Virus record (IMG/VR): IMGVR_UViG_3300022602_000167
Coordinates: 1-45,853 of that record
Origin: a virus
Length of the DNA stretch: 45,853 nucleotides
Reading direction: 5' to 3' (one strand)
In this document: positions 1 to 45,853 of the stretch, piece by piece
How positions within the stretch are numbered: the first letter of the stretch is position 1
How the letters are laid out: every line of letters begins with the position of its first letter
Position numbers and translations under genes: made by a program
Notes under the pieces: generated by a model
What the model was told of the DNA's origin: nothing
Databases searched by the model: none
What the model saw: the letters and a program-made list of their open reading frames with translations, nothing else

Positions 1-1247
1 ATATTAATGATTTTATCAAATATATAGGACGTAAACCTATTAGCGGTGATGTCATAGAGTTACCGCATTTACGTGATGATTTTGCCCTAAACAGTTTTGA
101 TTTTAGCTTGCCTAGATACTATGTTATTGAAGATGTAGGTCGTGCATCGGAAGGATTTAGTGTTACTTGGTATCCACATTTATATAGACTACGAATTAAG
201 CGCATTACTGATAACCAGAAATTTGCCAGCATCTTTAACGAATCTGCTAAAGATGCTAACGGAGATCCTGTAGCCAATACAAGTCTACGCGATTTGTTAA
301 GTATGTACAACACTGAATTAAATATCAACGATCAAGTGGTTGCACAAGCTGAAGCAGATGCTCCAAAAAGTGGTTACGAAACAAGACAATTTTATACACT
401 AGCAGTTGATCCTACAAATGGTAAACCTGTTTTAACAACTGCGGACGAAACAGATATTCTAGCCAGTACAGTTGCACAAAATATCAATGCTAGTGCCACA
501 GCAGGTGTACCACAACGTAGTGGATATACCGGTTATTTGTTAGGTGATGGTTATCCAGACAACGGATATGAATTTGGGTTTGGTATACAATTTCCGGCTA
601 ATCCGCAAAACGATGATTTTTTCCTACGCACAGATTTTATGCCTAACAGATTATTCCGTTTTGACGGGGTTGCAAATACATGGGTAGCTTATGAAGATAG
701 TGTACGTATGAATATGACTAACAACGACACACGTAGTACATTAAAAACTGGATTTATCAATAATACAAATTATTTGTACAATGAAAAACTAGCCGCAGAT
801 GCGGTTAAATTAACGGCAAACGCTACTATTGTACAAACTCATGTACCATATACACTTGCTACTGCGGCCTATGTAGTATTGAAATATCAAACTACACAAC
901 TAGAATACGCACTAGCAGATAATCCAACTACCTTATATTCTAGTTACAACTACACTAATCCACAGACCAATGTTACTACAGCTTGTATACAGATTAATCT
1001 ACCAATGATTCCTACTAATGTTACTGTAGTAGATGGTGCTGGTGCTTTCCAAAGTTTCCCACCAAGTACAACACAAATTGAAGATGGTGGATCTGCAGGG
1101 TCGGGTGTACCAGCAGTTGTACTAGACGACACAAACGGTCAAGAAGTTATACCCGCAACTGGTATTTGGACTGTAACATTCTATAACAACCGAGACGAAC
1201 AACGTCAAAGTATCAGTAAAGTACTTAAACCTAGGGCAGATTTCTAA
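1..1247 (+). CDS. Neck protein, gp14-like (5' end outside window)
   Basis: This is the C-terminal part of a virion structural protein. The frame is open from base 3, so the TTG at 108 is not the true start; the reading begins INDFIKYIGRKPISGDVIEL. Early segments (GDVIELPHLRDD, then YYVIEDVGRASEGFSVTWYPHLYRLRIK) and later ones (FFLRTDFMPNRLFRFDG, the VRMNMTNNDTR stretch and the ending QSISKVLKPRADF) fit a neck/head-completion protein of marine T4-like phages, which I recall as gp14. That protein joins the portal vertex to the tail. The next gene is a gp15 homologue, which is the T4 order 14-15 and supports the call. It is longer than T4 gp14 (about 256 aa), so the exact equivalence is inferred. 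Its stop codon overlaps an ATG at 1247 that opens only a 14-codon reading frame. Confidence 0.6.
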   Translation, partial: INDFIKYIGRKPISGDVIELPHLRDDFALNSFDFSLPRYYVIEDVGRASEGFSVTWYPHLYRLRIKRITDNQKFASIFNESAKDANGDPVANTSLRDLLSMYNTELNINDQVVAQAEADAPKSGYETRQFYTLAVDPTNGKPVLTTADETDILASTVAQNINASATAGVPQRSGYTGYLLGDGYPDNGYEFGFGIQFPANPQNDDFFLRTDFMPNRLFRFDGVANTWVAYEDSVRMNMTNNDTRSTLKTGFINNTNYLYNEKLAADAVKLTANATIVQTHVPYTLATAAYVVLKYQTTQLEYALADNPTTLYSSYNYTNPQTNVTTACIQINLPMIPTNVTVVDGAGAFQSFPPSTTQIEDGGSAGSGVPAVVLDDTNGQEVIPATGIWTVTFYNNRDEQRQSISKVLKPRADF

Positions 1248-1273
1248 TGCATATTTACAAATTTACACATTTC

Positions 1274-1303
1274 AAGGAGGTTACGGTTTAACACCGTAGT
1301 ACT
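1274..1303 (+). promoter_or_regulatory. Strong Shine-Dalgarno plus hairpin before gp15
   Basis: A perfect AAGGAGG lies at 1274-1280. It is followed by an inverted repeat, TACGGT (1282-1287) and ACCGTA (1293-1298), with loop TTAAC. The in-frame stop TAA (1289-1291) is in or at the edge of the loop. If the hairpin folds, only about 6 nt separate the Shine-Dalgarno from an in-frame ATT at 1304. T4 gene 38 is a known case where a hairpin brings a distant Shine-Dalgarno close to its start codon. That this works here, with a rare start codon, is inference. Confidence 0.45.
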
Positions 1304-1417
1304 ATTATTCAGTTCTTCTACGATGGTCAGATAAGACGATATATCACACAAGTTATTCGTGTATTCAGTAACTTTGTAGTTAGATACGGCGATGGTAGTT
1401 TACATCGCATACCAGTT

Positions 1418-2791
1418 ATGTATGGTGATCCAGATCGTCAAGTGGCCAGCATCATACGTCAAAACAGTGAAAATGTTGTTAATAGTGTACCACGTATTGC
1501 AGTCTATGTTGAAAGCCTAAGTTTAGATCGTAGTCGCTTGGCTGACCAAACATTTGTAGATAAAGTACATATTAGAGAACGTGACATTAATGAAAACACT
1601 GGGTCTTACACGCAAGGACAAGGTCGTAATTATACAATTGAACGTTTAATGCCTACTCCTTTTGATCTTAAACTAAAAGTAGATATTTGGAGTTCAAGCA
1701 CTGAACAAAAATTGCAAATACTTGAACAAATTTTAGTATTGTTTAATCCTAGTTTAGAATTACAAACCACCGACAACTATATCGACTGGACCAGTTTGAC
1801 TGTGTTAGAATTAATGGATGTAAATTGGAGTAGTCGTACCGTGCCTGTGGGCAATGATAGCGGTAACGATATTGCTACACTAAAAGTTCAAACTCCTATA
1901 TGGATTAATCCACCAGCTAAAGTAAAACATCTTGGAGTTATTACAAAAATTATTACAAGTGTATACGGCAGTGTGGAATCAAGCGGAACTTATATTGAAG
2001 GTCTAGGACAAGATCCATTAGGCGAAACATTAAGTTTTGGCGATTTGATTGACACCAATATTACTACTATTAGCAATTTTAAAATAGAAGTATATGCAAA
2101 TAGCGTAACAGCTCTAGCAGATGGGGCTGGAGTCGATCCTAGCGAACCCACACTTGATCCTGCTCCTACAAGAGTAGGTAATACTGTAGATTGGAATCAA
2201 GTTTTTAGTGCTTATCCTGGAAAATATGTAGCAGGATCGAGTCAAATATTTCTAACACAGCCAGATGGCACTCAAGTTATTGGAACCATTGCTGTAAACA
2301 GTTTAGATAGTAGTCAATTGAGTGTTAATTGGAATCCAGACACATTAATTAGCAACACAGGAATTGATAGCGCTGGCATTCTACAAAATATGCCCGGTTA
2401 CAATGTCGCTGTTAGTTATCGTCCTACTAGCCCTGGCACATTTGATGCTATTATTAATCCATTAACTTATGATCCATATCGTCCTACAGGTACAGAACAA
2501 TCAGATCAAACTATCAGTGTAGGTCTACGTTTCTTGCTAGTTGAAGATATAGGCAATGCAAACAATGTTACACCTGCACATGCTTGGGGTAGTTTAGTGG
2601 CTTATGCTAATGACATTGTAGAGTGGACTGGTACTGCATGGCATGTAGTTTTTAATTCAAGCCAGTTTCCTGACACTATGGTATGGCAAACGAATACATA
2701 CACTAGTGTTCAGTACATGTGGAACGGTGTCACATGGACTAAGAGTTTTGAAGGTGAGTACGATCAAGGATTATGGAGAATAGAATTGTAA
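1418..2791 (+). CDS. 15: Tail completion and sheath stabiliser protein, gp15-like
   Basis: In T4, gp15 caps the finished tail and attaches it to the head. The call rests on the same order of motifs as T4 gp15: an aromatic FFYDGQIRRY start (T4 FYNSSFRRY), RIPVMYGDP (T4 RVPITYASK), RNYTIERLMPTPFDLKLKVD, a PxQL-type LNPSLEL segment and the late PIWINPPAKVKHLG. The first ATG is at 1418, but the conserved N-terminus is encoded upstream in the same frame from about 1304 (IIQFFYDGQIRRYITQVIRV...). No ATG, GTG or TTG occurs between the stop at 1289 and 1418. The real protein therefore probably starts near 1304 from a rare codon, or the start has been damaged. The C-terminal half, from about residue 230, is longer than T4 gp15 and contains a WNxVFSAYPGKY segment. 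The 3' end overlaps the NUDIX gene by 19 bases. Confidence 0.72.
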   Translation: MYGDPDRQVASIIRQNSENVVNSVPRIAVYVESLSLDRSRLADQTFVDKVHIRERDINENTGSYTQGQGRNYTIERLMPTPFDLKLKVDIWSSSTEQKLQILEQILVLFNPSLELQTTDNYIDWTSLTVLELMDVNWSSRTVPVGNDSGNDIATLKVQTPIWINPPAKVKHLGVITKIITSVYGSVESSGTYIEGLGQDPLGETLSFGDLIDTNITTISNFKIEVYANSVTALADGAGVDPSEPTLDPAPTRVGNTVDWNQVFSAYPGKYVAGSSQIFLTQPDGTQVIGTIAVNSLDSSQLSVNWNPDTLISNTGIDSAGILQNMPGYNVAVSYRPTSPGTFDAIINPLTYDPYRPTGTEQSDQTISVGLRFLLVEDIGNANNVTPAHAWGSLVAYANDIVEWTGTAWHVVFNSSQFPDTMVWQTNTYTSVQYMWNGVTWTKSFEGEYDQGLWRIEL

Positions 2792-3222
2792 CAGAACAGA
2801 TAGTGTGTAGCGGAGCATTGTTCTACGCTAAATCTACACGACGATTCTTACTGTTACAAAAAGCTCACGGTAAACATGAAGGTACTTGGGGCTTAGTTGG
2901 CGGTACTAACATACAAGGCGAAACTCCTTGGCAAGGTCTAGTTAGAGAAATCAACGAAGAAATTGGTCCTTGTCCTGAAATAATCAAAACAATTCCTCTT
3001 GAAACTTTTGTCAGCAACGACAAAGTGTTTAATTTTCACACCTACTTATGTGTAATAGATAAAGAATTTGTCCCTGAACTCAGTGACGAACATCAAGGAT
3101 GGTCGTGGGCTACTATAGATCGCGCACCAAAACCTCTTCACCAAGGGTTGCGTAACAGCTTTAGCAGTAAAACTATTCGCACAAAACTACAGACAATATT
3201 TGATTTGGTAGATTTAATTTAA
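2773..3222 (+). CDS. NUDIX hydrolase
   Basis: This 149-residue protein has the NUDIX signature at residues 44-66: G(x5)E, seven residues, then REINEEIGP. It agrees with GX5EX7REUXEEXGU except for the last hydrophobic position, which is proline. Family members cleave nucleoside diphosphates linked to another group, using Mg2+ bound by the glutamates of the box. The substrate cannot be read from the sequence; mutated nucleotides, ADP-ribose-type compounds or capped RNA are all possible. HGKHEGTWGLVGG before the box is typical of the fold. The start overlaps the end of gp15 and has AAGGATT just before it, so the two genes are probably translationally coupled. It heads an accessory stretch inserted after the structural gene. 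Confidence 0.88.
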   Translation: MENRIVTEQIVCSGALFYAKSTRRFLLLQKAHGKHEGTWGLVGGTNIQGETPWQGLVREINEEIGPCPEIIKTIPLETFVSNDKVFNFHTYLCVIDKEFVPELSDEHQGWSWATIDRAPKPLHQGLRNSFSSKTIRTKLQTIFDLVDLI

Positions 3223-3231
3223 AGGATTATA

Positions 3232-3846
3232 ATGACAGCATTTCCAACATACAATTGGTGGTTAAAAACAACTACTAACGAAACATACGCTTTTTTAAAA
3301 GAAGCGTTTACTCCTGAGGAGTGTGCTAAGATTATAGAAATTGGAGAAAATCCAGATACTGCAAGTGTAGGATCGCCATCTATTGCTGGTGGCAAAATTA
3401 ATGATACTATTAGAAAATGTAGCCTAAACTGGATACGCAGTGACATTGAAGAAAACAAATGGATTTTTCAAAGATTGTCTGCTATTGTTCCAAAAATCAA
3501 TGAACAATTTTTTAATTTTGATTTGGAATATTTTGAATCATTGCAGTTTACAAAATATGAAGCTAGCGAAGATGAAACAGCTACTGATGATTTTTATTCT
3601 AAACACATCGACATGTTGTACTCCGGAGTCACTACTAGAAAGTTAAGTTTTACAATCCAATTAAGCGATCCTGAAACTTATGAAGGCGGAGATTTGCGTA
3701 TTCACTCAGGTAGCGAGCACACAATTCCTCGAGATCAAGGAACATTTACAGGGTTTCCGTCGTATATACTACATGAAGTAGAACCAGTAACTAAAGGAAC
3801 ACGTTACAGTCTTGTAGGTTGGGTTTGCGGAGCAAGATTCAAATGA
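3232..3846 (+). CDS. 2OG-Fe(II) oxygenase, prolyl-4-hydroxylase/PiuC-like
   Basis: This 204-residue enzyme probably hydroxylates a protein or small molecule using 2-oxoglutarate, oxygen and Fe(II). The likely iron ligands are H125 and D127 (KHIDM) and H181 (ILHEVEPV). R191 (KGTRYSLVGWV) is well placed to bind 2-oxoglutarate. EGGDLRIHSG before the distal histidine is the usual GGxL strand of PKHD-type hydroxylases. The N-terminal WWLKTTTNETYAFLKEAFTPEECAKII helix is normal for the class. An AAAGGA Shine-Dalgarno precedes the ATG. Its stop overlaps the ATG of the next oxygenase (ATGA), so they are co-translated. The substrate is unknown. Confidence 0.85.
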   Translation: MTAFPTYNWWLKTTTNETYAFLKEAFTPEECAKIIEIGENPDTASVGSPSIAGGKINDTIRKCSLNWIRSDIEENKWIFQRLSAIVPKINEQFFNFDLEYFESLQFTKYEASEDETATDDFYSKHIDMLYSGVTTRKLSFTIQLSDPETYEGGDLRIHSGSEHTIPRDQGTFTGFPSYILHEVEPVTKGTRYSLVGWVCGARFK

Positions 3847-4457
3847 TTGATTTAAATTTCTTATTTCCTACAGTTGTAGGATCTGCTGAAAATGAAGATC
3901 CTACAGATTATTCTTCTCTGTTAGAATTGCCTACGGAAAAAACTATGTATGGTTTTGAAAGATCTAAAGATACTTACATACTTGATAATCATGCTCCTTT
4001 GTTACGTACATGGATACAAGAACAAGTAGATGACTATGCAAAAAGGGTATTGTGTATCAAACAAGAATTGCGTATCACACAAAGTTGGCTGATCATACAT
4101 CGCTCTGGAAATCCGCAAAATATATTCATACACAAGCATCCTAACAGCATCATTTCGGGTGCGTATTATCTTGCGGCAGATGGAGCTGAAGGATTGAGAT
4201 TTGATCGAAATGATACTACTACGTCACCTTATATAGAATGGGAATACGATCGAGAAACATTGCCTAACTCGCCGTGGGCATGGATTTGGCATCGTGTGGA
4301 AGCCAAGAAAAATAGACTACTATTATTTCCAAGCCAATTAACACACGGTGTCAACGGACCTCCTAGTGAAAATATCCGCTGTAGTCTAAGTTTTAACACT
4401 TGGTTTAAAGATAGTCGCTGGGGTTCTGACGAACTATTAGGCGAAGTAAAATATTAA
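3843..4457 (+). CDS. Putative 2OG-Fe(II) oxygenase (TIGR02466-like)
   Basis: I chose the ATG at 3843, which overlaps the previous stop as ATGA, over an upstream in-frame start; this gives 204 residues. The protein opens LNFLFPTVVGS, the short N-terminal pattern of this family. The likely metal site is in HKHPNSIISGAYYL (H97, H99) and LFPSQLTHGVNG (H168), with R179 (ENIRCSLSFNTWF) as candidate 2-oxoglutarate ligand. The first ligand pair reads HxH rather than the usual HxD, as I recall for this family. It is encoded between two other oxygenases. Members occur in many marine T4-like phages without an established substrate. Confidence 0.8.
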   Translation: MIDLNFLFPTVVGSAENEDPTDYSSLLELPTEKTMYGFERSKDTYILDNHAPLLRTWIQEQVDDYAKRVLCIKQELRITQSWLIIHRSGNPQNIFIHKHPNSIISGAYYLAADGAEGLRFDRNDTTTSPYIEWEYDRETLPNSPWAWIWHRVEAKKNRLLLFPSQLTHGVNGPPSENIRCSLSFNTWFKDSRWGSDELLGEVKY

Positions 4458-4469
4458 AAGGAGAAAACT

Positions 4470-4691
4470 ATGCAACCAGTACCATATGAATATCTGTTTG
4501 GAGTTGATGTCGCTATGCAAAAACTCCGCCCAGGAGCACATTTCCAAATAGAAGGTAATCGATTCACTATATGGAATGATCCAAATGGAACAGAACCGCC
4601 CACTTGGGAAGAAGTACAGGCCCAGATGGAAGCAGATCAAAAACGCTACGAAGAATATGTAGCTAATGGTATTCAGCTAGGCAATCAATGA
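4470..4691 (+). CDS. Small phage protein of unknown function
   Basis: A 73-residue acidic protein with a strong Shine-Dalgarno (AAAGGAGAAAAC before the ATG). Visible segments are LRPGAHFQIEGNRFTIW, NDPNGTEPPTWEEVQAQMEA and a charged helical tail. Short proteins with this 'LRPGA...W...PTWEEV' layout are common beside structural and fibre genes in cyanophages, but I know no function for them. It lies between two oxygenase genes, and its TGA overlaps the next ATG, so it belongs to the same transcription unit. Confidence 0.75.
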   Translation: MQPVPYEYLFGVDVAMQKLRPGAHFQIEGNRFTIWNDPNGTEPPTWEEVQAQMEADQKRYEEYVANGIQLGNQ

Positions 4692-5287
4692 TTATAGAAA
4701 ATTGGTTTGCTACACCAATATATTATTCAGTTGTCGAGCAACCAGCTCTTGATATCGTACAACAAGAGCTGGGTAATGCTTATGAAGATTTAAAAAACAA
4801 AAATCTTTTTAAATCTAGTGTTATAACTAAATCTCATAAACTAAGTGATCCAAGTTTTAGATCAAATTTAATAGAAGATTATACTACAATTACATTTCAG
4901 GAACAAATACACAATAATGTATTAAATTATATCAAGGCAATTAATCCAAATATTAAATCATTTGAATATAGAATACATTCAAGTTGGATGACTCTTAATG
5001 AATCGGGTAGTTATGCAGTAATGCATGACCATGGGAGTAGTGATATTTCAGGAGTATACTACTATAAGACCAACGAACAAGACGGTAATTTGTTTTTTCA
5101 AACACCTAACAAACTACTAAGCAGTAATTTTTTATTTAAATCAATTCCTTCTATTGTAGAATACACTCCTAAAGTTGGAAAGATAGTTTTATTTCCAGGA
5201 TGGCTCAATCACGGAGTTCATACAAATACTACAGATAACGAACGTGTTAGTATCAGCTTCAATATAAAATTAATAGATTATAGATAA
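4688..5287 (+). CDS. Putative 2OG-Fe(II) oxygenase (TIGR02466-like)
   Basis: The third oxygenase of the cluster, 199 residues. It opens IIENWFATPIYYSVV, the typical start of this family. The candidate metal site is H113 and H115 in VMHDHGSSDISGVYYY plus H175 in LFPGWLNHGVH. R186 (NERVSISFNI) is the candidate 2-oxoglutarate ligand. It resembles the protein at 3843 more than that at 3232 in layout, so those two may descend from a duplication, but they have clearly diverged. Base composition is more AT-rich than the neighbouring oxygenases. It is the last plus-strand gene before the terminator. Confidence 0.82.
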   Translation: MIIENWFATPIYYSVVEQPALDIVQQELGNAYEDLKNKNLFKSSVITKSHKLSDPSFRSNLIEDYTTITFQEQIHNNVLNYIKAINPNIKSFEYRIHSSWMTLNESGSYAVMHDHGSSDISGVYYYKTNEQDGNLFFQTPNKLLSSNFLFKSIPSIVEYTPKVGKIVLFPGWLNHGVHTNTTDNERVSISFNIKLIDYR

Positions 5288-5304
5288 CTTATACACAATA
5301 TCAT

Positions 5305-5332
5305 AAAAAAGCTCCCCAGGGGAGCTTTTTTT
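5305..5332. terminator. Bidirectional intrinsic terminator
   Basis: An A6 run, then GCTCC-CCAG-GGAGC (5311-5325) and a T7 run. The stem is GC-rich and the flanks give a U-tract in either direction. It sits between the last plus-strand gene (4688-5287) and the last minus-strand gene (ends 5331), so it can end transcription from both sides. Confidence 0.88.
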
Positions 5333-5579
5333 ATAATGGTAAATCAGGTGGAACGTCCCAGTGTTGAAAAGTTACTGCTGTATCGTGCGGAGCTGGTTCC
5401 GGCGCACCCGGATTAGTATAAGGAACACCGGTATCTATTGTTTCGATTACATGTTCCAAATCCGCTTCCTCCGGAGTGATCAACCCATCTGCTAACGCTC
5501 TTTCTACCAATGCCGTAGGAGCTTCCCAAATTTCAGTTTCTCCTAAAAATTTACCGTTTATTGTTACTCTATGTTTCAT
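5331..5579 (-). CDS. Small protein of unknown function
   Basis: 82 residues, opening MKHRVTINGKFLGETEIW, with a mid-section LVERALADGLITPEEADLEHV and a proline-rich acidic tail. It has a good Shine-Dalgarno (AAGGAGACATT before ATG) just after the large glycine-rich adhesin, so it is the last gene of the minus-strand fibre operon. The stop codon lies in the T-run of the terminator. I do not recognise a family. Short genes after fibre genes are often fibre assembly helpers, but nothing here proves that. Confidence 0.68.
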   Translation of the reverse strand: MKHRVTINGKFLGETEIWEAPTALVERALADGLITPEEADLEHVIETIDTGVPYTNPGAPEPAPHDTAVTFQHWDVPPDLPL

Positions 5580-5588
5580 AATGTCTCC

Positions 5589-8500
5589 TTAAGCAGTAAA
5601 TGTATAGTATCCATTGGAATATGTTGTACCACCAGAATCAAGCGTTGCTGTAAATGTATGGATTGTGTTACCGCCCGAGCTAGTTACAACTCCGCCTAAA
5701 GCACGTTGAGTACCAGCATAGCTAACAATAACAATACCAGTTGCGCCTTGACCGCCGATTCCGTTTGGTCCACCACCGCCACCACCGCCACCTGATCCAG
5801 TACCGTTAACTGCGGCACCACCAATTGTTGGATTAGTACCAGCACCATTATACGCACCACCGTTAGTTGGTGTTCCGCTTGCGTTAGCACCACAACCTCC
5901 AGCACCGTAAATTACTGCACTTCCACTAATACTGTAACTTACGCCAGGCCCGCCATAACCTTGTCCAGTTGGACCGCTAGCACCACCAACAGCATAGCTT
6001 CCGCCAGCACCACCAGCTCCACCACCGCCGCCACCAGCATTTCCGCCGTCGCTATATGGTGCGTTACTAACACGGTTTTGACCTCCGGGATAACCTTGTC
6101 CGCTAACAGCTAGACCACCGTATTGTCGTAAATTGCCTTCAATCTGGCCGCCAGAGTATCCGGCGCCGCCGCCTGATCCGCCAGCACTACCGCCCATGCC
6201 GCCTGATCCGCCACCGCCTCCACCTACAGCAAAGATTGGTCCAAATTGACTTCCTCTACCATTTTGGCCTGGTATCGCTGTATTAACAGCAACTGGGCCG
6301 GCGCCTGTTCCGCCTGTTCCTACAACTACGTTGTAAGTATGTCCTGGATATAAATTGTATGATGCTTTGTAAACAACACCACCAGCTCCGCCACCACCTG
6401 CTTCGTAGCCATAAGCATTTCCAGCACCTCCACCACCACCACCAGCAACAACTAAAATGTTTGCTGTATAGCTTGTAGATGTGGCTGGAGGATCCCAACG
6501 AATGATAACACATCCGCTAGCACCATTGCCTCCATAACCTACTAAGTACGGTGATCCTCGATCTCCGCCAGCACCACCGCCACCGCCTCCGGTTCCAGGA
6601 ACAGCATCTTGCCCGTGTGTATAACTTGATCCTTTGCCGCCGCCGCCTAGCCCGCCAAAGCCAGATGTGGCAGCATTGTTTGGTTGGGCGCCAGTACTAC
6701 CGCCGCCACCGCCGCCGTAATATTTAAGTACACCTGTTATACCAAATTCTAATCCGTCGCCGCCTTTGCCGCCCCAAGATCCACTTTGATATGTTTGTCC
6801 TTGTACACTTGCGCCGCCGCCTCCGGCACTTGCATACGAACCTGCACTAGTACCATTTCCGCCACGAGATCCAAAACCAGTAGCTGTGCCGCCGTAAGGA
6901 TTTTGTGTGCTATTAGCACCAACTGTTTGGCTGTATCCGCCGCCGCCACCAGATCCTCCAGTAACAGCCGCTTGATATGCTGATCCGTTCCAATACATTC
7001 CATAACCGCCACCAAGAGCAGTTAAACCAAATGCGGAACTATTACTACCTGATCCTGGTGCTGATCCACCGTTTTGTTGTATTCCACCGTAGCCAACTAC
7101 AACAGGATAAGTTTTACCTGGAATAACTGTAATATTACTGTTGTATATGATACCGCCAGCACCACCACCGCCTCCGGCAATGTTATTTGGTGCGGCATTA
7201 TGACCGCCAGCACCACCTCCAGCAACAATAAGAGCTTGCACACTGGTTACACCTGGCGGGCAAGTCCATACATCGCTACCATAAAATGCTTGACAACTGT
7301 CATCTGCTAGCGTTCTATATCTAACATAACAAACTCCACTTCCACCGCGGCCACCGTCACCAAAATTTCCACCTTGAGTGCCTCCGCCTCCGCCTCCGCC
7401 TCCGAAGCCGTCTATTCCTGGACTTCCATTGCCTAATGCTGAATCACCGCCTGTTCTGAAATTAGCCAATGAATAAAAGCCTGCTCCGATAGTTCCTGTA
7501 CCATATCCGCCACCAAATCCACTTGAACCATTCCAAACGTTGTATGTGCCACCACCGCCACCGCCGGCATACGGTATAGGTAAGAAATTTATAGCATGAC
7601 TAAGACCGCCGCCACCGTTGGCTGCGGCACCACCAGTTGCACTGCCGCCAGTACCACCAGCTCCACCGCCACCACCACTTAGCCATGGGTTAGCAATTTG
7701 TCCATTGCCGCCGGCATATCCTTGTCCGTAAACTCCGGGTGCTGGTGGACCTGATGTTCCTAGTGCTGGTTCGCCTGTAGTTCCGCCACCGCCGGATCCT
7801 CCTGCGCCAGAAAGTTGACGACTATATCCGCCACCTTTTCCTCCACCAATTGCTACTAAATTTCCAAAACGACTGTTTTCACCTTCAGTACCAATTTGAT
7901 AGAAGTTAGGGATACCATGTCGAGCGCCCCAGCCGCCTTGTCCTACATAAACATTATAGCAAGTTCCAGCATAAACTGGGAAAGTATCGATGCTAATAAC
8001 ACCGCCGCCACCGCCTCCACTCATACCGGCTCCGGCAACACCATTAGCTCCACCTCCACCTCCACCAGCGACTAGTAGCAATTCTACTACACCGTTATAC
8101 ATTGGTGTGAATGTTCCTGGACCGTTGTAACTGTGTAGTCTATATCCGTTGATTGTTTCTACTTGTCCGCCAACAGCATAGTTTTTACGTGGATCATGTG
8201 TGCTCCAACCTAAACCATCCCAGTATTCTACTACGTTAAAGTCTGTATTAAAACGTGTCATACCAACAGTTGGTGTAGATTCATAAGCAATAATTACAAC
8301 TCCTGAACCACCGTTACCGCCTGTATTTGGCACTCCGCCACCTTCACCACCATTACCTGTGTTGGCTGCACCGTTAGCGGCAGCACCTTGATTATCTGCA
8401 TGAGCGGCACCACCTGCGGCATAAATTACTGGGAATCCAGTAATGTCAATACTCATACCAGCACCGCCTGGTATAACTCCTACTGAGTTGCTAATAGCAA

Positions 8501-10070
8501 TTCCAGGTTTTCCAGGACCACCAGCACCTCCACCAGCACCGCCAGTTAATGCATTGCCGCCAATTCCACTACTTGTGTTTTGTATACTTTGGCCACCATC
8601 ATGTCCTAATCCATATCCGTATGTACTTGCTTGTGTGCTAGTTCCAGCAACACCTGGAAGAGAATAACCGCTAGATCCGCCGCCAGATCCACCAGCACCG
8701 CCGGCTGTTCCTGTAGATCCGCCATTATAACTACCGCCACCTCCACCGCCTAAAGCGTTAAGTTGGTCAAATTGACTTGTACTACCATTACTTCCAGATG
8801 CGGTAGTAACTGAAGATCCTGCTCCTCCACCGCCTACAACTACAGTATAAGTATTTCCTGGAGTAACTGGATACATTGGACGATATACTAATCCGCCTGC
8901 TCCACCGCCACCTCCAACGTCATATCCACCACCTCCACCGCCACCTACAACTAATACTTTGATATTGTAAACGTTTGCTGGTGCTGTCCAACTAGTTGTG
9001 CCTACTGATGTAAATTGAACCACTGTGTTGTACAAGGGACGAATAATAACACAACCACTACCACCAAATCCACGACGAGGAGCGTAATTATTGTCTGAAT
9101 TATAATTATTTCCACCACCACCACCGCCTGTGCCATTGGCTCCATCTGTTCCTGAACTGTACGGATTATAGTTAGGATATTGATCATATCCACCACCACC
9201 AGAACCGCCACCACCTATACCACCTTGGCCGTAGGGTTGGTCATTGTATTGCAATGCTCCACCGCCGCCGCCAGCAAAATATGTTGGAACTCCACTTATA
9301 CTAAATGCTAGTCCAGCACCGCCTTGGCCGCCATACGAACCACTAGTGTAGTTACTATATCCGCCAGATCCGCCTGTTGTTGCTCCAAATCCAGTTTTAC
9401 CTGCACTTCCAGCGCCACCTCCACCATGACCTGGATAATTAGGAGCGGCTCCGTTAGAAGTTAGTCCTCCTGCACCCGCATTTCCATAACCAGTACCGCC
9501 ACCACTATTTCCCTGTGTGGCACTACCTCCTAAATATCCCGGGTTGGATACTGTTGAATCACGACTACCACCACCACCTGATCCACCGCTACCTCCATTG
9601 GCGCCGTAGTATCCACCATACCCGCCTCCTAGCGCAGTAATGCTATCAAACACACTGTTACCGCCAGCGGCGCCTGGACCACCGTTGGCGTTTTGTCCTA
9701 ACGGATATCCTATAAAATTAGTAGTTGTACTTGTTGAATTAATTGGATAAAGTGTACCTGTACTATAATATCCGCCATAACTAGCTCCGCCGTTTCCAAC
9801 TGTAACTGTATAACTGTTTCCCGGCACAACAGTATAGTTGCTATTATAAACAACTCCGCCGGCTCCACCACCGCCACCAGAGTGTTTACCGCCACCTCCA
9901 CCGCCACCTACTACAAGTACACTGACAGCAGTTATACCTGGAGGACAAGTCCATGTTGTTGTACCAACACTGTTGAAAACAATAGCACCTGCTGGACGAC
10001 TCTGAGTAGTACCTGCTGGTATCTGAATGTGGCTTGTTCCAGTTATTGTAGTATTCTTTAAAATTGACAT
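5589..10070 (-). CDS. Giant glycine-rich tail fibre adhesin (1493 aa)
   Basis: Probably a fibre-tip or receptor-binding protein. It contains five copies of a roughly 260-320-residue glycine-rich unit. A typical unit starts with WTCPPGITAVSVLVVGGGG, goes on GGGGGAGGVVYNSNYTVVPG then YTVTVGNGG, has several GGxGGGG stretches, and ends with a VIIRP/VIIAYE-type strand. Units begin near residues 38, 360, 640, 931 and 1197. The repeat fits the phage Gly-rich domain family, whose glycine islands form surface loops in T-even-type adhesins. Residues about 10-30 hold the IPAG..QSRP half-motif, and VGMTRFNTDFNVVEYWDG occurs after the second unit. GAGAAAG precedes the ATG. No signal peptide is seen. Long plus-strand open frames here are by-products of GGN codons. 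Confidence 0.85.
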   Translation of the reverse strand: MSILKNTTITGTSHIQIPAGTTQSRPAGAIVFNSVGTTTWTCPPGITAVSVLVVGGGGGGGKHSGGGGGAGGVVYNSNYTVVPGNSYTVTVGNGGASYGGYYSTGTLYPINSTSTTTNFIGYPLGQNANGGPGAAGGNSVFDSITALGGGYGGYYGANGGSGGSGGGGSRDSTVSNPGYLGGSATQGNSGGGTGYGNAGAGGLTSNGAAPNYPGHGGGGAGSAGKTGFGATTGGSGGYSNYTSGSYGGQGGAGLAFSISGVPTYFAGGGGGALQYNDQPYGQGGIGGGGSGGGGYDQYPNYNPYSSGTDGANGTGGGGGGNNYNSDNNYAPRRGFGGSGCVIIRPLYNTVVQFTSVGTTSWTAPANVYNIKVLVVGGGGGGGYDVGGGGGAGGLVYRPMYPVTPGNTYTVVVGGGGAGSSVTTASGSNGSTSQFDQLNALGGGGGGSYNGGSTGTAGGAGGSGGGSSGYSLPGVAGTSTQASTYGYGLGHDGGQSIQNTSSGIGGNALTGGAGGGAGGPGKPGIAISNSVGVIPGGAGMSIDITGFPVIYAAGGAAHADNQGAAANGAANTGNGGEGGGVPNTGGNGGSGVVIIAYESTPTVGMTRFNTDFNVVEYWDGLGWSTHDPRKNYAVGGQVETINGYRLHSYNGPGTFTPMYNGVVELLLVAGGGGGGANGVAGAGMSGGGGGGVISIDTFPVYAGTCYNVYVGQGGWGARHGIPNFYQIGTEGENSRFGNLVAIGGGKGGGYSRQLSGAGGSGGGGTTGEPALGTSGPPAPGVYGQGYAGGNGQIANPWLSGGGGGAGGTGGSATGGAAANGGGGLSHAINFLPIPYAGGGGGGTYNVWNGSSGFGGGYGTGTIGAGFYSLANFRTGGDSALGNGSPGIDGFGGGGGGGGTQGGNFGDGGRGGSGVCYVRYRTLADDSCQAFYGSDVWTCPPGVTSVQALIVAGGGAGGHNAAPNNIAGGGGGAGGIIYNSNITVIPGKTYPVVVGYGGIQQNGGSAPGSGSNSSAFGLTALGGGYGMYWNGSAYQAAVTGGSGGGGGYSQTVGANSTQNPYGGTATGFGSRGGNGTSAGSYASAGGGGASVQGQTYQSGSWGGKGGDGLEFGITGVLKYYGGGGGGSTGAQPNNAATSGFGGLGGGGKGSSYTHGQDAVPGTGGGGGGAGGDRGSPYLVGYGGNGASGCVIIRWDPPATSTSYTANILVVAGGGGGGAGNAYGYEAGGGGAGGVVYKASYNLYPGHTYNVVVGTGGTGAGPVAVNTAIPGQNGRGSQFGPIFAVGGGGGGSGGMGGSAGGSGGGAGYSGGQIEGNLRQYGGLAVSGQGYPGGQNRVSNAPYSDGGNAGGGGGGAGGAGGSYAVGGASGPTGQGYGGPGVSYSISGSAVIYGAGGCGANASGTPTNGGAYNGAGTNPTIGGAAVNGTGSGGGGGGGGPNGIGGQGATGIVIVSYAGTQRALGGVVTSSGGNTIHTFTATLDSGGTTYSNGYYTFTA

Positions 10071-10088
10071 GCTATTTCTTTCTCGCTA

Positions 10089-13000
10089 TTATTGATTTAT
10101 AAAATATCTTATGATTGCAATTCCGTTGCCGCCAGCAGATCCGTTATTACCTTGACATCCGCCTCCACCGCCACCACCAGTATTAGTTGATCCTGCAATA
10201 CCAGTTGCTGGAAATAATGTTGTAGCTTGTGTTTGTCCGCCAGCACCACCGCCACCAATACCGCCATATCCACTAACTGCTGGCCAGCTTGGTCCAGCAT
10301 TAGAACTAGATCCACCACCACCACCACCGGCAAAGAATTGCAAATATCCAGTCATAGTCGAAGCATAACCAGGACCTCCCCATGCACTTTGACTACTTAT
10401 TAGTGTTAGGCTACCGGTATTTTGATTAAAACCAATTCCGCCACCACCACCACCACCACCGCCGACATAAGCAGTACGGCCGCCTTGGCCTCCATAATAT
10501 CCTTGACCTTGATAACCAGAGTTTGCAGATACACTTGGATCAATAGCACTACCGCCACCTGATCCGCCAGCACATCCATTATCTGGATTGCCAGAGTCAG
10601 ATCCGCCGCCACCACCTCCGTATGCTGTTAACACATCAAATGTTGTGTTGCCGCCGTTAAATCCTGCACCGTTAGAACTACCGCTTACGGGGGTCGACCC
10701 TGCAGAAGTACCATTTGATCCAGCCCCACCAGCGCCAATTGTAATAGCATAGTTAGTTCCAGGAGTAACTGGATAGTTTGGATGATAGATAACTCCACCA
10801 CCTCCACCTCCACCTCCAAAACTATTACCTCCACCACCTCCACCACCAACAAGTAATATTTCTATATTAGAAACTTTTGCTGGGCAATGCCACATGGTTG
10901 CACCATTTGTACTATCGTAAGTAAATTGTTCTACTACAGGTATAGGATCATTTGGTGGAGCCGGATATCTGACAATAACAATACCCTTTCCTCCCGGACC
11001 ACCGGGAGCACCCATATCGGTTCCAGGCCCAGGTTCTCCAGCACCACCGCCACCACTTCCTGTGTAATCTAAACCATTAAATCCTTGCACACCTGTAGGA
11101 TAACCGCCAAAACTTCCGCCTGCTCCGCCACCACCGGCACCACCAGATCCGCCATTATTAGCTGAAGCAAATGCTCCTGCGCCGCCGCCAGCACCATAAT
11201 ATGCTATTGTACCGCTAATGCTATATGATATTCCTTGGCCACCAGCGCCGCCGTTTGTTCCGTTAGCTCCTGCACTGCCTGCGCCACCACCGCCACCTCC
11301 ACGGTATATAGGCTGACCTAAACTATGTGATCCTCCAGGATTTCCTTGTAAACCATAAAATAATGGAACACCGCCTTCGAAAGAAGCATTAGCCGCACTT
11401 GGACCACCTTGCCAGCCACCGCCACCGCCGGAGCCGCCCCAACCTGCTGGGCCAGTTCCGTATGTACTAGTTATTGATTGAGAGCCTACTTCATTACCAC
11501 TTCCACCGCCAAATCCTACCAACGGTCCAAAATAGCTATTGCTACCAGTGCTGCCTTTCATGTCAGAAGTAATGTTTGCTTGAATAGAACCTCGGCCGCC
11601 AAAGCCACCAAATCCAACTACTACGGGTATTGATACTCCTGCAGATACAGGAAAGTTTCTATAGAAGTTAACTCCGCCTCCGCCTCCGCCGCCTGATCCG
11701 CCGCCGTTACCCCAACCGCCGCCTCCGCCGCCTCCGCCACCAACGACTAGTACTTCAACGTTGCCGCCGTAAGCCGGTGTAAAATATTCTGGAGCATTAC
11801 TTGTACCTTTTAAGAAATAATGAACTCTAAAGCCTTGTTGCCATGCTACCAGTCCGCCAGCCGCATTATTATAAGAAGATAATTGTGGTTGTGTTGTTTG
11901 TGGTGTCCATACATTTCCATCCCAGTACTCAAGTTTTTGTGAGTCTGAATTGATACGTGTCATACCTGCATAAATTGTACCAGTATAATAACGAAGGATC
12001 ACAATACCACTTCCGCCGGCTCCGCCATTTCCAGAACCGCCGCCGCCACCACCGCCTGTATTTGGAACACCACTAGGTGCAGTTGTTGCGGCTGTTAAGT
12101 TTGTATTACTGCCGCTTGCGCCACCGCCAATACCACCCATACCCCAGTATGAACCTGTATTACTTGCGGCTCCACCACCGCCACCATACCACTGAACAGT
12201 TCCAGTAATACTATTTTTTATTCCGGGGCCGCCATAACCATAAACAGTTGAATTACTGGTCCAACCGTTGGCATTTGGATTAGCCGCAGTACCGGGACCA
12301 CCAGGACCACCTGCTCCACCGCCACCGCTTGCACCTGAATAATCGTATGCTCCAGCAGTTACGTTAGCTGCCACTCCACCATCGCTTCCTTGACCTGTTG
12401 TTCCGCGAACAGCAGTACTAGCACCAGTCGAACTTCCGCCACCTGAACCGCCTGTATTACCTAAATAGTTATTGACACTCCAACTTCCGCCTGCACCACC
12501 GCCGACAGCAACTAATGTGTCAAATTGGCTTTGTCCGCCATTAGTACCAATTGTGTTAGGACTTCCAGCTGTTCCGCCATTTCCGCCAGCGCCAACAACA
12601 ACCGTATAACTATTTCCAGCGGTAACTGCATAACTAGTGCTGTATATAACGCCACCAGCGCCACCACCACCACCAACATCAGAACCACCGCCACCACCAC
12701 CGGCAACAACAAGTGCTTCAACTTGTGTTACACCTGTGGGTGCAGTCCAGCTGGTTGTACCAACTGTAGTAAATGATTGAACTACTAAACCGGGAGCAAA
12801 ACTAATAATAACAATACCGCTACCGCCAGATCCAGCAGTAGCATTGGTATATGACCCGCCTCCACCGCCGCCAGTGTTTGGTAATCCGTTAAATCCAACT
12901 CCGTTAGTATAGTAATTGCCGTGTGTACTTCCATCGCCACCTCCGCCGGGGCCTCCGCGACCAGTTTGATAACTGTTATCGCGTGTGGCACCACCACCGC

Positions 13001-13625
13001 CGCCGCCGTAGAATGTTGGAACTCCGCTAACAGAATACAATGCACCAATTCCGCCGTTGCCGCCACTTTGGCTATAAGTTGGATCGCCAGGACCACCTGC
13101 TCCACCACCACCGCCACTTGCATATCCGCTTGCAGTATTATTGCCCTGACCACCAGCAAACCCTTGACCAGCTGGACTTGCTGATCCGCCGGCTATTGTG
13201 GATGTAGCACCTGATCCGCCGCCACCTGATCCACCAGAACCACCAGCACCACTGGCAGCTCCATAACCACCGCCGTATGCAGTGATAGCATCAAATACAC
13301 TATTGTTGCCAACTGTTCCGTTTGCACCACCAGTGCCACCAGATCCGCCTGCACCTACTGTAACTGTATAACTTTGTCCAGGAGTAACCGTGTAATTTGA
13401 ATTCCAAACTACACCGCCTGCGCCACCTCCGCCTCCGCCAGATCCTCCGCCGCCGCCTCCGCCGACTACTAGTACTTGAACACTAGTAACACCTGCGGGT
13501 GCAGTCCAACTTGTTGTACCAACTGTGGTAAACGATACTGGGCCTGTTAGTCGTTGAGCATTATTACCTACAGGCATCTGTAGGTATCCCACATCATTAA
13601 TTGTTAACTGTTGAAATGTTGACAT
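10089..13625 (-). CDS. Glycine-rich tail fibre adhesin (1178 aa)
   Basis: A paralogue of the neighbouring 1493-residue adhesin, with four glycine-rich units. These start at about residues 38 (WTAPAGVTSVQVLVVGG), 290 (WTAPTGVTQVEALVVAGG), 618 (VEVLVVGGGG) and 908 (WHCPAKVSNIEILLVGG). Between units two and three lies AGMTRINSDSQKLEYWDGNVW, the same short motif as in its paralogue. The N-terminus has YLQMPVGNNAQRLTG, the matching half-motif. The first unit is closest to the consensus. The ATG directly abuts the stop codon of the upstream gene (TAAATG), implying translational coupling; a weak Shine-Dalgarno would lie inside that gene's end. Likely role: host-surface binding. Confidence 0.85.
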   Translation of the reverse strand: MSTFQQLTINDVGYLQMPVGNNAQRLTGPVSFTTVGTTSWTAPAGVTSVQVLVVGGGGGGGSGGGGGGAGGVVWNSNYTVTPGQSYTVTVGAGGSGGTGGANGTVGNNSVFDAITAYGGGYGAASGAGGSGGSGGGGSGATSTIAGGSASPAGQGFAGGQGNNTASGYASGGGGGAGGPGDPTYSQSGGNGGIGALYSVSGVPTFYGGGGGGATRDNSYQTGRGGPGGGGDGSTHGNYYTNGVGFNGLPNTGGGGGGSYTNATAGSGGSGIVIISFAPGLVVQSFTTVGTTSWTAPTGVTQVEALVVAGGGGGGSDVGGGGGAGGVIYSTSYAVTAGNSYTVVVGAGGNGGTAGSPNTIGTNGGQSQFDTLVAVGGGAGGSWSVNNYLGNTGGSGGGSSTGASTAVRGTTGQGSDGGVAANVTAGAYDYSGASGGGGAGGPGGPGTAANPNANGWTSNSTVYGYGGPGIKNSITGTVQWYGGGGGAASNTGSYWGMGGIGGGASGSNTNLTAATTAPSGVPNTGGGGGGGSGNGGAGGSGIVILRYYTGTIYAGMTRINSDSQKLEYWDGNVWTPQTTQPQLSSYNNAAGGLVAWQQGFRVHYFLKGTSNAPEYFTPAYGGNVEVLVVGGGGGGGGGWGNGGGSGGGGGGGVNFYRNFPVSAGVSIPVVVGFGGFGGRGSIQANITSDMKGSTGSNSYFGPLVGFGGGSGNEVGSQSITSTYGTGPAGWGGSGGGGGWQGGPSAANASFEGGVPLFYGLQGNPGGSHSLGQPIYRGGGGGGAGSAGANGTNGGAGGQGISYSISGTIAYYGAGGGAGAFASANNGGSGGAGGGGAGGSFGGYPTGVQGFNGLDYTGSGGGGAGEPGPGTDMGAPGGPGGKGIVIVRYPAPPNDPIPVVEQFTYDSTNGATMWHCPAKVSNIEILLVGGGGGGGNSFGGGGGGGGVIYHPNYPVTPGTNYAITIGAGGAGSNGTSAGSTPVSGSSNGAGFNGGNTTFDVLTAYGGGGGGSDSGNPDNGCAGGSGGGSAIDPSVSANSGYQGQGYYGGQGGRTAYVGGGGGGGGGIGFNQNTGSLTLISSQSAWGGPGYASTMTGYLQFFAGGGGGGSSSNAGPSWPAVSGYGGIGGGGAGGQTQATTLFPATGIAGSTNTGGGGGGGCQGNNGSAGGNGIAIIRYFINQ

Positions 13626-15794
13626 TTAGAATTTGTACCTTGGTTTAAGTGCCGCATAACTTGCGTAAATTTCGTCTGGATTAAGTGTTCTATTGTACAC
13701 ACGAGCAACAGCCATTTCACCTTTAAGGTACAAGCCGCCGCCTGGAAATCTCATTCCCAAATACAAATTATTACCACCTAGCAAACCGGCGCTGAACGAA
13801 CCGGTACTGCTTGTCCCGCTTTCGCCTTTATATTGACGAGTAGAACTAGTACCGCTTGGTTCATTTCTATCCCCTGTTCCAGCAAGAACTCCATTTGTAT
13901 ATAGTCTTTCGTGCGGACCTTGTAGTGTCCAAGCGATAAAATACCATTGTCCTGGAACAAATTGTCCGTAATTTAAAGGACCGCTAATGCCTTCATCATA
14001 GTTTCCATATCCATTACTACCAGCAGTTGGAGCTCCGCGAGCAGTATATGTATGTGCGCCGCCGCCCGGATAAATTCCTAATTCATATTCTAAATAGTGT
14101 TTACCAAATAGTGCTTGACGTCCTGCAAAACCGATATCATTTTGATAGCTATCAATCTTAAACACACTGATTAATGTTATATTATAGTCCATTTGCAAAC
14201 TGGTACTATTGAGAATTTGTCCGTAAGTACTGCCAGTTCCGTCAAAATATAATGATTGTCTAGCTGTTTGATAAGTTCCTTGTAGATATGCATTATTATT
14301 GTATCCACTTAGGTCAAATGCCACTGATGTAAAATCTAATGTATAAGTATTGGTATTTGCCGGAGTAGTTCCGTAGCTTTGTATATTATCTACAGTAAAA
14401 AATACTAAGTTAACTTCAAATCCGGTAGGATCTACCAGCATAATACGACTTACTTGAGGATGCTGTGTTGTTACTGCTGTGCCACATACATAGCGCCAGT
14501 ATCTATGATTACCATAACTGCCGCCGCCGCCAGATCCTTGACTAATACCATGTACAGCATTATTACTCATTACACCAGTCCATGCTGTGGTCCAAGTGCT
14601 GTTATCATCGCTGTATTGTACTGTATAGTTAGCGGCATAAGTAGTACCATTTTGGTTAACACTATAAATTCTAGCATATTGAAATGTTCTACTGAAACTA
14701 TAACTTCTAGTATCATAGCAATCGATATTAACTACTAGACCTGTTTGATCAACATTATCAAAACGCCATTTACTAGTTGTTCCTGCTACAGCCGGATGTG
14801 TATTTGTTACGGGTAAGAATGGTTCTATAGCATTAAAGTTGCTGTTGTAACGTAGCATTCCATTACTAGGAGTTGTGTAGCCGCTTGGTTGAGCATAACT
14901 TAATATCACACACCCACTGGCACCATTGCCAGCTCGATATGTTCCATTTACATACAAGTCAGCAGATGCGCCGCCACCGCCACCTGTGCCATATTGTGCA
15001 TCAATTAATGGTGAAGCCACATAATTACCGCCAGTTTGTGAACTTACTCCATTTCCACCACCACCTGCGCCACCGCTCAAATCGCCAGCACGAGCTCCGC
15101 CGCCGCCACCTGCATAATATTTAGATACACCTGTAATACTGTACGCAAGACCTGCACCACCATATCCCGGATTTGTGCCTGCTGTGCCTGCTGTGCCTGC
15201 TGTGCCTGCACCACCACCACCACCACCAATCGTTTGATATGCTGAATTAGATAAACCGCCTGCATTACCAAATCCGCCAGAACCGCTACTAGGTTGAGTA
15301 GCACTTCCACCGCTACCTGCACTAGAAGAACCCGGGCCTTTCTGTGCTCCGCCACCGCCTGATCCGCCCGACCATCCGTTGCCGGCAGCGCCGCTATTTG
15401 AATATGCTCCACCACCTCCGCCACCTAATGCAGTAAGTGTAGCAAATGTACTATTAGTTCCACTACAAGCATTAAAAGGACCAGATTGACTATCGCCAAG
15501 CCAGCCCTGGCCGCCAAGGCCTACATATACGTTGTATGTATTTCCTGGAGTAACTGTGTAGTTTGAATTGTAAACAAGTCCGCCAGCGCCACCTCCGCCG
15601 CCCCAACGGCCTCCACCACCGCCACCGCCGACTACTAAGACTGCTACACTAGTAACGCCTGCTGGACAAGTCCACTGTGTTCCGCCTGGAGTATTAAAGT
15701 TAACTACAACTGTACCGGGACGTTGAATATCCACTCCAGCGGGTAACTTAAAATAACCAGTATCTAAGATCGTGGTATTTTTTAAAGTTGCCAT
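13626..15794 (-). CDS. Fibre protein: Gly-rich unit, middle domain and LamG-like end
   Basis: 722 residues in three parts. Residues about 8-310 begin with YFKLPAGVDIQRPG and hold one glycine-rich unit (WTCPAGVTSVAVLVVGGGG...). Residues about 318-475 start with NGMLRYNSNFNAIEPF, then a beta-rich domain containing FSRTFQYARIYSVNQNG and YTVQYSDDNSTWTTAW, which looks like a discoidin/F5-8-type fold. From about residue 488 the protein resembles a LamG/concanavalin-like jelly roll: QSLYFDGTGS, NITLISVFKI, GQWYFIAWTLQG, LYTNGVLAGTG and the ending KGEMAVARVYNRTLNPDEI. LamG domains bind sugars or proteins, so this is a good candidate for a receptor-binding tip. It contains a short in-frame AGT tandem repeat. 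The stop abuts the next ATG. Confidence 0.85.
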   Translation of the reverse strand: MATLKNTTILDTGYFKLPAGVDIQRPGTVVVNFNTPGGTQWTCPAGVTSVAVLVVGGGGGGGRWGGGGGAGGLVYNSNYTVTPGNTYNVYVGLGGQGWLGDSQSGPFNACSGTNSTFATLTALGGGGGGAYSNSGAAGNGWSGGSGGGGAQKGPGSSSAGSGGSATQPSSGSGGFGNAGGLSNSAYQTIGGGGGGAGTAGTAGTAGTNPGYGGAGLAYSITGVSKYYAGGGGGARAGDLSGGAGGGGNGVSSQTGGNYVASPLIDAQYGTGGGGGASADLYVNGTYRAGNGASGCVILSYAQPSGYTTPSNGMLRYNSNFNAIEPFLPVTNTHPAVAGTTSKWRFDNVDQTGLVVNIDCYDTRSYSFSRTFQYARIYSVNQNGTTYAANYTVQYSDDNSTWTTAWTGVMSNNAVHGISQGSGGGGSYGNHRYWRYVCGTAVTTQHPQVSRIMLVDPTGFEVNLVFFTVDNIQSYGTTPANTNTYTLDFTSVAFDLSGYNNNAYLQGTYQTARQSLYFDGTGSTYGQILNSTSLQMDYNITLISVFKIDSYQNDIGFAGRQALFGKHYLEYELGIYPGGGAHTYTARGAPTAGSNGYGNYDEGISGPLNYGQFVPGQWYFIAWTLQGPHERLYTNGVLAGTGDRNEPSGTSSTRQYKGESGTSSTGSFSAGLLGGNNLYLGMRFPGGGLYLKGEMAVARVYNRTLNPDEIYASYAALKPRYKF
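15174..15209 (-). repeat. Four tandem 9-bp repeats coding Ala-Gly-Thr
   Basis: The plus-strand unit TGTGCCTGC occurs four times without a mismatch and codes for (AGT)n in a glycine-rich unit, just after GGGG. Copy-number change keeps the frame, so it could alter loop length. Confidence 0.9.
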
Positions 15795-15797
15795 AGT

Positions 15798-16766
15798 TTA
15801 CTTTCTACCTTTAGTTTTTTTATTACCCTTTAGTTCATCAATTTCTGATTGAAGTGTTTTAATACACTCGATCAAATAAGCACTTACTTTGGTATAATGA
15901 ATTCCGTAAGGTTTTCCTTTTTCATCTAAAGCTACTAAATCTGGAGCATGTTTATAAACTTCCTCAGCAATTAAACCAGCTTCGTGTTTTTTAGTATCTT
16001 TACGATCGTATGTAACACCTGTTAATTTTAATATTGATTCTAGTGCGCCAGCAATAGGATTAACATTTTCTTTAAATGCTATACTAGATGTTTCAACTAG
16101 ACCAACAGTATACAATGTACCAGCAATACCAACACCGCCTTTGAACAAAGTACTTTGCCCAGTTGTAGCACTACTACCTTGTAGTGTATTGTTATTTGTC
16201 AATATACCACTAGTGTTTAAGTTAACACTGATAAAATTTCCTGTTTGAGGAGTAGTGCCGCCAATAGTAACGTTGTCAATAGTTCCCACTACACTAGTGG
16301 GTGCTACAGTTAAACCGCCTGTTGGGCTAATTGTTACAGCCGCTCCAGATGGGCTTAGTGTAATTGCATTACTAGTTGTAGCTGTAAGGCCACCACTTAA
16401 TGTTACTAATCCACTAAATGCACCTGTTGTTGCATTTAAAGCGCCGCCAGCGGCACCTAATACTACATAGTTTACTCCGTCTGAACCTACTGATACAGTA
16501 GATCCTGCTGATAGTGATAAGTTAGCTGTTCCGCTTCCTCCAGATCCTTTAAATTGACCTGATGGAGTTGTTAGTGTTACAACGCCGGAGGTATTATTAT
16601 AAAATGTCTGAGTCAGACCATAAAATAATGTCGGGTCCGGAATTGTAACAGTATACGGTGCTGTACCAGTGAACTCTGTCAACACACCCGAATTAGGTGT
16701 TGAAATTGTAGCTGTAGTCGTAATCGCTGTTAAGTTCGTCGCCGCTACGGTGTTATAACGTGCCAT
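15798..16766 (-). CDS. Fibre protein with C-terminal S74-type intramolecular chaperone
   Basis: 322 residues. The N-terminal two thirds are beta-rich, Ser/Thr/Gly-rich fibre repeats (GLVTLSGGLTATTSNAI..., TIGGTTPQTGNFI). The last 96 residues fit the peptidase S74 / endosialidase chaperone domain: SSIAFKENVNPI at 227-238, then AGLIAEEVYKHAPDLV, YTKVSAYLIECIKTLQ and a lysine-rich end. In this family the domain trimerises the fibre and then cuts itself off with a Ser-Lys dyad spaced as SxxxxK. S227 and K232 have that spacing, although the usual Asp and Arg between them are absent (SSIAFK against SDxRxK). Self-cleavage is therefore plausible but not certain. The weak Shine-Dalgarno reads AGAGAGA. 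Its stop is 3 nt from the next ATG. Confidence 0.82.
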   Translation of the reverse strand: MARYNTVAATNLTAITTTATISTPNSGVLTEFTGTAPYTVTIPDPTLFYGLTQTFYNNTSGVVTLTTPSGQFKGSGGSGTANLSLSAGSTVSVGSDGVNYVVLGAAGGALNATTGAFSGLVTLSGGLTATTSNAITLSPSGAAVTISPTGGLTVAPTSVVGTIDNVTIGGTTPQTGNFISVNLNTSGILTNNNTLQGSSATTGQSTLFKGGVGIAGTLYTVGLVETSSIAFKENVNPIAGALESILKLTGVTYDRKDTKKHEAGLIAEEVYKHAPDLVALDEKGKPYGIHYTKVSAYLIECIKTLQSEIDELKGNKKTKGRK

Positions 16767-16788
16767 ATTTTTATCTCTCTTATACTAA

Positions 16789-17142
16789 TTATGATGTTGA
16801 AGTTTCAATGCCGTAAACAACTACGTTTACGCAACTACCAAGAGTACCTACACCAGCTGTTGCGGTACTGTTACTGGTATAACAAACAACTTGAGCTCCT
16901 GCACCAGCTACTAATCCAGTACGTTCAAACACACCGTTACCAATAATTGTTGTACCGTATTCGATATATTCGTTAGCGGCTGGTGTACTTGTTGTAGCAA
17001 TAGCTAAACGTATTGTCACTGCGGTTGTTTGAGTGTTTGTAAAACTTACGTTGAACACTGCATAACTACCAACTGGTACAGTATATACTGTAGCAAGTGT
17101 TGTTGTAGATAAGCTATATGCTCCTAATCTTCCTGTTGCCAT
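16789..17142 (-). CDS. Small beta-rich virion protein
   Basis: 117 residues with GGAGAA before the ATG. The sequence alternates strands (LATVYTVPVGSYAVFNVSF, TAVTIRLAIATTS, GVFERTGLVAGAGAQVVCY, CVNVVVYGIE) and has no helix-rich or membrane segment. The layout resembles small beta-sandwich proteins coded beside fibres in marine T4-like phages, and it resembles the proteins at 35901 and 40149. A role as fibre or baseplate decoration is inferred from position. It is probably coupled to the giant fibre gene that lies downstream. Confidence 0.7.
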   Translation of the reverse strand: MATGRLGAYSLSTTTLATVYTVPVGSYAVFNVSFTNTQTTAVTIRLAIATTSTPAANEYIEYGTTIIGNGVFERTGLVAGAGAQVVCYTSNSTATAGVGTLGSCVNVVVYGIETSTS

Positions 17143-17166
17143 GTTTATTTCTCCAAAATTTTATGT

Positions 17167-20100
17167 TTATTTCTGTCCAAAGAATACAAGTGCAACGGGA
17201 GCCCCGTCGATGCCGCCTGTAAAATTCATCTTACTTGTTACCAAGATCTGGGATCCAGTTGTGTTAGATATTGTATTGTTTGCAATAAAAATCTGTCCTG
17301 CTGTTAATGTATTTACGTTCAAAGCACTCGATCCGCCACCTATCTGGGCTGTAATATAGCTCTTAATAGCTTTTTGTGTAGGCACAATATTATCGCTATT
17401 AGCTGTAAAGTACGGATCTGTACTAAATTGCGTAATTGTAGCATTTCCAACGCTCAAGCTGGTTAATGTCAAACTATTCAATCCGCTTAGGTTAAACGCA
17501 CTAGCATTCAAACTAGCAGTACCAGTTGCTTGTTGTACTCCAAACAAGTTACCTACGTTGAAGTTACCGTCTTGGTCAGTACTTGTAAAGAACACGCGAC
17601 CACCACCGTTAGATGAAGTTTGCTGACTTGCTACAGCACTTGCTGGATTAACGTTTGGATAGTTAGTTTGTGTTTGATTACCAGTACCAATATACAAGAA
17701 ATCGTGTCCAGTTAAACGAACCTGACTGTATTTTAATCTTGTAGTCACCGATGTAGTATGAGCTGGAGCATAGTAAGTTGTTAATGCTGGGTTGATCTGG
17801 AACTGTGCTGTATAGTTTCCAGGAATACCTAACACGTTAGTTGTAGCAACCAACTTATACCAAGTATTTGCAATACTGCCAAACTGTACGTTAGCACCTG
17901 ATGTTGGGATTGAGTATAATCCAGCAATATTAATATAAGTACTAGCTTGATAGATATCGCTGAAACCGTCACCTGCTACTGTAGCAGTGGCAGTAGTATT
18001 TGCACTACCTCTGTTAGTAAAACTTGGATTACTTAAAACTCCATCACCCATGCGCTGACGTGTGTTAGCATTAATAACGTGATTACTATCAATGATAGTA
18101 ACTGTTGGTGCCGCACGATAAATCATGTTAGTTGGAGTACTAGTGGTCAATGTTACCGGAGTAGTACTGCCAGAAGTAAGCGATACTTGGAACGATGTAT
18201 TAGCAATAATACTAGAACCAATGACATAGTAAACAGTATTAGTAGATAATCCACCAAATGCCGCACTAAATTCAACTTGTTGGTTGCTTGTTAAGTTGGT
18301 AGTATCGTCAACAGTAATAACGTTAGTACTTGTAGTAGTAGCAGTTACGTTACCTTTTGCATATCCGCTACCTGTTTCAATCATACGAATTTCTGTGACT
18401 ACACCGCTGGCAACTTTTACACGACCTAATGGTGTTGCACCAGTACGTATACTTGCGGCTTGAGTTCCGCTAGTACTTGATACAGCAATCCATATTGGAT
18501 TAAATCCTAAAGTAGCAGTGCTTGGATTACCAAATGCCAATGCTTTCCAGTTTGTACTAGATCCTGGCAATGTCTGTGCAGTCCAGTTAATACCGTCTGG
18601 GCTAGTTGCACCAACAGTACTTGCTGTGGCCACAGCAAAGAATAATCCTTCGCCATAACGTACAGTAGCCCATGTTTGAGCTGTTGTAGGTCCAGCACTA
18701 GCCGCTGTCCATGTTACACCTAAATCTTTACTGTATGCTACTGCACCAGTAGTTGATAATGCAACAAATCTTCCGTTACCGTATGCAATACTAGTCCATG
18801 TTGTTGAACTTGGTAATGTGCCGCCAGCAGTCCATGTAACACCGTTAGAACTTACTGTTGTAATATTGCCACCGCTGTTGATTGCAACAAAATAACCTGC
18901 ACCATAAGTAACTGCTGAATAAGAACCTGCGCTTAACGCTGTTCCAGTTCTAGCTGTCCATGTAACGCCGTCATTACTTGAGTTAATGACACCAGTCGCT
19001 GATGCACCGCCAACTGCTACATACACGTTAGTACCACTGATTAATCCATAGGCAAGCGACTGCAAGTTGCTAGTGCTTAGTGACCCGCCAGCAGTCCATG
19101 TTGTACCTAAACTAGTAGGTGCTTGATAAGCACTATTAGTACTTGCACCGCTAATTGCAATAAATCTTGCTGTTGGATCTGCAATAGTTATTGTTGGAGC
19201 ACCAGTATAACCATAACCTCCATACATAATTTGGCCGTTAATAGTAGCACTACCTAAAGTAATACTGCTTATTCCATAGTTAGTGAATGTTGGAGTGGCT
19301 GTTGCTAGTGTACCTACATAAGTTAATGTTATGTTTGTACCATTGGTAGCACTACCTGTGGTAAATGTTGGAGCAGTTGTACCAAATGTTGTTCCTGATC
19401 CACTAGCTTGGTAGTAGTTAAGCTGATTTGGTGTAACTCCAGTATTTAGATAAGAATAGTAATTACCAGCTGTTACCCCAGTGCCGCCACTTGTCCAGCT
19501 ACTTGCACTAAATGGAGCCGCAACAGTTACAGTTGACGCACTATTATAGTTTTTACCCCAGTATGTTGGTGTAATACTAGCAACGCTAGAAGTTACAATT
19601 TGTACTGTTGGAGCAGTAGAATAACCGCTACCTGGTACTGTTACTGTAACACTAGCAATAGCACCATTAAATACGGTACATGTTGCTGTAGCTCCTGAGC
19701 CGCCGCTTGTTGGGATAAAGAAAATAGTTGGTGGTGTTGTATATCCAACGCCGCCGTTGTTAATAGTTACGCTAACAATTTGTGTTGCGTTTAAACCAGT
19801 ACCTAACACTGCTGTTAAACTTGCACCAACACCACCTAAGCCGCCAATAATTGCAGTTGCTACTGCACCTTGGCCGCCACCATAGACTACATCAGTCCAT
19901 GTTTGACTACTTGGTAATGCTCCACCAGCTGTCCAACTAGTACCATTTGTACTATAGCTTGTGGCTGTGCCGCCGCTTGCTACAGCTACAAAATTACCAG
20001 AACCATATGCGGCAGCTTGCCATGTAGCACTTGCACTTATAGTTCTTGCAGTACCTGTATAACCTGTTGGCATATAACTAATACGAGGTTCAATAATATA

Positions 20101-23100
20101 ACCAGTTGTTAAATCTGGTATATTTGCTATAGTTGTACCTTGTACAACGTGATCCCAACCAGCGGCATACAATCCAGATGCTACGGTACCTGTCGAACTA
20201 GCAGTTGTTCCAGTAATAGGAACTGCTGTGCCGTTTGGTGTCATACTAACTGAGAATGAACTAGTTGATAAGTTTGCAGATATTACATAATATGTAACGT
20301 TTTGTGCAATACCGTTAAATGAACTATTAAATGTAACAATTTGTCCTGCTACTAGTGTATTTGTAGCTGTAATTAAATTGTTAGCAATAACTGTACCAGT
20401 TACAGTAATTGTTGTTGTAGTTGCAGTAGTAACAGTTACTCCAGTAGTTGCTGTAGAAGTTGTACCTAAACTAAACAATGTGCTGTTTGGTACTACTGCT
20501 GCCGCATAATATAATTGATTAGCTGTTAAACCACCAAGAGCAGTATTGATATAAAGCGGCATACCGTTATACAATGTAGTTGTGCTACTTGTAGTTAAAG
20601 TATTTTGTGTTCCAGTTACACTAACACCTGCGCCGTTTGTGGCTGCTTGACTTAATGTATAAGGTCCTGTTCCGCTAACGATATATGTACCGGCTGTGAT
20701 ACCTGTACCGGTAACAAACATACCTATAGTTAAACCACTACCGCTAGTTACAGTCAGTGTTGTAGTACTGCTAATTGTTGCTGTTACAGATGCTGTGGCA
20801 TTAGTTGTTGCTGTTACACCAAGTGTAGTAAAACTATCTTTATACAACAATGCATTTTTTGTACCGTTTGAGTATGAAAGAATATTTGCATACTGCCCAA
20901 CACCAGTACCAGCAGTAACTTGGATTCTCATTCCATTATATGCATTACTTACTGCAATATCAGTAGCGGCAATTGTAATATATCCAACTCCTCCACCTTG
21001 TGCTGTATTACTTTGTGTTACATAAAGTGTTCCGCCGACGCCAGTGCCATCATTTTTATCAATGATACGAGTTTCAAATACTGCGGAATCTCTGTATTCA
21101 TCGCCAATTGCAGTTGCATTATAACCAGCTCCACTAATACTTGGAACGTTATTAGTATAATTGATACCGGCATTTTGATATTCAAATCGTAAAATCTGTG
21201 TAGTGCCATCGGTGACTACGTTAGTAATGTAAGCCTGGTTGGCACGATTATTTACAGTACCAGTAATTGCAGTTTCGTATGAATCTACACCTTCTGCAAT
21301 AACACCGTATGTACCGTATGAACTGTTACCATTGGTAGCACGAATTTTTCCGCCTAATTCTGCCAAGTATCCACTATATCCATAGTAGTTAAACACTGAA
21401 ACAAGTTCAGTTAGTGAATTAGAACCAGTACACCATACACCAATACCGTCTGAAAGAACAGTTGTATAATCGTTAGCAACGATACTTCTGTTTCCACCGC
21501 TGTGTAAGGCGCCATCAATCTTCATACCAGTACACGCTGTACCAAACATGGTAACGTTCTGAGCGTAACAAGAACGACTTGTGATCCATACGTTTGTATC
21601 GTTAGGGCCAAATCCTGGATCTAAGCTAGTATAAGCACCAGCAGTTGGACGCTTTGTTCCGTAAGCATTGGCCGCACCTAATGTGCCAGTCAATCCGCTT
21701 AATGTCATATTTCTTACACCAGTGCCGTTGCGTACATAGAACATGTCAGAAGTCAACGATCCAGATACAGCGTTATTATACAATACTGCACTACGCATTG
21801 ATTTGTAGTTACCTGTAAAGTTTAAATCATAAACTAGTGCATTAATAAATGCTGTTGTATCTCTAATACATTTTGCAAGAGAATAATAATATCTTACAGT
21901 CAAACTACCTAATGTTGCATTAGTTAATGTAACTGGAGTGCTTGATCCTTGTGTTGCAGTAATTGTAAATGCAGTTGTACTCGAAACTGCTAATACATAA
22001 TACTCTGTTGATACAACAATACCACTAGCACCAACTGTACCTGTAAATTGTACAGGATCTCCTGTTGTTAAATTATGAGCACTACTTGTATTAATTACAT
22101 TACCGGTTGTTACACTTGCTACTGTACCACCGTAACTTACATTAGTATATGCGGCAGCTTCGTATGCTAAGAATGTTGTATTAGCACGAAGAATTTCTGC
22201 GCCTTGGATTGTAGTTTGTGTGTTATTATAAGTAACTGTTCCGTTTGTTTGAGGCACAACTCCAACGCTAGCAGTAGCAGTCATACTAGTTACAGTATTT
22301 GTGATAGTATATGCTGTTCCGCTTGCATAGCTGTTAGTAATAGTTAATGTAGTACCACTTGGAATTGTATTAACCCAGTATATATTGTTATTCCATAATC
22401 CGCCAGCGTTGTTAACTACCACGTTAAATGTAGTTGAACTAGTAGCTAGTGTAATTGCACTTCCACCAAATGTTGCGGCAATTGTGATTACACTTGCACT
22501 TGCTGATTGAACATAATAAATTTGATAAGGAATAATGTATGTTCCGCCAACAGTAAATGCTCCGTTAGTTGCAGTACCGTAGAAATAAACTTGCTGGCCA
22601 GCAACAATACCTAAACTTGCTACAGTAGCACCTAGTGTAATTGTATTACCGCTACTAGATGTTGCTGAAGCAGTTGTTGTAATATTCGCTGGCAATCCAG
22701 TAAATGCTACTGGCTGACCAACATACATGTTTGTTGTGCTGGTTACGGTTAGTACGTTTGTACTTGTTGTTGCAGTAGTTAATGTAGTTGAAATTACGCC
22801 AGTAATATTAGCAACAACATCGTTTAATACTTCTGATGCTTGTACTACACTACCGCTTGCGGCTATAGTTTTAGCTTTGTATCCGATAAATCCAATAGAT
22901 CCAATTTCGGCAGTCAATTGGTTGCTAACAACAATTTGAGCAGATGCTATTGCTCTATAATAAGACATTGCGGCTTTTAAACTATTAAAGTTTGTACCTA
23001 ATACCATGTCGTATGCTAGTGCAGTAACAATATAACCAGCATCTCGCGAGCAAGTTGCTGAATTGAAAGTTAATGATTGATAAAATTTCTGTACCCAGCT

Positions 23101-26100
23101 AACAGTATCAGCTTGGATTTCAGATTGTTTTCCGGTTAGTGCTGTATAAGCAGTTTGTAATCCACTAGATGCTAATGCAATTGATGCTGTTGGAGGAATT
23201 GCGGCTCCGCCTGTTCCGTTTGTTATCCAATCAATAATTTCTTGTATACGTGCTTGGGCAAACGTTGAAGCTCCAGCTGAACCAGCAGTACCAGTAGTAA
23301 TTTGAGTTAATGTATTACCAGATTGTGGGGTAATTGCAGACTTAGTAATAATATTACCAATTTCAGTTTTTAAAAATGTATAAGCCGCGATGATTGCTGT
23401 TTTTTCTGTACTTGCAATATCTAGTACACTATAAGAAAAATATGCACTACCCGCAATCAACGATTGTGTATTACATCCGTAAGTCATATCATATTGTAAT
23501 GCATCTAAAATATAACCAATATCGCGCTGACATGCGGCTACATTAATTGCTGAATATACACTTGGATAGTTAACGTTGATGTATGCTGAAACATCTGCTT
23601 TAATAAAAGCATAATTTTGTACAATTTGTGCTTTACCATCACCATAACCTACTAAGTATGTTGCATTATAGCCAGTTGGGTTAGTAAATGTAAATGATGG
23701 AACTTGACTTATTCCATTTGTTAAGATACTTTGCATTAACCCAACATTAGAAACAACTGATTGTACAGCCGCAGAGCTTCCAGTGTCGCCTGTTGGCAAC
23801 GAGGTGACCTGGCTTGATACAAATCCTGCAACAGTTTGTGGGCCTGCTGTTGATCCACTAAAGCTAACACTGGTAGTTGTGCAAGCAGTAACAGTCCAAG
23901 CGCCATTAAATCCGTTTGGTGTAACTCCGCTTACTGTAATACTTTGTCCTACTACAAATGGTGCGCTTGTTTGTGTAGCAAATGTAATTGTTGAAGTACC
24001 GCCAGTACTACTTGCACCAGTGGTTGTTATTACTTGTGTATTACCAGTTGATCCAGCAATAGCAGTATTAGCCATTAGGTTTGTTAATAAACTTTTTGTT
24101 CTTAACAATGCATTAATAGATTTTGGTTTGTCGTTAACTAAATTACCAATAGCAGTTTGCGGTTGAACTACAGTACTACGTAATTCATCACCCACAATAG
24201 CTGTGTTTGCTGGAACAACAATTGGCAATACTTCATTATATGTACCTGTTTTAACACTAATTGTTGTATTAGGATTAATTGATGTAGGTACTCCTGTTGT
24301 ATTGCCGGCTGTTAATGCGTTAACAATTATAGTTATTAAACTTTGTGCTGAAGTTGTTGTTCCAGTTTCAGCAGATAGTGTGGCATCAATAATTTGTTTT
24401 GCTTGGACTCCTGCACTTACACCATTTAATGTTTGGTAACTACTACTAGGAGCAGTATTTGCCAACACACTGGCAATAATTGTTGATAGATAATTTTGAG
24501 CGCCAATAAATTGTGTTACTTCATATTGAACTAATGTATTAATGAAAGAAGCACCGTTAGAAGTAAAGAACGCTAAAGTATTTGCTGTTGTTTTTTGTGT
24601 TCCGCCATGGCTTAAATCATATACAATACCATCTAATGTATAGCCAGTATCTCTTTGAATTTCAGTTGGCAACGATGTGTAATAAGCCGCTGTAGCAGTT
24701 CCAGTGCCGGCGGCAGTCAACGCTGTGCCGTTATATGTACTTGCTACTGTAAAACTTACGTTTGTACTAATTGCTTTAATATAATAAACTGTACTAGAAG
24801 TAAATGAACTTCCGCCTAATGTCAAACTACCAGTTTGAGCTGTAAATGTAATTGGCATACCTACATTTAAGCCGGCGGTACTTGCTGTTGTAAATGCACC
24901 AGCACTTGTTCCAGTTACACTTGCTTGATATGTGTAAGTAACATAGTTATAAACTTCTTTTAAGATAAATTGTTTATTCTTAGCTAGCAATGTAGAAGCA
25001 TTTGGATTTAGATATCCGTCTTCAATTGTTTTTGCGGCATAGCGAATAGTTTTGAATGGTTTATCAATACTTAGTCCCTGACCGCTACCAGCCGCATCTG
25101 TGCCCGCAGGAGCCACATAAACAATATTGTTAATACTACCGTAGTAAGTCCACGCAGGAGTTGTACCACTGACACGTAATACTTGACCATCTGTACCAAT
25201 TGGTAAACGTGTTGGGCCGTTGGCTCCGTAGTAAAATAAATCGCCTTGTGTTGTTAATACACTAGATTCAGCACCGCTTGCTAGTAAATTCCAATATGTT
25301 GCTGTTGTATCTGCATCTGGTCTATTTCCGCTTGTACCAACGTGTGCATTTACACAGATATAGCTATTGGCACCAAAATAAACTGTATCTCCTAGTACAT
25401 AAACAGTACCAGAAACCCATGTTACAGCATACCCAGTATAGGTAATTCCACTTGCTTGAATAACGTTGCTAGAAACGTTAGTAACAGTAATAGTAATATC
25501 GTTAGCAGGACTTAATCCGCCTACGTTTGTTCCTAAAATTGTAATCTTATCATTTAAATTATAACCACTTCCGCCGCCGTTAACAGTTACAGTATAACCA
25601 GTGTTATTTGTAGTAACGTTAAATGTTGCTCCAGAACCAGTTCCGATAACGTTTGTTCCTGAACGGCTGGTATAAGTTGCATTTTGACTATTCCATCTAA
25701 TACCAGAATTTAATCTTGACCAGTATGTACTGAATGGCGGTGTTGGATTTGTAGTACCAGCCATGCTAAGGTTAGTTGTGGTAGATAAACTAAATGGAGT
25801 AATGCTACCAGAAGTTGCAGTAATTGTAAATTGATAACTATTAACTGCTGGATTTAAAACATAGTAAGTTGTTCCACTAACAATATTACCGTTTGATCCA
25901 TTAAAAGAAATTGGAAGATTGGCAATTAAGTTAGCTGTAGTTCCTGAAACAGTTCCGCCAGATGAACTAGCAGGACTTCCTGATAATGCATATTGTACTT
26001 GTGTTACACTTTGAGTTCCTGAAACGACAAATGTTCCGTTATAAGCAGAAACTCCAACGCCGCTTACTACAATAGTTTGACCTACTGCAAAAGGAATACT

Positions 26101-27384
26101 TGGTTGTGTTGCAAATGTTAATGTAGCAACATTACCAGAAACACTTGCACCGGTAATAACAATGCCGTTAGCCAATGTTATTACGTTTGTACTTGCAGTT
26201 GTAGCGATTGCATTGACTACTTGTGTTGTATTATCAAGAGTTGCTACGTAAGTATAGCCTCCTAATCGAACTACATGGCCAGTTTTATAAGATGTGGCAC
26301 TAGCCCAATCACCTTGATAACTAAAACCGGTTGTAAATGGTTGCCAATAAGTTGTTGCTGTGCTTGGAACTTGTCCGCTACCGTTTAAAATAGATGTGTA
26401 AGTATTACCGCCATAGGTAACCATATCTCCAACTACATACGATGTACTAGAAGACCAAGAATTTAAAAATTCAAAACCATTTACAAATATACTAAATTTA
26501 GTACCATCTAATGTTGTTCCAGTTGATGTATGTTGTGTAGTACAAATGTATAAATCAGCACCATATTTTACAATGTCATTTAATTTATATCGAACACTAC
26601 TACCACTCCACACGCCAGTATAATAAACTCCAGCATTAAATGTGTCCCACTTGCTTGAATCATTTTCAAGTCCTAGTGCAGTAGTGTTAGCACTCACGTG
26701 AGCCAAGTTACATACATAGGTATAACCGTTGTAACTTAATAAATCTTTTGCTTTGTATCGTGTGTTGGTAGTCCAACCAGCTGATATCCAATTAAATGTT
26801 GTAGAAAAAGTATCCCAACTAGATTGATTAGCTTCTAAACCTAGTTGGTTTGTACCACTAACAGTACCCATTGTGGTACCAGTTAGTGTTTGTGAAAGTG
26901 CATAGCTAACTGTAGTTGTTGTACAAGCAGTTACAGTAAACGAACCGTTAAATGCTGTTTGTGCTGAAAAACCAGCTACAGTAATAGTAGCACCTATCAA
27001 ATAAGGTTGTACAGCTTGTGTAGCAAACGTAATAGTTGCAGTTGTGCCGTTAGCAGTTGCGGCAGTTGCAGTTATAGAAGCTGTTGCACTAATACTAGTA
27101 TGTGCAGTATTAGCAACATACACAGTTCCGCCGTACTGAACAATATCTCCCAAATTATAAACGGTAGAATTTGCCCATGCCCCTTTCCACTGATTACCAT
27201 CAGCAAACTTACTCCAATAGTTAGAAGCTAAATCTGTTGAAAATTGAGACGATGCTGTGTTGCTTACGATACAAATATAAGTTTTTCCACCGACTGTAAC
27301 CACGTCATCTACAACATATGATGTGCTTGGTGCCCATGTACCTTGGTATACAAACTTAATTCTACCTAATTTATATTCTGCCAT
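17167..27384 (-). CDS. Giant multidomain tail fibre protein (3405 aa)
   Basis: One uninterrupted frame of over 10 kb. Residues 1-400 hold six W/Y modules (WxxxxxYxxxDxVxYxGxxYxC...H) resembling carbohydrate-binding family 5/12; a seventh follows near 655. A pectate-lyase-like beta-helix entry is at about 755-790 (YVAPAGTDAAGSG, DKPFKTIRYAAKTIE), with VKTGTYNEVLPIVVPANTAI further on. The RDxGYxxDAxxYDM motif is repeated, and residues 1960-1985 hold SIVANDYTTVLSDGIGVW. Asp-box-like repeats (STNGTSW, SKDLGVTW, SPDGINW) fill about 2450-2950. The C-terminus (RLTGHDFLYIGTGN, FFTSTDQDGNF, FTANSDNIVPTQKAIKSYI) is the conserved end of large cyanophage fibres. The likely role is a long host-contact fibre; no catalytic set is recognised. 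The Shine-Dalgarno is AGAGGA. Confidence 0.85.
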   Translation of the reverse strand: MAEYKLGRIKFVYQGTWAPSTSYVVDDVVTVGGKTYICIVSNTASSQFSTDLASNYWSKFADGNQWKGAWANSTVYNLGDIVQYGGTVYVANTAHTSISATASITATAATANGTTATITFATQAVQPYLIGATITVAGFSAQTAFNGSFTVTACTTTTVSYALSQTLTGTTMGTVSGTNQLGLEANQSSWDTFSTTFNWISAGWTTNTRYKAKDLLSYNGYTYVCNLAHVSANTTALGLENDSSKWDTFNAGVYYTGVWSGSSVRYKLNDIVKYGADLYICTTQHTSTGTTLDGTKFSIFVNGFEFLNSWSSSTSYVVGDMVTYGGNTYTSILNGSGQVPSTATTYWQPFTTGFSYQGDWASATSYKTGHVVRLGGYTYVATLDNTTQVVNAIATTASTNVITLANGIVITGASVSGNVATLTFATQPSIPFAVGQTIVVSGVGVSAYNGTFVVSGTQSVTQVQYALSGSPASSSGGTVSGTTANLIANLPISFNGSNGNIVSGTTYYVLNPAVNSYQFTITATSGSITPFSLSTTTNLSMAGTTNPTPPFSTYWSRLNSGIRWNSQNATYTSRSGTNVIGTGSGATFNVTTNNTGYTVTVNGGGSGYNLNDKITILGTNVGGLSPANDITITVTNVSSNVIQASGITYTGYAVTWVSGTVYVLGDTVYFGANSYICVNAHVGTSGNRPDADTTATYWNLLASGAESSVLTTQGDLFYYGANGPTRLPIGTDGQVLRVSGTTPAWTYYGSINNIVYVAPAGTDAAGSGQGLSIDKPFKTIRYAAKTIEDGYLNPNASTLLAKNKQFILKEVYNYVTYTYQASVTGTSAGAFTTASTAGLNVGMPITFTAQTGSLTLGGSSFTSSTVYYIKAISTNVSFTVASTYNGTALTAAGTGTATAAYYTSLPTEIQRDTGYTLDGIVYDLSHGGTQKTTANTLAFFTSNGASFINTLVQYEVTQFIGAQNYLSTIIASVLANTAPSSSYQTLNGVSAGVQAKQIIDATLSAETGTTTSAQSLITIIVNALTAGNTTGVPTSINPNTTISVKTGTYNEVLPIVVPANTAIVGDELRSTVVQPQTAIGNLVNDKPKSINALLRTKSLLTNLMANTAIAGSTGNTQVITTTGASSTGGTSTITFATQTSAPFVVGQSITVSGVTPNGFNGAWTVTACTTTSVSFSGSTAGPQTVAGFVSSQVTSLPTGDTGSSAAVQSVVSNVGLMQSILTNGISQVPSFTFTNPTGYNATYLVGYGDGKAQIVQNYAFIKADVSAYINVNYPSVYSAINVAACQRDIGYILDALQYDMTYGCNTQSLIAGSAYFSYSVLDIASTEKTAIIAAYTFLKTEIGNIITKSAITPQSGNTLTQITTGTAGSAGASTFAQARIQEIIDWITNGTGGAAIPPTASIALASSGLQTAYTALTGKQSEIQADTVSWVQKFYQSLTFNSATCSRDAGYIVTALAYDMVLGTNFNSLKAAMSYYRAIASAQIVVSNQLTAEIGSIGFIGYKAKTIAASGSVVQASEVLNDVVANITGVISTTLTTATTSTNVLTVTSTTNMYVGQPVAFTGLPANITTTASATSSSGNTITLGATVASLGIVAGQQVYFYGTATNGAFTVGGTYIIPYQIYYVQSASASVITIAATFGGSAITLATSSTTFNVVVNNAGGLWNNNIYWVNTIPSGTTLTITNSYASGTAYTITNTVTSMTATASVGVVPQTNGTVTYNNTQTTIQGAEILRANTTFLAYEAAAYTNVSYGGTVASVTTGNVINTSSAHNLTTGDPVQFTGTVGASGIVVSTEYYVLAVSSTTAFTITATQGSSTPVTLTNATLGSLTVRYYYSLAKCIRDTTAFINALVYDLNFTGNYKSMRSAVLYNNAVSGSLTSDMFYVRNGTGVRNMTLSGLTGTLGAANAYGTKRPTAGAYTSLDPGFGPNDTNVWITSRSCYAQNVTMFGTACTGMKIDGALHSGGNRSIVANDYTTVLSDGIGVWCTGSNSLTELVSVFNYYGYSGYLAELGGKIRATNGNSSYGTYGVIAEGVDSYETAITGTVNNRANQAYITNVVTDGTTQILRFEYQNAGINYTNNVPSISGAGYNATAIGDEYRDSAVFETRIIDKNDGTGVGGTLYVTQSNTAQGGGVGYITIAATDIAVSNAYNGMRIQVTAGTGVGQYANILSYSNGTKNALLYKDSFTTLGVTATTNATASVTATISSTTTLTVTSGSGLTIGMFVTGTGITAGTYIVSGTGPYTLSQAATNGAGVSVTGTQNTLTTSSTTTLYNGMPLYINTALGGLTANQLYYAAAVVPNSTLFSLGTTSTATTGVTVTTATTTTITVTGTVIANNLITATNTLVAGQIVTFNSSFNGIAQNVTYYVISANLSTSSFSVSMTPNGTAVPITGTTASSTGTVASGLYAAGWDHVVQGTTIANIPDLTTGYIIEPRISYMPTGYTGTARTISASATWQAAAYGSGNFVAVASGGTATSYSTNGTSWTAGGALPSSQTWTDVVYGGGQGAVATAIIGGLGGVGASLTAVLGTGLNATQIVSVTINNGGVGYTTPPTIFFIPTSGGSGATATCTVFNGAIASVTVTVPGSGYSTAPTVQIVTSSVASITPTYWGKNYNSASTVTVAAPFSASSWTSGGTGVTAGNYYSYLNTGVTPNQLNYYQASGSGTTFGTTAPTFTTGSATNGTNITLTYVGTLATATPTFTNYGISSITLGSATINGQIMYGGYGYTGAPTITIADPTARFIAISGASTNSAYQAPTSLGTTWTAGGSLSTSNLQSLAYGLISGTNVYVAVGGASATGVINSSNDGVTWTARTGTALSAGSYSAVTYGAGYFVAINSGGNITTVSSNGVTWTAGGTLPSSTTWTSIAYGNGRFVALSTTGAVAYSKDLGVTWTAASAGPTTAQTWATVRYGEGLFFAVATASTVGATSPDGINWTAQTLPGSSTNWKALAFGNPSTATLGFNPIWIAVSSTSGTQAASIRTGATPLGRVKVASGVVTEIRMIETGSGYAKGNVTATTTSTNVITVDDTTNLTSNQQVEFSAAFGGLSTNTVYYVIGSSIIANTSFQVSLTSGSTTPVTLTTSTPTNMIYRAAPTVTIIDSNHVINANTRQRMGDGVLSNPSFTNRGSANTTATATVAGDGFSDIYQASTYINIAGLYSIPTSGANVQFGSIANTWYKLVATTNVLGIPGNYTAQFQINPALTTYYAPAHTTSVTTRLKYSQVRLTGHDFLYIGTGNQTQTNYPNVNPASAVASQQTSSNGGGRVFFTSTDQDGNFNVGNLFGVQQATGTASLNASAFNLSGLNSLTLTSLSVGNATITQFSTDPYFTANSDNIVPTQKAIKSYITAQIGGGSSALNVNTLTAGQIFIANNTISNTTGSQILVTSKMNFTGGIDGAPVALVFFGQK
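18541..20040 (-). repeat. Asp-box-like repeats in giant fibre 1
   Basis: Tandem protein repeats of about 40-50 residues combine a WxxIAYGNGRFVAL-like strand pair with an SxDGxxWT turn. Examples are YSTNGTSWTAGG, SNDGVTWTART, SSNGVTWTAGG, SKDLGVTWTAAS and SPDGINWTAQT. An interruption around 19200-19850 holds GxGYxxxPTVxI-type repeats. Asp-box (BNR) motifs mark beta-propeller blades. They do not by themselves show sialidase activity. Confidence 0.75.
26170..27384 (-). repeat. W/Y carbohydrate-binding-like modules, giant fibre 1
   Basis: Six modules of about 45-55 residues sit at the N-terminus. Clear ones are WAPSTSYVVDDVVTVGGKTY, WANSTVYNLGDIVQYGGTVY, WTTNTRYKAKDLLSYNGYTY, WSGSSVRYKLNDIVKYGADL and WSSSTSYVVGDMVTYGGNTY. 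The pattern resembles chitin/cellulose-binding CBM5/12. Modules 2 and 6 carry long insertions between their core and the final aromatic (W or YW). Confidence 0.7.
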
Positions 27385-27402
27385 TTTTTATTCCTCTGAT
27401 AA

Positions 27403-27410
27403 TATTTATC
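27403..27410 (-). promoter_or_regulatory. Candidate T4-type late promoter GATAAATA
   Basis: On the minus strand GATAAATA differs in one base from the T4 late consensus TATAAATA. It lies 18 bases upstream of the ATG of the 3405-residue fibre gene. That leaves room for a short leader holding AGAGGA, which is the T4 late-gene layout. The gap is AT-rich, so chance cannot be excluded. Confidence 0.5.
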
Positions 27411-27430
27411 TTAATTAAAAATATTGGATT

Positions 27431-30400
27431 TTAACTTGCTCCGGTACGTCTAACACCGTGTCTGACAAAGAAATCTAACGCTGCCATGTTCCCGTCAATT
27501 GTACTATTACCCGATACTCCTTGGAAATTTACCTTGTTTACCATTTTAACATTGGATCCTGCAATGCCTTGAGAAATAGTAGAAGCAATTTTATTTGCTC
27601 CTCCTACTAAAATAGTGCCCGCTGTAAGTTGACCTGTAGTTGTATTAGAGCCGCCCTGACTTAGTCTGCTAGTAATGTAAGATTTAATTGCTTTTTGCGT
27701 TGGAACAATAGCATCACTATTTGCAGTAAATGTAGCATCAGTACTAAATCCAGTAACAACAACACCAGAACCGCCCAACGCTACTCCTCCTAAACTTAAT
27801 GTACTTAAACCAACAAGTCCAAATTGACTAGCACTTAAAGTAACAATACCGGTTGACTGCTGGACTCCAAATAATGAGCCAACTTTAAAGTTACCATCCT
27901 GGTCTGTGCTTGTATAAAATACTCTGCCAAAGTTTAATTCAACTGTTTGATTTTGTAACAGCGCATTATTGATACTAACACCGCTTGGATAACTTGTATT
28001 AGTAAAATTACCAGTACCTATGTACAAGAAATCGTGGTTGGTTAATCGTACTTGACTGTATTTTGTTCTAATTTGTATAGCAGTATTATTTGCTGGAGAC
28101 AGTGCGGCAGTCATTGCTGGAGATATTTGCACGTTAGCTTGAATGTTAGGAGCTACTGTTCCATATATTGCTGTAGCACTTGTTACTTTATACACTGAAC
28201 TAATACCAGTAATTGTCAAGTTATCACCCACAAGCGGTAATCTTGACAAATTGTTCATAATTATAGTATAACCAGTTTGATATGCATCTGCATATCCGTT
28301 ACCAGTAATAGTAATTACTGTTGAAGTACTAGTATATCCAGATCCTCGAGAAATAAATGTTGGATTACCCAATGCCCCAGACCCTACGCGGGGAGATAAA
28401 GTAGCAAGTGTTGTAACGTTTGGATCCGTAACAGTTAATACTCCAGCCGCATAATTAGAACCTGGTTCCCAGTGTGTGATAGAAGTAATAACATTAGAGC
28501 TTATGCTTGCTCGACCTTTTGCTCTCACTCCGGCTAAAATGTATGTACCTGCTCCTGTACCAGACAATGTTGGAAATACACCAACACTTGAGCTAGATAT
28601 AACACCGTAAGCCATACAACTATAAGACGCACTTGTTATACTTCTTATTTTCCAATCAAGTCCATTATCGGTAACATATCCTGTTGTACTTGTTGTTGGA
28701 ATTGCTACAAATGTACCGTTACCGTAAGCAATTAAGTTGGCCGTTAATGTTATGTTTGAACTATACCATGTTATTCCATCAAAACTATACGCCGCAGTAT
28801 TACTTGTACTAGATACAGCAACAAATCTACCGTTACCGTACGCGATGCTTGACCAAGTAGTCGAACTTGGCAATGTACTAGATGCCCAAGTTGTTCCGTT
28901 AGTACTGTATGCCGCTTGTGTGCCGCCACTTGATACTGCTACGAATCTTCCTGCACCATATGCCAGTCCAGTCCAAGTTGCATTAGGCAAACCGCTTCCG
29001 CTAGACCAGTTTGCACCAAAGTTTAAACTATATGCACTTGAAGTTGTTCCTGTAGCAATAGCTACAAATATACCGTTTCCATATGCAATATTACTCCAGC
29101 TAGTTCCAGACGGCATACTTGATGTTTTCCAACCAAGGCCATTATTTGCAGAATAAGCGGCTTGTGTGGTACCATTAGCTATAACAACCCAATAGTTATT
29201 ACCATAAGCAACTCCGGTCCAGCTTGCACTACTAGGTAAACTAAAACTGGTCCATGTATTTCCGTCTAAACTTCTTGCGGCCAACGAACTTGCACTTGGA
29301 ATTGCCATAAAGTATCCATTACCGTATGCCATTGATATCCAATTAGTGCCGCTAGTCAATGTGACCGATGATGCAGATATTGTCTGTGAATATGATGGAT
29401 CGTTGTATGTTAATCTTGGTTCTATATAATATAAACTTGTAGAATCTAGCAATGCCGCACTTGGTGCCCCAGAGTTTACGTTATCCCAACCGACTGCTCC
29501 AAAATTCATAGAACCTGTAGCTGTAGTGGGTACAAACGGAGTATTACTAAACTGTGTTCCTGTTATAGTCATAGCATTATTGGCAGTATCAATAGTATTG
29601 ATATAGTAAGTTGTGCCTGCTGTGATTCCGCCAAATAGCGGAGTTCCGAATGTAGCATTCATAGATCCAGATATATTATATCCCAATGTTGCTTGGAATT
29701 TTTTACTGGTACTAGTTCCAGTCATAGATCCGCTACCAACTGTACTGAGTAATACCGCCGTTGGACAAGTTTTAACAATTAAAGATCCAGTTGCTGTTGA
29801 CAATGTAATTGCTGAACCACCAACTGTTGCACTTACTGTAAAATTAAAGCCGTCCTGAACAGCTAAGATATAGTATGTTGTTTCAGACACAATTCCGCCA
29901 AATGCACTACCAACAAAAACTATTGGATTATTAACAACAAATCCTGCTGTAGAACTTACTGTAATCAAGTTGGTTGTCACCGTGGTAGCTGAAGCAGTCA
30001 CAGTGATAAGAGAACTAGCTACACTAAATGTAGTTGGATTAATAATGTTACTAATATAATATTTCAGTCCTGCTGTGACTCCTCCAAATACTGTTCCGGA
30101 GAAAACGATAGGATTCAGTGGAACCATTGTACCAGTAGAAGATACAGTATATCCGTTATTACCAGAGCTACTTGCAGTAGGAGTCACTGTTACTAAACTA
30201 TTAGAAATTGTAAATGTAGCAGTATCAATAATATCGTTAATATAGTATGTTACACCTACTGAAATTCCGCCTAAAGCCGTGCCAGTAAATGATATTGATA
30301 AGTTTACAGACATGTTGCTAGTATTGCCAGACAAATAACCAGTGAATGTAGAATAATTCATGGTCATAGTGCCGGATCCTGCGGTCAACGGCCATACACT

Positions 30401-33400
30401 ACCAGATGCTTGCGTTGACAATTGGATGTGTGTTCCGTCTACAACACTATAGATATAATATGTATAATTGGCTAACAAGTTAGTAAAACCTGTAGTAGTA
30501 AACAATACTGGCTGATTATAAGACAATGATGTAGTAGATGCTACTGTTAACTGATTGGTAACACCGCCAACTGCTTGCGTAACTGATTGTTGTCCTAAAC
30601 TAGTTCCTGTAATGCTAACTGTATAATAGGTAGGAATAAATTGTATAGGCTGGTTAACATACATTGTACCAAAATTAACTGTGCCTAAATTAAATGCATT
30701 TGTTGATCCATTAGTTGCAATAACTTGAACAGAGTCAAATGATTCTTTTAAAATTTGTGCAATTTTAGTAGATGCATTATAGTATCCAATATATCCATAC
30801 TGGCCAGCACCGGTACCACTATTAATAAACAATCTCATAGTGGTATAGTTTGCCGCAGTATTAACATCTGCCGCAGATAACTGTATGTAAGAAGTAGTTC
30901 CTGCTTGCGCATTATTACTTGCTGTTAAATATCCGCTACCGCCAGCACCTGAACCTGAGTCTATTGATCTTGTTTCAAAAATTGCTCCAGTTCTTATTTC
31001 GTCTGCTACAGTTATAGATCCCGATCCTGATCCAACTATTCCAAAATTAGCATAGGCAGTATATCGTGTATTAGTTGTTTCAAGATAGAAACTAGGAGTA
31101 TAAGAAGAAGATGATATTTCAACACCGGCTCCGTAAACTATAGTATACTTTCCAGTAAGACCTGCATACCCCCTAGGATAAATTCTATATTGTAGTGTAG
31201 TATTCAATCCAGTAGTATCTTGGATTGCAAACCATATTCTATACCAGCCAGTAGTTGTAGACGGAATTTTTCCATATTGTACAGGAACGTATCCGCCATT
31301 AGCACTTGATGCTGTTACTGTATTTGTACTAAAGTTATAATTGATAGAACTTGTTACAGTACTTGATCCAGAAAATATTCCATACAAATCAATCGATGAA
31401 GCAGTTCCTAAATATACATTTAAACTAAGAGTATAGCTAGTTGTAGCCGCTGTTGGTATTGTACCTGCCGCAGTTACTCCGTTTGGAGTAGCAATAGCAC
31501 TACCTGTTAAGTTAGAAACAGTTAATGTTAAATCGTTTATACCGGTTACACCACCAAGTGTTGCGCCTAAAATAGAAATTTGATTTCCAACAACATACCC
31601 GCTACCGCCTGATGCTACTGTTACTACATAGCTGGTATTTGTAACAGTTATATTAAATGTTGCGCCGGCACCCGATCCTGGGCCTGAGTTAGTACCGCTA
31701 ATAGAAGTGTAGTATCCTCCGGCAGCTGGAATTGTTATGTTTTGATATATGTAACTACCGTCCGGGCCTGCTGTATTTCCAGTTAAAGACCATGCTTCAG
31801 TATATCCTGTAGGAGCAACTGCATTTTTTTGTATAGTTACATTATTGTCAGAACTCCATCCAGTATTAAATGTATTACTATAGTTTAATAAATTGGTAGT
31901 GGTTGAAAGATAATTGTTTCCAGAATTAGAATAATTAAATTTTACTAGCTGTGCGCTTGCACCTAAACTGCTTTGGACACTAGCTTGTACTTGAAGAGAT
32001 CTATTAAAAATAACACCAGTACCTGGAGTTTCGTTCGTATCAAATCCTGTAGCAACACAACCATATGTACCATATGAGCTATTACCATTTGTTGCTCGCA
32101 TACGTCCGCCAGCTTCTGCAAGATATCCTGCATAGTTATAATAAGAGAATACACTAACTAGTTCGGTAACTGCACCAGATCCGGTACACCATGCACCGAC
32201 GCCATCGCTTAGTACTTGTGTAAAATCGTTTGCTACAATAGATTTGTTGCCACCGTTATGTAATGAACCATCAATCTTTACACCAATGCAACCTGTACCA
32301 AATGTTGTTACGTTTTGTACATAAGGACTTCGACGGAAAATCCACACGCTAGTATCAGTAGCACCATTACCAGGATCTAAACTAGTAAATGCACCACCGG
32401 TTGGACGAGATATCAAATATGCATCCGGTGCACTTAAGAATCCCAATAATCCAGTAAGAGTCATGTTTCTTAAACCAGAACCATTTCTCATATAGAACAT
32501 ATTTTTTACTGCATCGCCACCATATACAATTGCCGAAGTAGATGTAGTAGTCAATGTTAATGGAACGTTAGCAGGTGTAAACGATGCTACACTAAATTGT
32601 GTAGAAGTAATACTTGCACCGACAACATAATAAGTTGTACCTGCAGACAGGCCGCCAATTGATACACTAAATTGTACAGGAGTATTAGCAACCATACCAG
32701 CTGTGTTAGCAACTGTGATTAAATTAGTAACAGATGAAGTAGCTGTAGCAGTTGTATTAATAATTACGTTTGGTTGTACTACTGCACCTCTCAATTCATC
32801 GCCAACTAGTGCTACGTTTTCTGGAATTGAAATTGGTAGTGTTTCTGAATACGTTCCAGTCTTGACAAAAATAGTTGCAGTTTCCCCTGAATTTTGTGGA
32901 GGAATTGTTGCTGTATTTGCATTTGTTAAAGCGGTGGTAATTATACTCAACAGGCTAGCTACTAGTGTTTGGCCACCAGAGTCTACGATAATGCCGTTAT
33001 TTGCAGAAAATCCTACTGGATTCGATACCACATTTAATGTTTGATAACTAGTAGCAGGAGGAGTATTAGATAATGCACTATTAATTAATGATAGTAACTG
33101 TGTTAATATTGGCAAATAGTACGGAATATCTGCGGCTACAGCAGAGTTAAAAAATGTGTTAGTACTTCCAAATGCAAAATAACTAAGAGCGGCCGCACAA
33201 GTTTGGCTGTTTCCACTTCTAGTAATATCATAAACTATTGCATCGATAATGTATCCTGCATCTCTAGGAGTCTTAGTTTGATCTACAACATAAGAACTTG
33301 TAAATGGACTAATGTTTTGTGCGGCTTGATAAATTGCCCATTGTGTTAGTTCTGCGGTAATCCAACTTTTATTTGATTTAATTAAAAAAGCTGTATTTTG

Positions 33401-35494
33401 ATATTGTGTTCCTGCGCCAACTATGTTACATGCATACGCAATAGTTTTCCAAGGTTGGTCCCAAGTAGTTCCATAATCAGAACGATCAATACCGTTACTT
33501 GAAGACACATAGTATACTGAAGATACTGTATTAGTTTTCTGCCAAGCTGGTATGTTTGAATTTACACGTAAATTGTAACCTTGTGATCCCAATGCTACTG
33601 CGCTATATGCTCCGTTATTATATGTTAAAATATCCCCCGAAGAATTTAATGCATTCTTTCTAGCATGGGCAACATAAAAAGACCAGTATGTGCTAGTTGC
33701 GTCAAGATCAGGTCTGTTTAATGCAGTACTTGTATGGCTTTGCACACAGGTGTATGTAGTATTTTGCCAAACAACTAGATCGCCGATGCTGTATGCCGAT
33801 GCCGATAACCAACGATTTTTCCAATTGTTACCTGGGGTTATTAGTGTCCAGTAAACATAGTTAACACCAACAAACGAAACTGATTGTCCGTTAGTTAATG
33901 AAGAATCAGGTGCATAATTTAAAGTTACTATATTAGGACTAGTTGTACTAACAACGCTTTGTCCTCTAGTAAAACCAGACCCAAGGACAATCATACCTGG
34001 AACAATACCAGCAGTTGATCCGTATGTAACAGTTATAGTATTTGACTGCGTAGCACTTGCTGACATAGTTACTGTGCTTGCAATAGAATTTAAACTAGCA
34101 ATGGTTGTTCCGGTAGGAATACCAGTTCCAGATATACCTTGACCTACTGCTAAATTTGTAAAACTAGAAACACTAGTTAATATTGTTGGGTTCACAGTAC
34201 TACTAGTAGTAGCTGTAAATGTTCCACCAACCACAAGAGTAGTTCCAGAACTTCCACTAGTATTAACAGTATTTGCAACACTAAATGCTGTTGGATCTGC
34301 TGGTACTAAAATTGTAAAGATTAATCCTGTTGGAGTTCCGGATGTAGTTACAACTGAAAATACAGGAGTAGATGCAGTTGCATTAGCATAGCTACTAGTT
34401 ATTTGAATGCTAGTTGAACTATTAACTTTACCAATATAATAAACAGTGCCGGATGTGTAGCCAGTAAATCCACTTAATCCACTTAAGGTTCCTGTAACTG
34501 TTATAGCTTGTCCAACAAAATATGATCCGCTAGATACAGTTAATGTGCCTGCGCTATCTGCTATAACTACACTGGCGATAGTTGTTGTGGCAGTATCTTG
34601 GATTGCTTCGTATAAGTAACCGTTTTTACAAACAATGTCACCTACTTTGTAACCTACAGTGTTTGCCCAATCTGTTTTTAATTCATATCCTTGATCTAGT
34701 AGTGCCCAATCGGTAGCATCGGTACTAGGAACATTGTTTAAATTATTAGTAGTTTTGCTTGTATAGTTATATCCACCATAACTAACAGTATCGCCTGGTT
34801 GATAAGTAGCAACATTCGACCAAGTACCTGTAAACTCCATACCTGGCAACCATATGCTGAAATTACCAGCGGCAAATACACTACCAGATGTGTGATACGA
34901 GGTACACATGTATAAGTCTGGGCCAACTTTAACAATATCATTTAACTTGTATCTAACACTAGGAATCCATGCGCCTTTATAGTCAATTCCATTATCAACA
35001 ACTGTCCAAAAAGATTGATTAGCTTCAAGTCCTGATGATACGGCTCCGGCGGATACGTGATTAGTGTTACAACGATAAACAATACCGCCGTATTTTACTA
35101 CATCGCCAATTCCATAATTTGTAGAAGTGGCCCAAGATGTGTGCCAGTTATCAAATAGTGTCCAAGTAGTCCATTTTGTTCCGTCAAAGGTTGTGCTACT
35201 GGTATGAGGAGCTGTACAAACATAAATCGCTCCACCAAATGCAACCAAGTTACCTAAATAATAATATGTGCTTGGTAACCATCCGCCTGGAATCCAAGTT
35301 TTACCTTCAGCTATTAAACTCCAATAGCCCAATGTTGCGAAATCTGTATTAAAAACTCCAGATGTATGAGGAGCTAAACAGGCATAAACTTTACCGTTAT
35401 ATTGTGTTATAGAATCTCGAGAGTATGCAGTATTAGTAACCCATGCACCTACCCAAGTGAATCGTAATCTTCCAATTTTAAATTCTGCTGCCAT
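27431..35494 (-). CDS. Giant multidomain tail fibre protein (2687 aa)
   Basis: A paralogue of the 3405-residue fibre with the same order of parts. Residues 1-300 hold six W/Y modules (WATSTNYGIGDVVKYGGIVY, WIPSVRYKLNDIVKVGPDLY), with a seventh near 555-600. A beta-helix entry is near 660-690 (YYVSSSNGIDRSDYG, PWKTIAYACNIVG), one RDAGYIIDAIVYDI motif is near 745, and VKTGTYSETLPISIPENVAL is at about 873. RNMTLTGLLGFL and SIVANDFTQVLSDGVGAWC follow at 1000-1100. A block of YYI/YYV modules lies around 1590-1990 and Asp-box-like repeats at about 2055-2290. The end matches its paralogue (RLTNHDFLYIGTGN, FYTSTDQDGNF, IVPTQKAIKSYI). It lacks the expanded RD..YD block of the larger copy. Shine-Dalgarno AGGAAA. 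Likely a host-binding fibre or fibre subunit. Confidence 0.85.
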   Translation of the reverse strand: MAAEFKIGRLRFTWVGAWVTNTAYSRDSITQYNGKVYACLAPHTSGVFNTDFATLGYWSLIAEGKTWIPGGWLPSTYYYLGNLVAFGGAIYVCTAPHTSSTTFDGTKWTTWTLFDNWHTSWATSTNYGIGDVVKYGGIVYRCNTNHVSAGAVSSGLEANQSFWTVVDNGIDYKGAWIPSVRYKLNDIVKVGPDLYMCTSYHTSGSVFAAGNFSIWLPGMEFTGTWSNVATYQPGDTVSYGGYNYTSKTTNNLNNVPSTDATDWALLDQGYELKTDWANTVGYKVGDIVCKNGYLYEAIQDTATTTIASVVIADSAGTLTVSSGSYFVGQAITVTGTLSGLSGFTGYTSGTVYYIGKVNSSTSIQITSSYANATASTPVFSVVTTSGTPTGLIFTILVPADPTAFSVANTVNTSGSSGTTLVVGGTFTATTSSTVNPTILTSVSSFTNLAVGQGISGTGIPTGTTIASLNSIASTVTMSASATQSNTITVTYGSTAGIVPGMIVLGSGFTRGQSVVSTTSPNIVTLNYAPDSSLTNGQSVSFVGVNYVYWTLITPGNNWKNRWLSASAYSIGDLVVWQNTTYTCVQSHTSTALNRPDLDATSTYWSFYVAHARKNALNSSGDILTYNNGAYSAVALGSQGYNLRVNSNIPAWQKTNTVSSVYYVSSSNGIDRSDYGTTWDQPWKTIAYACNIVGAGTQYQNTAFLIKSNKSWITAELTQWAIYQAAQNISPFTSSYVVDQTKTPRDAGYIIDAIVYDITRSGNSQTCAAALSYFAFGSTNTFFNSAVAADIPYYLPILTQLLSLINSALSNTPPATSYQTLNVVSNPVGFSANNGIIVDSGGQTLVASLLSIITTALTNANTATIPPQNSGETATIFVKTGTYSETLPISIPENVALVGDELRGAVVQPNVIINTTATATSSVTNLITVANTAGMVANTPVQFSVSIGGLSAGTTYYVVGASITSTQFSVASFTPANVPLTLTTTSTSAIVYGGDAVKNMFYMRNGSGLRNMTLTGLLGFLSAPDAYLISRPTGGAFTSLDPGNGATDTSVWIFRRSPYVQNVTTFGTGCIGVKIDGSLHNGGNKSIVANDFTQVLSDGVGAWCTGSGAVTELVSVFSYYNYAGYLAEAGGRMRATNGNSSYGTYGCVATGFDTNETPGTGVIFNRSLQVQASVQSSLGASAQLVKFNYSNSGNNYLSTTTNLLNYSNTFNTGWSSDNNVTIQKNAVAPTGYTEAWSLTGNTAGPDGSYIYQNITIPAAGGYYTSISGTNSGPGSGAGATFNITVTNTSYVVTVASGGSGYVVGNQISILGATLGGVTGINDLTLTVSNLTGSAIATPNGVTAAGTIPTAATTSYTLSLNVYLGTASSIDLYGIFSGSSTVTSSINYNFSTNTVTASSANGGYVPVQYGKIPSTTTGWYRIWFAIQDTTGLNTTLQYRIYPRGYAGLTGKYTIVYGAGVEISSSSYTPSFYLETTNTRYTAYANFGIVGSGSGSITVADEIRTGAIFETRSIDSGSGAGGSGYLTASNNAQAGTTSYIQLSAADVNTAANYTTMRLFINSGTGAGQYGYIGYYNASTKIAQILKESFDSVQVIATNGSTNAFNLGTVNFGTMYVNQPIQFIPTYYTVSITGTSLGQQSVTQAVGGVTNQLTVASTTSLSYNQPVLFTTTGFTNLLANYTYYIYSVVDGTHIQLSTQASGSVWPLTAGSGTMTMNYSTFTGYLSGNTSNMSVNLSISFTGTALGGISVGVTYYINDIIDTATFTISNSLVTVTPTASSSGNNGYTVSSTGTMVPLNPIVFSGTVFGGVTAGLKYYISNIINPTTFSVASSLITVTASATTVTTNLITVSSTAGFVVNNPIVFVGSAFGGIVSETTYYILAVQDGFNFTVSATVGGSAITLSTATGSLIVKTCPTAVLLSTVGSGSMTGTSTSKKFQATLGYNISGSMNATFGTPLFGGITAGTTYYINTIDTANNAMTITGTQFSNTPFVPTTATGSMNFGAVGWDNVNSGAPSAALLDSTSLYYIEPRLTYNDPSYSQTISASSVTLTSGTNWISMAYGNGYFMAIPSASSLAARSLDGNTWTSFSLPSSASWTGVAYGNNYWVVIANGTTQAAYSANNGLGWKTSSMPSGTSWSNIAYGNGIFVAIATGTTSSAYSLNFGANWSSGSGLPNATWTGLAYGAGRFVAVSSGGTQAAYSTNGTTWASSTLPSSTTWSSIAYGNGRFVAVSSTSNTAAYSFDGITWYSSNITLTANLIAYGNGTFVAIPTTSTTGYVTDNGLDWKIRSITSASYSCMAYGVISSSSVGVFPTLSGTGAGTYILAGVRAKGRASISSNVITSITHWEPGSNYAAGVLTVTDPNVTTLATLSPRVGSGALGNPTFISRGSGYTSTSTVITITGNGYADAYQTGYTIIMNNLSRLPLVGDNLTITGISSVYKVTSATAIYGTVAPNIQANVQISPAMTAALSPANNTAIQIRTKYSQVRLTNHDFLYIGTGNFTNTSYPSGVSINNALLQNQTVELNFGRVFYTSTDQDGNFKVGSLFGVQQSTGIVTLSASQFGLVGLSTLSLGGVALGGSGVVVTGFSTDATFTANSDAIVPTQKAIKSYITSRLSQGGSNTTTGQLTAGTILVGGANKIASTISQGIAGSNVKMVNKVNFQGVSGNSTIDGNMAALDFFVRHGVRRTGAS
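28640..29330 (-). repeat. Asp-box-like repeats in giant fibre 2
   Basis: Six or so tandem units of about 35-40 residues, for example SLDGNTWTSFSLPSSASWTG, STNGTTWASSTLPSSTTWSS, SFDGITWYSS and DNGLDWK, each with AYGNGxFVA between turns. They are more regular and more compact than those of the larger paralogue. A small beta-propeller is the likely fold. Confidence 0.78.
34600..35494 (-). repeat. W/Y carbohydrate-binding-like modules, giant fibre 2
   Basis: Six consecutive N-terminal modules follow the pattern W(x4-5)Y...D.V.Y.G..Y.C...H.S...F. They include WLPSTYYYLGNLVAFGGAIY, WATSTNYGIGDVVKYGGIVY and WSNVATYQPGDTVSYGGYNY. They align module by module with those of the larger paralogue, and each core is followed by a W ending such as GLEANQSFW. 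Confidence 0.7.
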
Positions 35495-35509
35495 GTTATT
35501 CTTTTCCTA

Positions 35510-35890
35510 TTATGTTGCACTAACTATTTGAGCCGCTGTATATGTATACGGTTGATTAATTCTTACTACAAGTTCGCCTTGGCTGTCTATGTAATAATAA
35601 CAATTTTTATTGTCCCAACGATATTGATCAAAATATAAATTAGGGTAAGGACGACTATGATCTGTTGCCAAGCGCCCGTCAAAAAAATCTACTCCATACT
35701 CAAAGTTTTCAAAATTTCCACTATTAGGGCCGGGAACATTCAGTGTTATTGTAGCAGTACTAGTTAGCTGATCTAATTTGTCAAAATATAATGTTCCGTC
35801 ATCTGTTCTACGTAATCCATAAAAAAATCTAGGATTACCTTCTCCTAACAAATCATTTAAATTATATTCGTTACCAACATAATATGTCAT
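35510..35890 (-). CDS. Conserved T4-like cyanophage virion protein
   Basis: 126 residues with GNPRFFYGLRRTDDGTLYFD, NVPGPNSGNFENFEYGVDFF and YYIDSQGELVVRIN. I recall proteins with these segments beside fibre genes in many marine T4-like phages, where they are annotated only as structural or hypothetical. It is aromatic and acidic, with no membrane segment. The Shine-Dalgarno AAGGAT precedes the ATG. It sits directly upstream of a giant fibre, so a role in fibre attachment or at the baseplate is reasonable but unproven. Confidence 0.78.
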   Translation of the reverse strand: MTYYVGNEYNLNDLLGEGNPRFFYGLRRTDDGTLYFDKLDQLTSTATITLNVPGPNSGNFENFEYGVDFFDGRLATDHSRPYPNLYFDQYRWDNKNCYYYIDSQGELVVRINQPYTYTAAQIVSAT

Positions 35891-35900
35891 AATATTATCC

Positions 35901-36233
35901 TTAACTTATTTCAACGTAGCTTAAAACCATATCAATACTTGAAGCGGTATTAGATGTAACAATTACATTAGTACTAGATCCTAATACCAATCTTTCGCCA
36001 CCATTGATTAATCTTACACTGGTATTTGGTGGTACTACAACGTTTTGTACAAAGTATGCAGTAGTACTTGCTACAGTATCTTGAAGTTGTACGCTGATTA
36101 AAATAATACTCGATGTAACATTAGTAAAGCTGAGACCAATTACAGTTGTAGTAGCACTAGCATTAGTTGTTAATACAGTTGTAGGACTTGTTCCTAAATT
36201 GTTAGCTAATTTATTTTTAAATACTGTTGACAT
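35901..36233 (-). CDS. Small beta-rich virion protein
   Basis: 110 residues, alternating beta strands: TTTVIGLSFTNVTSSIILISVQL, AYFVQNVVVPPNTSVRL, NGGERLVLGSSTNVIVTSN and DMVLSYVEIS. It resembles the protein at 40149 closely enough in layout (strand, P-x-N/G-x-T-V, L/E-K-L-V-L, A-S-S/T-x-x-M) to suggest a common ancestor, and the 16789 protein more weakly. TAGGAT lies upstream of the ATG. Probably a decoration or adaptor subunit coded with each fibre group. Confidence 0.72.
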   Translation of the reverse strand: MSTVFKNKLANNLGTSPTTVLTTNASATTTVIGLSFTNVTSSIILISVQLQDTVASTTAYFVQNVVVPPNTSVRLINGGERLVLGSSTNVIVTSNTASSIDMVLSYVEIS

Positions 36234-36237
36234 TATT

Positions 36238-37737
36238 TTATCCTAAAGCAAGTGCTGTTTCCACACCAATATCTTGTGCTGTGGCGCTAGTTACACCAAC
36301 ACTAGTACCTGCAACACTAGTCCATGTTGTTCCATTGTATACTTCAACTAGTCCTAAATCAGTATTAAAACGAATCATACCAGCTTCTTCGTATGCAATA
36401 GCTGGACGAGCCGCTGTATTTCCTACTGGAATTACTAATCCATATGTTCCTGCAATTTTAACATAGCCTGCACCAACTCCAGTCATTGCTACTGGACTTC
36501 CAGAACTACCCACTGTTTGGCTAATACTTACCAAATAAGTACCAATTCCACCACCGCCTGTTAATGTAGAATTAGTGTCTGAAGCCGCGGTAATTACTGT
36601 ATTTGTCGTAGTACCACTTGTTATATATACGCCTTTAGTTAGCGTACCTGACACAACTGAAGTAACTGTCATAATAATGCTAGTAGCAGTTGTGACAGTA
36701 GCAGTTTGACTTTGATTAACTGTCCAGCTTAGTCCTGATCCGCTAACAATATAAGTACCAGCGGCTACTGTTCCACCACTTAACAACATACCAGCGGCAA
36801 CAGTTGCTCCTGAGCTAGATGCAAAAGTTAGTGTAGTTCCTGAAATAACACCAGTTACTAAGGTAGCTGGAATTCCTGCAGGTGCTATATAAGCTGAAAA
36901 ACTATAAGTTGGTTCTGTAAATTGTGTAATGCTGTTAGCTACAGTATTAGTAATTGCGTTGTTATAGAATCTAAAATTACCAAATACAACACCGCCTGTT
37001 CCAGTTGTAGTAAAATTAATATCTGCGTTTGTTCCTGAGCTGGCAATGGTATTTCCGCTAATTGTTAAGTTAGGACTACCAGTTGTAGACAAGCTAGGAG
37101 TTGTAAAATTAGTTACGTTAAAGTTCGTAGCATTAGCAGTTTGAACCCAAATATTGTTCCATTGTAAACTGCTAGAACCTAAATTATAAGTGTTAGTAAC
37201 ACTAGGCAAAATATTACTGTTTACTTCGCCTGTAAATGTAATTGTGTCGCTAGTTGCGGCACCAAGTTGAATATTACCATCGGCAGTAATAGTTCCAGTA
37301 GCATGTAAGTTACCAGTAATTAATACATTTGAATTTAAATTAATAGCACCAGTACCATTAGCTTGTAAGGTAATATTACCGTTTGTATTGGTGCTACTTA
37401 AAATATTTCCAGTTAGACTTAAATTGCCAACATTAACTAGTGCTGACAAAACTGTAGCATTAGATCCGTTTGGTGTTAGATTAATTGTGCTGTTAGAACT
37501 ACTAATAGTGTTTCCATTAATAGTAAAAGTTCCTAACTGAGCTTGTGTAGTTGCGTATAAATTTGTAGAGCGTGTTGTACCATTAACATCCAGGTCGTAA
37601 GCGGGCAATGCTGTATTAATGCCCACGCGGCTGTCAACAACATCTAGATAAAGTAGGCTCGTCTCGAAGGCTAAATTTACCCCGTTACGAAGCAAATTAT
37701 CCTTTAAGAGCGGACCCGAAATTCGACCAACAGCCAT
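36238..37737 (-). CDS. Fibre protein with GRISGPL N-terminus (499 aa)
   Basis: The start GRISGPLLKDNLLRNGVNLA followed by FETSLLYLDVVDSRVGINT is shared with the gene at 37895 and looks like a docking domain. Beta-helix-like repeats follow (TFTINGNTISSSNSTINLTP, NLSLTGNILSSTNTNGNITL), then TITADGNIQLGAATSDTITF, a T/S-rich insert, and the end LVIPVGNTAARPAIAYEE plus GMIRFNTDLGLVEVYNGTTW. This is the intact RP-GMxRFN motif that is split in the glycine-rich adhesins. The start has a strong AAGGAG. It is preceded by a 157-base gap with a CTAAATA late promoter candidate. Probably a trimeric fibre segment at the tail. Confidence 0.78.
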   Translation of the reverse strand: MAVGRISGPLLKDNLLRNGVNLAFETSLLYLDVVDSRVGINTALPAYDLDVNGTTRSTNLYATTQAQLGTFTINGNTISSSNSTINLTPNGSNATVLSALVNVGNLSLTGNILSSTNTNGNITLQANGTGAINLNSNVLITGNLHATGTITADGNIQLGAATSDTITFTGEVNSNILPSVTNTYNLGSSSLQWNNIWVQTANATNFNVTNFTTPSLSTTGSPNLTISGNTIASSGTNADINFTTTGTGGVVFGNFRFYNNAITNTVANSITQFTEPTYSFSAYIAPAGIPATLVTGVISGTTLTFASSSGATVAAGMLLSGGTVAAGTYIVSGSGLSWTVNQSQTATVTTATSIIMTVTSVVSGTLTKGVYITSGTTTNTVITAASDTNSTLTGGGGIGTYLVSISQTVGSSGSPVAMTGVGAGYVKIAGTYGLVIPVGNTAARPAIAYEEAGMIRFNTDLGLVEVYNGTTWTSVAGTSVGVTSATAQDIGVETALALG

Positions 37738-37754
37738 CTACGCTCCTTTATACC

Positions 37755-37767
37755 CCGTGTTTCACGG
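37755..37767 (-). other. Small hairpin in leader of 36238-37737
   Basis: CCGTG-AAA-CACGG on the minus strand forms a 5-bp stem with a triloop, ending just before the AAGGAG Shine-Dalgarno at 37743-37748. The rest of the 37738-37894 gap holds the CTAAATA site and nothing else I recognise. Confidence 0.4.
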
Positions 37768-37864
37768 TTAACCTAGTTTGGATTGCTCCGCATCTCTTTC
37801 GAGCTCTTTGTCGGTTTACCACAGTTGAATATCGTAAAACCTTGGTCAGATTTTACAGTAATAG

Positions 37865-37871
37865 TATTTAG
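37865..37871 (-). promoter_or_regulatory. Candidate cyanophage-type late promoter CTAAATA
   Basis: On the minus strand CTAAATA is identical to the late promoter motif reported for T4-like cyanophages. It lies in a true non-coding gap, 127 bases upstream of the fibre gene ending at 36238, and would give a leader of about 120 nt. Other copies of this string in the window lie inside genes and are probably chance. Confidence 0.6.
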
Positions 37872-37894
37872 CTTATTTGGTTTTTACGGGTTGA

Positions 37895-39112
37895 TTACCC
37901 TAAGATTACATCCCATGCCCACATGACGTCTTGGACTTGGTCTGATGATAGTACAGCTGAATTACCGCCAACTGGTATCCATTGATCGCCATAATAAATT
38001 TCTCCATAGCCAATTGTACTGTTATAACGTGTAGCACCTTGCTGTGGTTGGTAGGGACGGTTGTTGCTAGTTCCTGCTGGTATAATTAATCCGTTAGCAC
38101 CGGAAAATTTAACATAACCGTATCCAGTGCTGTTTAAAGTAAATGCACTATTAGTGTTGTTGGTTATACTACTACCCGATATAGGCAATAAATTCCCGTT
38201 AATTTTAACTTGGCCGGTGACGGTAGTTGTAAAATTAATATCATAATTAGAATCTGTAAAAGAATTGCCAGAAATTGTGAAATTTCCAATAGTAGATGTC
38301 GTACTACTAATAGATCCACTGGTTCCACTGGAAACTGCATTTAATGTAGTTGCATAAAAATTCAACCATTCTAAACTACTGCTACCTAGATCATACAAAT
38401 AACTTGGCTGATAATATGGCGCCGCTGGGTTAGTGTATAAAGTTGTGCCATCTTGGGCTAGTAGTATTTGACCATCTTGTGTATAGTAAGGCAAACTAAC
38501 AGGAGTTATTAGTGTTGTTGGAACATTTGGTAATAGATCACTGTTTAGTTCTGCAACAAAAGTAATACGTTCTGATGCATTTGTTCCAAAAGTAATGTTA
38601 CCGTCCCAAGTAATATTTCCTGTAGCATGTAAGTTAGCATTTACAGTTACTTGTACGCTTCCATTATCATTTGCAAGATTTATTTGCCCGGTACCGTTAG
38701 GACTAATATTAATAGGATCATTAGTAACGGTAGTGGTTAAATTATTAGAATAAAAATATAAACTATTTGTGCTCAGTCCCGGAGTAACAATCGTTGGATT
38801 ACTAGCTTGATTTGGACTAAGAGTAATTCCACCAGTTAAATGTTGTATTGTATGACCAGATACAGTAAAATTGCCAATATTTGCAACTGTACCTATGAGA
38901 TTAATGGTGTTTAAAGTACTAGAACCTACACCGTTATTGTTTTTTGTAGTGCCAATAGTTAAGGCACTACTACTACCTAAACTGTTAATACCTATATAAT
39001 TATTGTTTACATCGAGGTAAAGTAAACTGTTGTCAAACGCAAGGTTTTGACCGTTACGTTTGAGATTATCTGCTAGTAACGGGCCACTAATTCTACCTAG
39101 TTCGCGCCCCAT
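37895..39112 (-). CDS. Fibre protein with GRISGPL N-terminus (405 aa)
   Basis: A paralogue of the neighbouring 499-residue protein. It opens MGRELGRISGPLLADNLKRN, then FDNSLLYLDVNNNYIGINS. Repeats such as NFTVSGHTIQHLTGGITLSP and ITWDGNITFGTNASERITF follow. The end holds YVKFSGANGLIIPAGTSNNR and GATRYNSTIGYGEIYYGDQW, with a GG linker and a short hydrophobic tail ending WDVILG. The N-terminal 35 residues are the most similar part, so a common attachment point on the virion is likely. There is no clear Shine-Dalgarno (GGGCCTAGACT before ATG). Confidence 0.76.
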   Translation of the reverse strand: MGRELGRISGPLLADNLKRNGQNLAFDNSLLYLDVNNNYIGINSLGSSSALTIGTTKNNNGVGSSTLNTINLIGTVANIGNFTVSGHTIQHLTGGITLSPNQASNPTIVTPGLSTNSLYFYSNNLTTTVTNDPINISPNGTGQINLANDNGSVQVTVNANLHATGNITWDGNITFGTNASERITFVAELNSDLLPNVPTTLITPVSLPYYTQDGQILLAQDGTTLYTNPAAPYYQPSYLYDLGSSSLEWLNFYATTLNAVSSGTSGSISSTTSTIGNFTISGNSFTDSNYDINFTTTVTGQVKINGNLLPISGSSITNNTNSAFTLNSTGYGYVKFSGANGLIIPAGTSNNRPYQPQQGATRYNSTIGYGEIYYGDQWIPVGGNSAVLSSDQVQDVMWAWDVILG

Positions 39113-39126
39113 AGTCTAGGCCCGCC

Positions 39127-40149
39127 TTAACTATCAAAGCCTAATAAGGCTACGACAACTTTGCCATAAGGTACTGGTGTACTAAAATTCAAATAGTATC
39201 CGCTACCGCTAGCACTAGCTTGTGTAATAGTAACTGCTGTGTTAACTGGTACTGTACTTGTGGTAGTGGCATTGTTGATTGTAATGCTGACTAACGAATC
39301 TGTATTAGGATCAGTTACATAACTTTGTACAGTTGTTGAACCAGGAATATTAGTTCCTGTTACCGTTGCGCCAACTAGATTAACTGTTGGATATACTGCT
39401 CCAACGCTGTCAATTTCTCCACCGTTTACATAAGTTCCAGTGGTTGTGTTAGCAAAACTAACACTTCCTGTAGTACTTCCTGTGACTGTAAATGTTCCAT
39501 TATATCCATTTGGATTTATTCCAGTAACGCTAATTTGTGATCCAACAGCGAATGGAACTGCTGTTTTGGCTGTGAATGTTAGTGTAGCTGTAGTACCATT
39601 GCCACTAGCACCAGTAACAAATAAACTGGTATTAAAGTACAAAGTTGTAGTTCCGCTAGCATAGGCAACACTATTTTTTGGTGTATAAGTTTCTGCTGGC
39701 AGTGTTGGATTTTGTACAACTGTATAGTTTATACCGCTAACTTGAATTACGTTTTCTACAATTACTAGAACGTTTTGTGCGCCAATTGTTGTGTTGTTAG
39801 CATTATTACTTGGATTGTAATAAGTGCTGTTTAGCGGACCAAAATAGGTATTTGAGCTATCTCCCGCACCTAAATTTTGTTGAATAATTGTACCTTGCTC
39901 AACAAATCTTAACGCTCTCCAGCGTCCAGCGGAATAAATTTCTACTTGACCTCCAGTGACTGCATCTGTATTGTAGCGCATCATTCCGCTTGTTGGACTA
40001 CCGGGACGTGACGCAGAATTTCCTACAGGAAGTACTAGGCTTCCGTTACCTGTAGGAGCAATATAGACATTGGCATTTGCCACATCTGAATATACAGTTG
40101 TGTCATTTGCTGTTCTACGATTGATGTTTTGTCGTTTTAAATATCTCAT
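39127..40149 (-). CDS. Virion structural protein with RP-GMxRYN motif (340 aa)
   Basis: It opens MRYLKRQNINRRTANDTTVY, then VYIAPTGNGSLVLPVGNSAS and RPGSPTSGMMRYNTD with EIYSAGRWRALRF. The middle has QGTIIQQNLGAGDSSNTYFG and IVENVIQVSGINYTVVQNP. Next comes a 60-residue NGTTATLTF...GYNGTFTVTG module that is also in the giant fibre. The end is YYLNFSTPVPYGKVVVALLG. This whole layout is familiar from T4-like cyanophages, where the protein is structural with no fixed role; a baseplate or fibre adaptor is plausible. The ATG overlaps the stop of the upstream gene by one base. Confidence 0.8.
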   Translation of the reverse strand: MRYLKRQNINRRTANDTTVYSDVANANVYIAPTGNGSLVLPVGNSASRPGSPTSGMMRYNTDAVTGGQVEIYSAGRWRALRFVEQGTIIQQNLGAGDSSNTYFGPLNSTYYNPSNNANNTTIGAQNVLVIVENVIQVSGINYTVVQNPTLPAETYTPKNSVAYASGTTTLYFNTSLFVTGASGNGTTATLTFTAKTAVPFAVGSQISVTGINPNGYNGTFTVTGSTTGSVSFANTTTGTYVNGGEIDSVGAVYPTVNLVGATVTGTNIPGSTTVQSYVTDPNTDSLVSITINNATTTSTVPVNTAVTITQASASGSGYYLNFSTPVPYGKVVVALLGFDS

Positions 40150-40487
40150 TATACTGGTAGTGTACTTAAGGTCATTGAAAGTGTGCTTGCGGCGCCTGCC
40201 ACAGCTATGATAGTATCATTTGCACTTAAAACTAGTTTTTCTTGATCTAAACTTACCGTTTCTCCTGCTGGCACTGGCAATTGATATATTATCATGTTTG
40301 TATTACTGGCTGTGCCAACACTGCCTCCACTATTAGGAACAGCATACACTGTTATAGTTGTATTAGTTCCACTAGTATAATTACAAATAATCATGCTAGT
40401 AATAGCATTACCTGTTTGACTGCCAGAAACTGTGCTGGTATAAACTGTTGTGTTGGTGTTGCCAATAAGTGATGATGTTAATGCCAT
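40149..40487 (-). CDS. Small beta-rich virion protein
   Basis: 112 residues, strand-rich: TSMIICNYTSGTNTTITVYA, MIIYQLPVPAGETVSLDQEK and LVLSANDTIIAVAGAASTLS. The PAGETVSLDQEKLVLSANDT segment is typical of small beta-sandwich proteins beside phage fibre genes. It resembles the protein at 35901. The Shine-Dalgarno is AAGGAA. Its last base is shared with the next start, so the two are made together. Confidence 0.75.
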   Translation of the reverse strand: MALTSSLIGNTNTTVYTSTVSGSQTGNAITSMIICNYTSGTNTTITVYAVPNSGGSVGTASNTNMIIYQLPVPAGETVSLDQEKLVLSANDTIIAVAGAASTLSMTLSTLPV

Positions 40488-40496
40488 GTTTGTTCC

Positions 40497-41507
40497 TTAT
40501 AATAAAATGCTCAATAGCACAGCTCTATTTCTACTTATCAACTCATCTGGTGTTTGATTATTGCTGTTGGTAAAGAATATTCCAGATTTGCCTGGACCAT
40601 TAGTAGCACTTGAATAAATCTTGCTTGTTCCTACAGAATAACTTGGTGTAGCACTTTGATTGTCAAGATTTAAAACAGCATTAACTTCTACAGTTCCATT
40701 AGTAGCTGTAATAATTAAATTATTTGAACTAGTGTTTGTAATAGTATTTAATTGTGCGCCCGAGCCGCCACCGATTCGAACGTACCCGGTAGTTAATCCG
40801 TTAGTATCTAGTGTACTAATGGTAGTTTGTGCTATTTGAAATACTATGTTTGTATTGTTTGCTTCAATAGAACTGCTGGCATTTGAGATGGTAGTTCCGT
40901 TTGTTGCTGGGTATATAACCCTGTCTACAAGAGCAACACCTTGAGTAGGACTACCTGGAACATAGTTACTAGCAATATAAGTTGACACCCATTTTTTAGT
41001 AACTAAATCATTATCATCCAACACATTTAGATAATAGTTGCTACTGTTAGCAACACGTAAAGTAATATTACTGTTTAGTAAATCAAAACTTAAATTGCCT
41101 ACACCGTCTGTTACGATAGTTCTTAACTGTATTGCGTTAAGCGTACCATTAGCTGTTCTTGCACTCCAAGTTCCTGATACATTGCTTGAACTTGTTGCAT
41201 CATAATGAGTCAATTGCTCATTAAAAATAAATTGGGCGGCACTGTAATTGCCGCGTTCTACTTCTATACCTGATGTATAATTATTACCTGCACTGATACC
41301 ATTGCCTGTTTGGCCATAGTTCAATTGAATTATATTATCAGTTACTTGTGTGTTTGTGCTTTCTATATAAGTCAAAGCACCTTGTACATCAAGATCGCCA
41401 ATAACTAAAACTTTCCCGTTGGTGGCTTGTGTATCCAAAATGATGTTGCCGCCAGTTTGTACCTGTAGCCTATAATCACCGTTACTGACTTTAACTATTC
41501 TTGACAT
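40497..41507 (-). CDS. Virion fibre/structural protein (336 aa)
   Basis: It opens MSRIVKVSNGDYRLQVQTGG, then NIILDTQ and VLVIGDLDVQGALTYIEST. The rest reads QVTDNIIQLNYGQTGNGI, SGIEVERGNYSAAQFIFNEQ, DDNDLVTKKWVSTYI, and a C-terminal SSATNGPGKSGIFFTNSNNQ with TPDELISRNRAVLLS. This order is known to me from T4-like cyanophages, as a probable fibre with a beta-helix start. The Shine-Dalgarno (AGGAT) follows a 7-bp GC hairpin. Probable role: fibre or baseplate part; the host ligand is not inferable. Confidence 0.8.
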   Translation of the reverse strand: MSRIVKVSNGDYRLQVQTGGNIILDTQATNGKVLVIGDLDVQGALTYIESTNTQVTDNIIQLNYGQTGNGISAGNNYTSGIEVERGNYSAAQFIFNEQLTHYDATSSSNVSGTWSARTANGTLNAIQLRTIVTDGVGNLSFDLLNSNITLRVANSSNYYLNVLDDNDLVTKKWVSTYIASNYVPGSPTQGVALVDRVIYPATNGTTISNASSSIEANNTNIVFQIAQTTISTLDTNGLTTGYVRIGGGSGAQLNTITNTSSNNLIITATNGTVEVNAVLNLDNQSATPSYSVGTSKIYSSATNGPGKSGIFFTNSNNQTPDELISRNRAVLLSILL

Positions 41508-41520
41508 TTAGAATCCTGTT

Positions 41521-41538
41521 GGGGGACCTAAGTCCCCC
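41521..41538 (-). other. GC-rich hairpin between two structural genes
   Basis: GGGGGAC-TTAG-GTCCCCC on the minus strand gives seven perfect base pairs. It lies between the stop of the 594-residue protein and the Shine-Dalgarno of the next gene. No U-tract follows, so it is not a typical terminator. It may protect or separate mRNA segments. Confidence 0.6.
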
Positions 41539-41546
41539 ATTATTGA

Positions 41547-43331
41547 TTAACCGTTATCGATCTTAACTGAAGTGTTTAGCACTGCTGAACCAAATGTCCA
41601 GTTAACTACTGATCCACTTGTAAACTGTGTACCAGTATTAGCTGTAACACGGCAACGACGGTTAGTAATCTTAGTTACCCAGTATGTACCACCAGCTGAG
41701 TCAACAGCATTGATAGCCATTTGACCTGCTGTAGTTGGAAGAGCGGCAATTAACTTGCAATAAGCTGTACCGTCTTGATTCTCAATTTTAAAACGTTGAT
41801 AGTTTTCTTGTTTGATAATAGTTGAATCTTGACGTAGTGTTGATCCAACTGTGATAGCTTGTGCAAGCATAGCTGGATAACGACCTGAATAACCAGTAGT
41901 TACTTCAGAAGCTACAACTGCTGTTACAACACCGCCTGAACCAGTACCGCCAGTTACAGCTACAGTCAAGTACTGACTACCGACACCTGTTGTACTAGTA
42001 ATTGAAGCTGTTGTAGTTGTTGAAACTACAGTGCTTGTAAAGAAGTTTGCATAGCTTGACGCTAAACTAATTTGACTTGTTGCGGCATTAACTGCAACTA
42101 CAAAGTAAGTACCTGCGGCATAACCTGCACTTGAAGCACCTGAACCTGTAATTGTAAATGCTTGACTTGGAACTAGACCATCTACTGTACTTACAGTTAA
42201 TGTACCACCAGTTGTTAATGTTAAACCAGTTACTGTACCAGCTGTTGTTACAACTGCTGTTGATGGTAAAGCTGTTGCGCTGGTTAATGATGACAATGTA
42301 ACAGTTGAAGTACCATTAGTTGCAGTAACAATATAGTTGTTACCTGTTGTATAACCTGTCCAAGTTGTACCACTGATAGAACCAGTTGCTGTTAGAATTT
42401 GTCCTACCCAGAATGTACCAGCGGCTTGTGCTGTACCAAAAGTAAAGTTACCACTTGTACCAACTGTGATAGTACCTAAACTTGTACCAGTTGCACCATA
42501 ACCAGCGCCTGCTGTTGCGGCAGTAATGTTTACAGTTCCAGTTGATCCAACAAGATATCCGTTACCAGCTTGTGTAACTGATACGTTGTTAATGCCCCAT
42601 TGACCTACAGCAATAGTATTACCTGCACCGCTTGATAATGAACCAGTTGCGGCTAATGCTGATGTAGTAATAGTTCCTGTGCTACCGCTTAGATATACTG
42701 CGCTAGTAATTGCACCAGCTACTGTACCAATTGTAACTGCACCGTTACTGATTGCTGTTGAACCGCCAGTAAATGTAATTGCTGTACCAGCAATAGCGTT
42801 AGCATAGCTAGATGCTAGTGTTACTGTTGTTGAACTTGAAGTTGTTGCGGCAACATAATATGTTGTACTTGCGGCTAAACCTGATGTAGTTGTAATCGAA
42901 GCGCCAGTAATAAAACTAGTACCTTGAATATAACTACCACTTGTAACTGTTACTGCTGTACCGTTAGTAGCAGTAATTGTGTTACCACTTACTGTTGCTA
43001 GTGTTGGAGTAAATTTAATACCAGTTGTTGCTTGTGTAATTACATCAGTTGCTAGATAAGCTACTGTTGCTGTACCAGCTACTGTAATTTGACCAGATAC
43101 TGGTGAAAAATATGGAGTACCTGTTGCACGAGTTGCACCTTCACCAGTCATCAATGGAACTGAAAATAACAATGTTGGAGTTGCAGTATATGTACCTGCT
43201 GTTCCTACTGTTGCACTTGCTATGCTTGCTCCGCCTAAATCAGCATCGCCTGCTGTGTTTGCGGCACCTAAATTGCCGTCTGCGCCGCGGTTACGTGCGC
43301 CTAAATATTTTTTGTTTAATGGACGTCCCAT
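41547..43331 (-). CDS. Virion structural protein, MGRPLNKKYxG family (594 aa)
   Basis: I set the start at the ATG at 43331, because AAGGAG lies 7 nt before it and MGRPLNKKYLGARNRGADGN is a conserved start in marine T4-like phages. The open frame could extend to 43400, but without support. The middle is rich in Thr/Ser/Gly and has a GTYTATPTLLFSVP strand and several YYV modules (TTYYVAATTSSSTTVTLASS). The C-terminal part is the family's signature: IIKQENYQRFKIENQDGTAY, INAVDSAGGTYWVTKITNRR, and VNWTFGSAVLNTSVKIDNG. Position next to gp23 suggests a capsid or neck decoration, which I cannot confirm. A candidate CATAAATA promoter lies 80 bases upstream. Confidence 0.8.
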   Translation of the reverse strand: MGRPLNKKYLGARNRGADGNLGAANTAGDADLGGASIASATVGTAGTYTATPTLLFSVPLMTGEGATRATGTPYFSPVSGQITVAGTATVAYLATDVITQATTGIKFTPTLATVSGNTITATNGTAVTVTSGSYIQGTSFITGASITTTSGLAASTTYYVAATTSSSTTVTLASSYANAIAGTAITFTGGSTAISNGAVTIGTVAGAITSAVYLSGSTGTITTSALAATGSLSSGAGNTIAVGQWGINNVSVTQAGNGYLVGSTGTVNITAATAGAGYGATGTSLGTITVGTSGNFTFGTAQAAGTFWVGQILTATGSISGTTWTGYTTGNNYIVTATNGTSTVTLSSLTSATALPSTAVVTTAGTVTGLTLTTGGTLTVSTVDGLVPSQAFTITGSGASSAGYAAGTYFVVAVNAATSQISLASSYANFFTSTVVSTTTTASITSTTGVGSQYLTVAVTGGTGSGGVVTAVVASEVTTGYSGRYPAMLAQAITVGSTLRQDSTIIKQENYQRFKIENQDGTAYCKLIAALPTTAGQMAINAVDSAGGTYWVTKITNRRCRVTANTGTQFTSGSVVNWTFGSAVLNTSVKIDNG

Positions 43332-43410
43332 TTGTTTTCTCCTTAAGTGACGTTCTAGGTCAATACGCAGTGGGTAACTGCATAAACTTGCCCAATGCAA
43401 GCTGACAATG

Positions 43411-43418
43411 TATTTATG
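43411..43418 (-). promoter_or_regulatory. Candidate late promoter CATAAATA
   Basis: Minus-strand CATAAATA is one base from TATAAATA. It overlaps the stop codon of the gene at 43414-44007 and lies about 80 bases upstream of the ATG at 43331, in an 82-base gap with no other signal except the Shine-Dalgarno. Confidence 0.5.
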
Positions 43419-44007
43419 CGTAAGTGATTCTTAAGGCCGCTTGAGAGATATAAGCCAAATCGCTATGCGGATATATTATATTACTTTTAAAACTTACTAC
43501 AATACCAAAAGTTGGATCAGCTATATTGGCCGCTGTAAGCCCAGTAGTACCCCATAAATCACTACGACCTCCATAGACATTTAAATCTCCAACTGGCGTT
43601 AATGGCACATCATTAGGGCCACCTCCTGTGTACATGTTGCTTTGCACAGGATTAATTGTACTAGCATAGTTGTTGCCAATAAGATTACCGTTTAATGTTA
43701 GTTGTATTAACAAATCTTCAATACGTGCGGCACGGCGAATGTTTAATGAAAATTCTATACCAACAGGAGTTTGTCCAGTATTAGGAAACTTATATCCAGT
43801 ACACCACAGTTGGCTTGTGTTAGATAAAAATGTTTCCATCCACAAACCACTAATTGTATATAAAGGTTTTTTAGTAATTGCTTCAACATTCTCAACAATA
43901 GTAGTAGGATTAAATTTCCAATCAATACTAGGAATACCTGTTATATTATTAGGAATAGTTACATTAGAAATAGTAGTTGGATTAAGAAACAAGGTTTGTG
44001 TCATCAT
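43414..44007 (-). CDS. Virion structural protein, jelly-roll-like (197 aa)
   Basis: I chose the ATG at 44007 over a TTG at 44019; an ATG at 44004 is also possible, and no Shine-Dalgarno is clear for any of them. Segments include ISGLWMETFLSNTSQLWCTG, VGIEFSLNIRRAARIEDLLI, YGGRSDLWGTTGLTAANIAD, and the ending HSDLAYISQAALRITYA. The 'YGGxSDLWG...A...FGV...Y...R(I/V)TY' ending recurs in phage structural proteins that I cannot assign a named role. It is separated from gp23 by a terminator, so it may be expressed apart from the capsid gene. Confidence 0.72.
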   Translation of the reverse strand: MMTQTLFLNPTTISNVTIPNNITGIPSIDWKFNPTTIVENVEAITKKPLYTISGLWMETFLSNTSQLWCTGYKFPNTGQTPVGIEFSLNIRRAARIEDLLIQLTLNGNLIGNNYASTINPVQSNMYTGGGPNDVPLTPVGDLNVYGGRSDLWGTTGLTAANIADPTFGIVVSFKSNIIYPHSDLAYISQAALRITYA

Positions 44008-44022
44008 ATATTTACCCAAACA

Positions 44023-44046
44023 AAAAGGCTTCCGAAGAAGCCTTTT
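44023..44046 (-). terminator. Intrinsic terminator with UUCG tetraloop after gp23
   Basis: AAAAGGCTTC-TTCG-GAAGCCTTTT on the minus strand forms a perfect 10-bp stem capped by the extra-stable C(UUCG)G loop and ends in a U-run. It follows the gp23 stop by 32 bases. The plus strand also ends in TTTT, but there is no plus-strand gene here. Confidence 0.92.
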
Positions 44047-44078
44047 ATTTTATTACATAAACCTCTTAGGTTATCAAA

Positions 44079-45254
44079 TTAACTGAACTTAACGTTAGCT
44101 GAAGTGATAGCAACTAGACCTAAATAGTCAGCGGCGTTACCTAGAGAAGATGCAGTATTTGACAACTCAACATAACCATAACGTGTCATGAATGATACGA
44201 CTGGTTCAAATGTTGATGGGTCAAGAACAACACCACTGCTCATCAATGGAATGTATGGGCAATAGAATGCTGGAGCATCTGATTCGCTTGATCCTTTGTA
44301 TCCGATTAGGATTGAAGAAGAATCTTGAGCATAGCTGTTTACATAAATCTTCATAGCACCGTTCAATGTACCAACGAACTTAGTGTTTGTTGGAGCTTCG
44401 AATGTACCTTCTGTTGTACGAGCAAATGCGCTAGTAGTAGCAGATTGAAGAATTGTCAATGCAAATGGGCTAACAACAGCGTAGTTACCTGCGCCACGAC
44501 GTGTACGTTGAGCGATCAAGTTGCTTACGCGATTGATCTGAACTGCCAATGCGGCATGCTCGTCACCAACGAATGTTGCTGTACCAGAAACAGCTGACTG
44601 GTCATAAGTTTGTGTAGCTGAACCAGCTAGACTTGTTAATGACGCAATGATTTCTTGGTCGATTTCAGCAGTGATTTCTTGTGCTAGAGCAGCCATTACT
44701 TCTGCTTCAACGTCAATACCTTGCTGAGCTTGTGCATCCTGAGCTGATTCAAATGTCCAACGAGCTGACAATTTACGTGTCTTCGCTTCAACAGTTTGTT
44801 TCAAGATTTGGATGCTCATTCTGTTACCTGCTACACCTTCTAGTGTTGCTGTTGAAGCTGCCTTAGCGGCTGCATCGTTAGCATTACCAGAATATGAAGC
44901 CGCAATCTTGAATGGGCTTAGTGCTTCTTCACCAGCTAGTACGTTAGCACCTGCTGAAGTATCACTATAACGCACACGTAGAGTGTGGATTTGACCGACT
45001 GGGCCAGTCATTGGTTGTACACCAACTAACTCGTTAGCAATAACGGTTGGCATAACACGACGAATCACCGGTAGAATTACGCGGTTTAATGTTGCAACGT
45101 TACCAGCAGAAGTAGCACCAGCAGTTGGAGATTCCATCAAATACTTGCGAGTATTTTCTAGGGTCACACCCATTACTGATTTTTTAGTGCCTTGTAAGCC
45201 TTCTAATAGGGCTTCCTTAGTTTCTGCCCAACGTCCGTTTAATAGTTCTGACAT
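44079..45254 (-). CDS. 23: Major capsid protein, T4 gp23-like
   Basis: 391 residues forming the hexamers of the head shell. Matches include LNRVILPVIRRVMPTVIANE and LVGVQPMTGPVGQIHTLRVR (T4: ...CGVQPMNSPTGQVFALR), KTRKLSARWTFESAQDAQAQ, the EITAEIDQEIIASL segment, and VLDPSTFEPVVSFMTRYGYV near the end. T4 gp23 has 521 residues and cyanophage versions are commonly around 470, so this is a short form; the insertion domain appears reduced. A likely prohead protease site, LME|S, is at residues 39-42, giving a mature protein of about 350 residues. AAGGAG lies before the ATG. It follows gp22 as in T4 and is the best phylogenetic marker in the window. Confidence 0.93.
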   Translation of the reverse strand: MSELLNGRWAETKEALLEGLQGTKKSVMGVTLENTRKYLMESPTAGATSAGNVATLNRVILPVIRRVMPTVIANELVGVQPMTGPVGQIHTLRVRYSDTSAGANVLAGEEALSPFKIAASYSGNANDAAAKAASTATLEGVAGNRMSIQILKQTVEAKTRKLSARWTFESAQDAQAQQGIDVEAEVMAALAQEITAEIDQEIIASLTSLAGSATQTYDQSAVSGTATFVGDEHAALAVQINRVSNLIAQRTRRGAGNYAVVSPFALTILQSATTSAFARTTEGTFEAPTNTKFVGTLNGAMKIYVNSYAQDSSSILIGYKGSSESDAPAFYCPYIPLMSSGVVLDPSTFEPVVSFMTRYGYVELSNTASSLGNAADYLGLVAITSANVKFS

Positions 45255-45266
45255 TTAAATTTCTCC

Positions 45267-45853
45267 TTAAAATTTTAGTCCGGCAAGTCTGCGAATGTCA
45301 ACGATATTGCTATCGGCATTTGACTCACTGCTATTTTGGTTGTTGGAAATCTTATTTCCGGTTATTTCTTTAGCCTCTACTAGTGCCTGTTTCTTCTGCG
45401 GAGCTTTACCACCAGCAAGAACTGATGGGAGATACTTTTCAAAACTTTCGTTTAGTTTAGTAGTCTTAACGCTCTCCATTAACTCGCTCATGATTTCACG
45501 TTGTTCACTGTTAAGTGGACTTAGTAACTCACTCATGATTTCTTTTCTTTCTGTAGCTTCTTTCAAAGCACGGATTTCAGCTTCTTTACTTTCTAGGATC
45601 TGCTCTGCTTTAACTACCGCTTGAGCGGCTTCTTGCATTGCTTGGTCTTTCAAGTCTATGACTTTGAGTAATTTAGATGTTTCCGATTTTTCATTTAGGT
45701 AGCTGCCTTGATACTCTGCGGCAAACGCCTCGAATAACTTGCGGCCAAAGTCTGCACGACGAGCGGCTTCGATGTCTTCTTTCAATGTCTTCATCTCAGA
45801 ACGTAGTCCTTGACTTACAACACCTTCAACCATCTTAGCGGCACGAGTTACAA
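45267..45853 (-). CDS. 22: Prohead core scaffold protein, gp22-like (5' end outside window)
   Basis: The first ATG is at 45833, but the frame continues open to the window edge (VTRAAK before it), so the protein is probably longer. It is highly charged and coiled-coil-like, with KTLKEDIEAARRADFGRKLF, LKDQAMQEAAQAVVKAEQIL, and a repeated EIMSELL/EIMSELM segment. The tail, NIVDIRRLAGLKF, resembles the ASRF-type end of T4 gp22. The scaffold fills the prohead and is destroyed by the gp21 protease; LSELMES-type (L/I)xE sites occur. It directly precedes gp23, as in T4. Confidence 0.75.
   Translation of the reverse strand, partial: VTRAAKMVEGVVSQGLRSEMKTLKEDIEAARRADFGRKLFEAFAAEYQGSYLNEKSETSKLLKVIDLKDQAMQEAAQAVVKAEQILESKEAEIRALKEATERKEIMSELLSPLNSEQREIMSELMESVKTTKLNESFEKYLPSVLAGGKAPQKKQALVEAKEITGNKISNNQNSSESNADSNIVDIRRLAGLKF

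Follow-up and report, generated by a model that had tools for sequence, protein, structure and literature searches.

A degraded homing-endonuclease cassette at the start of phage gp15 and its probable replacement of the AUG start by a hairpin-bridged AUU codon

Organization of the gp14/gp15 junction

The window, the whole 45,853-nucleotide stretch of viral DNA analysed here, carries near its beginning a gene in the gp14 position that matches a PHROG family annotated as virion structural protein, followed by gp15. The features of the junction are the following.

1245..1249, + strand: TAATG, the stop of the upstream gene together with the ancestral gp15 ATG (read from the sequence)
1247..1291, + strand: endonuclease-remnant reading frame of 14 codons, MHIYKFTHFKEVTV*, whose stop TAA (1289-1291) lies inside the hairpin loop
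1250..1309, + strand: 60-bp insert between the ancestral ATG and gp15 codon 2 (CAG), delimited by comparison with relatives
1274..1280, + strand: Shine-Dalgarno sequence AAGGAGG, with the core GGAGG at 1276-1280
1281..1299, + strand: putative bridging hairpin, stem 1281-1286/1294-1299, 7-nt loop 1287-1293
1300..1306, + strand: 7-nt linker from the hairpin to the candidate start codon, defined by the spacing in relatives
1307..1309, + strand: candidate gp15 start codon AUU, from the codon restriction across 89 junctions
1307..2791, + strand: gp15, tail sheath stabiliser and completion protein, about 494 aa (PF16724, PHROG)

The TAA of the upstream gene (1245-1247) overlaps the ATG at 1247-1249, which in the window is now the start of the remnant reading frame. 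From 1292 onwards the gp15 frame is open. Its conserved N-terminus, QFFYDGQIRRY, is coded from CAG 1310, and the window contains no ATG, GTG or TTG in this frame between the stop at 1289 and the ATG at 1418. An earlier note on this DNA had described a gp15 devoid of a usual start codon with QFFYDGQIRRY coded from about 1310, a perfect AAGGAGG at 1274-1280, and an ATG at 1247 that overlaps the gp14 stop and reads 14 codons into the TAA of a hairpin; direct reading agrees with all of these. The hairpin with a stop at its loop, also proposed there, folds at -7.2 kcal/mol with the loop UUUAACA, and its stem covaries in relatives (see below). The calculated RNA duplex between the Shine-Dalgarno and anti-Shine-Dalgarno sequences is worth -10.7 kcal/mol. 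The window contains no tRNA gene that could explain odd decoding. Downstream, the last part of gp15 is overlapped by a NUDIX hydrolase gene (PF00293), behind which comes a 2OG-Fe(II) oxygenase gene (PF13640), the two spanning 2773-3846. A complete Rfam RF02980 freshwater-2 RNA (61.8 bits) at 43329-43402 on the minus strand fits a freshwater origin of the phage.

Identity and N-terminus of gp15

The gp15 frame matches PF16724 (T4-gp15_tss) with an E-value of 3e-21, phrog_11196 (E 4e-77) and phrog_227 (E 4e-19). Comparison of the N-terminal coding region of the window with those of three relatives gave 7.0 synonymous changes over 22 sites and 2.0 nonsynonymous changes over 80 sites (L001), 11.5 over 23 and 7.5 over 79 (L008), and 15.0 over 22 and 5.0 over 80 (L013). 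The synonymous excess in each pair argues for purifying selection and thus for translation of this region.

An endonuclease cassette separates the gp15 ATG from codon 2

Among 80 relatives fetched by protein similarity, five of which were not scored for the start codon, ATG stands directly before gp15 codon 2 in 65 and TTG lies at or adjoining that place in 7, leaving L001, L008 and L013 as the only relatives with no standard gp15 start. The ancestral arrangement, retained in most relatives, is TAATG followed directly by codon 2 (ATG-CAR), and in the three exceptions an insert lies exactly between the ATG and codon 2, with a length of 60 bp in L001, as in the window, 51 bp in L013 and a greater length in L008. 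Four additional IMG/VR contigs (L085, L089, L092 and L096) carry the insert of the window type. Insertion is site-specific, the insert being absent from most relatives and, when present, always placed between ATG and codon 2. No copies of the 3' module described below were found in isolated phages or in GTDB genomes, the latter searched by exact pattern, and all of the support comes from IMG/VR contigs.

The source of the insert was missed in the earlier note, whose reading of the hairpin and the Shine-Dalgarno sequence stands. In L093 and L094 full-length GIY-YIG endonuclease reading frames occupy the insertion point, starting at the ATG of gp15, beginning with MHIYKFTH and ending with NKEATV* or EKEASV*. 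Both contain the GIY-YIG catalytic domain PF01541 above cut-off, and the full-length frames are also matched by PHROG homing-endonuclease families. The full endonuclease of relatives (loci L093, L094 and L101-L122) measures about 170-190 aa, and a protein search recovered 31 endonuclease loci, most with the same 3' module and some with shortened reading frames. Taking L093 (MHIYKFTH...YNKEATV*) as the reference, the frame of the window joins the endonuclease N-terminus HIYKFTH to the C-terminal tail KEVTV, with the middle deleted; as only 14 codons are kept, it is a remnant and not an endonuclease. The elements form a series that starts at full length and descends via 63 aa in L008, 44 aa in L127 and 11 aa in L013 to MEASV* (L147, L182), and some retain no endonuclease at all. 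In 39 distinct mini elements and 10 partial ones, reading from an ATG stays in frame up to the stop in the loop, L131, L204, L252 and L225 being exceptions; a binomial estimate against a null of 1/3 is very small, in a calculation that ignores shared ancestry. By its sequence, therefore, the 60 bp of the window is a degraded GIY-YIG homing-endonuclease cassette. A self-splicing intron was rejected, as the window has no Rfam intron match and the insert has just 60 bp (51 bp in L013).

The same insertion site displays several 3' solutions. In L107, L111, L120 and L113/L117 an endonuclease is present and the hairpin is absent, gp15 starting with ATG (L107, L111), GTG (L120) or an ATT 7 nt past the Shine-Dalgarno sequence (L113/L117). 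Conversely, one and the same 3' module is found behind endonucleases with differing C-terminal domains (...KLVDGKRVW... in L093 versus ...EEIYGPE... in L106 and L130), which suggests domain swapping beside a fixed module.

Conservation of the Shine-Dalgarno-hairpin module

Searching for the pattern, both including and omitting the hairpin sequence, yielded 89 distinct junctions. Common descent and exchange of cassettes link these junctions, and the counts given here are not numbers of independent events. The module has a constant order, in which GGAGG or a near variant directly abuts the first strand of a 6-bp stem; the 7-nt loop, the stem partner, 7 nt, a codon and gp15 codon 2 come next. The loop is mostly UUUAACN and has 6 nt in one group. 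Among the stem sequences are CAACAG/CUGUUG, CAAUAG/CUAUUG, CGUCGG/CCGACG and CGACAG/CUGUCG. Across 40 distinct sequences the stem columns are paired in 83.8% of cases, against 73.6% after shuffling, and all six pairs, including pair 2, which is frequently a mismatch, show compensatory changes on both sides. The covariation score was reached by none of 500 shuffles and was lost when the partner was slid by 1-3 columns. The folding energy in the window has a z-score of -1.25 and is alone not significant; the significance of the hairpin derives from this covariation in relatives and not from its energy.

The linker between hairpin and codon is 7 nt in nearly all elements and 8 nt in L247. In a type that is 1 nt longer (L244, L246) the extra base is bulged in the stem (CAGCGG/CCG-A-CTG), and the G and the following 7 nt are kept. 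In the window GGAGG (1276-1280) lies 26 nt from AUU 1307, of which, by computation, 7 nt are left when the hairpin is folded. In several lineages a further in-frame stop codon, UGA, lies past the hairpin and ahead of the start. A pseudoknot pairing loop UUUA with linker UAAA was discarded, as it fits UAAA linkers only.

Choice of the gp15 start codon

The codon 7 nt past the hairpin is strongly restricted. It is ATT in 24 of the 89 junctions, ATC in 20, ATA in 18, TCG in 26 and ATG in one (L186), with no other codon found, although the searches left this position free; AUU, AUC and AUA thus make up 62 of 89. The codon directly before it, equivalent to 1304, varies freely, which favours 1307 over 1304. 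AUU 1307 is therefore the most likely start of gp15 on comparative grounds. The earlier note had considered an ATT start at 1304, with about 6 nt left after folding; initiation at ATT is retained here, and the position moves to 1307, at 7 nt when the U.G pair 1281-1299 is counted in the stem. Candidate UUG, AUG or CUG starts adjoining the hairpin were dismissed, since they are not in frame and the window, like other elements, lacks them.

Two features fit the AUU, AUC or AUA assignment less well. To our knowledge UCG is not a known start codon. It occupies the start position in L106, L112, L121, L130, L140, L234, L244 and others. Every UCG element has an AUC overlapping the UCG or just upstream (AUCG or AUCUCG), and the hairpin-free search returned no match to a UCG start. 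Against the assignment also stands AUG, the best possible start, which is used in only one of the 89 junctions. Its avoidance might stem from immunity to the endonuclease, which possibly recognises ATG together with codon 2, or from the need for a weak start beside a strong Shine-Dalgarno sequence.

Hairpin-free relatives as a natural control

A distinct group of phages lacks both the hairpin and the endonuclease. Here the upstream stop runs into GGAG, followed by seven nucleotides and AUU, AUC or AUA, and gp15 has no in-frame ATG, GTG or TTG. One of the 19 junctions listed, L149, was excluded because it carries the hairpin; in all 18 remaining distinct junctions the spacing from GGAG to the codon is exactly 7 nt, where 4-10 were allowed. 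In contrast, among AUG junctions retrieved by this pattern only 3 of 30 show a 7-nt spacing (Fisher p ~2e-10). L113/L117 combine a full endonuclease with the hairpin-free GGAG-N7-AUU arrangement. The coincidence of 7 nt in both classes, once the hairpin is looped out, is the strongest argument for a start at AUU, AUC or AUA and for the hairpin as a spacer. Hairpin-free gp15 genes with GGAG-N7-AUU/AUC/AUA and no standard start codon are found in L281-L310, and non-AUG starts of gp15 reach past the endonuclease cassette.

Proposed mechanism and alternative explanations

Taken together, the sequence comparisons make it likely that the endonuclease took the ATG of gp15 and that a Shine-Dalgarno sequence and a spacer hairpin set the ribosome on AUU 1307. 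A promoterless GIY-YIG gene entered gp15 directly behind its start codon and ahead of codon 2, capturing the ATG, and the 3' end of the cassette would have brought a substitute initiation region, in which GGAGG abuts a 6-bp hairpin followed by 7 nt and a near-cognate codon. Folding of the hairpin would shrink the gap between Shine-Dalgarno sequence and start from 26 to 7 nt, so that a 30S subunit bound at the Shine-Dalgarno sequence would set its P site on AUU 1307, and the product would be fMet-QFFYDGQIRRY..., the native N-terminus. Ribosomes translating the upstream frame would stop at the loop UAA, hence not overrunning the gp15 start, and may feed re-initiation; that a stop is preserved within the hairpin or immediately past it suggests that upstream ribosomes must halt there. 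In the window the endonuclease has decayed in frame to 14 codons, and we propose that the 3' module was kept because gp15 depends on it. The comparisons show the insertion and its endonuclease source, the hairpin with its fixed spacing, the restriction of the codon and selection on the N-terminus of gp15; from these we infer initiation at AUU 1307, a spacer role for the hairpin and a feed from termination into initiation. Among the options raised earlier, the comparative data support hairpin-bridged ATT initiation of the T4 gene 38 kind.

That gp15 is a dead gene, or that its start reflects faulty assembly or sequencing, is favoured by nothing other than the unusual start itself and has a negligible probability; the earlier note had listed a mutation or assembly error. 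The same insert in four further contigs and the like architecture of 89 junctions, an arrangement that recurs in dozens of contigs, refute an assembly error and argue against chance. It is scarcely more credible that gp15 begins at ATG 1418 with the preceding part untranslated in the window lineage. That ATG is the first standard start codon past the in-frame stop, but the codons 5' of it show purifying selection and a conservation that extends to T4-type gp15, Met at the equivalent position is missing from several element-bearing relatives (e.g. VPVRYGD in L103), and the relatives, for which the earlier note had named a start at this point as refuting its reading, use the native ATG just 5' of the QFFYDGQ codons. 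Translational bypassing in the style of T4 gene 60, with take-off at GUU-UAA and re-pairing downstream to give a fusion of remnant or endonuclease with gp15, takes up the hairpin bypassing listed in the earlier note and has in its favour a stop after a sense codon, a hairpin at the stop, a Shine-Dalgarno-like element, a neighbouring homing endonuclease and the frame kept to the loop stop in the 39 mini and 10 partial elements. It is nevertheless very improbable, since GUU, which precedes the stop in most elements, has no cognate landing codon in the gp15 frame of the junctions inspected, several lineages (L143, L198, L148, L140, L254, L238) lack an ATG in that frame or an endonuclease, L238 has lost the loop stop, and the hairpin-free class retains the same start codons. 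UCG-to-UCG and ACG-to-ACU pairings fit subsets only, and no in-frame GUN follows the GUU-stop. Stop readthrough is excluded by the second in-frame UGA in the lineages that have it, and a +1 or -1 frameshift at GUU-UAA was rejected because the other frames close quickly.

Termination-coupled re-initiation as the main route, in which ribosomes ending at the loop stop stay on the Shine-Dalgarno sequence and restart 7 nt past the hairpin with relaxed codon choice, is compatible with the preferred explanation and deserves some weight, even if we lean against it. The strong retention of a reading frame ending in the hairpin speaks for it, as do L225 and L222, which lie outside the usual frame and still stop just past the hairpin; it would ease the UCG problem, and 70S ribosomes that have terminated are able to initiate at non-canonical codons if RRF is inactivated (PMC2268962). 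On the other hand, some lineages have no ATG-started frame into the loop, the endonuclease remnants are out of frame in L131, L204 and L252, and the upstream stop of the hairpin-free class lies 14 nt before the start. Somewhat more doubtful is the idea that remnants persist as homing-resistance alleles, in which the missing AUG would confer endonuclease immunity and the module would work with Ile codons and even UCG. If true, it would include bacterial initiation at UCG, or AUCG as a four-base start.

Comparison with known systems

In T4 gene 38 an intervening structure reduces the Shine-Dalgarno distance from 22 to 5 nt, and in gene 25 from 27 to 11 nt, both before an AUG start (PMC3014915). 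The gp15 junction, also of a T4-like phage, is similar in that a hairpin between a too distant Shine-Dalgarno sequence and the start would collapse the spacing. It differs in the start codon (AUU, AUC, AUA or UCG), in the origin of the module as the 3' end of a homing-endonuclease cassette, in the upstream frame that stops inside the hairpin and in the gene served, gp15. As with T4 mobA and gene 60 (PMC5009743, PMC2988022), an endonuclease lies in an essential gene and an RNA device would keep that gene expressed; the gene 60 device perhaps shields the gene from the nuclease (PMC5009743). In contrast to mobA/gene 60, the gp15 case involves a GIY-YIG and not an HNH enzyme and insertion at the start codon, and the rescue would proceed by a new initiation site and not by ribosome hopping. 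The mobE insertion in nrdA of Aeromonas phage Aeh1 and the T4 seg and mob genes (PMC2988022) are likewise promoterless free-standing cassettes on upstream transcripts in essential genes, but in gp15 the protein is not split and only the start codon is replaced.

An AUU or AUA start beside an extended Shine-Dalgarno sequence is shared with E. coli infC (AUU) and S. aureus cvfC1 (AUU) and ccpN (AUA), and in S. aureus such starts give about 10% of the AUG level (PMC13009471). The infC-type arrangement, a near-cognate codon at proper Shine-Dalgarno spacing with no standard start, is found in the window and in the hairpin-free relatives. Unlike infC, cvfC1 and ccpN, which have no bridging hairpin or mobile element, the arrangement described here is conserved in a phage structural gene. 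A limited literature search found no paper on the gp15 element.

Significance

The proposed mechanism would mean that a selfish gene can occupy an essential gene without a splicing element, by taking its start codon and returning a portable initiation module. The junctions offer split ribosome-binding sites in dozens of natural versions, for which the 7-nt spacing of the hairpin-free class serves as an internal control, and they make the long-standing idea that a hairpin between Shine-Dalgarno sequence and start is simply looped out directly testable. The UCG starts are raised as a question. For the phages themselves, the finding points to conserved and widespread non-AUG initiation of a structural gene, which standard gene callers would mis-start or miss.
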